From: Methylococcaceae bacterium | Lineage (GTDB): Bacteria > Pseudomonadota > Gammaproteobacteria > Methylococcales > Methylomonadaceae | Reading direction: 5' to 3' | DNA: 64,000 nt | Assembly: GCA_030693065.1 (NCBI GenBank) | Contig: JAUYBL010000025.1 | Coordinates: 1-64,000 of the forward strand | Shown: piece after piece, positions 1-64,000 of the stretch | How the letters are laid out: the number at the start of each line of letters is the position of its first letter | How positions within the stretch are numbered: position 1 is the first letter of the stretch | Program-made: the position numbers and the translations under genes | Notes under the pieces: model-generated | What the model was told of the DNA's origin: nothing | The model's input: the letters and a program-made list of their open reading frames with translations, nothing else | Database searches by the model: none

Positions 1-67
1 AGGTATCGCCTAACTTGTTGAGCTTGGCTTCACGTTCTTCGGCGGCAAATAGGCTTTCTTTGATCAT
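1..67 (-). CDS. IS5-like transposase, N-terminal fragment (runs off the window)
   Basis: Reading leftward from an ATG at 65-67 gives 22 residues beginning MIKESLFAAEEREAKLNKLG, the usual opening of one group of IS5-superfamily transposases. The rest of the gene, including the DDE residues, lies beyond the window, so I cannot say whether it is intact. It sits immediately downstream of tusC, where tusB is normally expected. The family call is by recall of N-terminal sequences. Confidence 0.6.
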   Translation of the reverse strand, partial: MIKESLFAAEEREAKLNKLGDT

Positions 68-145
68 GGCTGTGGGGGCTTAGATACTGAAATGGGACTG
101 GGGAGTATTATCCCATGATGTCGAGTTTTTCGAGGTGCCCATTGG
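1..145 (-). mobile_element. Terminal part of an insertion sequence (boundary approximate)
   Basis: The transposase start at 67 implies that the IS end lies between 68 and the tusC stop at 146. I cannot identify the terminal inverted repeat without the other end. The tusC reading frame ends in residues that differ from the usual hydrophobic ending, so the element may have supplied the last codons. The right-hand limit is a guess. Confidence 0.4.
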
Positions 146-502
146 CTATCCCGGAACCAACACGTCGAAACGTTTCATCAATTCGGCAATATTTTTTCTA
201 TATACACTGTCAACGGGCAAACATAAATCACCACACGTTAAGCCACGCTCTTGCAAAGACTCCATTTCGACGTAAACATCATTTACATCATATATTTCCA
301 ACGCTTTAAATATACTCGCAGTATCTTTCATGCCAACACAGTCAGGATTTTGATTATTTTTTAAATGAAAGACGCCATCATCAAGCAATAAAATACTTAC
401 CGACTGATCAAAAGCCGCTGTCGTTAACACTATATCTAATATCTCCTGAACATAGACCCCGCTATGAACAGGCTTACGTAACACGAACAAAAAACGCTTC
501 AT
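146..502 (-). CDS. tusC: Sulfurtransferase complex subunit TusC (DsrF-like)
   Basis: A 118-residue DsrE/F-fold protein beginning MKRFLFVLRKPVHSG, close to the usual TusC length of about 119. TusBCD relays persulfide sulfur from TusA to TusE for 2-thiouridine synthesis at the tRNA wobble position. I chose the ATG at 500-502: it is preceded by GAGG and follows the tusD stop by a few bases. Longer in-frame starts would run back into tusD. The C-terminus ends RFDVLVPG instead of the usual two or three hydrophobic/aromatic residues, and an IS5-like element begins just downstream. tusB is not next to it; it lies about 7.6 kb away at 8133-8423. Confidence 0.85.
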   Translation of the reverse strand: MKRFLFVLRKPVHSGVYVQEILDIVLTTAAFDQSVSILLLDDGVFHLKNNQNPDCVGMKDTASIFKALEIYDVNDVYVEMESLQERGLTCGDLCLPVDSVYRKNIAELMKRFDVLVPG

Positions 503-506
503 AACC

Positions 507-896
507 TCAACCAAATACGACAAATCTATCGGAGACCAAGGTCGCCTCAACCAACTGCCCTAACCCTGAAATACGAAAACCATCAGCCAAATCATCATCT
601 AATTTGCCCTGCCGTTTAGACTCATCCGAGCACAACAATCCGCGCCGTTGTGCCGCCGAAATACACACCACCAAATCTACTTGATAACATTTAGCCAAAT
701 CACTCCATTGCGAGGAAAACTGCAATTCATCATCAGGTGGCGAGGCATATTTGAAAGCGTGATAAATACCATCATGATAAAAAAACACCCTAAATATCTC
801 ATGCCCAGCAGCCAAGGCTGCGCTGATAAACCGATAGGCCGCATGACCGGCATTTGAGTGATAAGGACTAGCATTCACTTGTACAGCAAACTTCAT
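507..896 (-). CDS. tusD: Sulfurtransferase complex subunit TusD (DsrE-like)
   Basis: A 129-residue DsrE-family protein starting MKFAVQVNASPYHSNAG. The motif VVCISAAQRRGL contains the family's catalytic cysteine, which carries the persulfide in the TusBCD relay. The ATG at 894-896 is preferred to the upstream GTG at 905 because the protein then begins at the usual N-terminal beta strand. It is the first gene of a tusD-tusC pair on the minus strand, and the stop lies 4 bp before the tusC ATG. Upstream (897-1040) is a short non-coding gap that must hold the promoter. Confidence 0.88.
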   Translation of the reverse strand: MKFAVQVNASPYHSNAGHAAYRFISAALAAGHEIFRVFFYHDGIYHAFKYASPPDDELQFSSQWSDLAKCYQVDLVVCISAAQRRGLLCSDESKRQGKLDDDLADGFRISGLGQLVEATLVSDRFVVFG

Positions 897-1040
897 TTTT
901 TGCACCGGCTGTAGTTATTCAGGTTCATAGCAAGACTTGAGTATATAAAGACCAGCAGAAACCGGCAATTGACTCGCAATGGTTCATGCTATCAGAAGAG
1001 GAAATATTGAATCTCAATAGTTTTTTAAATGGGCACTCAA

Positions 1041-1592
1041 TCAAGTTGATGAACTTATTAAGGCAATAATACGGTTTAATACGGATTGATTTAGAACTAA
1101 ATAATCAAACCATCCTGCCATGTGTAAAGCTGCTATTAACCAAAAACTAAGCTGATAAGAAAATTTTCTATTTTTATGTCGAAGCATACGTTGCGCGACA
1201 AAACCTCCGGGCCATCCACCCAAAAATTCGTAAATATGCAGCGTCCGCTCTGGCGTTCTTCTTTGCTTAGTTTTAGCAGATTTTTTATCTCTGCTATATG
1301 CAACATAGCAAATAATACTCATCATAAAATAAGTAGAAAATACGATATGGTAAAAGTAATAACCAGCGCCCTTATCTACTCGCGCCCATACCGAATTGAT
1401 GTTTAGTTCTAATTCATTTTTAAGCGGAGATATTGGCGGATTTGTTTTTTTGCTACGAGAAATCTGACCGTCCTGACTGCCGCATTGAATATCAGAATAA
1501 GTTGTTAAACCATTACCATCGATACATTTGAATACTTTGGCATTGGCAATGTCGCCATAAAGTAACAGCAAGGAAATCAATAGTATCTTCAT
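1041..1592 (-). CDS. DUF4124-DUF1294 membrane protein
   Basis: The 183-residue protein has a signal-like N-terminus (residues 1-18), then a DUF4124-type segment (KVFKCIDGNGLTTYSDIQC), which in its family is a small exported domain with a K/Q-W/C-D-G-TYSD pattern. After a linker and a membrane helix near residues 78-98, the C-terminal third matches DUF1294: RTLHIYEFLGGWPGGFVAQR, then HKNRKFSYQ and two hydrophobic segments. DUF1294 is a two-helix inner-membrane domain of unknown role, often attached to a cold-shock domain; here the partner is DUF4124. The next gene downstream of its 5' end also starts with DUF4124. Function unknown. Confidence 0.7.
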   Translation of the reverse strand: MKILLISLLLLYGDIANAKVFKCIDGNGLTTYSDIQCGSQDGQISRSKKTNPPISPLKNELELNINSVWARVDKGAGYYFYHIVFSTYFMMSIICYVAYSRDKKSAKTKQRRTPERTLHIYEFLGGWPGGFVAQRMLRHKNRKFSYQLSFWLIAALHMAGWFDYLVLNQSVLNRIIALISSST

Positions 1593-1701
1593 ATATTTTG
1601 CCTAACTCGAAGCGATTACAAAAGTTAGGCTAATAGTAGTTGAGTTAATTGAACCCTCAAATTAAACATCACAGCTTTTCTAACGCTAAAAAACAAATCG
1701 A

Positions 1702-2520
1702 TCAACGCATTTTAATAGCACTTGGATGACGGATTAGCATCGACAATTGGCCTTTGTTTTTATTCAGCCAACCGCGTACTTCGACGGTTTTGTCTATATA
1801 TTCATTAACATCCGGAAATAGCGCCAGCCATTGTTGTTCAATACGCGCCTGAAAGCCGCCGGAAAACTCCAGATACACTGATTTACGAGTGCTGCGCACG
1901 TTGCTCACCTTGCCGATTACACGCACCCAGCCGGGATGAGGTTCTGCAGCTAAGCTGGCAACAGCAATGGGTTGATATTGCGCTTGCTGCCAAATACCAA
2001 GCCGGGCTTTTTCTGCCTGTTCCTCCGCTTTCACTAATTCAGCGACATACAACAAGTTAGGCGGATAAATACTCACTTCAGCAAGGCCTGCTGCAACCAA
2101 TTGCAGATTGATATGCTCCTTGCTGTCTGTGAACAAATGCGCCAAAGTTCGACCGTACTTGTCGGTTTTTTCAGCTGCCAGCTCCAGACGCACCCGCGAA
2201 TTTTGCAGTTTATTTTGCAACCAACGCTTCGCATCTTCACCTCCGGCATCAGCCAGTTTGTCGCGGTGCTGGACTTCCGGCGTATTAATACCCAACAAAC
2301 GAATTTTACGACCATCTTCAAGCACCACGGTATCACCGTCATAGACTGTCTTGACCCGGAAAAAATCGTAGCCCGGCTTTATAGCAAGCTTTTTAACTTG
2401 CGCATCCGGGTAAGCTCGATCAGAAAAATGCGCTTTACCGTTGGCATCCTGCCATTGATAGACATCGGCATTCGCCAAGCCTGACAATACCAGCCACAAA
2501 GCCAATAAAACTCTTACCAT
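1702..2520 (-). CDS. DUF4124 / thermonuclease (SNase) domain exported protein
   Basis: From the ATG at 2518-2520 this is a 272-residue exported protein with a signal peptide (MVRVLLALWLVLSGLANA) and a DUF4124 segment (VYQWQDANGKAHFSDRAYP). The staphylococcal nuclease domain follows, with VYDGDTVVLEDGRKIRLLGI, the acidic TPE, and EKTDKYGRTLAHLF, which carries the catalytic Arg and Asp residues of the family. About 80 extra residues resemble an OB-like domain. Predicted activity is Ca2+-dependent extracytoplasmic DNA/RNA cleavage. A longer start at 2553 is possible but would push the signal peptide inward. Confidence 0.8.
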   Translation of the reverse strand: MVRVLLALWLVLSGLANADVYQWQDANGKAHFSDRAYPDAQVKKLAIKPGYDFFRVKTVYDGDTVVLEDGRKIRLLGINTPEVQHRDKLADAGGEDAKRWLQNKLQNSRVRLELAAEKTDKYGRTLAHLFTDSKEHINLQLVAAGLAEVSIYPPNLLYVAELVKAEEQAEKARLGIWQQAQYQPIAVASLAAEPHPGWVRVIGKVSNVRSTRKSVYLEFSGGFQARIEQQWLALFPDVNEYIDKTVEVRGWLNKNKGQLSMLIRHPSAIKMR

Positions 2521-2663
2521 TCGCCCGTTGCCCCCTAAAAATTTCTCTGCCATGTTGTTATTATCCGACCCAAACGCTCAAAGAGCGCGCACTTTGCATG
2601 TCGTTGGAGTTTAGTGCAACATTGCCCGATTTTTTGATTCTGATTTTACGACTGCATTTAACT

Positions 2664-3110
2664 ATGATCACCATCATCCAGCGCGTCACCTGCGCCAGCG
2701 TTACCGTCAATCACCAAATTATCGGTCAGATAGACACCGGCATCATGGCGCTTGTCGCGGTAGAAAAAGCAGATACCGAAAAAGATGCCGCACGCCTGTT
2801 GGAACGCATCCTTAATTACCGCATTTTTGCAGACGCTGACGACAAAATGAATTTGAGCTTGCGAGATATAAACGGTGGCTTATTACTGGTGCCGCAATTC
2901 ACCTTGGCCGCCGACACCCAAAAAGGCAACCGCCCCAGCTTTACTCCGGCCGCGTCGCCGGAATATGGCCAACAGTTGTTTGAGTATTTACAGCAACTGG
3001 CTAGACAAGCCTGGCCCACGGTGCAATTCGGCCAATTTGGTGCCGATATGCGGGTGGCATTAGTCAATAATGGCCCTGTGACCTTTACTTTGCGAAGCTG
3101 TGCACCGTAA
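2664..3110 (+). CDS. dtd: D-aminoacyl-tRNA deacylase
   Basis: A 148-residue protein from the ATG at 2664 (MITIIQRVTCASVTVN), the usual Dtd length; the 22 extra codons upstream are not Dtd-like. It has the two family signatures that form the active site across the dimer: a PQFTLAADTQKGNRPSF block (Ser of the usual SQFTL replaced by Pro) and NNGPVTF near the C-terminus (the GP cis-dipeptide motif). The enzyme hydrolyses D-amino acids, and glycine mischarged on tRNA-Ala, from tRNA in the cytoplasm. It is divergent from the nuclease gene and followed after 33 bp by mgtC. Confidence 0.92.
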   Translation: MITIIQRVTCASVTVNHQIIGQIDTGIMALVAVEKADTEKDAARLLERILNYRIFADADDKMNLSLRDINGGLLLVPQFTLAADTQKGNRPSFTPAASPEYGQQLFEYLQQLARQAWPTVQFGQFGADMRVALVNNGPVTFTLRSCAP

Positions 3111-3143
3111 TTCTTTAACTAAGCAACAATCTACTTAAATAAA

Positions 3144-3890
3144 ATGAATCTAATCTCTACAGACATGTTGTTTTCTTACTGGTCTACGCCGCAAGTTGAA
3201 GTCAGCATCATGATCTTGATGAACATAACAGGGGCTCTGTTCTTGGGCATGATAGTCGGCTATGAACGTTCGTTCCACGGGCGCGCCGCAGGTATGCGAA
3301 CTTACGGACTGGTGTGTATGGCCTCAGCGGCGGTAACGGTCATTGTCGGTTACCCGCAATACTGGTTCGGTGGCTTGCTGCCGCTTACCTCCACCGCTGA
3401 CCCCACGCGTGTTATTCAAGGTGTAGTCACCGGCATCGGTTTTTTGGGCGCCGGTGTGATTATGAAAGAAGGCCTTAACATTAGCGGCCTAACCACGGCA
3501 GCATCAATCTGGGCATCGTCCGCCATCGGTATTTTGTGCGGTGCTGGATTTTATTTTGCAGCAATTATGCTGTCGCTGATTTCCTCAGCAACCATGATTT
3601 GGGGTGGATACATTGAAAATGCATTGCCATCGCGCCATGCTGTTTCGCTAACTTTGCAATTTCTTACTGACAGTAATCCCAATATTATTGAGATCAGGGC
3701 GTTGGCCGATGCGTTGGGTTATCGCCTTGCTGAAGGCTCCATTACTATCACCCGGCATAATGACCAAGAAGAATGGCACGTCATTCTAATTGCCAAGACC
3801 AAACAACAAGTATCAATCACGGCAATAACCGCAGGCTTGCAAAAATGCACTTATTTAAGCGGCTATCAGGTCGCATATGCGCGTAACTAA
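3144..3890 (+). CDS. MgtC/SapB family membrane protein
   Basis: A 248-residue protein with the MgtC signature: GYERSFHGRAAGMRTYGLV in the first half and TGIGFLGAGVIMKEG followed by ISGLTTAASIWASSAIG, within about five membrane helices. The C-terminal 80 residues form a soluble ACT-like domain typical of longer family members. MgtC proteins act in Mg2+ homeostasis and F-ATPase modulation in some pathogens, but in free-living bacteria the role is not settled. No structured leader is visible in the 33 bp after dtd, with which it may be co-transcribed. Confidence 0.85.
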   Translation: MNLISTDMLFSYWSTPQVEVSIMILMNITGALFLGMIVGYERSFHGRAAGMRTYGLVCMASAAVTVIVGYPQYWFGGLLPLTSTADPTRVIQGVVTGIGFLGAGVIMKEGLNISGLTTAASIWASSAIGILCGAGFYFAAIMLSLISSATMIWGGYIENALPSRHAVSLTLQFLTDSNPNIIEIRALADALGYRLAEGSITITRHNDQEEWHVILIAKTKQQVSITAITAGLQKCTYLSGYQVAYARN

Positions 3891-3915
3891 AACTGCCGGA
3901 GCTTTGACGATGCAA

Positions 3916-4047
3916 TCAATCGTCATCGTCTTGATATGGTTGCGCTTTCACGCCATCCGGAATTTTGTGGCTATTGGCCGATCTGAGCAAAAGCAGCGCA
4001 CCACCTAAAACGAATAACAACGCAATCACAAATAACACTATCCACAT
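3916..4047 (-). CDS. DUF2897-like small membrane protein (43 aa)
   Basis: The minus strand from an ATG at 4045-4047 reads a 43-residue peptide: one membrane helix (IVLFVIALLFVLGGALLLL), then RSANSHKIPDGVKAQPY and a run of four aspartates before TGA. The layout of a short N-terminal helix, a basic/serine hinge and a short soluble tail matches DUF2897 proteins as I recall them. The gene is convergent with mgtC and divergent from trhP. Function unknown. Confidence 0.6.
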   Translation of the reverse strand: MWIVLFVIALLFVLGGALLLLRSANSHKIPDGVKAQPYQDDDD

Positions 4048-4125
4048 ATCAACTCTCCGGCTTTGGCTTGGTTTAAGCGATTGCGGTAGAATACACTGCT
4101 AATCAGCACTTTACGCACGAGCACT

Positions 4126-5469
4126 ATGAAAAACGTCGAATTACTCTCCCCTGCCGGCACCATTAAGAACATGCGTTACGCCTTTGCTTACGGCGCCGAT
4201 GCAGTCTATGCAGGCTTACCGCGTTACAGCCTGAGAGTGCGCAACAATGATTTTCTTGCTGACAACCTGGCTAAAGGCATCAAGGAAGCTCACGACTTAA
4301 ACAAAAAATTCTTCCTGGCGACTAATGTCATTCCGCACAACGCCAAGGTTAAAACCTTTATCAAAGATATTGCGCCGATTATTGACATGCAACCGGATGC
4401 GTTGATTATGGCCGACCCCGGATTAATTATGATGACGCGGGAAGCCTGGCCGGACATGCCGGTGCATTTGTCGGTGCAGGCCAATACCGTCAATTACGCC
4501 ACCGTTAAATTCTGGCAACGTATGGGCGTGAGCCGCATCATTTTGTCGCGCGAGCTATCACTGGATGAAATAGCCGAAATCCGTCAGCAATGCCCGGACA
4601 TGGAACTGGAAGTGTTTGTACATGGTGCCTTATGCATTGCTTATTCCGGCCGCTGTTTATTGTCCGGATATTTCAACCATCGTGATCCCAATCAAGGCAC
4701 TTGTACCAATTCCTGCCGCTGGAAATACGACACCCTGCCCGCACACGAAAATGCCGAAGGCGATTACGTGTTGGATGGCGGTGCACTGTCCATGGCTGAC
4801 ATCAGCACTGCCAGTTGCGGAGGTGCCGATCGGCATCCGTTGGCGGACAACGTCTATTTTCTGGAAGAAGAAGGCCGAAAGGGTGAATTATTGCCGGTGA
4901 TGGAAGATGAAAACGGCACTTACATCATGAACTCCAAAGACTTGCGCGCCATTGAACATGTGCAAAAACTGGTTGAAATCGGTGTGGACAGTTTAAAAAT
5001 CGAAGGCCGCACCAAGTCGCATTATTACGTTGCCCGTACCGCGCAAACTTATCGTCAGGCGATTGATGATGCTCTGGCAGGCAGACCGTTTCAGCCGGAA
5101 CTCATCGGCGTATTGGAAAACTTGGCCAATCGCGGTTATACCGATGGCTTTTATCAACGCCATCACACTCACGAACAACAAAACTATCTCACCGGTTACT
5201 CAAAAAGCCATCAGCAACAGTTTTGCGGCGAAATCAGAACTTACGACACGACCACCGGACTGGCAACGGTCGATGTTAAAAACAAGTTCTCGGTCGGTGA
5301 TAAACTGGAGGTGATATTACCGGAAGGCAATCTGGACATTATTATCGAACGCATGGAAGATATGCGTGGCCACCCAATGCAGGAAGCATCCGGCGGCGGT
5401 TATGAAGTCAAAATACCCATTCCAGCAACGCAAAGCAGCACCGGCTTGTTGGCTCGCTACACCCAATAA
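4126..5469 (+). CDS. trhP: tRNA 5-hydroxyuridine modification protein TrhP (YegQ), U32 family
   Basis: The 447 residues begin MKNVELLSPAGTIKNMRYAF, a typical U32 'peptidase' TIM-barrel start, at almost the E. coli YegQ length. The cysteine-rich block near residues 170-197 (ALCIAYSGRCLLSGYF and later GTCTNSCRWKY) supplies the four cysteines proposed to bind an iron-sulfur cluster. KIEGRTKSHYYVA is the other family hallmark, and a C-terminal beta-barrel follows. In E. coli TrhP contributes to prephenate-dependent 5-hydroxylation of U34 in tRNA, so the old protease label is misleading. rraA follows after 17 bp, probably in the same transcript. Confidence 0.9.
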   Translation: MKNVELLSPAGTIKNMRYAFAYGADAVYAGLPRYSLRVRNNDFLADNLAKGIKEAHDLNKKFFLATNVIPHNAKVKTFIKDIAPIIDMQPDALIMADPGLIMMTREAWPDMPVHLSVQANTVNYATVKFWQRMGVSRIILSRELSLDEIAEIRQQCPDMELEVFVHGALCIAYSGRCLLSGYFNHRDPNQGTCTNSCRWKYDTLPAHENAEGDYVLDGGALSMADISTASCGGADRHPLADNVYFLEEEGRKGELLPVMEDENGTYIMNSKDLRAIEHVQKLVEIGVDSLKIEGRTKSHYYVARTAQTYRQAIDDALAGRPFQPELIGVLENLANRGYTDGFYQRHHTHEQQNYLTGYSKSHQQQFCGEIRTYDTTTGLATVDVKNKFSVGDKLEVILPEGNLDIIIERMEDMRGHPMQEASGGGYEVKIPIPATQSSTGLLARYTQ

Positions 5470-5486
5470 ATTATCGAGACAAACTC

Positions 5487-5972
5487 ATGACTTTCACTAC
5501 CGCCGAACTTTGCGACACGCATTCAGAAGAATCTCATTTTCAGATTGCCGACCCGATGTTCAAATCTTATGGCGCCAAGAAAAGTTTTTGCGGCCAAATC
5601 ACCACTGTTAAGGTCTTTGAAGACAATGTCTTAGTTAGAGCGGTTCTTGAAGAAAAAGTGACCAACCGGGTGTTAGTTATTGACGGCGGCGGCTCCCATC
5701 GCTGTGCGCTGCTCGGCAGCAACTTGGCTCAACTAGCCATCGACAACGGCTGGCAAGGGATTATCGTGTACGGCTGCATCCGCGATTCAGCTATTGTTGA
5801 CCAACTGCCGATCGGTATTTGTGCGCTTCACACTCACCCGCTTAAAAGCCATAAAAAGGATCGTGGCGACCGTGATTTAGTCGTCTCTTTCGCTGCTGTA
5901 AACTTCAAAAAAGACCATTATATCTACGTCGATTCCGATGGAATTATCGTCTCGGAAACGATGTTGAGTTAG
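5487..5972 (+). CDS. rraA: RraA-family protein (regulator of RNase E or 4-hydroxy-4-methyl-2-oxoglutarate aldolase)
   Basis: A 161-residue protein with the RraA core DGGGSHRCALLGSNLAQLA and GIIVYGCIRDS. RraA trimers bind RNase E and reduce its activity. Close relatives are metal-dependent HMG/CHA aldolases that use the Gly-rich loop and the R-D pair, both visible here. The short length and the absence of extra C-terminal residues fit RraA, but sequence alone does not separate the two activities. It sits 17 bp after trhP and 36 bp before ispH. Confidence 0.85.
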   Translation: MTFTTAELCDTHSEESHFQIADPMFKSYGAKKSFCGQITTVKVFEDNVLVRAVLEEKVTNRVLVIDGGGSHRCALLGSNLAQLAIDNGWQGIIVYGCIRDSAIVDQLPIGICALHTHPLKSHKKDRGDRDLVVSFAAVNFKKDHYIYVDSDGIIVSETMLS

Positions 5973-6008
5973 AATAAACCCATATTAACCAACTAAAGAA
6001 GTCAGGAT

Positions 6009-6956
6009 ATGCAAATTAAACTCGCCAACCCCCGTGGATTCTGCGCTGGTGTCGACCGCGCCATTGAGATTGTTGACCAAGCCATCGAAACTTTTGGTGC
6101 GCCGATTTATGTGCGTCATGAAGTGGTACATAACCGCACTGTAGTGGATGGTCTTAAAGAAAAGGGCGCTATTTTTATCGAAGACTTAACCGATGTGCCG
6201 GTAGGTTCAACCCTTATTTTCAGTGCGCACGGCGTATCCAAACAAGTTCAAAAAGAAGCCCAGGAGCGCAAACTAACTGTGTTTGATGCCACTTGTCCGT
6301 TAGTCACCAAGGTGCATTTGCAAGTCGCCAAACATGCTAAAGCTGATCGCGAAGTCATCCTGATTGGCCATGCCGGTCACCCGGAAGTGGAAGGCACCAT
6401 GGGCCAATATGAAAAAGCCACCAAAAATGGCGGCATTTATTTGGTCGAAACGCCTGATGACGTAGCAAATTTGCAGGTAAATAACCCTGACAATCTGGCT
6501 TATGTCACCCAAACCACCTTGTCGATGACTGATACCAAAATCATGGTTGATGCCTTGCGGGCGCGTTTTTCGTCTATTCAAGAGCAAAAGAAAGACGACA
6601 TCTGTTACGCCACACAAAATCGCCAAGATGCTGTTTATGAACTCGCCAAAACCGCTGATATTATTTTGGTGGTTGGTTCACCTAATAGCTCCAACTCTAA
6701 TCGGTTGCGGGAAATTGCCGAGCAACTTGGTAAACGCGCGCATTTGATTGATACCGCTAAAGACATGCAACAAGACTGGTTTGATGGTGTTGCAACGGTG
6801 GGCGTAACGGCTGGCGCCTCTGCTCCGGAAGTATTAGTACAAGAAGTCATCAATCAGTTAAAGCAATGGGGTGGACAATCCACTGTTGAAATTCAAGGTA
6901 TAGAAGAAAAAGTGGTATTTTCTTTACCTAAAGAGTTGAAAAAACACGTCAACTAG
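6009..6956 (+). CDS. ispH: 4-hydroxy-3-methylbut-2-enyl diphosphate reductase
   Basis: A 315-residue IspH (LytB) with the three cluster cysteines in [26 protein letters not shown] and [14 protein letters not shown]. The substrate-binding histidines appear in RHEVVHN, SAHGVS and [14 protein letters not shown], and the phosphate-binding [11 protein letters not shown] is intact. It catalyses the last step of the MEP isoprenoid pathway, reducing HMBPP to IPP and DMAPP with a 4Fe-4S cluster. An AGG-type ribosome site lies just before the ATG. A rhodanese gene follows. Confidence 0.96.
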
Positions 6957-7054
6957 CTGCGCTTACCGGAGTCGCGAAATGTTGGCGACTCCAACAACAA
7001 AGCTTGCTTTAATTGATATGCAGGTATTTGACCAACACGATTCGAGACTAAATT

Positions 7055-7420
7055 ATGACATTGACCGCCCAAGATCTTGTTGCTCAAGCCAAGCAACATA
7101 TTGTTGAAATTGATATTGCTGATGCCAAACAAACCTTAAACAGCAGCCTCATTTTGGACGTCAGAGAGCCTGCCGAATATGTCGCCGGACACCTTCCCGG
7201 CGCATTTAATATTCCTCGCGGAGTATTGGAATTCAAAATAGATTCGCATCCTGATTTTCAAGACAAGCAAAGCGCGCATATCATTGTTTACTGCCAAACC
7301 GGTGGTCGTTCGGCACTGGCTACAGAGGCGCTAAACAAAATTGGCTTCAGCCATGCTGTCAGCTTGGCGGGTGGTTTTAAATCTTGGACGGAAAACGGTA
7401 ACGAAGTCGTCGCGTGCTAG
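7055..7420 (+). CDS. Single-domain rhodanese-like sulfurtransferase
   Basis: A 121-residue single rhodanese domain: LILDVREPAEYVAGHLPGA, the CH2A-type motif, and the active-site loop YCQTGGRSALA with the persulfide-forming cysteine. It ends in the usual LAGGFKSWTENG. With no signal peptide it is cytoplasmic. It overlaps hslR (GTG start inside its last codons), suggesting translational coupling. It could supply sulfane sulfur to the nearby TusB/TusE relay, but that is only inferred from proximity. Confidence 0.85.
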   Translation: MTLTAQDLVAQAKQHIVEIDIADAKQTLNSSLILDVREPAEYVAGHLPGAFNIPRGVLEFKIDSHPDFQDKQSAHIIVYCQTGGRSALATEALNKIGFSHAVSLAGGFKSWTENGNEVVAC

Positions 7421-7806
7421 AAACTGAAAGCGTCCGCTTGGATAAATGGCTATGGGCTGCGCGTTTTTTTAAGACGCGCAAGCTAGCCGCTGATGCCGTC
7501 TCCGGCGGCAAAGTCCACGTTAATAACCAACGCGTTAAACCGGGCAAAGAAGTTAAGCTCGGCGCCAACCTTAGCATCAGCAAAGATGGCTTTGACTGGC
7601 AAATCACCATTACCGCACTGACTAGCCAGCGCCGCGGTGCCAAAGACGCTGTGTTACTTTATGAAGAAACCCCGGAAAACTTGGCTAAACGGCAGCAGCA
7701 ACAAATTTTTCAGCGGGAACAACGGGAGTTAATGCCATTTAACGGCCCACCACAAAAGCCCAATAAAAAAGATCGCCGTTTAATCCACCATTTTAAGCAA
7801 ATCTAA
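7414..7806 (+). CDS. hslR: Heat-shock protein 15 / S4-domain RNA-binding protein
   Basis: A 130-residue protein with an N-terminal S4 domain: VRLDKWLWAARFFKTRKLAA, then VHVNNQRVKPGKEVKLG. A basic C-terminal tail rich in Q, R and K follows. Hsp15 binds 50S subunits carrying stalled nascent chains and helps recycle them. The start is a GTG at 7414 overlapping the rhodanese stop; the next in-frame ATG lies too far inside the protein. The tail KKDRRLIHHFKQ matches Hsp15 endings. It is convergent with tusE, with only 3 bp between the stops. Confidence 0.9.
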   Translation: MLETESVRLDKWLWAARFFKTRKLAADAVSGGKVHVNNQRVKPGKEVKLGANLSISKDGFDWQITITALTSQRRGAKDAVLLYEETPENLAKRQQQQIFQREQRELMPFNGPPQKPNKKDRRLIHHFKQI

Positions 7807-7809
7807 AAA

Positions 7810-8142
7810 TCACAGACAAGTCGGCGGTTTAGGCAAGCCAGCCAATTTGCAGGCATATTTAAGCGGGCCATCAGGAAACAATTGATGCAAGTAGCGGCTA
7901 TTACCTTTTGTCTCACCAAATTCTTTGGCAATGGCTTTGGTAAAAACCCGGGCATTTGGTAAGTGCTTGTATTGCTGATAGTAATGACGGATATACAAAA
8001 TAATTTCCCAATGCGCGTCCTGGAGCTGAATATGATTAGTTTCAGCTAACCATTCAGCAACTTCTTCGTTCCAATCCCCAGCATTTACCAAAAAACCTTG
8101 ATCGTTGATTTCAGGTTGTAAAACTTTAGCCGTTATGTCCAT
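7810..8142 (-). CDS. tusE: TusE/DsrC-family sulfur carrier with both DsrC cysteines
   Basis: A 110-residue protein of the DsrC/TusE fold: DWNEEVAEWLAE, AHWEIILYIRHYYQQY, then KGNSRYLHQLFPDGP. It ends CKLAGLPKPPTCL. The penultimate cysteine (C109, CysB) is the persulfide carrier. A second cysteine, C98, lies exactly eleven residues earlier, at the CysA position that marks DsrC and is absent from E. coli TusE. The context (tusB upstream with a 10-bp overlap, gdx before that) argues for a tRNA-thiolation role, and no dsrAB is present. See the finding on this hybrid character. Confidence 0.85.
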   Translation of the reverse strand: MDITAKVLQPEINDQGFLVNAGDWNEEVAEWLAETNHIQLQDAHWEIILYIRHYYQQYKHLPNARVFTKAIAKEFGETKGNSRYLHQLFPDGPLKYACKLAGLPKPPTCL

Positions 8143-8423
8143 GATTGAATCGCAGAGTTATGCACTGTCAACTCAACCAATTCAGCATAATCAATCACGT
8201 CAATGCCGGTAATAAGTGCATCAACAGCAATGCCGCGAACGATAATATCCTCGCTCATCACGCATAATCGATTAGTCTTGAGCAGTGTTGCCAAAGCAGA
8301 TGCCATGACGCCATTTTGCAAAATCCGCAGCAACGCGTTTTCCATAAAAACCACCACATCGCCCGGATCAATTCGTTGCAATACCGCTTGCTCAATAGGC
8401 GACTGAAAAATCAAATGCAGCAT
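8133..8423 (-). CDS. tusB: Sulfurtransferase complex subunit TusB (DsrH-like)
   Basis: A 96-residue DsrH/TusB protein starting MLHLIFQSPIEQAVLQRIDPGDVVVFMENA, with the typical length and the late I-D-Y-x-E-x-V-E-L strand. It forms the TusBCD hexamer together with TusC and TusD, which are encoded 7.2 kb away at 146-896. Its ATG overlaps the gdx stop by one base and its end overlaps tusE by 10 bp, so gdx-tusB-tusE looks like one operon. Separation from tusDC is unusual, since the standard order is tusD-tusC-tusB. Confidence 0.8.
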   Translation of the reverse strand: MLHLIFQSPIEQAVLQRIDPGDVVVFMENALLRILQNGVMASALATLLKTNRLCVMSEDIIVRGIAVDALITGIDVIDYAELVELTVHNSAIQSWT

Positions 8424-8743
8424 TAATGACTATCCGTCAATTTAAGGCCAATAATGCCAATAATGACTAATAAGATGGATGATAACCGATACCAATCGGC
8501 CGATTCTTTGAAAAGGATTATTCCCAAAGTTGCGACACCCACCGCGCCCATGCCGGTCCAAACGGCATAGGCAGTGCCAAGCGGCAAGGTTTTAATAGCC
8601 AACATCAACAAATAAAAACTGCCCGCACCCGAGATAGCAGTTATCACGCTAGGCCATAATTTGGTGAAGCCTTCGTTATATTTAAGACTTAATGCAAACA
8701 CGATTTCTACGAAACCCGCAGAAAATAACAATATCCAAGCCAA
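8423..8743 (-). CDS. gdx: Guanidinium exporter Gdx (SugE), SMR family
   Basis: A 106-residue four-helix small multidrug resistance protein beginning MAWILLFSAGFVEIVFALSLKY. The glutamate in GFVEIVFA is the proton/guanidinium-coupling residue. LPLGTAYAVWTGMGAVGVA and RLSSILLVIIGIIGLKL closely track E. coli SugE/Gdx, separating it from EmrE-type multidrug exporters. It exports guanidinium in exchange for protons. I saw no guanidine riboswitch in the 77 bp upstream. It leads the gdx-tusB-tusE run. Confidence 0.85.
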   Translation of the reverse strand: MAWILLFSAGFVEIVFALSLKYNEGFTKLWPSVITAISGAGSFYLLMLAIKTLPLGTAYAVWTGMGAVGVATLGIILFKESADWYRLSSILLVIIGIIGLKLTDSH

Positions 8744-8820
8744 TCAACACCCCCTTACAATTTGTATTAGCTGGCAAACATTCTACAATAGTCCCACATA
8801 ACAACGTTTATCAAACATCA

Positions 8821-9564
8821 ATGAAAAGCGAAGATTCCTTTCTTATCAAAAGCCCTACTTACATCATTAACCATTTATCGTTATTGGCCAAAAGTAAGAG
8901 CCTTATCTCTGCGCATATCGGCAATGAGTCTTTTCTTACTACGTTGATAGAAGTGAGCAAGGAACATAATGCGATTATTCTTGATTACGGGCCCAACGAA
9001 ACGCTGAACAAAAGAGTACTGGCCAACAACATTCAATTCAAAACTGAATATCAAGGTATACAAGTAGCGTTTAGCGGCAATAAAATCAGCAAAATTCTCT
9101 ATGACGGCGAACCGGCTTTTATGATGCCGCTGCCAAGTTCAATATACTGGCGCGAACTACGTCAATATTATCGAGTGAAATCGCCTCTTTCCAAAGAAAG
9201 CTTCTGCGAATTTCACTTACCCGAACAAGAAGAACCTATCGTACTCAAACTGCACGACATCAGCTTGACCGGCTTTTCCATGCGTGTCTATTCCACTGAT
9301 CTCACTGAATTTCTGATTTCAGATAATCAAGCAGAGCTACTTGTCCCAGACACGCAAATTGAAAAAGCCAAGATAGTGTTGGACTCAATCGGAGAAAGCA
9401 ACATTGCCTTCGAAATTCGCTACAACGACATTGTCAATCCAGAAAAAGTGAACAAAATCCAACGCTTAGGCTGTAAATTTACGCAACTAACGCCGACATT
9501 TGAGGGCCATATTCAGCGCTATATGCAGCAAATTCAACGCGAAGAATTACAGAAAAAAGTCTAG
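8821..9564 (+). CDS. ycgR: Flagellar brake protein YcgR (YcgR-N and PilZ domains)
   Basis: From the ATG at 8821, 247 residues. An N-terminal YcgR domain occupies roughly residues 10-105. A PilZ domain follows, opened by an Arg-rich stretch (WRELRQYYRVK, the RxxxR half of the c-di-GMP site) and the second half DISLTGFSM (D/N-x-S-x-x-G). YcgR binds c-di-GMP and interacts with the flagellar rotor and stator to slow or bias the motor, fitting the fli/fle cluster at 49-60 kb. The longer frame from 8692 would overlap the divergent gdx; no strong ribosome site marks either start. Confidence 0.78.
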   Translation: MKSEDSFLIKSPTYIINHLSLLAKSKSLISAHIGNESFLTTLIEVSKEHNAIILDYGPNETLNKRVLANNIQFKTEYQGIQVAFSGNKISKILYDGEPAFMMPLPSSIYWRELRQYYRVKSPLSKESFCEFHLPEQEEPIVLKLHDISLTGFSMRVYSTDLTEFLISDNQAELLVPDTQIEKAKIVLDSIGESNIAFEIRYNDIVNPEKVNKIQRLGCKFTQLTPTFEGHIQRYMQQIQREELQKKV

Positions 9565-9586
9565 GTTGTCGACCAATACACCTGCC

Positions 9587-10924
9587 ATGCAGCGCAACAT
9601 ATTAACCGTCAGCCAGCTTAATCGTGCAACCGGCCAACTACTTAACGAGCATTTCCTGTCTGTACTGGTTGAAGGTGAACTATCTAATTTCAGCGCACCG
9701 TCTTCAGGTCATTTTTATTTCACATTAAAAGACGCCAACGCACAGGTTCGCTGTGCCATGTTTCGCCCGCAACAGCGCCGCCTAGCCTTCAAACCGGAAA
9801 ACGGCAAACAAGTTATCGTCAAAGCACAAGTCAGCTTGTACGAACCTAGAGGCGACTATCAACTCATTGTTGAGCACATTGAAGAAGCCGGAGACGGCGC
9901 ACTCAGACGCGCATTTGAAACGTTAAAACAAAAACTGGCGACGGAAGGCTTGTTCGATGCTGCACACAAACAAAACCTGCCCTCACTATCCCAATGTATT
10001 GGCTTGATTACCTCACCAACCGGTGCGGCCATCCACGATATTTTAACCGTGTTAAAAAGACGGTTTCCGTCTGTGCCTGTGATCATTTACCCCGTTGCGG
10101 TCCAGGGCGACAACGCTAAATATGACATTGCCAACGCAATTACTACAGCCAATCAACTCCAGCAATGCGACGTGTTAATTGTTGGCCGTGGCGGCGGTTC
10201 TCTGGAAGATTTGTGGGCATTTAATGAGGAAGTTGTTGCCAGGGCTATTTTTACCAGCACCATTCCAATAATTTCCGCTGTCGGCCATGAAACAGACTTT
10301 ACGATAGCGGACTTTGTCGCCGATTTACGCGCACCGACACCATCCGCGGCGGCAGAACATGCCACTCCAGATCAACAACAATGGCTTGCGCGGTTTTTAC
10401 AATTGGAAACGCGTTTAAATCAACAGTTGCAGCGAAAACTCAATCAGCAACAACAATCGCTAGACTGGCTAAGTAAACGCCTCGAGCAACAGCATCCTCG
10501 GGCTATCGTGCTGCGCAATTTACAACGCATGGATGAGCTTGAAGGTCGCCTTAATTTGGCAATACAAACTCGGTTGGCTCGTCAATCATCAGAACTTGCC
10601 ACCAAAACGGCGACGTTTTGGCGATATAACCCCGCCAACACAATCGCCAGCTACCAACAACACCTGAATTATCTCAACAAACAGCTTACTGCTGGCAGTC
10701 GGCAAAAACTTCAAGCTTGTCAGCAACGTTTAGCTAATGTTAGCCAAACGTTGCACGTTGTTAGCCCATTGGCCACCTTAAATCGTGGCTACACACTGAC
10801 TTTAGCCCCGGATAGCGGCAACGTCATCAGATCGGTTAAGCAGTTGGCGGTAGGTGATATTGTTGAAACTCGTCTTGCCCAAGGCCGCTTTACCAGTCAG
10901 ATCAAGCAAATCAAACCAGACTGA
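9587..10924 (+). CDS. xseA: Exodeoxyribonuclease VII large subunit
   Basis: From the ATG at 9587, 445 residues, standard for XseA. An N-terminal OB fold (LNEHFLSVLVEGELSNFSAP) is followed by the catalytic domain with GRGGGSLEDLWAFNEE and SAVGHETDFTIADFVADLRA. A long Q-rich coiled coil that binds the small subunit comes next, then the conserved LNRGYTLT near the end. The enzyme degrades single-stranded DNA to oligonucleotides. The 29 in-frame codons before the chosen ATG overlap ycgR and are not XseA-like. xseB is not in the window. Confidence 0.95.
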   Translation: MQRNILTVSQLNRATGQLLNEHFLSVLVEGELSNFSAPSSGHFYFTLKDANAQVRCAMFRPQQRRLAFKPENGKQVIVKAQVSLYEPRGDYQLIVEHIEEAGDGALRRAFETLKQKLATEGLFDAAHKQNLPSLSQCIGLITSPTGAAIHDILTVLKRRFPSVPVIIYPVAVQGDNAKYDIANAITTANQLQQCDVLIVGRGGGSLEDLWAFNEEVVARAIFTSTIPIISAVGHETDFTIADFVADLRAPTPSAAAEHATPDQQQWLARFLQLETRLNQQLQRKLNQQQQSLDWLSKRLEQQHPRAIVLRNLQRMDELEGRLNLAIQTRLARQSSELATKTATFWRYNPANTIASYQQHLNYLNKQLTAGSRQKLQACQQRLANVSQTLHVVSPLATLNRGYTLTLAPDSGNVIRSVKQLAVGDIVETRLAQGRFTSQIKQIKPD

Positions 10925-10931
10925 CCCAGAG

Positions 10932-11486
10932 TTAGTTCAAATTGTTCAACAACGGCCAGCGCTGTAACACCCTGTAACAAACGCCTTCCGGCTCACTGTT
11001 TGATTGTACTAAACAAAATGCATCGGCACGCCAGACGATCGGCGTTATTGTTTGCTCCGGGGAACTCTGAGCGTGCCTGCTCAAGGTAATATGTGGAATG
11101 TAAGAGCGAGGATCAGTTTGTAAGCCAGACTGTCTGGCAAGCGCATCCAACTTGCTTGCCAAATCGATAATTTGCGAGGGAATGTCTTTACATGTAAGGC
11201 AGCAAATTTTTGGTCTCTGCCAGTAATTGAGGCTCTCAAAAGTTAATTCAAACGGCTCAACACTGATGTCGCATGCATGCTGTTTGATCGCCGATGCTGT
11301 GATTTGATCGACATTGCCTAAAAATACCAAGGTGACGTGGAAATTATTCGGTACGACAGGTTTACCTGCTTGTGCAGACAATGTTGCAGTTACGCGGGTC
11401 AGTCTTTGGCGAGTTGGTTCATCAGGCCACAAGGCAAAAAACAGTCGCGAATAAGTATTACGGTCATCGTCGCCTGTCGTTTGCAC
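10932..11486 (-). CDS. thpR: RNA 2',3'-cyclic phosphodiesterase (2H superfamily, LigT)
   Basis: A 184-residue 2H-phosphoesterase with the two catalytic tetrapeptides in NFHVTLVFLG and YIPHITLSR, plus the N-terminal RLFFALWPDE strand. ThpR hydrolyses 2',3'-cyclic phosphate RNA termini. The start is a GTG at 11484-11486, preceded by GGAG inside the end of trkH, whose stop is 3 bp away, so it is probably translated with trkH. It is convergent with xseA (7 bp between the stops). Confidence 0.88.
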   Translation of the reverse strand: MQTTGDDDRNTYSRLFFALWPDEPTRQRLTRVTATLSAQAGKPVVPNNFHVTLVFLGNVDQITASAIKQHACDISVEPFELTFESLNYWQRPKICCLTCKDIPSQIIDLASKLDALARQSGLQTDPRSYIPHITLSRHAQSSPEQTITPIVWRADAFCLVQSNSEPEGVCYRVLQRWPLLNNLN

Positions 11487-11489
11487 GCT

Positions 11490-12947
11490 TTATTTTCTCC
11501 AGAATTCCGGCACGAATAAAATAACAATCGAGAAAATTTGTACCCGGCCTAACAGCATTGCAAACGTGCAGACGCCGGTTTGAAAATCAGTCAGACTGGC
11601 ATAATTGCTTGCTGGTCCCACTTGGTTAAGACCGGGACCGGCATTGTTAAAGCAGGCAATAATTGCCGAAAAAGCACTGATAAAATCCATGCCGCTCAGT
11701 AGCAACATGAACACCAGAATAACGATGCTGATGAAGTACAAAAAAATGAAGCCCGTCACTGAGTTAACAATATTGTTGTTAACAACCGTGTCACCAATCT
11801 TCATAGATTTTACGGCATAGGGATGGATAAATTTAAATAACTCCAAGCGCGCCTGCTTCACCAGAACAATGGTTCTTATCATGCGGATGCCACCGCCGGT
11901 AGAGCCGGATGAGGCGGAAATGCAACATAAAAACAGCATCCACATCGGCACAAAAATAGGCCATTGATTAAAATCCTGGCTAGCGTAGCCGCAGTCGGTG
12001 GCAATTGTTATTAGATTAAAAGAAGCATGCCGCAGGGCTGTGTAAAAATCTGGATAAGTACCTGCATGCCACAACACAGTAGCAGTAACCAAGCTACTCC
12101 CCAGCATTAATATAAGAAACGCTCTTGCTTCTCTGTCGTCAATATAAGAGCGGAATGACTGTTTGCGGAAGGCCACAAAATGGGTGGCAAAGTTGATTGC
12201 TGCCAGTAATTGAAACACTGTCAGCACTATCTCAATAGGGAGTGAATTGAAATAGCCAATACTATTATCATGCGTAGAAAAGCCGCCTAAACTCATCGCC
12301 GAAAAAGCATGACAAATGGCGTCGAACCAGTCCATTCCAGCCAAACGTAAAGCAATAATGCAGGCCAACGTAATGCCCGCATAGACCATCCACAGTGCCT
12401 TTGCGGTTTGCGCTATACGTGGCGGTAAGTCTGATTCTTTAACCGTGCCCGGCGATTCCGCTATATACAACTGCATGCCGCCAATACCCAAAATTGGCAA
12501 AATAGCCACCGCAAAAATAATGATGCCCATGCCGGCAATCCAGTTGAGTTCATGGCGCCATAGATTGATCGACATCGGCAATTGGTCAAGCCCGCTTAAT
12601 ACGGTCGCGCCGGTTGTGGTTAAGCCGGAAACAGTTTCGAAATACGCGTCAATAAAACTAAGTTCCGGCATATACATCATCAACGGTAAGGTACAAAACA
12701 CCGGTACAACGGACCAGGTAATTGCCACCATTAAAAAACCTGTTTGCCGAGATACTTTTTTGGGTGTGCGCAATGTCGGAAAAAACATCAACACACCAAA
12801 GGCTAACGTAATCAACGTCCCTAACAAAAAAGCATCGGTAGCACCGTCTTGTAAAACTTCAGACGTCAGCAAACAGGTAGTCATTAAGCCGCTAAAGCCG
12901 ATAGTCACTAGGCCAAAAATATGGACAATAGTAAGAAATACATTCAT
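11490..12947 (-). CDS. trkH: Trk potassium uptake system membrane subunit TrkH
   Basis: A 485-residue polytopic protein of the TrkH/KtrB family with repeated M-P-M units and four selectivity-loop regions: SGLTTTGATVL, SAMSLGGFSTHD, the loop around TDCGYASQDFNQWP, and CFNNAGPGLNQVGP. GSTGGGIRMIRTIVL is the conserved inter-domain helix that bends at the gate. With TrkA it forms the main constitutive K+ importer. It is followed by thpR; trkA lies 150 bp upstream in the same orientation. Confidence 0.94.
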   Translation of the reverse strand: MNVFLTIVHIFGLVTIGFSGLMTTCLLTSEVLQDGATDAFLLGTLITLAFGVLMFFPTLRTPKKVSRQTGFLMVAITWSVVPVFCTLPLMMYMPELSFIDAYFETVSGLTTTGATVLSGLDQLPMSINLWRHELNWIAGMGIIIFAVAILPILGIGGMQLYIAESPGTVKESDLPPRIAQTAKALWMVYAGITLACIIALRLAGMDWFDAICHAFSAMSLGGFSTHDNSIGYFNSLPIEIVLTVFQLLAAINFATHFVAFRKQSFRSYIDDREARAFLILMLGSSLVTATVLWHAGTYPDFYTALRHASFNLITIATDCGYASQDFNQWPIFVPMWMLFLCCISASSGSTGGGIRMIRTIVLVKQARLELFKFIHPYAVKSMKIGDTVVNNNIVNSVTGFIFLYFISIVILVFMLLLSGMDFISAFSAIIACFNNAGPGLNQVGPASNYASLTDFQTGVCTFAMLLGRVQIFSIVILFVPEFWRK

Positions 12948-13096
12948 GAAAGCATTTAAATTTTATGCAGCACACGCCTGACAGATAACAAGACCTGCAG
13001 GCACTGATTACCAGAGTAAAACTGCTGCGAACTGAATAATGCCACGCCTAATAAAATCGGCGGGCGGTGCAAGGACATCGTTTTGAGCATTTGCTG

Positions 13097-14458
13097 CTAC
13101 AACGGTTGGAATTTCTTCTCGATATTAACGACCAGTTTTTTATCCATCGCAAACATCACCACATGATCGCCATCTTCAAATAAAGTCTCATGATGAATGG
13201 AAATGACTTGGCTGTTACGAATCAATGCCCCCATCACAATACCTTCCGGGAAATTAATAGAATCGACCCGTCGTCCCACTACCGAGTTTTCTCCTTCCGT
13301 ATGATGCGCAACTGCCTCAATCGCCTCGGCCGTGCCTCCGCATAACGATTTAACTTGCGCCACGTCGCCTCTACGGACGTGTTTTAAGATACTACCCAGC
13401 GTTTCTTGATTAGGTAACACGGCAACATCAATGCCCGTATTGGGTAACAGTTTGGTGTAGGAAATATGATTTAACAGGCAGATAGCCTTACGTGCGCCCA
13501 AACTTTTAGCCAATGATGCGGAGATAATATTGACGCCGTCGTTTTCGGTTATCGCGCAAAACAAATCGGTGCTTTCAATGGCTTCGTCGATTAACAGCGA
13601 TTCATCGGCGCAATCGCCTAACAACACAACGCTATGATCAAGATCATTGGCGATCTTCCTGGCTCTTCTGGGATCTTTTTCAATGATTTTTACTTGATGA
13701 TCTTTTTCCAACGCCAGTGCTAAACGCTTACCAACATGGCCGCCACCGGCAATAATTATTCTTTTTAATGGTGCTTCAAGCTTGTTCAGTTCTTTCAAAA
13801 CCCGACGCACTTCTTCCCGCGGCGAGACAAAAAATACTTCATCGCCCGTTTCAATCACGGCTTCACCGTTGACTGTTAGTGGAACGCCTTGCCTGAATAT
13901 GGCCACGACTCGAATTTTACCGCCGACCAAACGCTTTTTAAGCGTTTTGATTTTCTTACCGGTTAACGATCCATCTGCCACGACTTTGACAGAAAATAAC
14001 CGTACCAAACCGCCCGCAAAATCGGAAATGTGCATCACGCCGGGAAATTCGATTAAATTGCGAATGGATTCCATGACAATTTGTTCAGGACTGATAACAA
14101 TATCGACGGGAATGCCGTTGGGGCTGAATAGCAGAGGATTTTTTAAATAATCAATTGCACGGACGCGGGCAATTGTTTTGGGGCGACTGTACAGCGCATT
14201 AATGATGACACAGGCCAGCATGTTGGTTTCATCGCGATCGGTAACGGCAATAATCATGTCAGCCGTTTGGGCGCCAGCTTGTTCTAAGACACTAGGATGA
14301 GCGGCATTTCCTGCAACAGTGGCAATGTCAAAACGCTCTTTAAGAGCATCAAGCAGTTCGGTTCTAAAATCGACGACAACAATGTCGTTTTCTTCGCTAG
14401 CCAAGGCTTCGGCAACAGATGAACCGGTCACACCCGCGCCCAGAATAAGTATTTTCAT
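13097..14458 (-). CDS. trkA: Trk potassium uptake regulator TrkA
   Basis: A 453-residue protein built from two RCK units. Each has a Rossmann NAD-binding loop (MKILILGAGVTGSSVAEALA at residue 1; IIIAGGGHVGKRLALALE near residue 233) and a TrkA-C domain. It binds NAD(H) and ATP and gates TrkH at the inner membrane face. The length matches E. coli TrkA. It sits upstream of trkH with a 149-bp gap, so separate or shared transcription is open. In many gammaproteobacteria trkA follows rsmB; that gene is not here. Confidence 0.95.
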   Translation of the reverse strand: MKILILGAGVTGSSVAEALASEENDIVVVDFRTELLDALKERFDIATVAGNAAHPSVLEQAGAQTADMIIAVTDRDETNMLACVIINALYSRPKTIARVRAIDYLKNPLLFSPNGIPVDIVISPEQIVMESIRNLIEFPGVMHISDFAGGLVRLFSVKVVADGSLTGKKIKTLKKRLVGGKIRVVAIFRQGVPLTVNGEAVIETGDEVFFVSPREEVRRVLKELNKLEAPLKRIIIAGGGHVGKRLALALEKDHQVKIIEKDPRRARKIANDLDHSVVLLGDCADESLLIDEAIESTDLFCAITENDGVNIISASLAKSLGARKAICLLNHISYTKLLPNTGIDVAVLPNQETLGSILKHVRRGDVAQVKSLCGGTAEAIEAVAHHTEGENSVVGRRVDSINFPEGIVMGALIRNSQVISIHHETLFEDGDHVVMFAMDKKLVVNIEKKFQPL

Positions 14459-14606
14459 GTATCAATCCGTCAAGAGATCAAAAGTGTTTTCACTGCCCGA
14501 AGACAATCTGTCGAAGCGTTCAGAGATTACGCTCGCTGCTTGCACAGGCAATGGCAATTCGGTGGCGCATTCTACCTGAATAAACCATAAAAACCCTGCA
14601 GTTTAC

Positions 14607-16178
14607 TCAAATGAAATCGTAACCTTTTTTGGCGGTTAGGCTAGCTTTGGCATTTTCAGCAAGACGTCTGCATTCAAACTGCCAATACCCCAAACCGACA
14701 TTGCGTCTATTTCCCAGAATGATTGGCAGATCTTCATTTTTTAAGGTCAACCGAATAATGTCGTCGTTTTTAAGGACAAAATTTTCCGTCAGTAAAAAAC
14801 CTTTTTCGCCATCGGGTTCTTTAATGCCATAAAACAAACCCTTTTGGCTGATACCTGTGTCGATATGTACATAGGTGACCGGTAAAGACTGCCGCGCCAA
14901 CAATTGCAACCCGACACTTATCTTGCCGCTTTGTTTTTCTACCACGAGTTTACTGACTACGCCTAAAGACCGGCGATGTTCAGCAATATCGGTTTTTCTA
15001 AAACTCACCAAACTACCCACCGACAACGCGCCGGTTTTATTAAAGTTGCAGGACAATAATCGCTCTGACGCTGTTTGCATCAAAAACTCCAACTCTTTTG
15101 GCGCAGGCATTGATTGCGACATCAACAAATCATGAGTCGCTTCCAAACCTATCGCGACATAGCGATCCAACCGATCAGGAAAAAGGGCAGCACCTTGAAG
15201 TTCAACACCAGACCAGCGTTGTTCAAGGTAATCCAATAGTTCCAAGGTTGGTTTGCCACTGTCGTTTTTAAGCACATGCACTGAGCTAAATCGAGCTTCC
15301 GAGGTACTGCCCAATTTTTGTTTGTTGATCAAAGCCTTGTGCAGTTTTGTTAAATCCAGATACTGCCTGGAAGCGTCTTGTTTGGCTGGGCTTTTGTCAA
15401 AAAACGGCGGCAAATCTTCATCTGTTTGGATAACGCACTGCACTTGTTGACCGGCAATTGGCTGATTTTTCAAACTGACCACGTCGTTCAAGGATTCTAT
15501 AAATTTATATACCAGCAGCACTTCTTTTTGCATCAATCCGGTGGGATCGGTCAAGCTAAGTAACAGAATTTGCCGGTAACATTCTTCAGGACTGCTGCCC
15601 TTATTAATCTGCCCGGCATCGTTGACGACTGTTGTGGTGTCTTTTTTGGTTTTTACGCTTAACCGATACAACGAGTGTAAGTCTATCCATACCCAGTCAG
15701 GCACGGCCATACCCATAATAAAGTGGCTAATAACCACGCTGCTTAAGCCTTTGATACAGCGTTGAATAGCCACTGCGATATTTTTGCCTTGAAACCAACC
15801 CGCATCACGCTGGGTAAGTTCTTTGAGCACCGCCCAATAGCCAATAGTGTTGTACCGTTGAATGGACACCAGCACAGCGAGGATTTTTTTGTCTGCTTCT
15901 TCTTTTGGAAAGCCAGTCGTAATTAGTCGGGAACGAAGATAATCTTCGATAACCAATACGCTGGGCCTTAATAATTCCAATGCTGACAGTCGTAACTGGG
16001 CAGGCATTTCCAGACCATTAAACTCAGCGAGAAAATCATGAATCAAGCGAGTCGCCAGGCTAGGATTAGCTGTTGGCAGTTCATTAATCCAATGTTGCAG
16101 GGTTTTTTCTTCAAATTCTTTCAGGCGCAGCGCATTGCTCTGCTGCTTGGGAATCACCAGAAAGAAAGAGTTTTTCAT
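14607..16178 (-). CDS. Uncharacterised 523-aa cytoplasmic protein
   Basis: I do not recognise this family. The N-terminal 450 residues look helical and soluble, with no signal peptide or clear membrane segment. The last 120 residues look beta-rich (LSVGSLVSFRK, LGVVSKLVVEKQSGKISVGLQLLAR, RNVGLGYWQFECRRL), a pattern that reminds me of C-terminal PilZ-like barrels in large gammaproteobacterial hypotheticals. The defining RxxxR and DxSxxG pairs are not evident, so c-di-GMP binding is speculation. It lies 54 bp downstream of the ABC permease gene and 148 bp upstream of trkA. Confidence 0.6.
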   Translation of the reverse strand: MKNSFFLVIPKQQSNALRLKEFEEKTLQHWINELPTANPSLATRLIHDFLAEFNGLEMPAQLRLSALELLRPSVLVIEDYLRSRLITTGFPKEEADKKILAVLVSIQRYNTIGYWAVLKELTQRDAGWFQGKNIAVAIQRCIKGLSSVVISHFIMGMAVPDWVWIDLHSLYRLSVKTKKDTTTVVNDAGQINKGSSPEECYRQILLLSLTDPTGLMQKEVLLVYKFIESLNDVVSLKNQPIAGQQVQCVIQTDEDLPPFFDKSPAKQDASRQYLDLTKLHKALINKQKLGSTSEARFSSVHVLKNDSGKPTLELLDYLEQRWSGVELQGAALFPDRLDRYVAIGLEATHDLLMSQSMPAPKELEFLMQTASERLLSCNFNKTGALSVGSLVSFRKTDIAEHRRSLGVVSKLVVEKQSGKISVGLQLLARQSLPVTYVHIDTGISQKGLFYGIKEPDGEKGFLLTENFVLKNDDIIRLTLKNEDLPIILGNRRNVGLGYWQFECRRLAENAKASLTAKKGYDFI

Positions 16179-16232
16179 TGGTTTACAAAAAGCTGTTAAT
16201 TTTTTGCGCCACTGACAGGTCAGACAATAATG

Positions 16233-17042
16233 TCATCCCCCAGCACCGCCTTTACGTGCCATCATGCCTTTGGAAGGGTTGTAACCGACAATCGCGGCGG
16301 TCATAAAAATAATAAAAGCGCATAACGTATAAATAAATGCCGCCTGATTAAACTGCCCGTATAAGGCAAAGCGAATTAGCTCTACGGCTTGAGAGAAGGG
16401 ATTGTATTGGGCCAGATTTTTTAAAAGTTCGCTGGATTCTTGCAGTTTCCATAACGGGTACAACGCGGTTGACATAAAGAACATCGGAAAAATCACAAAG
16501 TTCATCACCCCGGCAAAGTTTTCCAGTTGTTTGATAAATGACGATAACAACAAGCCTAACGCCCCCAGCATTAATCCCGATAATACCAGCGCGGGCAACA
16601 CCCACAAATAACCTTGCCACGGTGCTTCAATCTCATATGCTCTGGCGATTCCTAAAAATACATAAGCCTGCACAATCGATACACCGGTTCCGGCCAATAA
16701 TTTACTGAGCAATAAAAACCAGCGTGGCAATGGCGATACCAACAAGATGCGCATGCTGCCCATTTCCCGGTCGTAGACCATGGATAAGGAACTCTGCATA
16801 CCGTTGAACAACTGAATCATGCCCAGCAAGCCGGGAGTGATATAGACCTCGTAAAGTATATAAGTTTCGTAAGGTGGCGTAATCGCTAGGCCCAACGCGG
16901 CACGAAATCCGGCCGCAAACACAAATAACCAGATCAACGGTCTGACCAGAGCGGAAATAAAACGCTCACGCTGCGTCACAAATCGCCATAGTTCACGCCC
17001 GATAATGCCCCACATGGCGCGCCAATAATGCAGAATGTTCAT
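16233..17042 (-). CDS. ABC-2 type permease of the PQQ-alcohol-associated transporter
   Basis: A 269-residue ABC-2 permease with about six membrane helices and the ABC-2 features VYDREMGSMRILLVSPLPRW and YNPFSQAVELIRFALYGQF. Its ATG overlaps the stop of the ATP-binding gene (ATGA). With the three genes upstream it matches the set annotated near PQQ-dependent alcohol dehydrogenases in methylotrophs and other bacteria (TIGR03863-03866 group). The transported substrate is unknown. It is the last gene of the coupled operon. Confidence 0.85.
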   Translation of the reverse strand: MNILHYWRAMWGIIGRELWRFVTQRERFISALVRPLIWLFVFAAGFRAALGLAITPPYETYILYEVYITPGLLGMIQLFNGMQSSLSMVYDREMGSMRILLVSPLPRWFLLLSKLLAGTGVSIVQAYVFLGIARAYEIEAPWQGYLWVLPALVLSGLMLGALGLLLSSFIKQLENFAGVMNFVIFPMFFMSTALYPLWKLQESSELLKNLAQYNPFSQAVELIRFALYGQFNQAAFIYTLCAFIIFMTAAIVGYNPSKGMMARKGGAGG

Positions 17043-17779
17043 GCTTGCTCTCCTTGCGTTAACTGATAAAAAGCATCTTTGATTAACGTGCTATTAGTGA
17101 GTTGCAGCACTTCGTCTACGGTACCGTTAGCCTTGACTTGGCCTTTGTGTAATACCACCAAGTGATCATCCGGGTAAATTTCGTCGATTAAATGGCTGGC
17201 CCATAACACTGCCATGTTTTCGTTGGCAGCAAGATGATGCACATAGTCGACAATGGATTGACGACTGGGCACATCCAATCCGACGGTCGGTTCATCCAGC
17301 AACAGCACTTCAGGTTTATGCAACAATGCTCGGGCGATTTCGACCCGGCGCCGATGGCCACCATTGAGCTGACGTACTTTTTCATTGCGCCGATCGTACA
17401 TATTCAACTGCTCCAGCTCTTTTTGAATACGCTGCATCGCCAATTTTCCACTCATGCCATGTAATGCAGCGTGGTAGGTTAAGTTTTGTACGACCGACAA
17501 ATCCATATCCAAGGTCGTTTGTTGAAACACCACACCCAATCTTGCTAAAGCTTTGCGGGTGTGTTGTTTAACATCAAAACCGCATAATTCAATGTGGCCT
17601 TGATGGGTGTCATATAAGTGGGTGATTAATGCGAACAATGTGCTTTTGCCCGCGCCGTTGGGGCCAAGCAAAATAGTACATTCACCGGAGCGAATGGAAA
17701 AAGCGACCTTATCCAGAGCCTTTTTACCACCGTAAGAGAAACTTAAATCATCAATAGCTAAGGCGATTTTCTCACTCAT
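17039..17779 (-). CDS. ABC transporter ATP-binding protein of the PQQ-alcohol-associated transporter
   Basis: From the ATG at 17777-17779 (ATGA overlap with the propeller gene stop), 246 residues. Walker A is GPNGAGKSTLF, the Q-loop region is GVVFQQTTLDMDLSV, the signature is degenerate (RQLNGGHRRRVEIARALLH: LNGGH instead of LSGGQ), and Walker B is VLLLDEPTVGLD. The H-loop ASH is present. It powers the ABC-2 permease encoded next, to which it is coupled by another ATGA overlap. It belongs with the TIGR03864 set by context. Confidence 0.87.
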   Translation of the reverse strand: MSEKIALAIDDLSFSYGGKKALDKVAFSIRSGECTILLGPNGAGKSTLFALITHLYDTHQGHIELCGFDVKQHTRKALARLGVVFQQTTLDMDLSVVQNLTYHAALHGMSGKLAMQRIQKELEQLNMYDRRNEKVRQLNGGHRRRVEIARALLHKPEVLLLDEPTVGLDVPSRQSIVDYVHHLAANENMAVLWASHLIDEIYPDDHLVVLHKGQVKANGTVDEVLQLTNSTLIKDAFYQLTQGEQA

Positions 17780-18741
17780 GGTTTTACCGCAACGCCCCAC
17801 GGATAAGTACCGACGGCGATGGACTTGGTCACTTTTTGCTCGTCAAGGTCGATGATGGAAATGTCGTTACTGACGCCATTAGTGGTGTAGAGCCTTTTTT
17901 GATCGGGGGAAAACGCCAGATTCCAAACGCGTTGTCCAACCAGCAAGTATTTTTCCACTTCAAAAGTTTGCGCATTGATCACTGCAACACGGTTGGCCGG
18001 CCCTAATGCCACATAACCGCGCTTACGTTCCTTATCTATAACAACACCGACAGGCTGGATTTTATCGGCAGTTACGCCTTGCGCTGCAAACTTAACGGTT
18101 TTAATTAATTGCCGGGTGTTGGCATCAAGAATCATCAAGGTACCGGCCATTTCCGAGGTCACCCATAATTGCTGACTATCGGCGGTAAACCCCAGAGCAC
18201 GGGGACGCGGGTCGACCAAGGTATTATCGGAAATCTCACTGGTTTTAGTATCAATCCAGTGCAGCATATTGGTGGTTTCAGAGGCGCTTATCACCCATTT
18301 GTTGTCCGGACTGACGGTAATACCTTCAGGTTCTACGCCCACTTTAATTTGTTTGATGGCCTTTTTCTTGGCGACATCAATCACAGTCACCATGCTGTCA
18401 TCCTCATTGGACACGTACATCCGATCACCCTTCGGATTTAGCGCGAATGTTTCCGGATCTTCACCCGATGGCAATTTACCGACTTCTTTAAGAGAGTTGG
18501 CATCAATCACTTTAATAGTGTTGTCATCACTGGTGGCGATATACAGATATTTGTAATCCGGGCTAATCGAAATACCACGCGGGCGTTGACCTACCGGTAC
18601 AGTCTTGAGTAATTTTCCGGCAATGGGATCAACTACAGCCAAGGCATTGTCTTTTTCCAGCGTTACAAAAACTGTTTCCGCATTAACCTGTCCAACTAAT
18701 GTCGTTAATAAAAACAGTCCAAGTACATTTTTCTTCATCAT
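17776..18741 (-). CDS. YVTN-repeat beta-propeller, PQQ-dependent catabolism-associated
   Basis: From the ATG at 18739-18741, 321 residues: a signal peptide (MKKNVLGLFLLTTLVGQVNA), then repeated propeller blades with the pattern V-x-x-G-x-x-P-x-G-I-x-x-S-P-D-x-K (VGQRPRGISISPDYK, VGVEPEGITVSPDNK). GGAG sits 7 bases before the chosen start and the ATG overlaps the upstream stop. This is the periplasmic propeller expected with the ABC set around PQQ-dependent alcohol oxidation (TIGR03866 group). Its ligand is unknown. Confidence 0.87.
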   Translation of the reverse strand: MMKKNVLGLFLLTTLVGQVNAETVFVTLEKDNALAVVDPIAGKLLKTVPVGQRPRGISISPDYKYLYIATSDDNTIKVIDANSLKEVGKLPSGEDPETFALNPKGDRMYVSNEDDSMVTVIDVAKKKAIKQIKVGVEPEGITVSPDNKWVISASETTNMLHWIDTKTSEISDNTLVDPRPRALGFTADSQQLWVTSEMAGTLMILDANTRQLIKTVKFAAQGVTADKIQPVGVVIDKERKRGYVALGPANRVAVINAQTFEVEKYLLVGQRVWNLAFSPDQKRLYTTNGVSNDISIIDLDEQKVTKSIAVGTYPWGVAVKP

Positions 18742-19943
18742 TGTTTGCTCCATTGACATTGTGATTCGGGTTGATCATAACCCAATGTATCTAATTCGGT
18801 TTTGGGATGTAGAAATCCTTCAATCGGTGCCACCGCAACCTGCGACCGTGGCGCTGACAATAAAATGGGTTGACGCAATTGCCCGTCCCAGGACCTAAAC
18901 GACAAAGGATTACCTTTGTAGCCCTGCAAAGCAAATTGATCACTCAACATATAATCTTTAACCGGCTTTAACTCATTACTTTTGGTACGTGTGGCTGCTT
19001 CGCCAATGGCTCTGGCCGCCAAATAAGCGCCGTAATCCTGCTCTTCCATCCAGCGCCCGACCTTATCTTTAAAGCGATTTTGCATCTGTACTGCGCCCCA
19101 TTGCTCATGGGTTTTATGCCAAGCGGTCGCAGTTAAACCTTGCGTACCAATAACGGGTCTGGAATACCATGTACGGTAATCCAGATATTCGCCAAACAAG
19201 CCTTGTTCATCGGCGACTACCAATACATCGTAATCGTCTATTTGTGTGAATACCGCCACATCGGATTGTGCCGTCTTTCTGGCATCAAAAGTATGCTCCC
19301 AGGTTTTTTCTGCCACGATTTTCATCCCAAAGCGCTTAGCTGCTCGTTTGATGGCGCCTGCATATAATTGATCTTCCTGATTGGGTCCCACCACCAAAAA
19401 CCATTTACTCCAGCGCTTTTTCATCATGTACTGCGCTAACGCATCGGCGCGCATTGCCCTGCTTGGCAACAGGTGTAAAACATTATTACGGCATTGGCCA
19501 TTACGTAATTCATCGTCAATAGTTGCCACATCAAACAATACGGTCTGTTTAGTCGCTGGCAGATCAGCTAATTGATTTAACTGTGTTGCAGGTAAATTGA
19601 CCACAACAAATGAATATTGTCCGGCAATATTTTTGTTATATATATCAATGACATTACCATCTAGTGGAACAATAAACGTCTTCAAAATGAACTGCTGGCT
19701 GGTAAATTGACCGGTAGTATTATTGTCGGCAATGCCCAACTCAGCGCCTGGCAAGCCTTTATCTTTAATAAATGAATCAAGATTGGATAGCGCCGGTGGC
19801 GGGGCTTGTTCTTGGGTTAAATAGGCGATGTTGATTATCTGTTTAGCTTTGGCTGTCGCAGCATGCGAAGTACCGACAGCGATTAACTGACTTAACAACA
19901 AACACTTAATAATAATCTGAAAAAACGGGTTAATTGAGCGCAT
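18738..19943 (-). CDS. Periplasmic substrate-binding protein of the PQQ-alcohol-associated ABC system
   Basis: From the ATG at 19941-19943, preceded by GGAAG, 401 residues: signal peptide ending SHAA, then a type I periplasmic-binding fold resembling branched-chain amino acid receptors (INIAYLTQEQAPPP, LAQYMMKKRWSKWFLVVGPN, a later VVADEQGLFGEYLDYR). It opens a four-gene operon in which every junction is an ATGA overlap. Pairing an import-type receptor with an ABC-2 (export-type) permease is a known oddity of this TIGR03863-03866 set. No CXXCW protein or PQQ dehydrogenase is encoded nearby. Confidence 0.85.
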   Translation of the reverse strand: MRSINPFFQIIIKCLLLSQLIAVGTSHAATAKAKQIINIAYLTQEQAPPPALSNLDSFIKDKGLPGAELGIADNNTTGQFTSQQFILKTFIVPLDGNVIDIYNKNIAGQYSFVVVNLPATQLNQLADLPATKQTVLFDVATIDDELRNGQCRNNVLHLLPSRAMRADALAQYMMKKRWSKWFLVVGPNQEDQLYAGAIKRAAKRFGMKIVAEKTWEHTFDARKTAQSDVAVFTQIDDYDVLVVADEQGLFGEYLDYRTWYSRPVIGTQGLTATAWHKTHEQWGAVQMQNRFKDKVGRWMEEQDYGAYLAARAIGEAATRTKSNELKPVKDYMLSDQFALQGYKGNPLSFRSWDGQLRQPILLSAPRSQVAVAPIEGFLHPKTELDTLGYDQPESQCQWSKQ

Positions 19944-20100
19944 TGTCTTCCAATAAAAATACACGGTTGGCTAATTTTAACGGATTCAGGGATATTTTTT
20001 AGATTTTGACTTTAAGTTTATCCCGTCAGCATTTGAAATTTATCATGTTACGGTTGATACTTGGGCTAACTTTTATAGGCAACTGCCTTGTAGGAACTTT

Positions 20101-20517
20101 ATGTCCGATTTTGATGACAATTTAGAATTTCCGGATGATCTATTCGATATTGATTTTTCCGAAGTACCTATTACCAATAAACGTGTTGCGACACGTTATA
20201 TCAGGGAAGACATCGCAGCATCCGTTTGCAAAATTAGTTGGTTCAATTTTGGCTTTCGTTTTAACAAAGACATTTTTGTTGAATTGGTAGATATAAGCAG
20301 CAAAGGAGTTCTGATCGCTACTAGCCAGAACTTGCCTCTTAATAAAAAAATCACCTTAACGCTAACCTTTGAAGATCTTAAAAGCTTTATTATTCAAGCC
20401 AAAGTAGTCCGTAAAGCGCTTGCTGACCAGACTCAATACGGTATCAAGTTTGATCGTACCAACGATGACTTAGGCGATTATCTGCTCGAAACACAACGCA
20501 AATTGGTATTCAAATAA
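20101..20517 (+). CDS. PilZ-domain protein
   Basis: A 138-residue protein: an acidic N-terminal 25 residues (DFDDNLEFPDDLFDIDFSE), then a PilZ domain with the c-di-GMP residues in RVATRYIRED and VDISSKGVLIA, and a final strand YGIKFDR. It is a stand-alone cytoplasmic c-di-GMP receptor; the target is unknown. The start codon is the first ATG after a 157-bp gap from the divergent ABC operon. A small unknown gene follows 43 bp downstream. Confidence 0.85.
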   Translation: MSDFDDNLEFPDDLFDIDFSEVPITNKRVATRYIREDIAASVCKISWFNFGFRFNKDIFVELVDISSKGVLIATSQNLPLNKKITLTLTFEDLKSFIIQAKVVRKALADQTQYGIKFDRTNDDLGDYLLETQRKLVFK

Positions 20518-20560
20518 ATGCTGTTTTTTATTCCGTTGATAACTTCTTAAGGTAACTGAA

Positions 20561-20917
20561 ATGGAAACCAAAGCAATTCCACAACCACTACAAAACACTC
20601 TATCTAGCCTAACTTCAATACAACGCAATACCAGCAACGTCCTCAATGAAACCAATGAGTCCGTTAACGAAGCGCGGCAGGATCAAGACAACGACGTTGA
20701 CAAGTCTACATCGACAGTCAATCTTTCCAGCGACTCGCTAAAACTATCGGCCACAGCCGCTGCTAAAAATCTCACCAAAATTCAGCCTATAGAAAACATG
20801 GAGGAAGCCAATAAAACTCTCTCAGCGTTGCTCAATGGTATACAAAACAATCCATCTCAAGCACTAGGCTCCCAAAGTGCAATGACGTCTCGCGTCGTAA
20901 AAGAGCTACTTGGTTAA
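20561..20917 (+). CDS. Small uncharacterised protein (118 aa)
   Basis: Not recognised. It is polar, Ser/Asn/Thr/Gln-rich and probably partly disordered at the N-terminus. The centre reads STVNLSSDSLKLSATAAA, a pattern seen in FlgM-type and other flagellar-associated small proteins, and the C-terminus has two predicted helices. GGTAAC lies shortly before the ATG. It sits between a PilZ gene and a MOSC gene, both co-directional. A relation to FlgM is only a possibility: the sigma-28-binding C-terminal motif is not clear. Confidence 0.5.
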   Translation: METKAIPQPLQNTLSSLTSIQRNTSNVLNETNESVNEARQDQDNDVDKSTSTVNLSSDSLKLSATAAAKNLTKIQPIENMEEANKTLSALLNGIQNNPSQALGSQSAMTSRVVKELLG

Positions 20918-20918
20918 C

Positions 20919-21743
20919 ATGACACCGATCACCTTAACCGAGATACATGTCTACCCTGTTAAATCGCTGGCAGGCATACAGGTAACCAGTTGGCCCGTCA
21001 CAGAAAAAGGTTTGCTCTTTGACAGAAGATGGATGCTTGTCGACAGCAACCAACAATTTTTAAGTCAACGCAGATTACCGCAGATGGCTTTGATCAAAAC
21101 GGCGCTGACTGAAAATCACCTGATTTTATCAGCCCCGGACATGGGCAATTTGCAACTGCCACTGTATCCAAAAGGCGGAGACATCATTAACAGCACCATC
21201 TGGCACGATCAGTGCCCTGCCCGCAGTGTTTCAGAAGACGCTGATAAATGGCTGGGCGATTTTCTAGGCCTTGACTGTCAATTGGTTTATCAACCTGATG
21301 AGCTTATTCGCCCGGTTAGTCCTGATTACGCAAAAGACGACGATCAAGTATCGTTTGCTGATGGTTTTCCATTTCTAATTGTCTCAGAACAATCACTAGC
21401 CGCACTCAATCAAGAGATGCAGCTGAATTTGCCGATGATAAGATTCAGACCCAACTTAGTTGTTTCTGGTTGCGAAAGTTATGCCGAAGACTACTGGCGA
21501 GAAATCAGCATTGGCGAAATTGACTTCAGACTAACCAAGCCTTGCGCTCGCTGTTCCGTACCAACCATCGACCCAAGCACCGGCAAATCTGGAAAAGAGC
21601 CATTGACAACACTCAATCGCACGAGAAAATGGCAGAATAAAGTTTATTTCGGGCAAAATGCGTTGCATGACCAATGTGGCAACTTAAAGCTTGGAGATAT
21701 TGTGCGTATCAAAACTTCCGGCACAAGCCAGCCTCCGCTTTAA
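20919..21743 (+). CDS. MOSC domain-containing protein (YcbX-like N-terminal barrel)
   Basis: A 274-residue protein: MOSC_N beta-barrel (LTEIHVYPVKSLAGIQV, GLLFDRRWMLVD) and a C-terminal MOSC domain. That domain has the molybdenum-cofactor cysteine in LTKPCARCSVPTIDP and ends RTRKWQNKVYFGQNAL and LKLGDIVRI. YcbX/mARC-type proteins reduce N-hydroxylated compounds with Moco and an electron partner. Unlike E. coli YcbX, no 2Fe-2S ferredoxin domain is attached, so it needs a separate reductase. The ATG at 20919 begins right after the preceding stop; a TTG at 20910 is an alternative. Confidence 0.85.
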   Translation: MTPITLTEIHVYPVKSLAGIQVTSWPVTEKGLLFDRRWMLVDSNQQFLSQRRLPQMALIKTALTENHLILSAPDMGNLQLPLYPKGGDIINSTIWHDQCPARSVSEDADKWLGDFLGLDCQLVYQPDELIRPVSPDYAKDDDQVSFADGFPFLIVSEQSLAALNQEMQLNLPMIRFRPNLVVSGCESYAEDYWREISIGEIDFRLTKPCARCSVPTIDPSTGKSGKEPLTTLNRTRKWQNKVYFGQNALHDQCGNLKLGDIVRIKTSGTSQPPL

Positions 21744-21856
21744 GCCTGCCATATATCCCTTACTTTTTACCGGCGACTCTTCCGCCTTAAAGCCCAAGCA
21801 ATAACTTCTGGGCAATGTTTCCTGGTGTTTGCTTATAATACTTATAACATTGATTA

Positions 21857-21886
21857 GGGCTGTATCCCGCGAAAATCGGGCCGCCC
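21857..21886 (+). promoter_or_regulatory. Nested hairpin in the nhaD leader (candidate cation riboswitch or translation control element)
   Basis: GGGC (21857-21860) pairs with GCCC (21883-21886), and inside it CCCG (21866-21869) pairs with CGGG (21877-21880). This leaves an asymmetric internal loop UGUAU opposite CC. The structure ends 10 bases before the AAGGA ribosome site of nhaD. Its position and compact form would suit control of a Na+ transporter gene by an RNA element. I cannot confirm a match to the known Na+-sensing RNAs from memory. Confidence 0.35.
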
Positions 21887-21908
21887 ATTATTCGACAAGG
21901 AAATACAC

Positions 21909-23435
21909 ATGTTGCGTTGCACTCAATACGGTCTTTTAATTTTTACTATGTTGTTGCCCTGTTTTTCAGAGGCCGCCGTAAGCGCTTCAGTTATAGAGCA
22001 CGCAAAGCCACTAAATTTGACTAATCATTTGATCGGTTACTTAAGCTTGGTGCTATTCGCTTGCGCCTATCTGCTAGCGATGCTTGAAGAAGTGACCGAA
22101 TTACGTAAATCAAAACCGATGGTATTTGCAGCAAGTATTATCTGGGTACTTATTGCAGGGGTTTATGCCAACGGCGGAATGAGTGAGCAAGCTGGATTGG
22201 CTTTTCGCACTTCTTTAGAAGGCTACGCCGAGCTTTTTCTATTTATTTTAGTTTCAATGACCTACCTAAACGCCATGGAAGATCGTGGGGTATTTGAATC
22301 ACTAAGGGTTTGGCTTTTAAGCAAGAATTTTAGCTATCGGCAGTTATTTTGGATTACCGGCTTTCAGGCTTTCTTTATCTCTTCTGCATGCAACAACCTG
22401 ACGACCGCGTTATTGATGGGATCCGTCATCCTGGCCATGGGTAAAGGGAGTCCGCGTTTCGTCACTTTATCCTGTATCAATGTCGTAGTAGCGGCCAATG
22501 CCGGCGGTTCATTTAGTCCGTTTGGAGATATTACTACGCTGTTAGTCTGGCAAAAAGGTGTTGTCCCGTTTATGGACTTCTTTTCGCTATTAATTCCAGC
22601 AATTGTCAATTTCGTTGTGCCCGCCGCCATCATGCACTTTTTGATACCCAGAGAAAGACCCGCAGCCGTGATGGAGGCTCAAGCGATGAGACGAGGCGGC
22701 TTTGTCATTATTGGCTTGTTCGCATTAACCATTATCACGGCAACTTGCTTTGAAAACTTCCTGAGCTTACCCCCGGCCGCCGGCATGATGCTGGGGCTGA
22801 CTTATCTGAAGTTTTTTAGCTATTACTTGCAAAAAACTTCCGCTGATACTGTTAACTATCGACACCCGGCAACTACTTTGCAAGGTCGGGATCTTTCCGA
22901 GCCGCTACAAGGTATCAAAATCGACCATTTTGGCCCAATGAAATGGATCAACACTCCACAAGTTTTAGCCCTATCTGACGCAGATGAAGGCCAGCCGTTT
23001 GATGTTTTTGACAAGGTTGCCAACCTCGAATGGGATACCCTGCTGTTCTTTTACGGAGTAATGGTCGCAGTCGGAGGCTTAAGCTTTATTGGTTATTTAG
23101 AAATCACCTCTTTACAACTCTACGGCAATATGGACCCTACCGTAGCTAATATTCTGGTAGGCATTGCCTCTGCATTCGTCGATAACGGCACGATAATGCT
23201 AGCTGTATTAACCATGGCTCCGGATATTTCACAGGGCCAATGGCTACTGGTCACTTTAACCAGCGGCGTGGGCGGCAGTATGCTGGCAGTAGGTTCTGCG
23301 GCTGGCGTTGGCTTAATGGGACAAGCCAAAGGCGTTTATACCTTCACCAGCCATTTAAAATGGACGCCGGTTATCGCTTTGGGTTATTTCGCTAGTATCG
23401 CAGTTCATTTTCTTATTAATGGTCGATATTTCTAA
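21909..23435 (+). CDS. nhaD: Na+/H+ antiporter NhaD
   Basis: A 508-residue protein of the NhaD/ion-transporter superfamily: a signal-like first helix, then about 12 membrane segments. It has SSACNNLTTALLMGSVILAMG and AANAGGSFSPFGDITTLLVWQKG in the first repeat and VGIASAFVDNGTIMLAVLTM in the second. The polar pairs N-N-L-T-T and D-N-G-T are the family's ion-site signatures. It exchanges Na+ (Li+) for H+ and works best at alkaline pH in haloalkaliphiles. A structured leader precedes it and a second antiporter follows. Confidence 0.9.
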   Translation: MLRCTQYGLLIFTMLLPCFSEAAVSASVIEHAKPLNLTNHLIGYLSLVLFACAYLLAMLEEVTELRKSKPMVFAASIIWVLIAGVYANGGMSEQAGLAFRTSLEGYAELFLFILVSMTYLNAMEDRGVFESLRVWLLSKNFSYRQLFWITGFQAFFISSACNNLTTALLMGSVILAMGKGSPRFVTLSCINVVVAANAGGSFSPFGDITTLLVWQKGVVPFMDFFSLLIPAIVNFVVPAAIMHFLIPRERPAAVMEAQAMRRGGFVIIGLFALTIITATCFENFLSLPPAAGMMLGLTYLKFFSYYLQKTSADTVNYRHPATTLQGRDLSEPLQGIKIDHFGPMKWINTPQVLALSDADEGQPFDVFDKVANLEWDTLLFFYGVMVAVGGLSFIGYLEITSLQLYGNMDPTVANILVGIASAFVDNGTIMLAVLTMAPDISQGQWLLVTLTSGVGGSMLAVGSAAGVGLMGQAKGVYTFTSHLKWTPVIALGYFASIAVHFLINGRYF

Positions 23436-23526
23436 TTACATTACGTGAATTCGCCTTAATTAAGAAAACGTGAGAATAAAATTTATATTTTTTGGTCAAC
23501 ACAAAACTAATTTTTAAAAGTTACTT

Positions 23527-25605
23527 ATGCAGCCTGAAATTTTTTTATCCATATTCACTTTAATGCTAATCGCATTAGGCGTTAATTTGTTGGCTATAAA
23601 AACGCATATTCCCTATACGGTTTTATTAGTAATAGTCGGCTCACTGCTGGTTCCTTTATCTCATGTTGAGGTATTTTCATTTATCACCAGTTTTCAATTG
23701 ACGCCTAGTTCGTTATTTTTTGTTTTCTTGCCAATTCTGATTTTCGAATCGGCTTACAACATGAATTTTCGAAATGTTAAAGAAAATAAATTCTCAATGG
23801 GCCTTTTAGCTGTGGTTGGCCTACTGATTTCAACTGTTTTTATTGGTTTCGTCGGTCAATGGGCGTTGGCATTGATGGGGCTAGAGGTGCCTTTAATGGT
23901 AACGCTATTATTCGGTGCCATCATATCTTCAACAGACCCTGTGGCGGTTTTGTCGTTGTTTAAAGAATACGGTGCACCGCAACGATTGACGCTGATTTTT
24001 GAAGGCGAAAGCTTATTCAACGATGCGACATCATTTGCCTTGTTCATGGTATTTCTGGATATTTTTATTCATGGCTACACTGGCTTTCCAACAGTGCTTG
24101 AAGGTATTTTTTCCTTTACCACCATGCTGTTTGGCGGTGTGGTTTTCGGGTTGTTGATGGGTTTTATGTTTTCCAAGCTTATTCAATTGGTGAAAGGCAA
24201 CGAACATCTTGAAATCACACTAACCCTACTGGTGGCGCATTTTACCTTCATTTTGACAGAGCTCATTTCAGAACACTTGGTCATTTTTGGGCATGCCATT
24301 CATTTGTCATCAATCATATCAACCCTGATAGCATCTATGGTGATGGGCAACTTCGGGCGCTTCAAAATGTCCCACGGTGTCGAAGAGTACATGGAAAAAT
24401 TCTGGAGTTATTTTGCCTTTGTTGCTAACTCGCTGGTGTTTATTTTGATGGGATTGATGTTCGCCAATCTTTCCATTGAACTGAAAATTGCTATTTTGCC
24501 GATTATCACCATCATTTTAGTCGTAGTAATTGCTCGTATTATCTCCGTCTATACCTCGGTTTCTATCGTTAATACCTTGCAATTGGAAGAGCATATTCCA
24601 AATAATTGGCAAAAGCTTTTGTCATGGGGCAGCCTACGCGGCTCATTAGCTATCGTCATGGTATTATTGATTCCGGACAATTTAACCTTACCAAGCTGGA
24701 AATTTGCTTTTTCAATTAAAGATTTCATTACGGCTATTACCATCGGCTGCATTTATTTCACCTTACTTATTAAAGCCACATCGATCGGCACTATCATCCG
24801 TAAATTAAAAATTGATGCACTGTCCTCACAAGAAGAATCGACTTACTTTAAAAGCAATGCACTTATTTTTAAGGATGTATTAAACAAATTAGATGAGCTT
24901 TTGCTGCACAAACAAATCAGTAATGAGCAACATCATGATTTACAAAAGCAATATCAAACGCTCTATCAACAGCATTCATCGGAAGCGAAACAAAAACAGT
25001 CTAATTCTGATCGTTTAACTCAAGACATGTTGAGCTTGTTCGCATTAAGCATTGAAAAAAACGAACTTAAAGAAATTTTTCGGCGCGGAGAAATCAACGA
25101 AGAAGGCTACAAAAAAATTCTTTCTATTTTGGAAATTCAATCTACACGGGTCAAAGAAGAAAAACCTTTGCTTTACGCGCCTAACGAAAACTTTAGCCAA
25201 AGGATTAGTCTACGTATATTAAACCTACTTCGTAAGCTAATTTCCCTCCCTCCAAAAGCCAATGACACTGAAGAAGTTTATTTGTATTACCGTACTGAAT
25301 ATAAATTAACGACTAAAGTGCTACACGAGCTTGCAGAACTGGAAAACTCCCATTTAAGAGAACTTTTCAACGAAAAACAGGCAGTAGATAATCTCGTTAA
25401 AATTTATCAACACTTACAAGCAAAAACCGAAGCCAGGATGAAACAGGAAATTAGCGCCAACCAAGCGTTGTTAGATCGGCTTAATCAACAAGCAGCTAAA
25501 AACTTGCTTCATGATTTGCAAAATGAAACTCTTTCTGAGCTTCATCAGTATGAAATTATCACTACGAAACTTTACATTTCCCTGAAAAAGGAACTGAATC
25601 CGTAA
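23527..25605 (+). CDS. CPA1-family Na+/H+ antiporter with long cytosolic tail
   Basis: A 692-residue protein. The N-terminal 430 residues are a 12-13 helix CPA1 exchanger (NhaP/NHE type) with the ion-binding ND pair in ESLFNDATSFALF and the partner motif SSTDPVAVLSLFKEY. WGSLRGSLAIVMVLLIPD is the RG-S-L family motif. The last 260 residues are soluble, highly charged and probably coiled coil, a regulatory tail also seen in bacterial NhaP2/plant SOS1-like proteins. It is 91 bp after nhaD, so the two exchangers may be co-expressed. Confidence 0.88.
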   Translation: MQPEIFLSIFTLMLIALGVNLLAIKTHIPYTVLLVIVGSLLVPLSHVEVFSFITSFQLTPSSLFFVFLPILIFESAYNMNFRNVKENKFSMGLLAVVGLLISTVFIGFVGQWALALMGLEVPLMVTLLFGAIISSTDPVAVLSLFKEYGAPQRLTLIFEGESLFNDATSFALFMVFLDIFIHGYTGFPTVLEGIFSFTTMLFGGVVFGLLMGFMFSKLIQLVKGNEHLEITLTLLVAHFTFILTELISEHLVIFGHAIHLSSIISTLIASMVMGNFGRFKMSHGVEEYMEKFWSYFAFVANSLVFILMGLMFANLSIELKIAILPIITIILVVVIARIISVYTSVSIVNTLQLEEHIPNNWQKLLSWGSLRGSLAIVMVLLIPDNLTLPSWKFAFSIKDFITAITIGCIYFTLLIKATSIGTIIRKLKIDALSSQEESTYFKSNALIFKDVLNKLDELLLHKQISNEQHHDLQKQYQTLYQQHSSEAKQKQSNSDRLTQDMLSLFALSIEKNELKEIFRRGEINEEGYKKILSILEIQSTRVKEEKPLLYAPNENFSQRISLRILNLLRKLISLPPKANDTEEVYLYYRTEYKLTTKVLHELAELENSHLRELFNEKQAVDNLVKIYQHLQAKTEARMKQEISANQALLDRLNQQAAKNLLHDLQNETLSELHQYEIITTKLYISLKKELNP

Positions 25606-25694
25606 TCAACTCGTACATTACTTAAAATTCATATCAGCGAAAGCCGATCAGGAATAGGGGTCGCTTTATCGTCATTTGAATAAATTGTGTTCTT

Positions 25695-26186
25695 TTATCG
25701 TTGGCCTTCAATGATGCAGGGATTTCCCTGCAAGTATGAAGCGTTAGGGTTAATGATAAACTGCGCATTCATAGCCGTTCGCCCCAATAGCATACGAAAA
25801 CGCATGCTGTCCCGATTCGTCAAGGTCATTTCTGCATTAATAATGAAATTACCAAGCATTAGTTGGGTATCGATAACATACCGGCGTTGTTTATGCCCAC
25901 CTGAATCAGAAACCAAACGCCTATCTTTGACTTGTGCATGGCATTCGACAATCACATCAGAGTTTTTTTGTAAGGGATGTATCGCAAACATCACCCAACT
26001 TGCGCCACCTCGTTGATAGGGATCAATGATGAATGCATGTAATGCTGAAGAACGGGCGCCAGTGTCAATTTTAGCTTTGATACGTTCAATATTGAACACC
26101 GGCAAAGCAACCCATTCACGCCAGCCAAGCATCGGTAACTGTGTTGAATTGTTAACCATTTTGATATGCCTTGGTCCTGTCGTCAT
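25695..26186 (-). CDS. Retropepsin-like ATP-dependent zinc protease family protein (DUF785)
   Basis: A 163-residue protein with LGWREWVALP, then IKAKIDTGARSSALHA (the D-T-G-A aspartic-protease-like loop) and RFRMLLGRTAMNAQFIINP, the hallmarks of PF05618. Related proteins are often encoded next to rimK and glutamate-ligase genes, where one is thought to act on poly-glutamate tails; no rimK is here. The first in-frame ATG (26186) or the second (26159) could be used. It is convergent with the antiporter gene. Confidence 0.8.
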   Translation of the reverse strand: MTTGPRHIKMVNNSTQLPMLGWREWVALPVFNIERIKAKIDTGARSSALHAFIIDPYQRGGASWVMFAIHPLQKNSDVIVECHAQVKDRRLVSDSGGHKQRRYVIDTQLMLGNFIINAEMTLTNRDSMRFRMLLGRTAMNAQFIINPNASYLQGNPCIIEGQR

Positions 26187-26278
26187 TTATATAGCTACCG
26201 TTACGACAAAAAGAGTCGTTCTTACTTGCAAATAGCTTTATGCTATTGCACCACGTTAATCAATTAAGAGAAATTTCT

Positions 26279-26515
26279 ATGCCCTATACCCAAGATATTG
26301 TCGAAGAACTAAATATTCTTGTTCGCTACAATTTATCCACCACACAGGAAGGCATCAAGGTACATAAAACTGCCGCCCCAGAAATCATTGCAGCCACACG
26401 CCGATTGTTCGACAAGGGTTTGGTAACTTTAGAAGATGGCGGCTATTTGACTGATCTAGGCCATGAAGCGGCAGAACAGGCTCAAACGGTGCTCAATCTA
26501 CTCACGCCATCGTAA
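26279..26515 (+). CDS. TIGR02647-family protein
   Basis: From the ATG at 26279 a 78-residue protein: MPYTQDIVEELNILVRYNL, then a wHTH-like stretch (TRRLFDKGLVTLEDGGYLTDLG) and EAAEQAQTVLNLL. The length and sequence fit the small conserved TIGR02647 family, sometimes annotated as DNA-binding, without a known role. The 13 codons before this ATG are not family-like. It is convergent with rpoH; the shared terminator hairpin lies at 26533-26570. Confidence 0.75.
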   Translation: MPYTQDIVEELNILVRYNLSTTQEGIKVHKTAAPEIIAATRRLFDKGLVTLEDGGYLTDLGHEAAEQAQTVLNLLTPS

Positions 26516-26532
26516 TATCGACGTTTTTTTAC

Positions 26533-26570
26533 AAAAAAAAAGGCTTGGTGAACTTCCTCACCAAGCCTTA
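26533..26570 (-). terminator. Rho-independent terminator after rpoH
   Basis: The stem AAGGCTTGGTGA / TCACCAAGCCTT (12 bp, loop ACTTCC) is followed, on the minus strand, by a run of T (the A run at 26533-26540). It ends rpoH transcription 20 bp after the stop. It would also slow read-through from the TIGR02647 gene on the plus strand, but without a T tract in that direction. Confidence 0.9.
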
Positions 26571-26590
26571 GATAGTATCGACTTAGGTTA

Positions 26591-27454
26591 TCAAGCAGCA
26601 AGCATAATTGAAGATTTCAGTTTTTTCATGGCATTTTGCTCCAATTGCCGAATTCTTTCGGCTGATACTCCATAACGATCAGCAAGCTCATGCAAGGTGG
26701 CTTTCTGATCTGTCAACCAGCGACTTGTTAAGATGTCCTGGCTACGCTCATCTAGCTGAGACAAGGCATCTGTTAACAACTCTTGTTCACGCCCCTGCCA
26801 ATCAGCATCTTCAAGCAATAAAGCCGGATCAGCTCCATGCTGTTGCAGATAGTTTGCAGGAGCTGAGTAGCTTTCCTCTTCCGGTTCATCAACGGGCGCA
26901 TCAAAAGACATATCACGACTGCCTAGCCTTTTTTCCATTTCATAGACTTCTGCAACATCTACATTCAGATCTCTCGCAATAGAAGCCGCTTCATCACCCG
27001 ACAACCAACCTAAATCACGTTTAGTTTTACGAAGGTTAAAAAATAATTTACGTTGAGTCTTTGTAGTTGCAATCTTTACAATGCCCCAGTTTTTAATCAC
27101 ATATTCGTGAATTTCAGCCTTTATCCAATGCACAGCAAATGAGATAAGTCGAACGCCCATATCAGGATCAAAGCGTTTGACAGCTTTCATTAAGCCTATA
27201 TTTCCTTCTTGAATAATGTCGGGCATAGATAGACCGTAGCCGCTGTAACCTCTGGCGACATGCGCTACAAAACGCAAATTGCTCATGACCAGTTGGCGTG
27301 CGGCTTCCAGATCGCCATCATCTTTAAATCTTAATGCCAGCTCTCGCTCTTGTTCAGCGTCCAACTTAGGCATTTGTCTGACTACATTGAGGTAAGTGTC
27401 AAATGTGCCGACTGACAAATTAACGGGCAAAACTAATGAATTACTCACAATCAT
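26591..27454 (-). CDS. rpoH: RNA polymerase heat-shock sigma factor RpoH (sigma-32)
   Basis: A 287-residue sigma-32: region 2 (MSNLRFVAHVARGYSGYG, DIIQEGNIGLMKAVKRFDP), the RpoH box TQRKLFFNLRKTKRDLGW that separates RpoH from other sigma factors, and region 4 with the helix-turn-helix LHELADRYGVSAERIRQLEQ. It lies downstream of ftsE-ftsX, the standard gammaproteobacterial place. A CIRCE operator and a sigma-70-like promoter lie just upstream (27484-27543), so it probably has its own HrcA-repressed transcript in addition to read-through from ftsX. Confidence 0.97.
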   Translation of the reverse strand: MIVSNSLVLPVNLSVGTFDTYLNVVRQMPKLDAEQERELALRFKDDGDLEAARQLVMSNLRFVAHVARGYSGYGLSMPDIIQEGNIGLMKAVKRFDPDMGVRLISFAVHWIKAEIHEYVIKNWGIVKIATTKTQRKLFFNLRKTKRDLGWLSGDEAASIARDLNVDVAEVYEMEKRLGSRDMSFDAPVDEPEEESYSAPANYLQQHGADPALLLEDADWQGREQELLTDALSQLDERSQDILTSRWLTDQKATLHELADRYGVSAERIRQLEQNAMKKLKSSIMLAA

Positions 27455-27483
27455 TCCCCTCTCAAAAATTATTTGTTTTTATT

Positions 27484-27510
27484 CTAGCACTCTCAACGAT
27501 AGAGTGCTAA
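27484..27510 (-). promoter_or_regulatory. CIRCE operator (HrcA site) upstream of rpoH
   Basis: The inverted repeat reads, on the minus strand, TTAGCACTC - nine bases - GAGTGCTAG. The consensus is TTAGCACTC-N9-GAGTGCTAA, so 17 of 18 arm positions match, with the correct spacer. It starts 4 bases downstream of a -10-like TATAAA and 30 bases before the rpoH ATG, the usual position for HrcA repression. hrcA itself is not in the window. Confidence 0.92.
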
Positions 27511-27514
27511 CAAC

Positions 27515-27543
27515 TTTATAACAATATTTTCACTCGGGTTTAA
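27515..27543 (-). promoter_or_regulatory. Candidate sigma-70 promoter of rpoH
   Basis: On the minus strand: TTAAAC (27538-27543), 17-bp spacer, TATAAA (27515-27520). The -10 box is 5/6, the -35 weak. It overlaps the last codons of ftsX and ends 4 bases before the CIRCE element, so a bound HrcA would cover the start point. Confidence 0.5.
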
Positions 27544-28522
27544 GCCGCCTCAATTGAAAATAAACAACTATCCAAGACCCTAGCATACCCAGTGCGGCAG
27601 AAATAGCCAGCAGAGCAATGGTTTCTAACCCACCCAAAAACACCACATGAAAGGAACCATCATAAAGACCAGATAGTTTCTCAATCGGATATTTTAAAAT
27701 CAATGTCGTCAAAGTGACGATAAACCAAGCTGCAACACCAGAAAAAAAACCCAACCAAAAACCGCCATATAAAAATGGTCGTTGAATAAAACCATTAGTT
27801 GCACCAACCAATTTAGCAATCAACACTTCCTCTCGGCGGTCATGTAATTCTAAACGTATTGTGTTAGCCGTTATAAACAGCACTCCCATTCCAAGCAAAC
27901 CACTGAGCAGTGCAACACCGCGCCGAGCCAATTCCATAATTGATTGCAGCCGCTTGACCCATTGTGTATCTACCTGCGCAATATCCACTTCAGGAACTTG
28001 TTTAAAATGCTCAACCAAGTTATCTAAAACAACTACATCTTCCAATGAGTTTTTGGGCAATACCTGAATAACGATAGGCAAAGGATTTTTATCCAACGCT
28101 TTTACTGCGGCGCCAAAGCCACTGAATGTCTCAAACTCTTTTAAGGCCTGCTCTTTGGAAATGAGTTTGACATCAAGCACATCTGAATTTTTCTTAATAG
28201 TTTCGGCAAGTTTTTTAGCGTTTGCATCAGAGACTTCTTCTCTTAAAAATAAAGAAATTTGGTTGCTAGATTCCAGATTGCCCGCCAATTGCTGCAAATT
28301 TTTCACCAGAATATAAAAACCGCTAGCAAGGGAAATACCAATTGCTAATACCACGATTGTCATAACCGTTGCAAAACGCGAGGCAACTAAGCGACCAAGA
28401 CTTGAAAACAAAGCATGGGCATGAAGATCTCGGTAGGCTATAAGTCTATCCACCAGGTAACCACCAGATTTTCTGGTTTGCCTGCCTTCCGCTCTGTGCT
28501 GATTTCTAATACTGTGTTTCAT
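27530..28522 (-). CDS. ftsX: Cell division protein FtsX
   Basis: A 330-residue four-helix membrane protein with the FtsX layout: a cytoplasmic N-terminal extension, TM1 (ATVMTIVVLAIGISLASGF), a periplasmic loop of about 140 residues (SLFLREEVSDANAKKL, SGFGAAVKALDKNPLP), and three C-terminal helices with ELHDRREEVLIAKLVGATN. FtsEX is an ABC-type complex that activates septal cell-wall hydrolases through EnvC/AmiA-B and helps divisome assembly. The stop is 76 bp before the rpoH ATG; ftsE is 3 bp upstream. Confidence 0.94.
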   Translation of the reverse strand: MKHSIRNQHRAEGRQTRKSGGYLVDRLIAYRDLHAHALFSSLGRLVASRFATVMTIVVLAIGISLASGFYILVKNLQQLAGNLESSNQISLFLREEVSDANAKKLAETIKKNSDVLDVKLISKEQALKEFETFSGFGAAVKALDKNPLPIVIQVLPKNSLEDVVVLDNLVEHFKQVPEVDIAQVDTQWVKRLQSIMELARRGVALLSGLLGMGVLFITANTIRLELHDRREEVLIAKLVGATNGFIQRPFLYGGFWLGFFSGVAAWFIVTLTTLILKYPIEKLSGLYDGSFHVVFLGGLETIALLAISAALGMLGSWIVVYFQLRRLKPE

Positions 28523-28525
28523 GGC

Positions 28526-29182
28526 CTAACTCGCAATTAATTGCCCATGATCCAGCTTTAAGACGCGATAATTCATACGTGCGATCAAAGATATATCATG
28601 AGATGCGATTAACACTGTCACCCCGACCTGTTGAAACTGCTCAAATAAATGCATGATCTCTTTGGACAATTCAGGATCCAAATTTCCAGTCGGTTCATCA
28701 GCCAAAATCATTGACGGCTTATTCACCACCGCTCTGGCAATACCCACGCGCTGTTGTTCGCCACCTGACAATAACAACGGATATTTTTTTTCCTTTCCCA
28801 ATAAACCAACCTTATCCAAAGCGGCACGGACACGTCTGGAAATTTCTCCATGCCCATAACCTGCTATTACTAAAGGTAAGGCAACGTTGTCAAAAACTGT
28901 TCTATCTTGAAGCAATTTATAATCCTGAAAGATAAGCCCCATATTCCTTCTGACATAGGGAATTTGTCTATTGCTGACTTTATTTAGATTTTGGCCGGCA
29001 AATATAATTTCCCCTCGATTACAACGCTCCATCACGGCAATCAGCTTAAACAAAGTACTCTTTCCTGCTCCAGAATGTCCTGTCAAAAATGCCATTTCCC
29101 CAGGATGCAGGCTAAAAGAAATATTTTTCAGCACATCACCAACTTCAGGATAACGCATGCTGACTTTATCGAACTGTAACAT
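28526..29182 (-). CDS. ftsE: Cell division ATP-binding protein FtsE
   Basis: A 218-residue ABC ATPase: Walker A GHSGAGKSTLFKL, Q-loop NMGLIFQDYKLL, signature LLSGGEQQRVGIARAVV, Walker B MILADEPTGNLD and H-loop ASHD. It partners FtsX, whose start lies 3 bp downstream. Its start follows the stop of the CtaA-FtsY gene by 8 bp, which preserves the normal ftsY-ftsE-ftsX order although ftsY is fused to another gene here. Confidence 0.95.
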   Translation of the reverse strand: MLQFDKVSMRYPEVGDVLKNISFSLHPGEMAFLTGHSGAGKSTLFKLIAVMERCNRGEIIFAGQNLNKVSNRQIPYVRRNMGLIFQDYKLLQDRTVFDNVALPLVIAGYGHGEISRRVRAALDKVGLLGKEKKYPLLLSGGEQQRVGIARAVVNKPSMILADEPTGNLDPELSKEIMHLFEQFQQVGVTVLIASHDISLIARMNYRVLKLDHGQLIAS

Positions 29183-29190
29183 TAAGTCTT

Positions 29191-31104
29191 CTAATCTTTT
29201 ATAAACAATGCATTAACAAAATTATCTGCATCAAAATCTTGCAAATCGTCTATCCTCTCGCCTATGCCTATATAGCGAATGGGAATACCAAACTGTTTGG
29301 CCAAAGCAAAAATAACTCCTCCTTTCGCGGTGCCATCAAGCTTAGTTAGTGCCAAGCCAGTAAGTGCCACTGTTTCGTTGAACAATCTCGCTTGTGATAA
29401 GGCGTTTTGTCCTGTACCTGCATCAAGAACCAGCAGAACTTCATGGGGCGCGGATTCATCCAGTTTACTCATAATACGTTTAACTTTTTTCAATTCATCC
29501 ATTAAATGGGATTTGGTATGTAACCGCCCAGCAGTGTCAGCAATCAACACGTCTACCCCCTTAGCCTGAGCAGATTGCAACGCATCATAAATGACTGAAG
29601 CAGAATCGGCTCCTGTATGTTGAGCTACAACAGGAATATTGTTTCGTTCACCCCAGGTTTGCAGTTGTTCAACCGCAGCGGCCCTGAACGTATCGCCTGC
29701 AGCCAGCATTACACTATGCCCTTGGATTTGGAGGCGTTTGGCAAGCTTACCTATAGTAGTAGTTTTACCAGCTCCATTAACTCCAACCACCAAAATCACA
29801 AACGGCTTATCTTGTTTGGGAATATGCAATGGCAAATTGCAAGGCTGAAGCATATCCAGTAATTCCTGCTTTAAGATTGCAGTTAATGCATCAACATCAT
29901 TTAGCTGATGTTTTTCAACACTGGTTGTTAATCGATTAATAATCGCAGCTGTAGCATCAACACCAATATCTGCCATTAACAGGCTAGCTTCAATTTCTTC
30001 AAGTAAATCGGCGTTGATCGATTTCTGTCCAAGCGGAATAACAGCTAATACACCACTTAGACCGGATCGGGTCTTATTTAACTGGGTTTTGAGTCTTACA
30101 AACAAAGATTCTGGCGTTTTTTCAGACGGAGTCTCAATACCTACAGTTATCACACCTGCTTGTTGAGCTACTTCCGCTGGAGCCCCTTGCTCACCTATAT
30201 ATCCATATCTACTATAAAAACTGATGGCTATCAGTGGCAACATAAGCAATATAGCAACTGAACTATGTGCCGTAGTTGCCCACAAAGGCGCACCCAATTC
30301 AATTATTGCAATACCAAAACTGATTTGAGCAATCAGTAGAATAATCAACCACAGAGATGCAATTCTAACTTGTCTAGGGCGGTTTTTTGCCCCGGCAGTT
30401 AGCGTTATTACGCTAAACACTACCAAGCAAAATAGCGCCCCCATTCTATGAAGCCAATGAACAGCTACCTGTAAATCCAAGCTAATTGGATAGGTTGAAT
30501 AGAGACTGAATAAATCACCTATGCTGCGATAATTATCTTGCGGCCACCACGAGCCATTACACTCAGGAAAACCACCACAAGCTAAAGTCGCCTGCCCGTC
30601 AGTTACGAGAATGCCTAAACCAATCTCAACTAATAACAAAACAACCGCAATTCTGGCAAATACTCCGACCCAACTGAAGCGTTCCAAATTCGAAATGGCT
30701 GGGTTAACTCGCAAATACATCCAAAATAGTAACCAAACACAAGCCATACTTAGCATCGTAAAAATGCTTCTATAAACAATAACTTGCTCATTAATTTTAA
30801 AAACAAACACTAAACTAATCAGAGCAGCGATCAACGTTAACAAAAATCCTGACGCTGCCATAGCAGCCAATCGACAATGTTTTTGCCACCAAGAAAGAAA
30901 TAGTAACGCTATGCTAATAACAGCCAATAAAGCTGGCAAAAAGAAATATTTAGAGTTTGGATAAGACTGAGGAAGATTCCAATCCTGACAGCTTGCATAC
31001 CAATTGCATATTAGAGAGGCCCAAACATCATGGTGTGTATTTAAAACAAACGCGGCAATACAAAACGCCAAAATCGCAGCAAACAGAGTTAATTTTCTAA
31101 ACAT
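29191..31104 (-). CDS. ftsY: CtaA-like (heme A synthase-like) membrane domain fused to FtsY (SRP receptor)
   Basis: A 637-residue protein from the ATG at 31102-31104 (an in-frame TTG at 31119 is possible). Residues 1-300 form an eight-helix COX15/CtaA-like domain. The second half keeps ACGGFPECNGSWWPQ, HWLHRMGA and TTAHSS, the last two holding the heme-ligand histidines. In the first half the loop cysteines remain (about 33 and 39), but TM2 has no histidine and the TM4 position reads VIVYRS with Tyr for His. After a linker of about 35 residues, residues 330-637 are a complete FtsY NG domain: SLFVRLKTQLNKTRSGLSG, GVNGAGKTTTIGKLA, DTFRAAAVEQLQTW, DTAGRLHTKSHL, TKLDGTAKGG, GIGERIDDLQDF. No ATG exists for a separate FtsY; one weak GTG lies in the linker. 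Confidence 0.9.
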   Translation of the reverse strand: MFRKLTLFAAILAFCIAAFVLNTHHDVWASLICNWYASCQDWNLPQSYPNSKYFFLPALLAVISIALLFLSWWQKHCRLAAMAASGFLLTLIAALISLVFVFKINEQVIVYRSIFTMLSMACVWLLFWMYLRVNPAISNLERFSWVGVFARIAVVLLLVEIGLGILVTDGQATLACGGFPECNGSWWPQDNYRSIGDLFSLYSTYPISLDLQVAVHWLHRMGALFCLVVFSVITLTAGAKNRPRQVRIASLWLIILLIAQISFGIAIIELGAPLWATTAHSSVAILLMLPLIAISFYSRYGYIGEQGAPAEVAQQAGVITVGIETPSEKTPESLFVRLKTQLNKTRSGLSGVLAVIPLGQKSINADLLEEIEASLLMADIGVDATAAIINRLTTSVEKHQLNDVDALTAILKQELLDMLQPCNLPLHIPKQDKPFVILVVGVNGAGKTTTIGKLAKRLQIQGHSVMLAAGDTFRAAAVEQLQTWGERNNIPVVAQHTGADSASVIYDALQSAQAKGVDVLIADTAGRLHTKSHLMDELKKVKRIMSKLDESAPHEVLLVLDAGTGQNALSQARLFNETVALTGLALTKLDGTAKGGVIFALAKQFGIPIRYIGIGERIDDLQDFDADNFVNALFIKD

Positions 31105-31111
31105 GTTGTGG

Positions 31112-31708
31112 TTAGCCAATTTGTGAAATTCTTAAAAGATGCATGAGGTCATTTTTTACATCATAAGGATCAAAGCCTGATTCATACTGCATCATTAAAT
31201 TCCCAAGCGGATCCATTAAAAAAATCATTCCATCTGGAATATTGCCAGATCTTAATTCAGTAATTTTTTTTACTATTGCCTCACTGGGTTTGATTTTCAA
31301 CAAAGTTTCATCACTTTCCCACCACTTGCTTGCAATTTCTGGGGAAACATCTTGTACCATTAGGACTATTCGCCGCGTACGGGTCAATTCTTTATTCAAC
31401 ATAAGCCGTAATTGCTTTGTTTTTTGAATCGATTGCATACAAAGTTCATTGCATTCTTTACTGGGAATGACATTAACAATCAACCAGTGTCCAGCAAGTT
31501 CTTTGATGTTGTCCTGAGAAAACTGGTCAAAACCTAATAATTCTGAGCGCTCTGTCGTCAACGCAGGCGTTATCAGCTGCCCATGATTAGTTCGTCCCGA
31601 TAAGAACTGCGGATTCTGTTTTAATCCCCAGGCCATCAAAAACGGCACGATAGACATAGCGAAAATACTTACGATCAATAATCTATTTTTGTTTCTTTGA
31701 TTACTCAT
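31112..31708 (-). CDS. SCO1/SenC-like oxidase assembly protein
   Basis: From the ATG at 31706-31708 (ATGA overlap with the SURF1 stop), 198 residues: an N-terminal membrane anchor (LLIVSIFAMSIVPFLMAW), then a thioredoxin-like domain with SKECNELCMQSI, a CxxxC matching the copper-binding pair of SCO proteins, and a later GMIFLMDPLGNLMMQYESGFDP. The histidine of SCO copper sites is not obvious. It is probably a periplasm-facing Cu/thiol chaperone for the CuA site or a related factor. It is followed by the CtaA-FtsY gene after a few bases. Confidence 0.7.
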   Translation of the reverse strand: MSNQRNKNRLLIVSIFAMSIVPFLMAWGLKQNPQFLSGRTNHGQLITPALTTERSELLGFDQFSQDNIKELAGHWLIVNVIPSKECNELCMQSIQKTKQLRLMLNKELTRTRRIVLMVQDVSPEIASKWWESDETLLKIKPSEAIVKKITELRSGNIPDGMIFLMDPLGNLMMQYESGFDPYDVKNDLMHLLRISQIG

Positions 31709-32439
31709 TTTGCTGATTTTAAACTGTACCAAATAAAAATTATTGTGAGAGTCAATGCTAATAAAAACCATTGTACCGCGTAGGCAACATGTTGTTCTGG
31801 CAACATCACAACCGGAGCATGCCATTCCCGCTTGAAACCATCGGGCATTTCTATATCAAGCTCCAGCTGAAAATCTAACAGTGAATATCCTAATTTTTTA
31901 CCAACTATATCGCTATTCACCACCTGCACAACGGATGGCCAATTATCTGAGGGGCGCTCTGCACCTGCCAACTTAATTCCTACGCTGGGAAAGTTATTGA
32001 TACGTCCCTTAATGTTAACTAATCCTTGATCAAGGCTTATTTTTGGCAAAATTGAGCGATCAGCTCCTAAAGGTACCCATCCCCTATTTACCAAAATAGC
32101 CCTTTGCTGGCCTTTTAATAAAAAAGGAGTCAAAACAAAATAGCCAACTTTTCCTTCAATTATCTGATTGTCTAACAAAAATTGATGATTTGAATCATAG
32201 CGCCCTTCCACTACTACTGTTTTAAATCTCAGCTTATCAGCATGGTCAGGTAGATCTGAAAGAAAAGTCAAAACTTCTGCCTCTCTAGCTTGTTCCTCTA
32301 GGTTTAAAAACTCTCGCTTTTGATTTGAGCGTTCTAATTGCCAAAATCCCAAGGTCATCAATAGCGAAAACACACATAGATAAGATAGAAAAGATATTGG
32401 TTCAATTTTTAATGAATAGTGGCTAATTTTGATTAACAT
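31705..32439 (-). CDS. SURF1 family cytochrome oxidase assembly protein
   Basis: From the ATG at 32437-32439, 244 residues: two membrane helices at the ends (SYLCVFSLLMTLGFWQLERS and VQWFLLALTLTIIFIWY) around a soluble domain with VVVEGRYD, LLDNQIIEGKVGYFVLTPF and RAILVNRGWVPLG, all standard SURF1 motifs. SURF1 helps insert heme a into subunit I. Starts at 32508 or 32457 are possible, but the chosen one leaves the normal short N-terminus before TM1. It is divergent from the DUF2909 gene, so 32440-32511 should hold two promoters. Confidence 0.88.
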   Translation of the reverse strand: MLIKISHYSLKIEPISFLSYLCVFSLLMTLGFWQLERSNQKREFLNLEEQAREAEVLTFLSDLPDHADKLRFKTVVVEGRYDSNHQFLLDNQIIEGKVGYFVLTPFLLKGQQRAILVNRGWVPLGADRSILPKISLDQGLVNIKGRINNFPSVGIKLAGAERPSDNWPSVVQVVNSDIVGKKLGYSLLDFQLELDIEMPDGFKREWHAPVVMLPEQHVAYAVQWFLLALTLTIIFIWYSLKSAK

Positions 32440-32511
32440 ATTTTTTACTATTGGCATAACCGCACTAATGACAGAGAATATAACAACACTTAATTCAGAA
32501 TTAATCACTCC

Positions 32512-32763
32512 ATGATCATTAAAAGTATCGTTATTATCTCTTTTGTTCTGATAATTATTAGCTTGGGGTCGGCGTTATTTCATCTTGTCAAACGCGACTC
32601 ATCTGAACCGTCCGAAAAAACAGTAAAAGCCCTCACTTTTCGCATTTCATTATCAATTTTACTGTTTATTTTTCTTTTTATTGCCTTTGCAACTGGGCTT
32701 TTCAAACCTGATGGCATTGGTATGCAAATGCACAGACCGTCTACAGAACAACCAAAAAAGTAA
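32512..32763 (+). CDS. DUF2909 twin-transmembrane protein
   Basis: An 83-residue protein with two helices (VIISFVLIIISLGSALFHLV, FRISLSILLFIFLFIAFATG) joined by a basic/serine loop (KRDSSEPSEKTVKALT), the DUF2909 layout. The family is regularly found between coxC and the SURF1 gene in gammaproteobacteria, implying a part in oxidase assembly, but no function is proven. It is the only plus-strand gene in this block and ends just before a bidirectional terminator. Confidence 0.82.
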   Translation: MIIKSIVIISFVLIIISLGSALFHLVKRDSSEPSEKTVKALTFRISLSILLFIFLFIAFATGLFKPDGIGMQMHRPSTEQPKK

Positions 32764-32782
32764 AAAACCAAACAACACCGAC

Positions 32783-32818
32783 AAAAAAAAAGCGCTGCCG
32801 GTTAGCAGCGCTTTTTTT
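32783..32818. terminator. Bidirectional terminator between DUF2909 and coxC
   Basis: The stem AGCGCTGC / GCAGCGCT (loop CGGTTA) is flanked by A9 on the left and T7 on the right, so it works in both directions. It ends DUF2909 transcription and the cox structural operon. The SURF1-to-ftsX genes must therefore be transcribed from a separate promoter. Confidence 0.92.
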
Positions 32819-32834
32819 GTGCTTACGTTTTAAG

Positions 32835-33698
32835 TTACATCAAATAAACAAATATGAACAACCCTAACCAGACTACGTCAACAAAATGCCAATACCAAGC
32901 TGCAGCTTCAAAAGCAAAATGGTTTTCAGGCTGAAAGTGACCTTTCCAACTACGAAATAGCACAACACTAAGAATGATTGCACCTACGCAAACATGAAAT
33001 CCATGAAATCCAGTCAACATAAAAAACGTTGATCCGTAAATACCTGAACCTAGTGTTAGCCCCATTTCGGTATAGGCCTCGTGATATTCGATTGCTTGAA
33101 ATGCAACAAATAAGAATCCCAAACCTACAGTTGCTAGCAAACCTTTAATGAGTTGATCGCGTTTTTTAGCTAGAAGCCCATGATGCGCCCAAGTACATGT
33201 AACACCACTTGTTAACAAAATAAGCGTATTTAAAAATGGCAATCCCCAAGCCCCCATAGGCTCAAATTCTCCACCCACTTTACCTGGACCGTTCGTCGGC
33301 CATGTCGCCTCAAATGCGGGCCAAAGGATTTGTTGGGTAGCTGCTTTTGCACCTTCTCCACCTAACCAAGGCACTGATAAATTGCGGGTATACCATAATG
33401 TGCCAAAAAATACGGCAAAGAACATAATTTCGGAAAAAATGAACCACATCATACCCATGCGATAGGAAATTCCCACGCCATGATTGTACATACCCGTTTC
33501 ACTTTCGACAGACTGTAGGGCAAACCATCCGCCTAACATTACAATAAACATGAGCAAACCCACGTAAATCATAGTTGTGCCGATAGGTGAACCATTTAGA
33601 AAATTGGCCACCCCTGCAAGCATTATCATTAAACCAGCTGTCCCAACAATAGGCCAGGTTGCCTTGTGTGGAATATAGTAAGCGTCATTTGTAGACAT
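32835..33698 (-). CDS. coxC: Cytochrome c oxidase subunit III
   Basis: A 287-residue seven-helix protein: AYYIPHKATWPIVGTAGL at the start, GMMWFIFSEIMFFAVFFGTLWY, NTLILLTSGVTCTWAHHGL, FMLTGFHGFHVCVGAIILSVV and ending AAWYWHFVDVVWLGLFIFVYL. The conserved WHFVDVVW end and the E in FSEIMFF are subunit III marks. It is part of the caa3-type oxidase and follows ctaG after 15 bp. The terminator after it closes the coxB-A-G-C operon. Confidence 0.95.
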   Translation of the reverse strand: MSTNDAYYIPHKATWPIVGTAGLMIMLAGVANFLNGSPIGTTMIYVGLLMFIVMLGGWFALQSVESETGMYNHGVGISYRMGMMWFIFSEIMFFAVFFGTLWYTRNLSVPWLGGEGAKAATQQILWPAFEATWPTNGPGKVGGEFEPMGAWGLPFLNTLILLTSGVTCTWAHHGLLAKKRDQLIKGLLATVGLGFLFVAFQAIEYHEAYTEMGLTLGSGIYGSTFFMLTGFHGFHVCVGAIILSVVLFRSWKGHFQPENHFAFEAAAWYWHFVDVVWLGLFIFVYLM

Positions 33699-33713
33699 AA
33701 AATCCTCTTTATT

Positions 33714-34256
33714 TTATTGGTTTTCAGTTCTGTCAAAGAATGTGTAAGAAAGTGTAATTGTTTTGTACTGCTCTGGTAATTCAGGATTTATTACAAAGCG
33801 AACAGGTAATACCTTGCTTTCTTTAGGCTTAAAAGATTGCTCATTAAGGCAAAAACATGTGATTGTATCGACGAATTTACTGATTACTGCGGGAGCATAA
33901 CTATGAACCGCCATTGCATTTAAATTGTTATCCGTTTTATTCTCTGCATAAAAATTAACCGTGTGATATTCACCCGGATGAACTTTTAATTTTTCAATTT
34001 CAGAATGGAAAAGCAATGGCGTATTTTCATTTATAGAAGATACAAATTCTATTGTTACGTCTCTATCTTTATCAATTTCATAAGCCTTTTCCTTCGCCTG
34101 TTTAAGAGCATCTGGCCTATCACGCTCAATCCATTTCAATTCGCAAAGCACATCATAAATTGGTACTAATGCATAACCAAAACCGAACATTGCGATTGCA
34201 ACAATTATAAGGTTTCGCGCAAGTTTGATGTTCTTTTGAGATACAGACCTGTTCAT
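33714..34256 (-). CDS. ctaG: Cytochrome c oxidase assembly protein CtaG/Cox11
   Basis: A 180-residue protein with one N-terminal membrane helix (LIIVAIAMFGFGYALVPIYD), the VPIYDVLCE motif, and the copper site ITCFCLNEQSF (canonical CFCF). A conserved FVINPELP and the end TLSYTFF follow. Cox11 delivers Cu(I) to the CuB site of subunit I. Its ATG overlaps the stop of the 32-residue peptide upstream (ATGA). CFCL keeps both cysteines; only the second Phe of CFCF is changed. Confidence 0.93.
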   Translation of the reverse strand: MNRSVSQKNIKLARNLIIVAIAMFGFGYALVPIYDVLCELKWIERDRPDALKQAKEKAYEIDKDRDVTIEFVSSINENTPLLFHSEIEKLKVHPGEYHTVNFYAENKTDNNLNAMAVHSYAPAVISKFVDTITCFCLNEQSFKPKESKVLPVRFVINPELPEQYKTITLSYTFFDRTENQ

Positions 34257-34351
34257 GAAGACATTGCCTTAACCACAGACAAAATATAAATCGCTGCCGC
34301 AATCAATACCAATATTACTGCAGTTAATATGTTTTTCTTTTTAGCATCCAT
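34253..34351 (-). CDS. Cytochrome oxidase small assembly protein (32 aa, single helix)
   Basis: The minus strand from the ATG at 34349-34351 reads 32 residues: MDAKKKN, a helix (ILTAVILVLIAAAIYILSVV), then KAMSS and TGA. The stop overlaps the ctaG ATG (ATGA), strong evidence that it is translated. Position (coxA - small helix - ctaG) and size match the tiny 'cytochrome oxidase small assembly protein' genes seen in proteobacterial cox operons. Confidence 0.75.
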   Translation of the reverse strand: MDAKKKNILTAVILVLIAAAIYILSVVKAMSS

Positions 34352-34418
34352 CTATTTATACCCTTGCTGTAACAGCGTGAGCCTGCCTTTAGACATAAGA
34401 CAAGCTCACGGAAATACC

Positions 34419-36035
34419 CTAAATGTGCTCAGTCGGTATCACTGTTGGCGGAGTAGTAAACGTGTGATATGGCACTGGTGATGGCAAAGTCCACTCCAAG
34501 CCGTGCTTGTGTGCATCTTCCCATACTTCATCAGTAACTTTCTCACCTGTACCGCCCCTGATTGTATCGATAACAATATAAAGAAACAGTAACTGACTGG
34601 CCCCAAAAATGAAGCCGCCGATACTAGAAATCATATTCCAATCTGCAAATTGAATGGCGTAATCAGGAATTCTTCGTGGCATTCCCGCTAAACCTAAAAA
34701 GTGCTGTGGAAAAAACAATATGTTTACAGAAATAGTCGATAACCAAAAATGTAACTGACCTATTTTTTCGTTATACATATGTCCTGTCCACTTGGGGAGC
34801 CAATAATAGCCCGCTGCCATTAAAATGAATATAGAGGCTGGCACCAAGGTATAGTGAAAATGAGCAACGATGAAATAAGTGTCATGATATTGAAAATCAA
34901 CTGGCGCAATAGACATCATCAACCCGGTAAAACCACCTAGGGTGAATAACACTACGAATGCAATTGAAAACAACATTGGGGTTTCGAAAGTCATCGACCC
35001 TTTCCACATGGTCGCTGTCCAGTTGAATACTTTTACGCCAGTCGGTATTGCAATCAACATAGTCGCGTACATAAAGTACAACTCCCCTGCTAATGGCATA
35101 CCTACGGTAAACATATGATGCGCCCAAACGATAAAAGACAAGAATGCAATAGATGCAGTTGCATATACCATTGAACTGTATCCAAACAATGGCTTACGAG
35201 CAAAAACAGGAATAATCGTAGATGCAACACCAAAGGTTGGCAAAATCATTACATAAACTTCAGGGTGCCCAAAAAACCAAAAAATATGCTGATAAAGTAC
35301 CGGATCTCCACCACCAGCTGCATCAAAGAAGCTAGTATGGAAAAACTTATCAGTTAACAACATAGTCACCGCGCCCGCAAAAACCGGCATGATGGCAATC
35401 AACAGAAAACCAGTGATGAGCCAAGTCCAGACAAATAAAGGCATTTTCATCAAGGTCATGGCTGGTGCACGCATGTTCAAAATGGTCGCAATAATGTTAA
35501 TTGCCCCCATAATTGAAGAAATACCCAACAAATGCACTGAAAACACTGCAAATGGAAAAGCTTTGCCTGTTTGCAATACCAGCGGCGGATACAATGTCCA
35601 ACCACCAGCTGGCGCACCACCTTCCATAAATAGTGTACTTGCCAACATAAGAACGCCAGCAACAAGGAGCCAGAAGCTCATATTGTTCATGCGTGGCAAA
35701 GCCATATCCGGCGCACCAATCATCATTGGGATCATCCAATTAGCTAAGCCAACGAATGCAGGCATCACCGCGCCAAACACCATTACAAGTGCATGCATGG
35801 TGGTCATTGAATTAAAAAACTGAGGATCAACAAATTGCATACCCGGCTCAAATAATTCAGCCCGGATAATCATGGCCATGGAACCACCTACAAAAAACAT
35901 AGCCAACGCAAACAACAAATATAGCGTTCCAATATCTTTATGGTTTGTGGTTATGATCCATCTCAAAATACCCTTGGCGGGACCGTGATCGTGATCATCG
36001 TGATGATGATCATGTTCAGCAACTACAGCAGACAT
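34419..36035 (-). CDS. coxA: Cytochrome c oxidase subunit I
   Basis: A 538-residue twelve-helix heme-copper oxidase subunit [21 protein letters not shown], the heme a ligand region [16 protein letters not shown], the CuB/cross-linked Tyr motif [18 protein letters not shown]-channel and CuB region [12 protein letters not shown], and [15 protein letters not shown] with the heme a3/a ligands. Its His-rich N-terminus ([11 protein letters not shown]) could bind metal. It is the catalytic, proton-pumping core of an A-type oxidase. It follows coxB after 72 bp. Confidence 0.97.
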
Positions 36036-36107
36036 AAGTTATACCTCAAAAAATATATAAAAAAAGATTAAATAACCAATAAAGTCAATGACTTATCATT
36101 TATCATC

Positions 36108-37232
36108 TTAATCATTGTAAACAGGGGTAATGACTTTAGGCTGGATTTCATCACCTACACTGTTACCCAACTCAGGAGCATTTCTTATATACGTTAACAA
36201 CGCCGCCAATTGATCGTCTTTTAATTTCGAAAATGCCGGCATTCGGCTCGTTCCAGCCTGAATAAAGCCTATCAGAGGATCAATTGGTCCTATCACTTTA
36301 GGGCTTGCAGTTAAAGCAGGATAAGTTCCTGTTATACCTGAGCCATTGATTTGATGACAAGAAACGCAATTTTTCAAATATACCGACGCCCCTTTAGACA
36401 TTAAGTCTTCACGAGAAAGATCAGCTAAATCTACAGGCTCCTCCTGTTTCGCTAACGTCTTTTTGACCCAGGCATCGTAATCAGGTTGTTCCATTGCAAC
36501 AACAACAATAGGCATAAAACCATGATCTCGTCCACATAACTCAGTGCATTGACCGCGGTACGTACCTGCCTTAGGAACAAGTGTCCATGCTTCGTTTATA
36601 AAGCCTGGATTGGCATCTTTTTTCCAACCTAAATCAGGCACCCACCATGAATGGATAACATCGGCTGCAGTAAAGACGAAGCGAATTTTCTTGTTAACGG
36701 GGACAACTAAAGGATTATCAACATTCAATAAGTAATGAGGTACTGAATGAGGATTCCCATTTGCTAATCGATGCGCTTTTTCACTGGCTTCATCAAGATG
36801 ACTTTCAAATTTAATACCATTATCAAGGTATTGATAATCCCAATACCATTGTCTGCCAGTCACTTTAATAGACATTTCTGAATCTTGTACATCATCTAGT
36901 TCAATCACTGCTTTTGTTGCAGGAATTGCCATTGCTACCAATATCAGCGTGGGAATGATGGTCCAAATAATTTCAACAGTAGTATTTTCATGAAATTGCG
37001 CGGCTTTATGTCCTTTTGACTTTCGGTGATGAAAAATCGAATAGAACATGGTGCCAAACACAGCAATGCCGATGAACACACAAATCCATAAAATCAGCAT
37101 ATGCAAATCATAAATATGATTACTGACCTTTGTGATCCCTGACATCAAATTGAGCGGGTAATCTGCCTGCGCACCTTGTTGACTCGACGCCAATAAGGTC
37201 AACCCTGCAAACAGTTGCTTTGTTTTCTTCAC
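36108..37232 (-). CDS. coxB: Cytochrome c oxidase subunit II with fused cytochrome c domain (caa3-type)
   Basis: A 374-residue protein: signal peptide ending QGAQA, two membrane helices, then the CuA domain (DVIHSWWVPDLGWKKDA, GQCTELCGRDHGFMPIVV). A C-terminal cytochrome c domain has CVSCH near residue 290 and the likely Met ligand in GTSRMPAF. The attached heme c makes this a caa3-type oxidase, receiving electrons from soluble or membrane cytochromes. It is the first gene of the operon; the 400-bp region upstream should contain its promoter. Confidence 0.96.
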   Translation of the reverse strand: MKKTKQLFAGLTLLASSQQGAQADYPLNLMSGITKVSNHIYDLHMLILWICVFIGIAVFGTMFYSIFHHRKSKGHKAAQFHENTTVEIIWTIIPTLILVAMAIPATKAVIELDDVQDSEMSIKVTGRQWYWDYQYLDNGIKFESHLDEASEKAHRLANGNPHSVPHYLLNVDNPLVVPVNKKIRFVFTAADVIHSWWVPDLGWKKDANPGFINEAWTLVPKAGTYRGQCTELCGRDHGFMPIVVVAMEQPDYDAWVKKTLAKQEEPVDLADLSREDLMSKGASVYLKNCVSCHQINGSGITGTYPALTASPKVIGPIDPLIGFIQAGTSRMPAFSKLKDDQLAALLTYIRNAPELGNSVGDEIQPKVITPVYND

Positions 37233-37577
37233 GGAGCAGCCTCCAAATAGTAGTTATAAACTGATGTATGCGTTATATCTTTTCGTAATATCAAATCGGG
37301 CAAATGCTCGAATTTATTCCATTTACGTAATAATTATCACAAATAAACTGGGCAATTTTAACTGAACGGAACTATCTATACCAGCTGTGCTTTTCCTGAT
37401 TTAACCAGTTTGCAATTTTTCAGCGGCTTTATAGATGTTAAATCGGAGTGCAACTCTTAGCGTAAGGGGATAATAATCATATAGAACATAACAAACACGA
37501 CCGATTAATTTCGTAAGGGAGCTCAGACCTGTTTTTTCAACAAGAGCCATAAATTTATATTGAGCAAGTGTATTTAA
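37233..37577. other. Non-coding region between coxB and the hemerythrin terminator
   Basis: About 345 bp without a convincing reading frame on either strand. It must carry the promoter of the cox operon (minus strand). An A/T-rich stretch and GGAGG before the coxB ATG are visible, but I could not identify a clear -35/-10 pair or an operator. Confidence 0.6.
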
Positions 37578-37617
37578 ACAAAAAAAAGGCCCGTGAACCT
37601 AAGAGACTCACGAGCCT
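37578..37617 (-). terminator. Rho-independent terminator after the hemerythrin gene
   Basis: On the minus strand AGGCTCGTGA pairs with TCACGGGCCT (one G-T wobble) and is followed by seven T. It lies 19 bp past the hemerythrin stop. Confidence 0.85.
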
Positions 37618-37635
37618 GATATTTAAAAAAAGACC

Positions 37636-38034
37636 TTAACTATTTAAAGCGTCAGCATACCCTTTATCAAAATTAGGGATGTGGTTATCAAGCCATCCCT
37701 TGACAAGCTGCCCTACTTCTTCAGTGACTTCAGCTTCTCCCGCATGGAATTTTTTCTGCAAATCTGCACATATGCCTATTAGAGCTTCATGCTCTGCTTT
37801 GTGAAGCTCATATCCGCCGTATTTTTTTGCCTGCATTTCTTTTTCTTCATGGGCAAAATGATCAACCACATAGGCAATCAACGCATCTAACGAAGCACCT
37901 ACTGAAGCTCGTGCCGCGCCGCCAGTAGCATCGTCATACAATTTGTTTAACAGTCCAAACAACACCTTATGTTCATCGTCAGCAAATCCAACATTAGTGC
38001 CATACTGAGCCGCTGTCCAAGTAATTAGAGCCAT
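37636..38034 (-). CDS. Bacteriohemerythrin
   Basis: A 132-residue single-domain hemerythrin carrying the non-heme di-iron ligands: ADDEHKVLFGLLN, DHFAHEEKEM, YELHKAEHEALI and DNHIPNFDKGYAD. Such proteins bind O2 reversibly; in methanotrophs one has been proposed to deliver O2 to particulate methane monooxygenase. Here the gene stands alone with its own terminator, next to the terminal oxidase operon. A MITE lies 101 bp upstream of its start, so its promoter is confined to about 100 bp. Confidence 0.92.
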   Translation of the reverse strand: MALITWTAAQYGTNVGFADDEHKVLFGLLNKLYDDATGGAARASVGASLDALIAYVVDHFAHEEKEMQAKKYGGYELHKAEHEALIGICADLQKKFHAGEAEVTEEVGQLVKGWLDNHIPNFDKGYADALNS

Positions 38035-38135
38035 AGTGTTCCCCCGGTTTTGTTATTAGGAGGCGCCATTCTCTTCGTCATTCGGCATTTTTTTTTGATT
38101 CACATCAACTTTTCAATCTTCTGTTTAAAAAATAC

Positions 38136-38287
38136 GTAACTATTCAGCATCAGTTGATTGCTGTGAAAGTGTCTTGTGGGAGCGACGCCCACGTCGCGAC
38201 CGAAGGCTTCAAATCGCGACGAGGGCGTCGCTCCCACCCTAATGCGTTATTGCTTCTGCCCTCCAAAGAAACTCGCTGAATAGTTAC
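38136..38287 (-). mobile_element. MITE copy 1 (152 bp), 8-bp target duplication AAAAATAC
   Basis: It has terminal inverted repeats GTAACTATTCAGC at both ends and a long internal palindrome (GTGGGAGCGACGCCCACGTC matched by GACGAGGGCGTCGCTCCCAC). It contains no reading frame. The bases flanking it are AAAAATAC on both sides, an 8-bp target duplication. Ends beginning GTAA and 8-bp duplications are the pattern of IS66-family elements, so an IS66 transposase may move it. It lies 10 bp downstream of the stop of the lipoprotein gene. It matches the copy at 41191-41333 in opposite orientation. Confidence 0.93.
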
Positions 38288-38297
38288 AAAAATACAA

Positions 38298-40193
38298 TTA
38301 ATGCAATTTAGCGATAAAGGCTGGATCAATTCGGCAACCCCCTAATTCTGGTCGATCCATCAAATCTTGCTCAAAATCACGATGTATTGATGACTGAAAA
38401 ACTATCCGGTTAATCTTTCCGGCTGAAAACTCAAATTCTATTGCCCCTCCCTTCGCTCGCGGGCTGCCATCTTTTGTAGTAAATAACAAAATCCCTGCTC
38501 CGCCCACCTGCTTAGCAGATTGATCCGGGACAGGCCGCGCACAACTCAGTTCATCAATCAATAAACCGGAGAAAATTTTCGCCACCTGCTGTGAAGTCAC
38601 CACCAACCCTTCCCCTGGAATTACTGGCACAGATGTCACTACTACAGCTGTTGAAACTGATGCATCAATAGCCGGTGCTGCAGGAACTGACAGGCCTTCT
38701 AGGCTTATCATTGCCTCCAAGCCAAAATCACCAAGATGATTTTGCAGCAACACGGTACCCTCTCCACTTTTTGCCGTGCTCAACAAAGGAAATAATTGCT
38801 GCTCCATTTCCGTCTTATTAGGGTTTCTCAATACAGAAACTAACTGCCGTTCAATTGATTTAAGTGGTGTAAAAACTTGTTCCTTTTTCTGACTGGCTTC
38901 GACAATTAAATTCCAATCGGATTGTGAATTCACAGCTAATCCCATCGATTTCATAATGTCATAGTCATCCAAATTCAAACACAAACTAAAGTCTTTACCT
39001 CGAAAACCATCAAGCACTTTTGGCCGCACTTCTGCATTCAGCACTTTTTGTTGGCTAATATTATAATTTTTCCAGTCTGGGGTTTTAGCTAGAAAATAAT
39101 AAATCACCGCATTACGATCAAACTTATTAAATCCTAAGTCTTTTAATATCAGCTTCAGCTTGCGGCATTCTCCTGCCACTTCATCATAATTACTCCAATT
39201 AGGCTTCAGATTAGGCTTAGTTGTATGTTTTGATTGTTCAATCAAATCCAGCAATTTTATTTCTCCCGCTGCCGATCGAATTGGCGAGTATCCAATTTCT
39301 TCCAAAGACAAGTCACGAGCATCGGGAACGCCATCGGCTGAAGTTCTTTGTAACAATAAGGAGGGCGTAATTTCAGGAATTATTTTCAATTCTCCTACAG
39401 GCTTAGCATCTGCACCTAAAATATTAAGACCACCTTCGGCAACTGCGTAAATATTGAAAGTTGTTTGATTAAGCACACCCGACTTACCGGAATAACTGAC
39501 CACCGCCGGTAACGAGTGCGATTCGGAGCTACTTTTTGAGTCGGTTTGCTTAGGGGTAATAGTTTGTGGGTTATTTTTTGCCCATTGACCTGCAACTTGC
39601 CCGATAACAGATACACCCATCCCCACGCCTGTCAACGCAAGCAAACTACTGGCTGCGGTTACATCATTCACCAACCCTGGGACATCGACATCACTATTGA
39701 CACTGGATAAGAAACTGTAATCCACTGACGTTTCCTTTCCCAAATCTAATCTCATCCACGGAGTCAGATTTAGCTTTTTTGCTTCAAATTTAAAATTACA
39801 TTTACCAGTTGCCGACTGGTACGAGAACCCAGCCACTTCATTAGTGAATTTAAGCGCTTCATTTCGCACACTAAACAGAAGCGCTGAAGTTTGATCGCCT
39901 TTTTCATATGACGGCGCTATGTTGCTACAGCCGGCTTTTAAAACGTTTTCGCCTTTGAATTCAAACTCCGAAATCAGCCGCAGATAATAATCATCACCAT
40001 CGATTACCTGGAAACCTGGCAATGCCCCAAAGGCTTTTGCTTTATTAATTTGCGCGTTAGCTTGACCATTCTCACTACTTAGAGCTGACAAGGACGGATA
40101 ATCAATTGCAATCTGCCGGGTTGAGGCGCACCCAGAAAGCAACAAACTGATAACCAAACTTAAGTTTAAAGCTGGCCTGAAACGTATCAACAT
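38298..40193 (-). CDS. Uncharacterised lipoprotein (631 aa)
   Basis: Not recognised. It has a clear lipoprotein signal (LVISLLLSGCASTRQ, lipobox LSGC, cysteine near residue 22). The mature part has no membrane helices apart from a hydrophobic Ala/Gly/Val-rich stretch around residues 180-205 (AASSLLALTGVGMGVSVIGQ) and two later cysteine-containing repeats of low complexity. No enzyme motif is evident. It is a single gene between two MITEs, which may mark an accessory segment. The MITE downstream starts 10 bp past its stop and may serve as its transcription terminator. Confidence 0.7.
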   Translation of the reverse strand: MLIRFRPALNLSLVISLLLSGCASTRQIAIDYPSLSALSSENGQANAQINKAKAFGALPGFQVIDGDDYYLRLISEFEFKGENVLKAGCSNIAPSYEKGDQTSALLFSVRNEALKFTNEVAGFSYQSATGKCNFKFEAKKLNLTPWMRLDLGKETSVDYSFLSSVNSDVDVPGLVNDVTAASSLLALTGVGMGVSVIGQVAGQWAKNNPQTITPKQTDSKSSSESHSLPAVVSYSGKSGVLNQTTFNIYAVAEGGLNILGADAKPVGELKIIPEITPSLLLQRTSADGVPDARDLSLEEIGYSPIRSAAGEIKLLDLIEQSKHTTKPNLKPNWSNYDEVAGECRKLKLILKDLGFNKFDRNAVIYYFLAKTPDWKNYNISQQKVLNAEVRPKVLDGFRGKDFSLCLNLDDYDIMKSMGLAVNSQSDWNLIVEASQKKEQVFTPLKSIERQLVSVLRNPNKTEMEQQLFPLLSTAKSGEGTVLLQNHLGDFGLEAMISLEGLSVPAAPAIDASVSTAVVVTSVPVIPGEGLVVTSQQVAKIFSGLLIDELSCARPVPDQSAKQVGGAGILLFTTKDGSPRAKGGAIEFEFSAGKINRIVFQSSIHRDFEQDLMDRPELGGCRIDPAFIAKLH

Positions 40194-41190
40194 AAATAAC
40201 CTTGCCCCGATTTACTCGGTAAATTTAACTGAATCAAACGGCAAAAATCTAAAGTACCGCCAATAGTTTTTAATACAAACAGACACAAAATACATCTCCC
40301 AGAGACAAACTTCATTACTTTCTAAACTTACCCACTACAAAGTTTTTTTAAACATCTGACTCGTTTAGGTTTGCATCGCAAAGATGCAATCTAACCGATA
40401 TTTCCTTACTGCGCATTAACGGAAAAAAATGCACATTATTTTTGCAAAAAAACGCTCAACCAGCGCCCAAATTCTAATTTAATATCTTCTCATTTTCTAA
40501 AAAACGGTGCTTGCTGTTGTTATTGACAAAACCTCCTATCCCCGCCCTTATTCCAAGCACATATCCTATTGCGACAACTCGCACCCGGCAAAAACATTCA
40601 GATCGTTCGACTAGTTTACCGGTGGTGACAATATCGCTTTTTAATTGACCTAACCGGAAATTCCGCGCTTTGGTTAGTCGTATGCGATTGACCACAGCAC
40701 ACGTATCGACACAACTTCAAATAAAAGTAAACTTGTTCATGTATTTGTGACAATAGACATCATTAAATTTGAAGAAACTGTCCTTCTGCCCTGACAAGTT
40801 AATCGCAGAATATCCTAAAGTATTGTCGAGTTAGATTGGGACCGCAAAAAACTGATTGAAGGGTTTGTGAAAAAGCTCCAGGTCGCGCCGCACAACAACA
40901 CCATAATTTGGCCCGCCTGCCAAACGGCAATAACGTATAGCCAATTAGTACATCCTGTAAAAAAATTTAAACAGCCCCAATTACTTGATGATGTCACCAA
41001 CCTAAATCAGCTGCTCTTCTACGTGCAGGGAATCAACACTTATGCTGATTTACCGACAGCTCTCATTACAAAAACAATATATCCATGAAGTTTAAATGCT
41101 ATCAATAGAGACTGGAGGGATAAAAATAGCCAATAGTCAATCACACTAATTTCGCGACAATTCGAAAACAATCCTTAGTTAAACAATATC
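40194..41190. other. 1-kb stretch with no supported gene
   Basis: The frames here (such as 40474-40695 on minus and 40867-41088 on plus) lack ribosome sites, family motifs and plausible composition. One 19-bp palindrome, TTGCATC-GCAAA-GATGCAA at 40371-40389, could be an operator or hairpin in the promoter region of the lipoprotein gene. The stretch between the palindrome and the second MITE looks like decayed DNA. Confidence 0.55.
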
Positions 41191-41333
41191 GTAACTATTC
41201 AGCGAGTTTCTTTGGAAGGCAGAAGCAATAGGTGGGAGCGACGCACTCGTCGCGATTTGAAGCCTTCGGTCGCGACGTGGGCGTCGCTCCCACAAGACAC
41301 TTTCACAGCAATCAACTGAAGCTGAATAGTTAC
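41191..41333 (+). mobile_element. MITE copy 2 (143 bp), 8-bp target duplication ACAATATC
   Basis: It is the same element as at 38136-38287, inverted: GTAACTATTCAGC ends, the same GTGGGAGCGACGC palindrome, and nearly identical sequence apart from a deletion of roughly 8-9 bp in one arm and a few substitutions. ACAATATC flanks it on both sides, a second perfect 8-bp duplication with a different sequence, so the two copies arose by independent insertions. Confidence 0.93.
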
Positions 41334-41451
41334 ACAATATCTTGCCAACGCATCTAAAGCCCGTAAACAGCTTGTATATTATTTTACGGTCCAGATCTTG
41401 CTTTATTATTTGTCAGTTTTCAGTATTACATTTTCTTTTCAGGAGTTTTGC

Positions 41452-42915
41452 ATGAATAAATTGATGTTCCCATTTCTTGGTTTAGCGCTATCCCTGACAG
41501 TTACCGGCTGCGCCACCTTTACCCCAGGACCTCTCAAATCATCTGCAAATTCTTTAGAAGTTGCCAATATAAGAACCATTGAATTTTCAGGTACTGGTAA
41601 ATGGTATCAGTTTGGTCAAGCACCCAATCCTTCATCAGCTTGGCCGCAGTTTGATGTTTCCAGCTACAAGGCAACTATCAACTATGTCAAAACCGCCGCA
41701 CGCGTTCAAATAACTCGTAGCCAAACGATTGAGCCGGATCGAGTCCGCCCGGCACCGGTTGAACAAAAAGTTGATCAGTATCTTAATGGCTCAACAGCTT
41801 GGAATGTCCCAATCCCTGTAAATACCGCTCAAAGTGCTACGGCAATAATACAACCTAAGGCTGTCGAGGAACGTATTGCAGAAATATTGTCCACTCCACA
41901 AGGTTTTTTAAGAGCTGCACTTGCCAATAATGCAATTATTAAATCATCACCTCTAGGCAACACCGAAGTATCATTTACGGTAAACGGCAAGTATCGATAT
42001 ATTGGCTACATCAATGCCAACGGTCTGGTTGCACGCATTAAAACCTGGATAGACAACCCTGTGCTTGGTGATACCTTAGTTGAAACCAATTTTTCATATT
42101 ATAAAGATTTCGATGGGGTAAAGTTTCCAGGCCACATAACCAGAAAGCAAGGCGGTTATCCAGTATTGGACATAGAAGTATCTTCAGTCCAAGTGAATCC
42201 ATCAGCTGAATTCTCAGTACCTGAAAAAGTTGCCAATGCTAAACCTGCGATTACTGTTAAAGCCGATCAACTTGCTGAAGGCGTGCATTACCTTACTGGC
42301 GGTTCTCATCACAGCGTACTTATTGAGCAAAGAGACCATGTTGTTTTAGTCGAAGCCCCTCAGCATGAAGAGCGCTCTACTGCATTGATTGCCAAAATTA
42401 AGGAAATTATCCCAAACAAGCCGATCAAATACGTAGTCAACACCCATGCACACTTCGACCACGCCGGCGGCTTACGTACTTTTGTGGATGAAGGCTCGGT
42501 AATTGTGACTGAGCAATCTAACAAATCCTACTTTCAAAAAGCATGGGCCGCGCCTCGCTCGCTCAATCCAGATCGGCTGACAAAATCTAAAAGAATCCCT
42601 AAATTCCAAACTTTCAACGAAGAACTGGTTTTGTCCGACGGCAACCGTCCGATTGAAATTTACTCTATAACCGGAAATGGTCACAACGATGCCTTCGCAC
42701 TGGTTTATCTGCCAAACGAAAAAATCCTGGTAGAAGCTGATGCATATAACCCGCCAGCAGCTAATGCACCGACACCCACTACAGTGAATCCATATACGGT
42801 GAACTTGTATGAAAACATCCAAAAATTAAACTTGGATGTGCAGAAAATTGCCGCGTTACATGGACCGCGTGTCGTCACACTTGACGACTTACGTAGAGCT
42901 ATCGGAGCTAAATAA
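41452..42915 (+). CDS. MBL-fold metallo-hydrolase lipoprotein
   Basis: From the ATG at 41452 (AGGAG 6 bases before it), 487 residues. Lipoprotein signal: LALSLTVTGCATF. An N-terminal domain of about 270 residues is followed by a metallo-beta-lactamase domain (VVNTHAHFDHAGGLRTFVDEG, the HxHxDH metal motif). Later elements are TGNGHNDAFALVYLP (third-ligand region) and AALHGPRVV (final His). Similar two-part proteins occur in proteobacteria without a proven substrate. The metal motif is intact, so activity is likely. Confidence 0.85.
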   Translation: MNKLMFPFLGLALSLTVTGCATFTPGPLKSSANSLEVANIRTIEFSGTGKWYQFGQAPNPSSAWPQFDVSSYKATINYVKTAARVQITRSQTIEPDRVRPAPVEQKVDQYLNGSTAWNVPIPVNTAQSATAIIQPKAVEERIAEILSTPQGFLRAALANNAIIKSSPLGNTEVSFTVNGKYRYIGYINANGLVARIKTWIDNPVLGDTLVETNFSYYKDFDGVKFPGHITRKQGGYPVLDIEVSSVQVNPSAEFSVPEKVANAKPAITVKADQLAEGVHYLTGGSHHSVLIEQRDHVVLVEAPQHEERSTALIAKIKEIIPNKPIKYVVNTHAHFDHAGGLRTFVDEGSVIVTEQSNKSYFQKAWAAPRSLNPDRLTKSKRIPKFQTFNEELVLSDGNRPIEIYSITGNGHNDAFALVYLPNEKILVEADAYNPPAANAPTPTTVNPYTVNLYENIQKLNLDVQKIAALHGPRVVTLDDLRRAIGAK

Positions 42916-42927
42916 ACCTGCACAATA

Positions 42928-42955
42928 GATCAAGGCAACTTGCTTTGTCTTGATC
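42928..42955 (+). terminator. Hairpin after the MBL-fold gene (candidate terminator)
   Basis: GATCAAGGCAA pairs with TTGTCTTGATC (11 bp, one G-T), loop CTTGCT, 12 bp past the stop. It lacks an immediate T tract, so it may only stabilise the 3' end of the mRNA. Confidence 0.5.
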
Positions 42956-43243
42956 TATAAAAGCCATGCGCTTTTCTATACACACAGCCAATTAGGCTTT
43001 TTTTCGCCATCGCCAAAAAACCAGCGAAGACCTTAAATTTCTAGTCATAAGCTTGTTGTATGATTGAGATCACTGAATCAAATCCATTCAGATAGTGAGA
43101 ATTGAGAGTTTGGTCACAAATTTTTCACTGCTATTCGCTTTCATTTGTCAGCAAACCGCAAATAAAACAATCCGTGTTATTATCGAGCTAGATAAAAAAA
43201 CCAGCTTATCCTAGCCGTAAATAACGCCAATATCATTCAACGC
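42956..43243. other. Non-coding region upstream of the sugar-phosphate transferase gene
   Basis: About 290 bp without a supported gene. It is A/T-rich with a T run after GGC near 42994-43002, and should contain the promoter of the following gene. I could not pick out a specific operator. Confidence 0.5.
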
Positions 43244-44656
43244 ATGCAACAAGAAAGATCCAGCGGACTTATTCGCCCTCATCAGTTTTCAATCCATGTA
43301 CTGACTCGCGCATTGGATAGCGCCTCCATAATCGTCGCACTTTACATCGCCACGGCATACTATGACGTAGAGATAAATCATGATTACTTGTTACCCGTGA
43401 TGGCTTGTATCGCCCTTTTTACGGTATTTGCCGAATACAACGGCATCTACCAAGGCTGGCGTGGCGAACCCATGTTCGATGAGGCTTGGCGCATACTCTT
43501 ATCGTGGTTAATGGCTTTTGCATTAGTGGCACTGGGTATATTGTTCTTTGCACATGAGTTCAATTACTCCCAAGAAAGCATCCAACTGTTTTTACCCCTA
43601 GTACCCGCACTTATTATTCTGACGCATACTATTAAACGGCTGGCATTATCTTTATTAAGACAACAGGGTTTAAACACCAGAACTTACGCTATTTTAGGTG
43701 CCAATCCACTCGGTAAACGCCTGGAAACAGCATTATCACAACTCCCATGGCTGGGCTATAAACTTGTTGGCTACTATGACGACCGCAACGAAGAGCCCAA
43801 TCGCCGCTTAGATTTAAAAGAGCAACATATTGGTGACTTTAACACCCTTTTACAGAACGCCAGAGAAGGCAAAATCGATCATATCTACATTACCTTACCG
43901 CTCCGCGCCGAAACCAGAATAAGCGACATGGTAAGCAAGCTAGCAGACAGCACCGCCTCAATTAACATTGTCCCGGATTTCTTTACGTTCAACCTTATTC
44001 AGTCAAAATGGACCAACGTACAAGGCATCCCCGTCGTTAGCCTGTTCGACACCCCCTTCAGCGAGTTTGACGGTTTTATCAAACGGCTCGAAGACTTATT
44101 GCTCTGCGCAGTTATCCTGCCTATTATCTTTATCCCCATGCTACTGATTGCCATCGGCATTAAATTAACATCGCGCGGCCCGGTGCTATTCAAACAAAAA
44201 CGCTATGGCATCAACGGCGAAGAAATCAATGTCTGGAAATTTCGCAGCATGACAGTTTGCGAAAACGGCAATGACATCAAACAAGCCACTAAAAACGATG
44301 TTCGTATCACGCCATTCGGCAATTTTTTACGTAAAACCTCATTGGATGAACTCCCACAATTTATCAACGTGTTACAAGGTTGCATGTCAGTCGTAGGCCC
44401 CCGCCCGCATGCTGTTGCCCATAACGAACTGTATCGTAAAAAAATTCAAGGCTACATGCTTCGCCACAAAGTTAAACCGGGGATAACTGGCCTTGCGCAA
44501 ATAAATGGCTGCAGAGGCGAAACAGATACGATTGATAAAATGGAAGCCAGAATCCATCATGACCTGGAATACATAAAAAAATGGTCACTCTGGCTAGACT
44601 TGAAAATCGTTTTTTTGACTACTTTTAAAGGTTTTGTTAATAATCAAGCGTATTAG
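43244..44656 (+). CDS. Undecaprenyl-phosphate glucose/galactose phosphotransferase (WcaJ-like)
   Basis: A 470-residue polyprenyl-phosphate sugar-1-phosphate transferase. Four N-terminal membrane helices lead to a Rossmann-like CoA-binding domain (YAILGANPLGKRLETAL) and the C-terminal bacterial sugar transferase: RGPVLFKQKRYGINGEEINVWKFRSM, then FLRKTSLDELPQFINVLQG, MSVVGPRPHAVAHN and KPGITGLAQINGCRGET. It starts a repeat unit on the lipid carrier for exopolysaccharide. No other polysaccharide genes are nearby, so the pathway is encoded elsewhere. The exact sugar is unknown. Confidence 0.9.
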   Translation: MQQERSSGLIRPHQFSIHVLTRALDSASIIVALYIATAYYDVEINHDYLLPVMACIALFTVFAEYNGIYQGWRGEPMFDEAWRILLSWLMAFALVALGILFFAHEFNYSQESIQLFLPLVPALIILTHTIKRLALSLLRQQGLNTRTYAILGANPLGKRLETALSQLPWLGYKLVGYYDDRNEEPNRRLDLKEQHIGDFNTLLQNAREGKIDHIYITLPLRAETRISDMVSKLADSTASINIVPDFFTFNLIQSKWTNVQGIPVVSLFDTPFSEFDGFIKRLEDLLLCAVILPIIFIPMLLIAIGIKLTSRGPVLFKQKRYGINGEEINVWKFRSMTVCENGNDIKQATKNDVRITPFGNFLRKTSLDELPQFINVLQGCMSVVGPRPHAVAHNELYRKKIQGYMLRHKVKPGITGLAQINGCRGETDTIDKMEARIHHDLEYIKKWSLWLDLKIVFLTTFKGFVNNQAY

Positions 44657-44849
44657 TTGAATTTACAGGCTATGTTCCCTGAGAATTAAAATCGCCCGAA
44701 CAATCAACCTGCGCATTATCCATTCAATAAATTGCCACTAACGATCCTGTTGCTTTACCCCCTGACTACATTTTCGAAAGACTTAATGCTCCGTCTTCTT
44801 AAATAAGTTTATAGAAAGCAACCATCCAGAGCAGATAAAGAATCCCTAA

Positions 44850-45254
44850 ATGGCCAAAATAAATCACTACAAAACCGCCATCCTAGCACTACTCCTCATT
44901 GGTTGGATTTTAGCGTTATTCATAGAATCCTCGCAGCCGCCACTGAAAATACTAGAAGAAATAAAAGGCCTCGACAAAGTCGCACATTTCTTAGCCTTTA
45001 CTTTTTTGGGCTTGCTGATATGCGCGCTATCTTTCAAACTTCATCCTAAGCCCAAAATTCAGCTATTTTCTTTACCGCTGTTCATTGTTATCGTGATTGG
45101 CATAATTGAAGAAAGCTACCAGATGCTAATTCCGGGCCGCGCATCAGAACTCTTGGACTTATTAGCAGACACCTGTGGAGCGCTATTCGCAATCTTCATC
45201 GCTAATCGCATCGCATACATAATGCACACCAAAAATCTAATGCGCTTGGAGTAA
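44850..45254 (+). CDS. VanZ family protein
   Basis: A 134-residue protein with about four membrane helices and the VanZ pattern LDKVAHFLAFTFLGLLICALS and EESYQMLIPGRASELLDLLADTCGALFAI. VanZ-like proteins are widespread next to exopolysaccharide genes; they confer teicoplanin tolerance in enterococci, but their role in Gram-negatives is unclear. It lies 193 bp downstream of the sugar-phosphate transferase. Confidence 0.85.
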   Translation: MAKINHYKTAILALLLIGWILALFIESSQPPLKILEEIKGLDKVAHFLAFTFLGLLICALSFKLHPKPKIQLFSLPLFIVIVIGIIEESYQMLIPGRASELLDLLADTCGALFAIFIANRIAYIMHTKNLMRLE

Positions 45255-45517
45255 TCCCAATCCCATTATGCTCTTATATTTAAAGCATTAAGAATGGGGC
45301 GGACATCGCGCGACCAAGACACAAATCAGGTTGCTACATGCTTCTAAATCAACAGGCCATCAGCAGATTATGCTTTCAGGGCAACATTTAGTAGTTAGTA
45401 ATTCTCTTCAACACCAGTATTCTTAATCGCTTTCTCCCGGCACGATAAATGCTGAATATGGGGTTCGAGCTTGCCTCGACAATTCCGTTTTGTTAAACCC
45501 TAGATGAGAGAAAATGA

Positions 45518-46195
45518 ATGAAAAAAAGTAGCTTGCTTACCGGTCTGTTCGTTTTGAGCGCCACCGCTGCCTTCGCAGAAGAACCGCCTAAGCCCCCACT
45601 GGGCTTCTTCGTAACCAGTACAGGCCTAGGCAAGGGAGCCGATTTGGGAGGCCTCGCCGGCGCCGATGCGCATTGCCAAAAACTGGCTAGCAGCGTTAGT
45701 GCGGGCAACCGGACCTGGCGAGCTTATCTAAGCACTCAGGCTGCTGGCGACCAGCCCGCCATCAACGCGCGCGACCGCATCGGCAATGGACCGTGGGCCA
45801 ATGCCAACGGTGCCATCGTGGCCAACGACGTGGCTCATCTGCACGGCGACACGGTCGAACTCGGCCAGCTTGGCAACAACGTCCACCGCACCACCAACCT
45901 TACCGAAAAAGGTGCGCAGATCAACGGCGTTGGCGCTACGCCTAACCAGCACGACGTCATCACCGGTTCGAAACCAGACGGTAGAGCCTACACTGACGCC
46001 GCCGATCATACCTGCAAGAACTACACAAGCAGCGGCGATGGCACCGTTCAACTTGGTCACTCTGATCGTACCAATCGCGGCGCCACCGGCGGTAACGTAT
46101 CCTGGAATTCGACCCATGCCAGTAAAGGCTGCAGTCAGGACAATTTGATAAGCACCGGCGGTGCCGGCTATTTCTATTGCTTTGCGGCCGACTAA
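45518..46195 (+). CDS. Secreted DUF1554-like (lectin-like) protein
   Basis: The 225 residues have a signal peptide (MKKSSLLTGLFVLSATAAFA), then GFFVTSTGLGKGADLGGLAG and ADAHCQKLASS and WRAYLSTQ, matching the opening of DUF1554 domains known from leptospiral surface proteins. The rest is Gly/Asn/Thr-rich with cysteines in DHTCKNYTS, ASKGCSQDN and FYCFA that could form disulfides. The codons are visibly more G/C-rich than the neighbouring genes, which suggests acquisition. A terminator hairpin follows at 46337. Function unknown. Confidence 0.65.
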   Translation: MKKSSLLTGLFVLSATAAFAEEPPKPPLGFFVTSTGLGKGADLGGLAGADAHCQKLASSVSAGNRTWRAYLSTQAAGDQPAINARDRIGNGPWANANGAIVANDVAHLHGDTVELGQLGNNVHRTTNLTEKGAQINGVGATPNQHDVITGSKPDGRAYTDAADHTCKNYTSSGDGTVQLGHSDRTNRGATGGNVSWNSTHASKGCSQDNLISTGGAGYFYCFAAD

Positions 46196-46336
46196 GTCAA
46201 AAACATCCGGCAAAGCCGAAGGCTCGAAAATGTGATCCACGCAACGCGGGTTAATGATTGCACCACCCAAAGCGCAGTGCCTTAAAATAAATTTAATTGT
46301 GCCGTTCGTTGATCCTAAAAATCTTGATCATCAATT

Positions 46337-46374
46337 AAAAAAACCCGCAAGTCCTCTGGCCTCGCGGGTTTTTT
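46337..46374 (+). terminator. Rho-independent terminator
   Basis: A CCCGC / GCGGG stem extended by A-T pairs, with a 15-base loop and followed by TTTTTT. It lies about 140 bp past the DUF1554-like gene. The A run on the other side would let it act in both directions. Confidence 0.8.
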
Positions 46375-47309
46375 AATGCCTGTTGTTATGCGATAAGATG
46401 TAGCAAGATTCAGTAACATTCGACATTTTAAGCAGTACCTTGACTATTTAAATTCATGTTCAAAAAAGTGGCTGACAAATAATACCAATCCCAATAAGTT
46501 TTTATTTTGAAACCCGCATCCTGAATTTTGATGATTTCAGGCAGGAGTAAGGAAATTACCCTTCAAAACCTAGTAACTCGCTTGCGCTGTTTTACACCAT
46601 TGGGCCTCGCCCGGCTGACTGACTTCGATTAGCTGAAGCATCTAGCAAATCAGGAGATTTTTTAATTTTTAATAAGCCAAACACTTCAGAATGCTTCAAG
46701 CATCAGTGAAGTTCAGCCCACACTTGGCCTTATAAGCAGGCTCAGCGCGAACGGATACAGAATAATCAATCAGTTAAGTCATGATCAACTGCACGGAGAG
46801 CCTAGCCCGCTTTATCGGGTATGCAGGAGCTAGAGCACCAACAGTAGGCGCTTTAGGCGACGCAGGAACAGTTGCCGAGAGCTTGTCGAACCATTAACGT
46901 AAACGGTTTTTTGAGCCGCCCTATTGCTTACAAAATGACAGTTCTGTTTACGGACTGATGATCAAGCAGCAAAAAAGACTTGCCTTTCTAAAAAAGGCCC
47001 ATTTTTAAATCCGACGAAGCAATCACAAGGATGCTGACTTTTACTTATTTTTCAACATGTTATCGCCCATATAAATACCATCCCTACAACTTCAATACCT
47101 ATTGGCACATTAGCTGCTTTGTTCAAAAGTTAAAAAACTCTGAAATTAACAGGCACGACTTACTTTTTCAGTGATTTCTAGCTGGCAACAACAAAACCTT
47201 TTACTAATCAATCCGTTTTTGGAGCGACTTAAAAAACAGCAAAAAAATCAACGTCATATCCTATTTCCAATATCCAAACCTCTTGGATCGTTAATTTTTG
47301 GAGTTATAA
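46375..47309. other. 0.9-kb stretch with no supported gene
   Basis: No reading frame here has a ribosome site, family motif or plausible length. Short pieces (GAGCTTGTCGAACC near 46880; CTCAGCGCGAACGG near 46740) look like halves of the dispersed REP-type repeats common in this kind of genome. It is probably decayed accessory DNA together with the promoter of the next gene. Confidence 0.5.
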
Positions 47310-48437
47310 ATGAAAAAGAAACTTTACCTCGCAGTCATGTGCGCACTGGTCGGCCTTGTCGCCGAAAAGTCTGCAACTGCAGTTGACACTTTCAACAATC
47401 CGGTCGGTGAAATCGGCGTAAAACAACAGCAAAATCCAGTCGCCGCGACCGGTTCGCAAGCAGTGACTCCATCTATCGAAGCAACGGCTGCACCAGCATC
47501 ACCGACCGTTCCCGTCGTGGCGGAAAATAAAACTGATTCCCAACAAGCCGTTAAAACAACACTTTGGTCTTATCAACCGGTAAAAGTGCTAATTCAACCG
47601 ACGGTAAATAACCAGAACTGGGTAAAAACTCCCATTGATGCATTCGTGCTGGCACCTTTAGAAAGCAAGGGACTTGCGCCCTCCCCCGAAGCTGATCGCG
47701 CGGCATTTATTCGTCGGGCAACCATTGATGCCTGGGGCTTGATTCCTACACCGGAAGAAGTCAAAAACTTTGTCAATGACACCTCTTCAGATGCCTACGA
47801 AAAGTTTACCGACCGTTTGCTGGCGTCGCCCAAATACGGCGAACGCCAGGCGCGTCGCTGGCTCGATCTGGCTCGGTATGCAGACAGTAACGGCTTTGAT
47901 AACGATGAGACACGCCCAAATCTATGGCGTTATCGGGATTATGTGGTCAGTTCGTTCAATCAAGACAAGCCTTACGACCGCTTTATCAAAGAACAATTGG
48001 TCGGTGAAAATAGGGACTGGGATGCTCACAACCGCTGGGATGAAAACCATGGCAAGCATACCAAGACGGTAGATAAACCGATTGCTGGCTTACTTGCAGA
48101 CCTTAAGGAACGCGGTTTACTGGATTCGACATTGATTGTGTGGACGTCTGAATTCGGCCGAACTTCTTATGGGCAAAGCGGCAACGGCCGTGACCACAAC
48201 CCTTGGGGGTACACCCAGTGGCTTGCCGGTGGCGGCGTCAAAGCGGGGACGACCTTTGGACAAACTGACGAAGTGGGTTTACAGGCGGTCGGTGAAAAAG
48301 TCGATACTTACGATCTGCATGCAACCGTTTTACAGTTGTTAGAACTTGATCATCTAAAAACTACTTTCCAACTAAATGGCCGTTCCGAGCGCCCAACCAT
48401 TGTTTACGGCAAAGTAATTAAGGAGCTAATCGCATAA
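47310..48437 (+). pseudogene. DUF1549-DUF1501 deletion chimera
   Basis: A 375-residue open frame. A signal peptide ([17 protein letters not shown]) and an Ala/Pro/Val linker lead to the first part of a DUF1549 (PSCyt2) domain: [56 protein letters not shown] and [18 protein letters not shown]. At about residue 234 (near nt 48010) it switches to the C-terminal part of a DUF1501 domain: [39 protein letters not shown] and [17 protein letters not shown]. In planctomycete-type operons these belong to two neighbouring genes, so an in-frame deletion joining them is the likely origin. It keeps a start, ribosome site and stop, so it could still be expressed. Confidence 0.7.
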
Positions 48438-48657
48438 GGTTTTGCTGGTTTGGTTATCTCAGTCAGCGCAAGCGACCGGGATAACCACCCTCTTAACGTA
48501 TTGGAATGCTTAAAATTATTGCGCCGAAAGAATTGTCGCAATGGCGCCTACCTCAGTTACTAGGTAGTTTTACTTAGGTATTACTACGAATTACAAATAT
48601 TTATAAGCCAAAGAACAATGTTCCTAATACCCCCATCACCTTTGAGTTATTAGCAAT

Positions 48658-49089
48658 ATGGAAACACTATCAATGAACGGACACCGACAAAAAGAACCAG
48701 CAGACCAACTGCCATCCGATACATACCATCAAGTCACTCAACCAGACATCAACATTAGTAGTGATGCCCTTTCTCTAAAATCGGCAGAATTTGTGTTACC
48801 CAACGGGATCACTCTTATTTCTAAGAATACGCAGGCAAGAACTCCCAATGAAAACAAGTCATTAATATTTACAGCTAAATTTAATGTTCAGTTCAAAGCT
48901 GAAGTACACAGAAGCACAATTGACGAATTAATTATTAATAACAATGCCAGGATTATTAGTGAATCCAAATGGGCACCCAATACCTTTGTCTTGGCCGTCA
49001 TTCAAAACCAAGAGATTGATACCTTAAGTGTTGCTACTGAGTTTTATGACAGCGGGCTTACCAACTTTATTGCCGGGCTAGTCCAATAA
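48658..49089 (+). CDS. Orphan subtilase (S8)-type prodomain protein
   Basis: A 143-residue protein with no signal peptide. The C-terminal 80 residues match fervidolysin/S8 propeptide-type domains: FNVQFKAEVHRSTIDELI, ARIISESKWAPNTFVLAV and VATEFYDSGLTNFIAGL. They stop exactly where the catalytic domain normally begins (usual continuation P-N-F). The N-terminal 60 residues are polar. Either the protease part was lost and this is a remnant, or it acts as a stand-alone protease inhibitor. It is convergent with fliK (41 bp between the stops). Confidence 0.5.
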   Translation: METLSMNGHRQKEPADQLPSDTYHQVTQPDINISSDALSLKSAEFVLPNGITLISKNTQARTPNENKSLIFTAKFNVQFKAEVHRSTIDELIINNNARIISESKWAPNTFVLAVIQNQEIDTLSVATEFYDSGLTNFIAGLVQ

Positions 49090-49129
49090 ACTCTATATTT
49101 AAAACAACAGGCTATGCGTCATTATTTAA

Positions 49130-50452
49130 TCACGCATAGATATTCAATAAGCCATTACTCACCACAACACGCTCACCATCAACAGCACTATTTCCGTCAC
49201 CACCATCAGCGGCAACCTCATCATTGGTTTGATTGGCATACTGAGGCTGCGTTTGGGCTTGTTTCTGTTCTGAGCCGCCGTGCTGGGCGATGCTGACGTT
49301 AACTAAATTGAGCTGTTGCTCACCCAGCATTTCGCGCAATTTGGGCAATGAGGCTTCAATCGCCTCTCTCACCGCTGCGTGCTGAGCAGTAAACACGATA
49401 CTGGCCTGATCTTGATTCATATCTATGCGCACAGACACAGGGCCAAGATGCTGTGGATTCAGGTTAATTTCTGCAGCCGACAGCGCCCGGTTATTCATCC
49501 AGACAATCCTTTCGCCGAGATCTTTATTCCATTCTGGATGCGATAACGGCCGCGTCAAGGCGGGTACTTCGGTTTTTAAATCAGCCGGAATTTTATCGAC
49601 TTGCCCATTTACTGATGCTGCGCCGACAACGTTTGCTTCAATCTTGCTGGTTACCTCAGCTAACTGATCTGTTTGATCGGATTTACCGGCTACTGCTGTC
49701 AACTGCTCTGTTTGCGCAGGTTTGCCGGTTGCCGCATTTTGCTCTTGCTGAGCCAGATCAGCGCTGAAACTTTCTGAAGTTACGGATGTTTTCAATTGCA
49801 CCTGTTCACTCTTGTTTTGATTCAACTGCTTATCGGCATTGATTTTGGCAAATTCTGAACTTGATTTCAGAACGTTTAACGCCTCAGCTTGGCTAGCTGC
49901 ACTCTCCTCAGACTTGGACGCTTGCAGTTGCGACTGATCTTGAATCAAGACCATCATTCTTTGTGCTAACAGTGCCTGTGCTTCTTGATCATCAACGACC
50001 GCCAATTGCGCGGTATCGTCATCTTTTGACTGCTGCTCTGTCTCCGCTTGCAGTTGCGGTTGGTCGGCGATTACCGGTAATGACACCTGTGGGGTTTCAG
50101 GCTGTGCTGCCGCACCGGCTTCCAGGTATTTCAATGAATCAGTGACAACACTCAAAGTTGCATCAACATCGTCTTTATCATCGACTTTATAGGACACCGG
50201 CAAATCATTGCCGAGCAAATCGGCAGTTTTTTGCACCTCGACCTGAAGTTGTTCAGCAGAAAGCGGCGGGGTTTCTGTATTGATTGGACTGATAGTGCCT
50301 GTGCCGACATCGGTTAAAAACTGGAGCTGCATTTTCAAAGCGTCACCAAAGCCTTCTGTGACGGCACCTTCGACCGGTAATAAAGTCGTTAAGCCCTCTA
50401 TAGCGTTACTACCGGGCAACACGTTGACTATATTTGCGCTGTCAATATTCAT
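49130..50452 (-). CDS. fliK: Flagellar hook-length control protein FliK
   Basis: A 440-residue protein: a long Gln/Ser/Ala-rich disordered ruler (residues 60-330) and a C-terminal Flg_hook domain (EINLNPQHLGPVSVRIDMNQ, VFTAQHAAVREAIEASLPKL, MLGEQQLNLVNVSI). It is exported through the flagellar secretion system and switches it from hook to filament export. It is the last gene of the fliE-to-fliK run, 87 bp after fliJ. Confidence 0.9.
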   Translation of the reverse strand: MNIDSANIVNVLPGSNAIEGLTTLLPVEGAVTEGFGDALKMQLQFLTDVGTGTISPINTETPPLSAEQLQVEVQKTADLLGNDLPVSYKVDDKDDVDATLSVVTDSLKYLEAGAAAQPETPQVSLPVIADQPQLQAETEQQSKDDDTAQLAVVDDQEAQALLAQRMMVLIQDQSQLQASKSEESAASQAEALNVLKSSSEFAKINADKQLNQNKSEQVQLKTSVTSESFSADLAQQEQNAATGKPAQTEQLTAVAGKSDQTDQLAEVTSKIEANVVGAASVNGQVDKIPADLKTEVPALTRPLSHPEWNKDLGERIVWMNNRALSAAEINLNPQHLGPVSVRIDMNQDQASIVFTAQHAAVREAIEASLPKLREMLGEQQLNLVNVSIAQHGGSEQKQAQTQPQYANQTNDEVAADGGDGNSAVDGERVVVSNGLLNIYA

Positions 50453-50539
50453 TGTTAACTCCTCAACTCTTTATAAATGCTGCGACGATCTTTCATCGAT
50501 TACTCTAACCAAAGCACGTTACGTACCAATCTAAAGATC

Positions 50540-50977
50540 CTAAACATCTCGTCGCAAACGACCGGCTCGCTCGTCTTGTTCCAACTGCTCACGCTTATCT
50601 TGCTGCTTGATTTCCACTGCCAACGCGGCATCACAGATTTTCTTTAAGCCTTGAGAACGATTATGCAATTCTTCCCAGACTTTACGTTTGCCTATCATCT
50701 CGGCTTCCAGCATGGCTAATGCCTGTTCCTGGCCGAGTATGGCTTTATCCAGTTTCTCAATGAACGATCGATATTCGAGCAATTGCGCGACTTTAACGCC
50801 ACCACCGCCCAGCTTATTAAAGTTATTTTGATATTCCAATCGATAGACTTTTAAGCCATCGACTTGCTTGAGTAGGTCTGAATATTTACGCTGCGCCAAG
50901 CCCCACGTCTCCATCGCCTTATTCGCCTGCGATGCTTTAATATCGGCTACTGTTTTGAGTCGTTCTGATTTTTTCAC
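50540..50977 (-). CDS. fliJ: Flagellar export chaperone FliJ
   Basis: A 145-residue all-helical coiled-coil protein (VADIKASQANKAMETWGLAQ, then VYRLEYQNNFNKLGGGGVK and VWEELHNRSQGLKKIC). FliJ sits in the FliI hexamer of the export ATPase and links it to FlhA. The start is a GTG at 50975-50977 with AAGGTG 5 bases upstream, 10 bp after the fliI stop. The final residues are basic. Confidence 0.88.
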   Translation of the reverse strand: MKKSERLKTVADIKASQANKAMETWGLAQRKYSDLLKQVDGLKVYRLEYQNNFNKLGGGGVKVAQLLEYRSFIEKLDKAILGQEQALAMLEAEMIGKRKVWEELHNRSQGLKKICDAALAVEIKQQDKREQLEQDERAGRLRRDV

Positions 50978-50987
50978 TTAAGCACCT

Positions 50988-52337
50988 TTACCTGACTCCT
51001 AGCAACATTGCCAGCTCGTCGACACTGCGCTCCAAGTCAACGGCTTCGTCCATGTCCTGTTGTAAAAAATCCAGAATCGCGACATTTTTTTCAATCGCTT
51101 TATCTATGCGCGGATCGGCGCCAGGCTGGTAAGCACCGACGCTGATCAAGTCACGGTTTTGTTGATACAGGGAATACAAGCGCTTCAGTTCTCTGGCCAT
51201 TTGCAGGTGTCTGGTATCAATAATATCCGGCATGACGCGGCTGACTGACGCTTCAATATCGATGGCAGGATAATGCCCGGAATCCGCCAGGGACCGGGAC
51301 AAAACAATATGCCCATCAAGTACGCCTCGGGCGGCATCGGCAATCGGGTCATTGTTATCGTCGCCTTCGGCCAAGACGGTATAAAACGCAGTAATCGAAC
51401 CGCCGCCGTGGTCAGCATTACCCGCCCGTTCCACTAAATGCGGCAATTTGGCAAATACCGATGGCGGATAGCCCTTGGTGGCTGGCGGCTCATCTATCGC
51501 CAAGGCAATTTCACGATGCGCCTGGGCAAATCGGGTTAATGAATCCATCAACAACAATACATCCAGCCCTTGATCGCGAAAATATTCGGCAATACTGGTG
51601 GCCAACAATGCGCCGTTTACTCGCATCAATGGCGGACAATCGGCAGGTGTAGCTACGACTACCGCCCGCTTAAGACCTTCTTGACCCAGAATTTTTTGGA
51701 CAAATTCGTTCACTTCTCGGCCACGTTCACCAATCAGACCGACCACGACAATATCGGCATTGGTGAATTTGGTCATCATCCCCAGCAAGATACTTTTACC
51801 GACGCCGGTACCGGCAAACAGCCCCATACGCTGGCCGCGGCCAACGCTGAGCATCGCGTTAATGGCTCTTACGCCGACATCTAACGGCTCGCGTATTGGT
51901 TTTCTTGTTAGGGGATTAATCGGCACGCCGTTGAGTGAAACTTTGGCATCGGTTTTCAGCGGCCCCTTGTCATCTAATGGATTACCCGCACCATCCAGCA
52001 CACGCCCCAACAAGCCAATACCGACCCGCGCCAAGCTGTGTTTGCCCATAGGAATCACTCGACAATCCGGCTCCAAACCATGCACTTCTGCGGTGGGCAT
52101 TAAAAACACTCGGGTTCCAGCAAAACCGACCACTTCCGCTTCAATCAATCGGCCGCTTTTAGTTTCAATGCGACAGCGTGAACCAATTGCCGCACGACAA
52201 CCGACGGCTTCCAGAGTCAAGCCGACCATGCGTGATAACTTGCCTTCTACAATCAGTTCAGGCTCTTCCGATAACCTATCGGAGTATGGCTTTAATTTAT
52301 CGAGCCAAATCGAAGATCGGTCAAGGGCGGGAATCAT
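50988..52337 (-). CDS. fliI: Flagellum-specific ATP synthase FliI
   Basis: The 449 residues show Walker A GLFAGTGVGKSILLGM, GLIGERGREVNEFVQKI, Walker B VLLLMDSLTRFAQAHREIAL and GSITAFYTVLAEGDDNNDPI, the standard F1-beta-like export ATPase. It energises unfolding and entry of flagellar substrates. Its ATG overlaps the fliH stop. Confidence 0.97.
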   Translation of the reverse strand: MIPALDRSSIWLDKLKPYSDRLSEEPELIVEGKLSRMVGLTLEAVGCRAAIGSRCRIETKSGRLIEAEVVGFAGTRVFLMPTAEVHGLEPDCRVIPMGKHSLARVGIGLLGRVLDGAGNPLDDKGPLKTDAKVSLNGVPINPLTRKPIREPLDVGVRAINAMLSVGRGQRMGLFAGTGVGKSILLGMMTKFTNADIVVVGLIGERGREVNEFVQKILGQEGLKRAVVVATPADCPPLMRVNGALLATSIAEYFRDQGLDVLLLMDSLTRFAQAHREIALAIDEPPATKGYPPSVFAKLPHLVERAGNADHGGGSITAFYTVLAEGDDNNDPIADAARGVLDGHIVLSRSLADSGHYPAIDIEASVSRVMPDIIDTRHLQMARELKRLYSLYQQNRDLISVGAYQPGADPRIDKAIEKNVAILDFLQQDMDEAVDLERSVDELAMLLGVR

Positions 52338-53140
52338 AGCCTTGGCTCCGCATCAACGGCTTCCTGAATAAGGTCATCTTTAGACGTATCAGCTACATGA
52401 TCAGAGAAACGGGGCAAACTCCCCTTGTTGTCATTGCCGCGCTCGCCACCCAACAAGTTGGCAATCACAGCCGCCAAACGATTTTCAACACTGGCATCAA
52501 CATGCGACACATCGGTATCGACCTTACAGCCGCCGCGGGTAATTAACGGATCTTCAATCACAGCCCATGCTGGCGATATGTCATCCAGTGATAATGCAGA
52601 GCGCACTAATTCGGCATCTTCCGGGTGCAGGTACAAGGTGATTTTTTGCGCCGACAACGGCAGCACGTTAATAGCTTGCTTGACTGCCGCGACAATTTGC
52701 CCTGGATCAAGTTTGATTTCTCTGCGGATAATTTGTGTAGCAACAGCTATCGACAGTTTGACCAATTCCTTTTCGACTTCTTCATCCAGTTTTTTGAATG
52801 GCTCACTCAATGCCGTCATCAGTGCCGCAAACTGTGCAGCTTGTTGTTCAAGTAACTGGATTTTTTCTTCGTAACCTTGTTTTGAACCTTGCTCGTAGCC
52901 TTGATCATAACCTTGCTGAAAGCCATCTTTTTGACCTTGTAGAAAGGACTCATCGTAAGCCTGTCTTTGCATGGCTTCGATTTCTTCTACCGTCAAAATT
53001 GGCGTCGGCTCAGTGGCGGGAGGCGGCCTTCTGATGTTCATTGCCTCGTTTTCTTCGCCGTTGGAAACATCCGGTAAACTCCATATCCGCAACATTTCTA
53101 ATTCGGCTTCGGAAAACCTGGGTTTTTTAGACAAGCTCAT
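52334..53140 (-). CDS. fliH: Flagellar assembly protein FliH
   Basis: From the ATG at 53138-53140 (AGGTGG just upstream), 268 residues. A Pro/Glu N-terminal part leads into a GxxxG-like repeat stretch (QGQKDGFQQGYDQGYEQG, continuing as GSKQGYEEKIQ) typical of FliH. The C-terminal domain that binds FliI follows (IAVATQIIRREIKLDPGQIV, ALSLDDISPAWAVIEDPLI and GGCKVDTDVSHVDASVENRL). It regulates the export ATPase. The start lies inside the end of fliG (14-bp overlap). Confidence 0.92.
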   Translation of the reverse strand: MSLSKKPRFSEAELEMLRIWSLPDVSNGEENEAMNIRRPPPATEPTPILTVEEIEAMQRQAYDESFLQGQKDGFQQGYDQGYEQGSKQGYEEKIQLLEQQAAQFAALMTALSEPFKKLDEEVEKELVKLSIAVATQIIRREIKLDPGQIVAAVKQAINVLPLSAQKITLYLHPEDAELVRSALSLDDISPAWAVIEDPLITRGGCKVDTDVSHVDASVENRLAAVIANLLGGERGNDNKGSLPRFSDHVADTSKDDLIQEAVDAEPRL

Positions 53141-54125
53141 CGCCACCTGTTCCCAACATAATCTCGCCTGCATCCGCTAATTTTTTAGCAATTGCCAGAA
53201 TATCTTTTTGCGCCAACTCAACTTCACTCAACTTGGCAGGAGGCGAGGCTTCCAAATCATCTCGCAACATTTCTGCCGCACGCTTGGACATATTGTTGAA
53301 GATTTTGTTTTTAAGATCGTCACCCACACCCCGCAATGCCAGTAATAGTTGACTGGTGGATACTTCGCGCAGCAAGGTTTGCATGCCTCTTTCATCAATG
53401 GTCGACAAGTCCTCGAAGGTAAACATTTTTTCTTGGATTTCCTGTGCCAGCTCGGCGCGATGCTCGGTAATTTCATTCATAACCAAGTCAGTCGCACCGC
53501 CATCCATAAAGTTAAGGATATTCGCCACGGCATCAATACCGCCGATGTTGGTAGATTTAACATTATCGGAGCCGGTGAGCTGTTGCTCCATAATTTGATC
53601 GAGTTCGCGTAATGCCGAAGGCTGCACGCCTTTCATTGTGGCAATACGCATGAATAAATCGGCGCGCATGGCTTCGGGTAAAAACATCACCACTTCGGCC
53701 GCTTGTTCGCTTTCCATTAACGACAAAATAGTCGCAACAATCTGCGGATGCTCCAGACGGATCATGTCGGCAATCGAGCGCGTATCCAACCATTTCAACT
53801 GCTCAATACCCTTGGTGCTGCCGCCTTGCAGGATTCGATCGAGAATGCTGTTGGCTTTATCCGCACCCAGTGCGCTAACCAATACGTTACGAATGTAATC
53901 GTCGGTATCCATACCCAATGCGGTCTGACTTTTAACCGCGGTAATGAACTCCTCAACCACTTCATCCATCATACCGATGGATATATCGCCAACGGTTGCC
54001 ATGTTGGTACCGAGAACCTGCACTTCTCTTGGCGTCATGTGTTTTAACACCAGCGCCGCCCGGTCCATGCCTACCGCCAGCAATAAAATTGCCGACCGTT
54101 CTGAATACGTTAAGCCATCAGCCAT
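53127..54125 (-). CDS. fliG: Flagellar motor switch protein FliG
   Basis: A 332-residue rotor protein: the N-terminal FliF-binding part (YSERSAILLLAVGMDRAALV), the ARM-middle domain with EHPQIVATILSLMESEQAAEV, and the C-terminal torque domain (MFTFEDLSTIDERGMQTLLR, LALRGVGDDLKNKIFNNMS, RAAEMLRDDLE). It couples stator torque to the rotor and binds FliM. It overlaps fliF by 8 bp. Confidence 0.96.
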   Translation of the reverse strand: MADGLTYSERSAILLLAVGMDRAALVLKHMTPREVQVLGTNMATVGDISIGMMDEVVEEFITAVKSQTALGMDTDDYIRNVLVSALGADKANSILDRILQGGSTKGIEQLKWLDTRSIADMIRLEHPQIVATILSLMESEQAAEVVMFLPEAMRADLFMRIATMKGVQPSALRELDQIMEQQLTGSDNVKSTNIGGIDAVANILNFMDGGATDLVMNEITEHRAELAQEIQEKMFTFEDLSTIDERGMQTLLREVSTSQLLLALRGVGDDLKNKIFNNMSKRAAEMLRDDLEASPPAKLSEVELAQKDILAIAKKLADAGEIMLGTGGDELV

Positions 54126-55902
54126 CTTTCTTTACCCACGTTTTAATCACTTGCGCGACAATTTTAGGATCGTCATCAATCAGTCGTTTGACATACTCCA
54201 GACGATGTTCGTAGCTTTTTGGCATGTCCAGTAACAATAAATCTTCGGCGGCTTGCGGCATATCAAATCCGGACAAGCCTTCACCAGCTGGCACGGCAAC
54301 CGGTGTGCCGTCTTGATTAAAGCGTACCGCACTTGCTGCGGCGGCTTCAGCCTTGGCTTTGCCTTCCGCCATTTCTATGGCTTTTTTCTCGGCTTCATCT
54401 CGACCTACCAAGCCACGCATGGTGGGTCGTAATACGCCAAATAATAAAAATAACACCGCTAACACTGCAACAGCCTGCTTTATTACATCCAAAAACCAGC
54501 CTTGTTCCCAAAGCGGAAGCTCAGGCAAGGCTTCAAGCTCTGCCAACTTGAATGCAACATTACTAACAGTGACCTGATCACCCCGGCTGCTATCAAATCC
54601 AACCGCCTGCTTAACCAAATCACTAAAACGATTAATGTCTTCCTGCGCGTAACTTAGGGTTTTTATCGTGCCGTCAGCTTGCGGCATGTGTTTATCATCA
54701 ACCACCACTGCCACGGATAAACGGCGCAATAAGCCAGTCGCTAAGCGGGTATGGGTAATGGTTTTATCGAGTTCAAAATTTCTAGTCGCTGATTTTGCGC
54801 CAGAAGCCGCTGCGCTTGTTGCTGTTGCAGCGGGTGCAGTCGCCGTTTCCGGAGCCGTTCCCGCGGGAGTGGGTTGATTAGACAACGCGCCGGGCACACC
54901 TTGTGTAGGTGAAGTATTTTGTTCTTCAGAAGTTTGTTCGCTACGTAAGGCCGGTAAATCAGGATTGAACATCTCCTGAGTACGATCGGTCTCGGTAAAG
55001 TCCACATCGGCGGAAATTTGTGCGCGCATGCCGTCTGCACCCACTAGCGGCGTCAAGATGTTGGCAATCCGCTCCATCAAGTGTTCTTCAATACTCTTTT
55101 TATATTCAAACTGCCGAGAGGAGAGATTGGCATCGCCGGTTGAATTTTTACTATTTAATAATTGGCCCTTTTGATCCACCACGGTCACTTGATCCGCATC
55201 CATTTGCGGCACGCTGGACGCAACCAGATGAATTATCGATTCAATCTGGCCTTTATCTAAGGCTCTACCTTGATAAAGGTTAACAATGACTGAAGCACTG
55301 GGCTTTTTGCGTTCGCGGACAAACACCGATTGCACGGGCAGCGCCAGTAACACGCGGGCTGATTTAACATTTTGGATAGCCATGATAGTCCGGGCAATTT
55401 CGCCTTCCAAGGCCCGTTGAAAGCGGATCAGCTCAACACCTTTGCTAGCGCCGAGTCCTTGATCTTTGTCTAATAATTCATAACCCAAGCTATTGCTTCT
55501 GGGTAGCCCTTGGGCGGCCAATTTCAGTTTGACATCACTTACTTGATCGGTCGGCACCAAAATGGCATTGGAGCCGGCTTCAACTTTATACTTGATGGCT
55601 TGCGTATTAAGCACTTCAATAATTTCGGCGACATCCTTTTCACCAATTTCTGCATACAAGCGGCTATAAGAAGATTCTTGTGACCACAAAACAATAGCAA
55701 CACCGATCGCAACACTCAGCGCTATGCCCAGCATTAAACCGATTTGTCTGGCGATAGATAGGCCCGCCAAACCGCGCATAGCCGGATGGGCATCGACTTT
55801 GGCCAGCAACGGATTAACCGCCTTGCTTGCCTCCGACCCCAAGGTGACAACATCCTGCCGAGGATTGTCTGCCACTAATTCATTACCAGTTTGTTCGCTC
55901 AT
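54118..55902 (-). CDS. fliF: Flagellar MS-ring protein FliF
   Basis: A 594-residue protein: TM1 (IGLMLGIALSVAIGVAIVLW), ring-building motif domains (YSRLYAEIGEKDVAEIIEVL, GLPRSNSLGYELLDKDQGLG, LEGEIARTIMAIQNVKSARV), an Ala/Pro/Thr-rich loop near residues 330-370, TM2 (VIKQAVAVLAVLFLLFGVL) and a C-terminal FliG-binding tail. It forms the MS ring and is the first rotor part to assemble. It follows fliE after 23 bp. Confidence 0.95.
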   Translation of the reverse strand: MSEQTGNELVADNPRQDVVTLGSEASKAVNPLLAKVDAHPAMRGLAGLSIARQIGLMLGIALSVAIGVAIVLWSQESSYSRLYAEIGEKDVAEIIEVLNTQAIKYKVEAGSNAILVPTDQVSDVKLKLAAQGLPRSNSLGYELLDKDQGLGASKGVELIRFQRALEGEIARTIMAIQNVKSARVLLALPVQSVFVRERKKPSASVIVNLYQGRALDKGQIESIIHLVASSVPQMDADQVTVVDQKGQLLNSKNSTGDANLSSRQFEYKKSIEEHLMERIANILTPLVGADGMRAQISADVDFTETDRTQEMFNPDLPALRSEQTSEEQNTSPTQGVPGALSNQPTPAGTAPETATAPAATATSAAASGAKSATRNFELDKTITHTRLATGLLRRLSVAVVVDDKHMPQADGTIKTLSYAQEDINRFSDLVKQAVGFDSSRGDQVTVSNVAFKLAELEALPELPLWEQGWFLDVIKQAVAVLAVLFLLFGVLRPTMRGLVGRDEAEKKAIEMAEGKAKAEAAAASAVRFNQDGTPVAVPAGEGLSGFDMPQAAEDLLLLDMPKSYEHRLEYVKRLIDDDPKIVAQVIKTWVKKDG

Positions 55903-55925
55903 TGTTTATTTACGGGTTGTATAGG

Positions 55926-56243
55926 CTACATGGGCATGTTCATGACATCTTTATAAGCTTCGACCAGCTTATTGCGTACTTGCACCATGGCCTGAAATGA
56001 CACGCTGGCTTTTTGAGTTGCCACCATTACTTCCGCCAGACTTACCGATGAATCACCGGTTTCAAAGGCGTTGGTCATTTTTCCTGCGGTTTGCTGGGTA
56101 TCATTCACTGAATCGATGGATTGTTTCAGCATGGCCGCAAAATCAGCATTCCCAGCTGTTTCAGAGGCTTGCGGTTTGCCGCCAGCTTCCAAGGACATCG
56201 CACGCATTTGCGCCAATACCTGGTTTACATTCATTTCGCTCAT
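55926..56243 (-). CDS. fliE: Flagellar hook-basal body protein FliE
   Basis: A 105-residue protein with the FliE pattern: DFAAMLKQSIDSVNDTQQTA, FETGDSSVSLAEVMVATQKA and a C-terminal VSFQAMVQVRNKLVEAYKDV. FliE joins the MS ring and the proximal rod. It is the first gene of the fliEFGHIJK run and is preceded by a strong sigma-54 promoter (56284-56298). Confidence 0.92.
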   Translation of the reverse strand: MSEMNVNQVLAQMRAMSLEAGGKPQASETAGNADFAAMLKQSIDSVNDTQQTAGKMTNAFETGDSSVSLAEVMVATQKASVSFQAMVQVRNKLVEAYKDVMNMPM

Positions 56244-56283
56244 GGCAGTTTCCTTGACGTTTTGTTCATATAAATCTTATTAA

Positions 56284-56298
56284 GCATTTTTAGTGCCA
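56284..56298 (-). promoter_or_regulatory. Sigma-54 promoter of fliEFGHIJK
   Basis: The minus strand reads TGGCACTAAAAATGC: GG at 56296-56297 and GC at 56284-56285 with exactly 10 bases between, close to the consensus TGGCAC-N5-TTGC. It lies about 41 bp before the fliE ATG and between fleR and fliE, so FleQ or FleR is the expected activator. Confidence 0.85.
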
Positions 56299-56299
56299 C

Positions 56300-57682
56300 T
56301 TAACAAGAAATCACCACACCAGAATCTTTCATGCGCGCAATTTTGTAACGCAAGGTTCTAGGGCTGATGCCAAGTTTTTCGGCCGTCGTTTTTCGGCTGC
56401 CGTTTTCCATTTGTAAGGTTTGTAAAATGATGCTCTCTTCGGTGTTGCGAACGTTTGCATCCAGTCGTGCTAAATCAACGTTTTCTTCTTTAATTTCAAT
56501 GATGTTCTCTTGGTATGCAGGTACTTTGACTGGATCGATATTGATTAGATTGCCGGTACTTTCAAAAATTAAGTCATCAACAGTAATGGTATCGGCACTG
56601 CGTAAAATAAGAGCTCTCTGCACCACGTTATCAAGCTCTCTAACATTGCCCGGCCATTGATAAGTGCGCATTTTTGCTGTTGCCTGAGCATCGAAACGAG
56701 GCAAAGATTTGCCCCTTGGGCTGTGCCGTCGCAGTAATTCTGTTGCCAGCGGCAAAATATCGCCTGGCCGGTCACGTAGGGCTGGAATATTGATAGGGAA
56801 TACATTCAGGCGGTAATACAAATCTTCACGAAACCGGCCTTGCTCCAGTTGCGTTCTCAAATTTTGATTGGTAGCCGCCAAAATTCTGACGTTGAGTTTG
56901 ATTTTTTTATTGCTCCCCAAACGCTCAACTTCTTTTTCTTGTAACACCCGCAATAGCTTCGCTTGCAAGTTCACATCCATTTCACCGATTTCATCCAGCA
57001 ACAGCGTACCGTCCTGAGCTTGTTCAAACTTACCTGGCATGGACTGCACTGCGCCGGTATAAGCGCCTTTTTCGTAACCGAACAACATGGCTTCAAGCAT
57101 GTTTTCAGGAATGGCTGCGCAGTTGACGGCAACAAAGGGGCCAGCATGTTGTAACGAGTTTTCATGAATATAGCGGGCAATCACTTCTTTACCGGTGCCG
57201 CTTTCTCCCTGCAGCAACACCGCCACCTCGGTTTTTGCGACTTTGGCAATCAACGCATAAAGCTTTTTCATGCTTTCGTCCTGCACCACGCGCTCCAGCA
57301 TCGTTGAATCAACAGAGTCAGTGTTCACATACTCAGCGACTTTACTGACCAACGCGTTGGCATCAAAAGGCTTGATCAAATAATCACAAGCGCCAGCCTG
57401 CATGGCTTCCACCGCTTTTGGAATAGTGCCGTAGGCGGTCATTAATAACACCGGCGTTTGTGCATATTTAAGCTGGATGTTCGCCAGTAACTCCAGTCCA
57501 TCCATCACCGGCATTTGTACATCACTGACCACCAACTTGAATTGTTCAGAAGCCAGCTTGATCAATGCTTCTGTACCATTACGAGCGGACGTCACCCGGT
57601 AGCCCTGAATCTCCAAGGTATCGCACAATGCCTCACATAACGACAGATCGTCTTCAACAACCAGCACATCAAACGGTTTCAT
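56300..57682 (-). CDS. fleR: Sigma-54-dependent response regulator FleR
   Basis: From the ATG at 57680-57682, 460 residues: an N-terminal receiver (VLVVEDDLSLCEAL, phospho-Asp in LVVSDVQMPVMDG), an AAA+ domain ([46 protein letters not shown]) and a C-terminal FIS-type HTH (RKTTAEKLGISPRTLRYKIA). The sigma-54 contact loop is GAYTGA, with Tyr for the usual Phe. It is phosphorylated by FleS, whose end it overlaps by 14 bp. It activates mid-class flagellar genes. The longer frame from 57784 is not family-like. Confidence 0.92.
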   Translation of the reverse strand: MKPFDVLVVEDDLSLCEALCDTLEIQGYRVTSARNGTEALIKLASEQFKLVVSDVQMPVMDGLELLANIQLKYAQTPVLLMTAYGTIPKAVEAMQAGACDYLIKPFDANALVSKVAEYVNTDSVDSTMLERVVQDESMKKLYALIAKVAKTEVAVLLQGESGTGKEVIARYIHENSLQHAGPFVAVNCAAIPENMLEAMLFGYEKGAYTGAVQSMPGKFEQAQDGTLLLDEIGEMDVNLQAKLLRVLQEKEVERLGSNKKIKLNVRILAATNQNLRTQLEQGRFREDLYYRLNVFPINIPALRDRPGDILPLATELLRRHSPRGKSLPRFDAQATAKMRTYQWPGNVRELDNVVQRALILRSADTITVDDLIFESTGNLINIDPVKVPAYQENIIEIKEENVDLARLDANVRNTEESIILQTLQMENGSRKTTAEKLGISPRTLRYKIARMKDSGVVISC

Positions 57683-58916
57683 GGTGATTCTCCTGACTGA
57701 GATTTTTACCCGAAAAACCACCCGGCAATAATTCGGGCGTCTGCATGACGCAGGGTAAAATAAATGTAAAAGTCGCTCCGGCATCTAGGGCCGAGGCGAC
57801 ATAAACTTGGCCGCGATGCGCTTTAACCACACTATCAACCACTGCCAGCCCTAAGCCGGTGCCATTGGTTTTGGTGGTAAAGAACGGCTCAAAAATGCGT
57901 TGGCAGTGTTCTTTAGCAAGGCCGGGTCCGTTATCTTTAATAATAATTTTCAAATTGCGTGTATCTGGTTGGCTGACGTTGATGGTAATGAGCCCCAGCC
58001 CTCTCTCCATGTTGCCAAGCGCATCGACAGCATTGTTCAAGACATTCATAAACGCACCGCGCAAGGCATTTTCATTACCCAACATGTCATCATCGTGCGC
58101 AGTATTGATAATTTGCACATCCACCCCGCCTTGCCCTACATAATCTTTTAACGTTTCGTTAAGGCATTCTAATAAGGCATGTAGCGAAAAGTTCTCCATG
58201 GATAAGCGACCATCTTTGGCAAAGATCAGCATATCGTTGACCTGCCGCTCCAGGTATTGCAGGCGCTCAAGAATTTTCTGCGCAAAACGTTGGCGCTTCG
58301 TTTCATCTAACGATGGATTACCCAGTTGCGAAGAATAAAGAATAGCGGTGGCCAGCGGCGTTCTTACTTGATGCGCCATACTCGCGACCATTTCGCCCAT
58401 CGCCGATAGCTGTTTTTGTTGATTTAACAATTCCTGCAAGCTGCGCATTTCGCTGACATCTGACAACAGAATGATCTGTCCGGCATCATTTTCCAACTGA
58501 CTGTAAGTAATACTGACGGGTTTACCGCTTATTAACTGGCGCTCGTGTGGGTTATCGAAAACGGCAGTAAAACTGCGCTCTACCACTTTAGCCCAAGACA
58601 AGCCTAGCAAGGGTTCTCCCAGGAAAGTGATTGCCAAGGCGTTGCAATCCAGGATTTTGCCGGTCGCATCCAGTACGATGACCCCAGCGGGCAATGCCGC
58701 CAGAATTCTCTCCAAACGAGAGGCGAGTTTTTCTTTTTCTTCCAGGGTTTTTAGCCGCTCGCTGCGGGCAAATGCCAGCTCGCTGTGCAATTTGGCCACC
58801 TGTTCTTCCAGTCCTTGATAAGAAGCGGATAAATGCTCCGACCATTCATTAAACGCGCGAAAGGCGTCAGTGAGTTGTTCGGTTTTTTGGGCGTTGTCGT
58901 TGTTTTGAATATTCAT
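57669..58916 (-). CDS. fleS: Sensor histidine kinase FleS
   Basis: A 415-residue soluble kinase: an N-terminal coiled coil, a PAS domain (ILAALPAGVIVLDATGKILD), HisKA with the phospho-His in EMVASMAHQVRTPLATAILY, and HATPase_c with NALRGAFMNVLNNAVDALGN and GTGLGLAVVDSVVKAHRG. There are no membrane helices, as in FleS/FlrB. It pairs with the overlapping fleR. A sigma-54 promoter precedes it at 58952-58967. Confidence 0.92.
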   Translation of the reverse strand: MNIQNNDNAQKTEQLTDAFRAFNEWSEHLSASYQGLEEQVAKLHSELAFARSERLKTLEEKEKLASRLERILAALPAGVIVLDATGKILDCNALAITFLGEPLLGLSWAKVVERSFTAVFDNPHERQLISGKPVSITYSQLENDAGQIILLSDVSEMRSLQELLNQQKQLSAMGEMVASMAHQVRTPLATAILYSSQLGNPSLDETKRQRFAQKILERLQYLERQVNDMLIFAKDGRLSMENFSLHALLECLNETLKDYVGQGGVDVQIINTAHDDDMLGNENALRGAFMNVLNNAVDALGNMERGLGLITINVSQPDTRNLKIIIKDNGPGLAKEHCQRIFEPFFTTKTNGTGLGLAVVDSVVKAHRGQVYVASALDAGATFTFILPCVMQTPELLPGGFSGKNLSQENHHETV

Positions 58917-58951
58917 GGCTGATACTTTGTTTTTTGACTCTCCTGAAGATC

Positions 58952-58967
58952 AGCAACAATCAGACCA
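58952..58967 (-). promoter_or_regulatory. Sigma-54 promoter of fleSR
   Basis: The minus strand reads TGGTCTGATTGTTGCT: GG at 58965-58966 and GC at 58953-58954, spacer exactly 10, with T-T-G-C-T at -12. It begins about 36 bp before the fleS ATG; FleQ is the expected activator by analogy with Pseudomonas and Vibrio. Confidence 0.8.
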
Positions 58968-59028
58968 ATTTATATAAATCAATTATTTCAATATGTTAAA
59001 AATTACCGTTAGAAATTTGACCTGCATA

Positions 59029-60501
59029 TCAGCGCTGCACATCAAACTTACGTAATTTTTCCACCAGCGTAGTGCGGCGCATGTTCAAGCGTTTGGCCGC
59101 ATGCGCAACCACGCCATTAGATTCATTTAAGGCCTGACGTATTAAGTCCATTTCCATAACATTAAGATATTCTTTTAGATCAATCCCTTGCGCTGGTAAT
59201 TGCACCAACGGCGATGTCAAACTATCAAAATGACCAACGACTTCTATAGTTGCGCCCGCGTCATCTTCCTCGTCATGCGGCGTTTTCGGCAATTCTATGG
59301 TCAAGCCTTCAGGTACCTGGTAATGCTGAAATTTTTCCGGTAAATCTGCAGCATCAACCAATCCTTTAGGGAACATGATCGCTAGTCTTTCAATCAGGTT
59401 TGCCAACTCTCTGACATTACCCGGCCAATCGTGCTGCATTAACACCGCAAGTGCGGCGGGAGTAAGCCTTACGGTACCGCGATTGGTAGCTTCCATTCTA
59501 GCGATGAGGTCATTAACCAATAAAGGAATGTCTTCCGATCTTTCTTTTAAAGCCGGAATTTCAATAGGAAACACATTTAAGCGATAAAACAAATCTTCCC
59601 GAAAGCGGTTTTCTCTAATTTCGTTTTCAAGATGTCTATGCGTCGCCGCGATAACGCGCACATCACAATGAATCGTCCTGTTACTGCCTACCCGCTCAAA
59701 GGTACGCTCTTGCAAAACTCGTAACAGTTTGACTTGCATGGACACGGGCATATCGCCAATTTCATCAAGAAATAGTGTGCCACCCTCGGCCATTTCAAAA
59801 CGCCCCTGTCTTGCGCTTAACGCTCCTGTGAATGCGCCTTTTTCATGCCCGAATAGTTCGCTTTCCAACAACTCACCCGGTATGGCGCCGCAGTTAATAG
59901 GTACAAACGGTTTTTCGGCACGTAATGAGGCATCGTGTAATGCTCTGGCAACAACTTCTTTACCGGTTCCCGATTCGCCCAAAATCAGCACCGTGGCATC
60001 AGACTCGGCAACTTGCGATATAAGTTTCCGGATTGCGGTCATACCGCTGCTATTACCCTTCAGTCTTGCAATCGATGGTTGCCGACGCCGGTCAAATTGC
60101 CGACGGTCACTTCCGCTTCTTTGTAGCGTCTTACCATCTGCGTAAAATCCAGTGAGCTTTTCCGATAACAACTTCAAATCTGAATACGTAGCGGGACATT
60201 CCAGCACCTGCAACAGCTTGGCATTTATCGCTGAAGATATTTGTTCGGCTCGCCCCTTGTCGATCAAAAGAATGACTGGCACGCCAGATTCACGACCGGC
60301 AACATCGCTGATAATAACCGCCTGTTTTTCCAGACCATCACCGACAAAAATTGCAATCCATTGGCTTGGGTTATCAAGATAGGCGTCATATTCACTGGAA
60401 CTGACAGTTTCAATCTCAAACTCCATGAAGCGGAGCACTATCTCAAGCGACTGAGCTCTAGGCTTGTTATCATCAATCAACAAAATACGCGGCAACGCCA
60501 T
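59029..60501 (-). CDS. fleQ: Flagellar master regulator FleQ
   Basis: A 490-residue enhancer-binding protein: an N-terminal receiver-like FleQ domain ([20 protein letters not shown]), an AAA+ domain ([51 protein letters not shown]) and a FIS-type HTH ([20 protein letters not shown]). FleQ/FlrA directs sigma-54 RNA polymerase to flagellar class II genes. In Pseudomonas it also binds c-di-GMP and represses exopolysaccharide genes, fitting the PilZ proteins in this window. It is transcribed alone upstream of fleSR. Confidence 0.93.
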
Positions 60502-60774
60502 GTTTTATTCTCATTATTAACAAAGAGATATTCAAAAAACAGTGTCAAAACTCTGGCACTGCGCTTACAGAATGCCAGTAACTATAGTTCAAGTTATTTA
60601 TTTAACTACTCCATACCACTTTAAAATCGGCATATCCTTTTGAGTAAACTGTCCATGTATCAAGCAGTTTTGAATTTTTGTTAATGTTAATTGCTAATAG
60701 TTTGAGCCGCATGCCCAACTAGATTGCTTGACAAAAAATCCCCAGCGTAGACACTACAAGCGTTCTAACAACCC

Positions 60775-62052
60775 TTGAGACCCTCTTTGAACGATTTATC
60801 CCTCAGCATATTGTTTGGCATTCTTGCCGCAATGCTTATTCTTTCAGCCTTTTTTTCCGGTTCTGAAACTTCGTTAATGACCTTAAATCGTTATCGATTA
60901 AGGCATCTTGTTAAACTTAAACATTCCGGCGCAATCAAAGCACATAAATTGCTAAAACGGCCAGACCGCATCCTGGGCTTGATTTTGTTAGGCAACAATT
61001 TCGTCAATACCGTTGCTGCGTCAGTCGCCACAGTCATCGCCATTCGCCTATTTCCCGACGATCAGGAATCCAGCATAGCTATCGCAGCTGGGGTTTTAAC
61101 ATTAGTAATGCTGATTTTTTCAGAAGTCACCCCAAAAACACTTGCCGCCGTTAAACCAGAACTACTCGCATTCATTGCCGCATGGGTTTATACCCCGCTA
61201 CTTAAAATTTTTTACCCGATAGTCTGGTTCGTTAATCTGTTTGTAAATCTATTGCTGCACTTGGTGGGCGTAGATATGAAAAAAACTAACCACGATCTAC
61301 TCAATAAAGACGAGCTTAAAAGCATCATTGCCGAAGCGGAAAGCATCATGCCCCCGCGTTATCAAAAAATGCTTATGGGTATACTTGAGCTTGAATCGGC
61401 AACTATTGAAGACATCATGACGCCACGTCATGAAATTGTGGGTATTGATTTGGAATTGCCCATTGATGGCATTGTCAGCTGTATAGAGTCGAGTCCACAT
61501 ACTCGCTTACCCGTTTACAAAAAAAGTGTCGACCGCGTCATCGGTATTTTGGATTTAAGAAAAGTCTTGGCTCTGTTTAACCGACCGAATTTTGATAAAC
61601 AAACCCTGATTAACTATCTCGACAAACCCACTTTTATTCCCGAAAACACGCCTGTACATAATCAAATGCAGCGTTTCAAACAAGAAAAATCGCGCCTAGG
61701 ACTAGTCGTTGATGAATATGGAGACGTGCAAGGTTTGGTGACTTTAGATGATTTGCTACAAGAAATTGTCGGCGAATTAATTACTGATGAAGTAGGCGTA
61801 AAAGCACAGCATGACGGCAGTTATTTAGTTGATGCCAATATCAACTTAAGAGAACTCAACCGCATTACCCAGTGGTCTTTACCGACCGAAGGCCCCAAAA
61901 CGCTCAATGGGCTCATTATTGATTTTATGGAAACCATTCCTGATACCGGCACCAGTGTTAAATTACACGGCCATTTGCTGGAAATTATTGAGCGTGACAA
62001 TAACGCGGTTAAGTTGGTAAAGTTTTTACCTAAACAAAGCGGCAAACTCTAG
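60775..62052 (+). CDS. CNNM/CorC-HlyC family transporter (CorB/YfjD-like)
   Basis: A 425-residue protein. The DUF21 domain has three or four membrane helices (ILSAFFSGSETSLMTLNRYR, RILGLILLGNNFVNTVAASV, MLIFSEVTPKTLAA). Two CBS domains follow (IEDIMTPRHEIVGID, TRLPVYKKSVDRVIGILDL, RLGLVVDEYGDVQGLVTLDD), then a CorC_HlyC domain at the C-terminus. The homologue YfjD is linked to Mg2+ efflux/homeostasis. The start is a TTG at 60775, or more likely the TTG at 60787, where homologues begin; there is no ATG near. A 270-bp gap separates it from fleQ. Confidence 0.85.
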   Translation: MRPSLNDLSLSILFGILAAMLILSAFFSGSETSLMTLNRYRLRHLVKLKHSGAIKAHKLLKRPDRILGLILLGNNFVNTVAASVATVIAIRLFPDDQESSIAIAAGVLTLVMLIFSEVTPKTLAAVKPELLAFIAAWVYTPLLKIFYPIVWFVNLFVNLLLHLVGVDMKKTNHDLLNKDELKSIIAEAESIMPPRYQKMLMGILELESATIEDIMTPRHEIVGIDLELPIDGIVSCIESSPHTRLPVYKKSVDRVIGILDLRKVLALFNRPNFDKQTLINYLDKPTFIPENTPVHNQMQRFKQEKSRLGLVVDEYGDVQGLVTLDDLLQEIVGELITDEVGVKAQHDGSYLVDANINLRELNRITQWSLPTEGPKTLNGLIIDFMETIPDTGTSVKLHGHLLEIIERDNNAVKLVKFLPKQSGKL

Positions 62053-62143
62053 CAGTTAACCTCTGGTAAATCCCTGTCTGCTTGAACAACCAATAATTGA
62101 GTCTATACTCAAATTTCGTTTAGAGCTTAACTTAACTAACGCA

Positions 62144-62782
62144 ATGGCAAAACTCACTGTATTTTTTAAAGATAAGGCAATTCATTCTCGGCTTTTTGAA
62201 AATGGCATTGTGCATATCGGCAGAGATGAGACCAATGATCTTGTCATCGACAGCTTGGCAGTGGCTCCAGCTCATGCCGTTATTGTCATTAAAGACAGTG
62301 AATGCAGCATCAAACAATTGCACAATGATTTTCCGTTGATCGTCAATGGTGAAGTGGTTAAGTCCGGCAATTTAAACAACAATGACACCATTGCTATTGG
62401 CAAGCATCAAATCATTTTTAACGATGGCGAAGCTATTGATGCGATACCTCAACAACTGGAAGACTTGGTCAACAGAGATGTGGCAACGCTGAACAAGGAA
62501 ATCGAAAGTGATTTACGCATACCGACTGCCAATTTGCAGGTTATTTCTGGAAACAATATTGGCAAAATCTTGCCACTAAAAAATGCCATGACTCGTTTGG
62601 GACACAGCGACAAAGGCGTCATCGCCATTGTTAAAAGAAAAGACGGCTATTTCGTTTCTGCTTTAGAACATGTTCACGCCATACTGATAAACGACCAACC
62701 ATTAGGCAATAATTCCGCACAATTAAACGATAATGATGTTTTAGTTGTCGGTGACACTTCCCTGCAATTTTTCATTAGTTAA
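62144..62782 (+). CDS. FHA-domain protein (one clear, one degenerate FHA module)
   Basis: A 212-residue cytoplasmic protein. The N-terminal FHA domain has GIVHIGRDETNDLVIDS and APAHAVIVI, matching G-R-x-x-N-D and S/A-x-x-H. A C-terminal domain from about residue 128 (LQVISGNNIGKILPLKNAMT, RLGHSDKGVIAIVKRKDGYF, LLINDQPL-like end) looks like a second, weaker FHA fold. FHA domains bind phosphothreonine. It is followed 4 bp later by a PilZ gene. Confidence 0.8.
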   Translation: MAKLTVFFKDKAIHSRLFENGIVHIGRDETNDLVIDSLAVAPAHAVIVIKDSECSIKQLHNDFPLIVNGEVVKSGNLNNNDTIAIGKHQIIFNDGEAIDAIPQQLEDLVNRDVATLNKEIESDLRIPTANLQVISGNNIGKILPLKNAMTRLGHSDKGVIAIVKRKDGYFVSALEHVHAILINDQPLGNNSAQLNDNDVLVVGDTSLQFFIS

Positions 62783-62786
62783 CGTC

Positions 62787-63158
62787 ATGTCAGAGCAAAT
62801 TAATCAAGACAATCGTCAATTTCATCGCGTTATATATAAAGCCGACGCCACCCTAAGCTTTGACAACAAAACCTGGTTATGTGAAATCATCGACCTGTCA
62901 CTAAAAGGCTGCTTACTAAAGTTTGATTTTAACTGGAAAGAAGATCTGGAAAAAACCTACACTCTTAGCCTGCAACTGTCCGAACATCAACTAATACAAA
63001 TGCAGGTAAGCACCGCCCACGTGATAGGCAATACCGCTGGGTTTAAATGTGACCACATTGATTTAGACAGCATTTCCGAGCTCCGCCGCCTGGTTGAACT
63101 TAACCTTGGCGACAGTAGCTTACTTGAAAGAGATTTACAGGCCTTGGCAAGCTATTAA
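62787..63158 (+). CDS. PilZ-domain protein paired with the FHA protein
   Basis: From the ATG at 62787, 123 residues. QFHRVIYKADATLSF gives only part of the PilZ N-terminal motif; just one of the expected arginines is evident. LCEIIDLSLKGCLLKFD is the DxSxxG motif, and the barrel ends TAGFKCDHIDLDSISEL. The missing arginine may weaken c-di-GMP binding. It is the last gene of the FHA-PilZ pair; radA is convergent, 37 bp beyond. Confidence 0.75.
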   Translation: MSEQINQDNRQFHRVIYKADATLSFDNKTWLCEIIDLSLKGCLLKFDFNWKEDLEKTYTLSLQLSEHQLIQMQVSTAHVIGNTAGFKCDHIDLDSISELRRLVELNLGDSSLLERDLQALASY

Positions 63159-63195
63159 ATTCGTATTAATTCGTAACCAACGATTTAACCGCTGC

Positions 63196-64000
63196 TCATT
63201 CAAATTCAGACAGAATATCCAGCGCTTCTGACAGTGTAGATACCGGATAAATAGTCAGCCCTTCCAACGGTTTTTTAGGCGCATTAGCCTTGGGGATCAC
63301 CGCCTTTTTAAAGCCATGTTTGGCGGCATCACCCAACCGAGCATAACCATTAGCAACCGGCCGAATCTCGCCACTTAAACCAATCTCACCAAAAAAGAAC
63401 ACATCGTGAGCAACCACTTTGTCGCGCAGACTAGAGACAATACCGATCAAAATCGCCAAGTCGGAACTGGTTTCAGTCACTTTAATACCGCCAACGACAT
63501 TGGCATAAATCTCATCTTGCGCGGTAAAAATGCCGCCATGCCTAGACAACACCGCCAGCAACATAGCTAATCGATTTTGATCAAAGCCCACCGCCAATCG
63601 TCTTGGATTGCCATATTGGCATTCGGTTACCAGCGCCTGAATTTCCACCAATAATGGCCTTGTACCTTCCCATAACACCGTCACCACGCTACCCGATGAA
63701 GGCTTATCCGGACGATTGAGAAACATCGCCGACGGATTTTTAACTTCTTTAAGGCCAGTGCTGTCCATTGCAAAAAAGCCTAACTCACCAACACTGCCAA
63801 AACGATTTTTATCAGCTCTTAGCACCCGAAAGCGGGCGTCATCGGTGGAAGCCAACATAATTTGGGTGTCGACGATATGGCTTAAAGTCATCGGACCAGC
63901 TAGCGAATTATCTTTCGTGACATGCCCCACCATAAACACGGACACCAGATTCTTCTTGGCATATTGCGTCAGGTAACTGGCCGATTCCCTGACTTGCGAC
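63196..64000 (-). CDS. radA: DNA repair protein RadA (3' part; start lies beyond the window)
   Basis: The open frame continues through the right edge: residues read SQVRESASYLTQYAKKN, then LVSVFMVGHVTKDN, the characteristic KNRFGSVGELGFFAM, and the Lon-like domain (SDLAILIGIVSSLRDKVV, FFGEIGLSGEIRPVANG). RadA is a RecA-like helicase that promotes branch migration in recombination repair. About 268 codons are present; the N-terminal zinc finger and Walker A lie outside. Its stop is 37 bp from the convergent PilZ gene. Confidence 0.95.
   Translation of the reverse strand, partial: SQVRESASYLTQYAKKNLVSVFMVGHVTKDNSLAGPMTLSHIVDTQIMLASTDDARFRVLRADKNRFGSVGELGFFAMDSTGLKEVKNPSAMFLNRPDKPSSGSVVTVLWEGTRPLLVEIQALVTECQYGNPRRLAVGFDQNRLAMLLAVLSRHGGIFTAQDEIYANVVGGIKVTETSSDLAILIGIVSSLRDKVVAHDVFFFGEIGLSGEIRPVANGYARLGDAAKHGFKKAVIPKANAPKKPLEGLTIYPVSTLSEALDILSEFE

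Follow-up and report, generated by a model that had tools for sequence, protein, structure and literature searches.

A 64 kb stretch of the genome of a Methylococcaceae bacterium (hereafter the window) was found to carry a CIRCE operator, the predicted binding site of the repressor HrcA, upstream of rpoH, the gene for the heat-shock sigma factor sigma-32. Comparisons with relatives indicate that the rpoH CIRCE is real, almost certainly functional, and class-wide. We consider it highly probable that this repeat is the operator through which HrcA represses rpoH transcription; operator function is predicted from the conservation of the site, its genome context, its co-occurrence with hrcA, and its decay where hrcA is missing.

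A CIRCE element between ftsX and rpoH

The rpoH gene was identified by a TIGR02392 match of 397.7 bits (cut-off 323.1), with matches to the Sigma70_r2 and r4 domains as well, and it lies in the gene order ftsY-ftsE-ftsX-rpoH, which is common to the window and E. coli K-12. The gap between ftsX and rpoH, which are on the same strand, is 75 bp and contains the CIRCE element (Table 1). On the plus strand the element reads CTAGCACTC-N9-GAGTGCTAA, and on the rpoH strand TTAGCACTC-TATCGTTGA-GAGTGCTAG. It matches the 9-bp inverted repeat of CIRCE (TTAGCACTC/GAGTGCTAA) at 17 of 18 positions, has a spacer of exactly nine nucleotides, and lies 29 nt upstream of the rpoH ATG (27454, minus strand), which places it in the promoter or leader region of a heat-shock gene. 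The initial annotation had given the same arm match and spacer, on which our recount agrees, and had located a TATAAA box 4 nt before the repeat, where we also find it; the distance to the ATG, which it had put at 30 bp, is one nucleotide shorter. The element is the sole CIRCE match at three or fewer mismatches within the 64 kb, where shuffled sequences predict 0.02.

Table 1. Features of the rpoH region in the window, and CIRCE copies elsewhere in the source genome.
Feature	Position or locus	Strand	Basis or remark
CIRCE operator, predicted HrcA site	27484..27510	-	TTAGCACTC-N9-GAGTGCTAG; 1 mismatch in 18 arm positions
rpoH, heat-shock sigma factor sigma-32, 287 aa	26591..27454	-	TIGR02392 rpoH_proteo
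Purine-rich Shine-Dalgarno stretch GAGAGGGGA	27455..27463	-	sequence; abuts ATG of rpoH
ftsX, upstream neighbour of rpoH	27530..28522	-	TIGR00439
TGC-TAGAAT, extended -10-like element	27481..27489	-	right CIRCE arm + AAT
TATAAA box, second candidate -10 (TG-T-TATAAA)	27515..27520	-	sequence
CIRCE copy before groES-groEL	loci L002, L367		perfect core
CIRCE copy before hrcA-grpE-dnaK-dnaJ	loci L004, L365		perfect core
Third perfect CIRCE core of the source genome	before rpoH		

Several other features of the neighbourhood were recorded. Downstream of rpoH are a TIGR02647-family protein (26240-26515, plus strand) and a retropepsin-like peptidase (25695-26186, minus strand) that scored below the model cut-off. 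Further upstream, a single open frame (29191-31119, minus strand) encodes FtsY at residues 369-639, preceded by a heme A synthase membrane domain resembling CtaA/COX15 (residues 158-306, NF045570, score below cut-off), an arrangement that would give a membrane-anchored SRP receptor. A P-loop frame was present in 36 of 40 relatives scanned and was open to the edge of the locus in all 36; judged by eye, most of these frames continue into similar membrane sequence. The E. coli control was open as well, with a different acidic stretch.

HrcA and CIRCE copies in the source genome

The source genome (3.96 Mb in 38 contigs, 99.9% complete) encodes HrcA, with both Pfam domains matched: the C-terminal domain PF01628 at E 1.7e-63 and the DNA-binding domain PF03444 at 28.4 bits against a cut-off of 21. 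Exactly three perfect CIRCE cores were found in its 3.96 Mb, each preceding a heat-shock operon; in addition to the rpoH copy, one precedes groES-groEL and one hrcA-grpE-dnaK-dnaJ, in which the genes we take to be groEL, grpE, dnaK, and dnaJ were recognized from their translations. The check for hrcA and for CIRCE copies at groES and dnaK that the initial annotation had proposed therefore came out in its favour. When three mismatches were allowed, CIRCE matched in eight places, compared to five for a backwards-consensus control, a number near the chance level; three of the eight are loci L005-L007.

The site in near relatives and across the order

Out of 374 loci found in a protein search with RpoH, we analysed the best 80; these are close kin rather than independent samples, and their titles name Methylobacter, Methylovulum, Crenothrix, Methylomicrobium, Methylomagnum, and unspecified Methylococcaceae or Methylococcales. 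All 80 of these best loci carry CIRCE upstream of rpoH, with zero, one, two, or three mismatches in 28, 45, 6, and 1 of them, respectively. The element lies 26-36 nt before the start of the match, apart from one locus (L065) where it is 130 nt away. Conservation across the 80 loci is 90-100% per position in the arms, except for the last arm position (55%), and 36-82% in the spacer; conserved arms around a variable spacer form the pattern of a protein-binding site, here a putative one.

The order was represented by 151 genomes, 144 of which had an rpoH match at E 1e-70. In genome-wide counts, made with a slightly degenerate pattern and one mismatch allowed, at least one CIRCE was present in 142 of the 151, usually three among the matches listed. 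CIRCE was present in all 136 genomes with hrcA; hrcA was missing from each of the nine in which no CIRCE was found, and 6 of the 15 genomes without hrcA still had a CIRCE somewhere (Fisher 6e-11, kinship ignored). Upstream regions of rpoH were fetched from 40 order genomes and later from one more (G111), a non-random set picked for other families and for genomes without hrcA; in this set, the rpoH CIRCE was found in 25 of 27 genomes with hrcA compared to 5 of 14 without it (4 of 13 before the addition of G111, which carries the site). The two exceptions that have hrcA and no rpoH CIRCE at three mismatches are G026 and G030. In two other genomes, G104 and G144, which belong to the same family, HrcA was matched as two adjacent pieces, and an insertion or frameshift is possible.

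Decayed copies were sought by comparing the best CIRCE-like match 22-36 nt before rpoH with 406-415 equal windows of the same upstream region. Seven of the nine fetched order genomes that lack both hrcA and an intact site (G013, G019, G020, G027, G039, G043, and G066; loci L274, L275, L277-L279, L282, and L283) retained a degraded CIRCE, with 4-7 mismatches, 24-33 nt out, at scores that were unmatched by any window elsewhere in the same upstream. No decayed copy was found at rpoH in the other two (G056 and G146), nor in G026 and G030, where hrcA is present and the site missing. We read the seven remnants as operators that have probably been decaying since the repressor was lost. Within the order, hrcA is missing in genera g4, g22, and g29, plausibly through separate events.

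Distribution across the class and phylum

To represent the class we used 140 genomes, one per gammaproteobacterial family and including G000 (the source genome) and G003, in which hrcA was found in 105. An rpoH gene was matched at E 1e-60 in 130 of the 140; the 10 without a match, seven of them with hrcA, were left out. A site was scored when CIRCE occurred at three or fewer mismatches within 500 nt upstream. Counted per gene, CIRCE was present upstream of rpoH in 89 of 98 cases with hrcA compared to 5 of 32 without it (Fisher 2e-15, kinship ignored). Counted per genome, with G242 added (it is absent from the gene count), 90 of 98 genomes with hrcA carry the site, equivalent to 90 of 99 genes, as G180 carries a pair of rpoH genes, only one of them with CIRCE. 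The backwards consensus, at the same threshold, matched none of the 130 rpoH genes. Most of the sites (86 of 94) lie no more than 100 nt from the start, and the median distance is 41 nt. Some of the eight genomes that have hrcA and no rpoH CIRCE may have altered spacing, and of the five that keep the rpoH site and lack hrcA, three (G164, G261, and G215) have no CIRCE at groES.

Two known targets served as controls. For groES, examined at the 30 best-scoring loci (a non-random choice) and 18 hand-chosen genomes without hrcA, CIRCE was present in 26 of 27 class genomes with hrcA compared to 2 of 21 without it; CIRCE at groES thus tracks hrcA as expected for the system, which supports a CIRCE/HrcA explanation for the pattern. 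Upstream of hrcA itself, CIRCE was found in 18 of 30 chosen genomes, a count that did not change when the search was extended to 1000 or 1500 nt. The frequency of the site at rpoH (90/98) is therefore near that at groES (26/27) and above that at hrcA (18/30), and rpoH is, among the genomes sampled, a more consistent predicted target of HrcA than hrcA itself. Where the initial annotation had proposed surveying the rpoH upstream regions of relatives, the outcome is that CIRCE is conserved there and tracks hrcA across the class.

Outside this sample, 23 rpoH genes from further gammaproteobacteria were examined, 21 of which entered the counts by hrcA. Nineteen of the 21 come from genomes without hrcA, and none of the 19 has the site; both with hrcA carry it. 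The two genes kept aside are those of G376, with a CIRCE of two mismatches, and G344, with no CIRCE. For other classes of the phylum, 20 of 27 listed families were fetched, with one rpoH gene each; these genomes are taken to be mostly Alphaproteobacteria. Although 16 of the 20 families have hrcA, only one of the 16 (G326) has CIRCE at rpoH, which rules out these other classes as general carriers of the site; a further genome, G289, has a CIRCE-like site with four mismatches.

Candidate promoter elements that overlap the operator

Several promoter candidates overlap around the rpoH CIRCE. A promoter scan of the window matched TTAGCA-N18-TAGAAT with an upstream TG, one of 2 promoter-like sites where 0.8 were expected, so that the match is weak when taken alone. 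The -10-like part of this match, TGC-TAGAAT, consists of the right CIRCE arm and the following AAT, and its other-family form at rpoH is TGC-TAAAAT. The final T has a frequency of 1.0 in the 80 near relatives (best 80 of 374 loci) and 0.89 in the 94 class rpoH sites, compared to 0.15 at groES and 0.44 at hrcA CIRCE sites, making the TGC-TAAAAT element stronger at rpoH than at the other two. The TATAAA box is unchanged in the two nearest relatives (L008 and L009) and already reads TTTAAA in the third (L010), and we demote it from main rpoH promoter to candidate; TGC-TARAAT is the better conserved promoter-like element of the two. The best TATAAT-like hexamers were scattered in position across the rpoH upstream regions. 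Around groES CIRCE sites (L305-L334) there is a common TATTA just before the operator, with per-base frequencies of 0.52-0.89, a possible sigma-70-like -10 that would overlap the beginning of the operator.

A second element was found at rpoH in other families. When their rpoH upstream regions were aligned on CIRCE, GGAACTTT appeared at -16 to -9. GGAACTT, the sigma-E -35 motif, occurred with at most one mismatch at -16/-17 from CIRCE in 45 of 92 rpoH sites of other families (G000 and G003 are left out of this count), where its frequency in the rest of these stretches would predict 0.16. At this distance it was found in 0 of 27 groES and 0 of 18 hrcA CIRCE contexts. A 16-nt spacer from GGAACTT puts a -10 of the form TCTNA over the left CIRCE arm and the first bases of the CIRCE spacer, where the fitting T and A occur at 65 and 71 of 94 rpoH sites, compared to 3 and 8 of 27 groES sites. 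TCTNA was present in 26 of the 45 rpoH sites with the -35 compared to 20 of the 47 without, so the -35 and -10 are coupled weakly. By motif, about half of the other families would have a putative sigma-E (P3-type) promoter at CIRCE.

The window does not share this feature. The best match to a sigma-E motif (GAACTT, 15-17 nt, TCTAA-like) before its rpoH has four mismatches in 11 positions, and a sigma-E promoter was rejected there; in line with the missing motif, a search of the whole source genome for RpoE gave no TIGR02939 match at E 1e-10. Among the near relatives, 11 of the best 80 of 374 loci keep the motif.

Proposed mechanism and alternatives

Binding of HrcA to CIRCE, its dependence on GroE, and its release upon heat are established in other bacteria. 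At normal temperature, HrcA, presumably kept active by GroE here as elsewhere, would bind across promoter and leader of rpoH and hold down the synthesis of sigma-32. Unfolded protein would occupy GroE and release HrcA, and repression of groESL, hrcA-grpE-dnaK-dnaJ, and rpoH would then be lifted at the same time; the sigma-32 newly made would go on to drive its own regulon. In families with the sigma-E overlap, envelope stress would activate rpoH only as far as HrcA had been released. The initial annotation had placed the HrcA regulon above sigma-32, which these comparisons support as a prediction, with two amendments: the arrangement belongs to the class rather than to one genome, and related families would overlay a sigma-E-like promoter that the window does not have.

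It is possible, though we think it unlikely, that rpoH is transcribed mostly by read-through from ftsY-ftsE-ftsX or from a distal promoter, so that HrcA bound at CIRCE has little effect and sigma-32 is set post-transcriptionally. No terminator-like site was found in 27400-27700, which spans the 75 bp same-strand gap between ftsX and rpoH (0.2 expected), and read-through could thus bypass the operator; E. coli rpoH, moreover, is known to be largely controlled after transcription. However, the presence of the site in 90 of 98 representatives with hrcA, and the decayed copies in genomes without it, imply that binding affects fitness. Less likely again is a repeat that acts mainly as a 5' hairpin on the stability or translation of an rpoH mRNA started upstream, with HrcA in a secondary role. 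The rpoH leader does fold into a structure that includes the CIRCE hairpin (-21.9 kcal/mol, z -3.1, equalled by 1 of 200 shuffles), but any inverted repeat folds, a hairpin needs no fixed arm letters, and the presence of the site tracks hrcA, which encodes a DNA-binding protein; besides, sigma-E -10 and extended -10 positions fall on the arms in other families. That the site arose by chance, or was inherited without serving a function, has a negligible probability, with nothing in its favour beyond the shared ftsX-rpoH gene order and with the 0.02 matches expected in the window, arms that are constant while the spacer varies, the class-wide association with hrcA, and the greater loss of the site from genomes without hrcA than from those with it all against it.

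Taking HrcA repression of rpoH as the preferred reading, we lean, with little more than even confidence, towards an ancestral gammaproteobacterial rpoH that had a sigma-E promoter (and an extended -10) with CIRCE over the -10 and start, where HrcA gated sigma-32 and joined cytoplasmic to envelope stress. E. coli and Pseudomonas would then represent the remainder after loss of HrcA, and the source genome of the window would have kept HrcA and lost the sigma-E input. Teaching on sigma-32 control is based on E. coli, an organism without HrcA, and if most gammaproteobacterial families that have hrcA place rpoH under its control, the textbook scheme may be derived and trimmed. The HrcA and sigma-32 systems would, if this is true, be stacked rather than parallel, which offers a simple reason for differences in sigma-32 control between lineages, and the seven relatives without hrcA would provide a natural series of operator decay.

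Comparison with known systems

The operator has the same sequence and spacing as in the CIRCE/HrcA regulon of Bacillus and many other bacteria (groESL and hrcA-grpE-dnaK-dnaJ), and the genome resembles those systems in having hrcA and in carrying CIRCE at its chaperone operons; the difference is that rpoH is an additional predicted target here.

In E. coli K-12, an element GAACTT-N16-TCTGA between ftsX and rpoH starts 120 nt before the start codon, and we take it to be rpoH P3, the sigma-E promoter. No CIRCE was found at E. coli K-12 rpoH, where the best match has seven mismatches, and the HrcA search gave no match in the E. coli control genome. The -35 of P3 recurs with fitting spacing at CIRCE in other families. 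E. coli thus has a sigma-E P3 without CIRCE or HrcA, whereas the window has CIRCE without a sigma-E motif. In Pseudomonas, rpoH P3 is driven by AlgU/sigma-E, and HrcA does not occur in that account (PMC13104619).

Helicobacter and Campylobacter resemble the present case in having layered heat-shock control (HspR and HrcA) with HrcA as one tier. In those organisms the two repressors act on chaperone operons, whereas here the repressor would act on the gene for a sigma factor.

Geobacter RpoH has reportedly been the subject of work by Ueki and Lovley. The nearest precedent is a predicted CIRCE at position -51 of Geobacter sulfurreducens rpoH in Table 8 of PMC545781; for G. metallireducens and Desulfuromonas the table is without an rpoH entry, and the paper calls groESL the sole constant target of HrcA. 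Other reports of CIRCE at rpoH were not found in searches of openly licensed PMC papers. The Geobacter sulfurreducens case, as given in that table, involves the same site at the same gene and is a prediction in one genome, whereas the present case is class-wide in the Gammaproteobacteria and comes with evidence for co-loss of the operator and hrcA.
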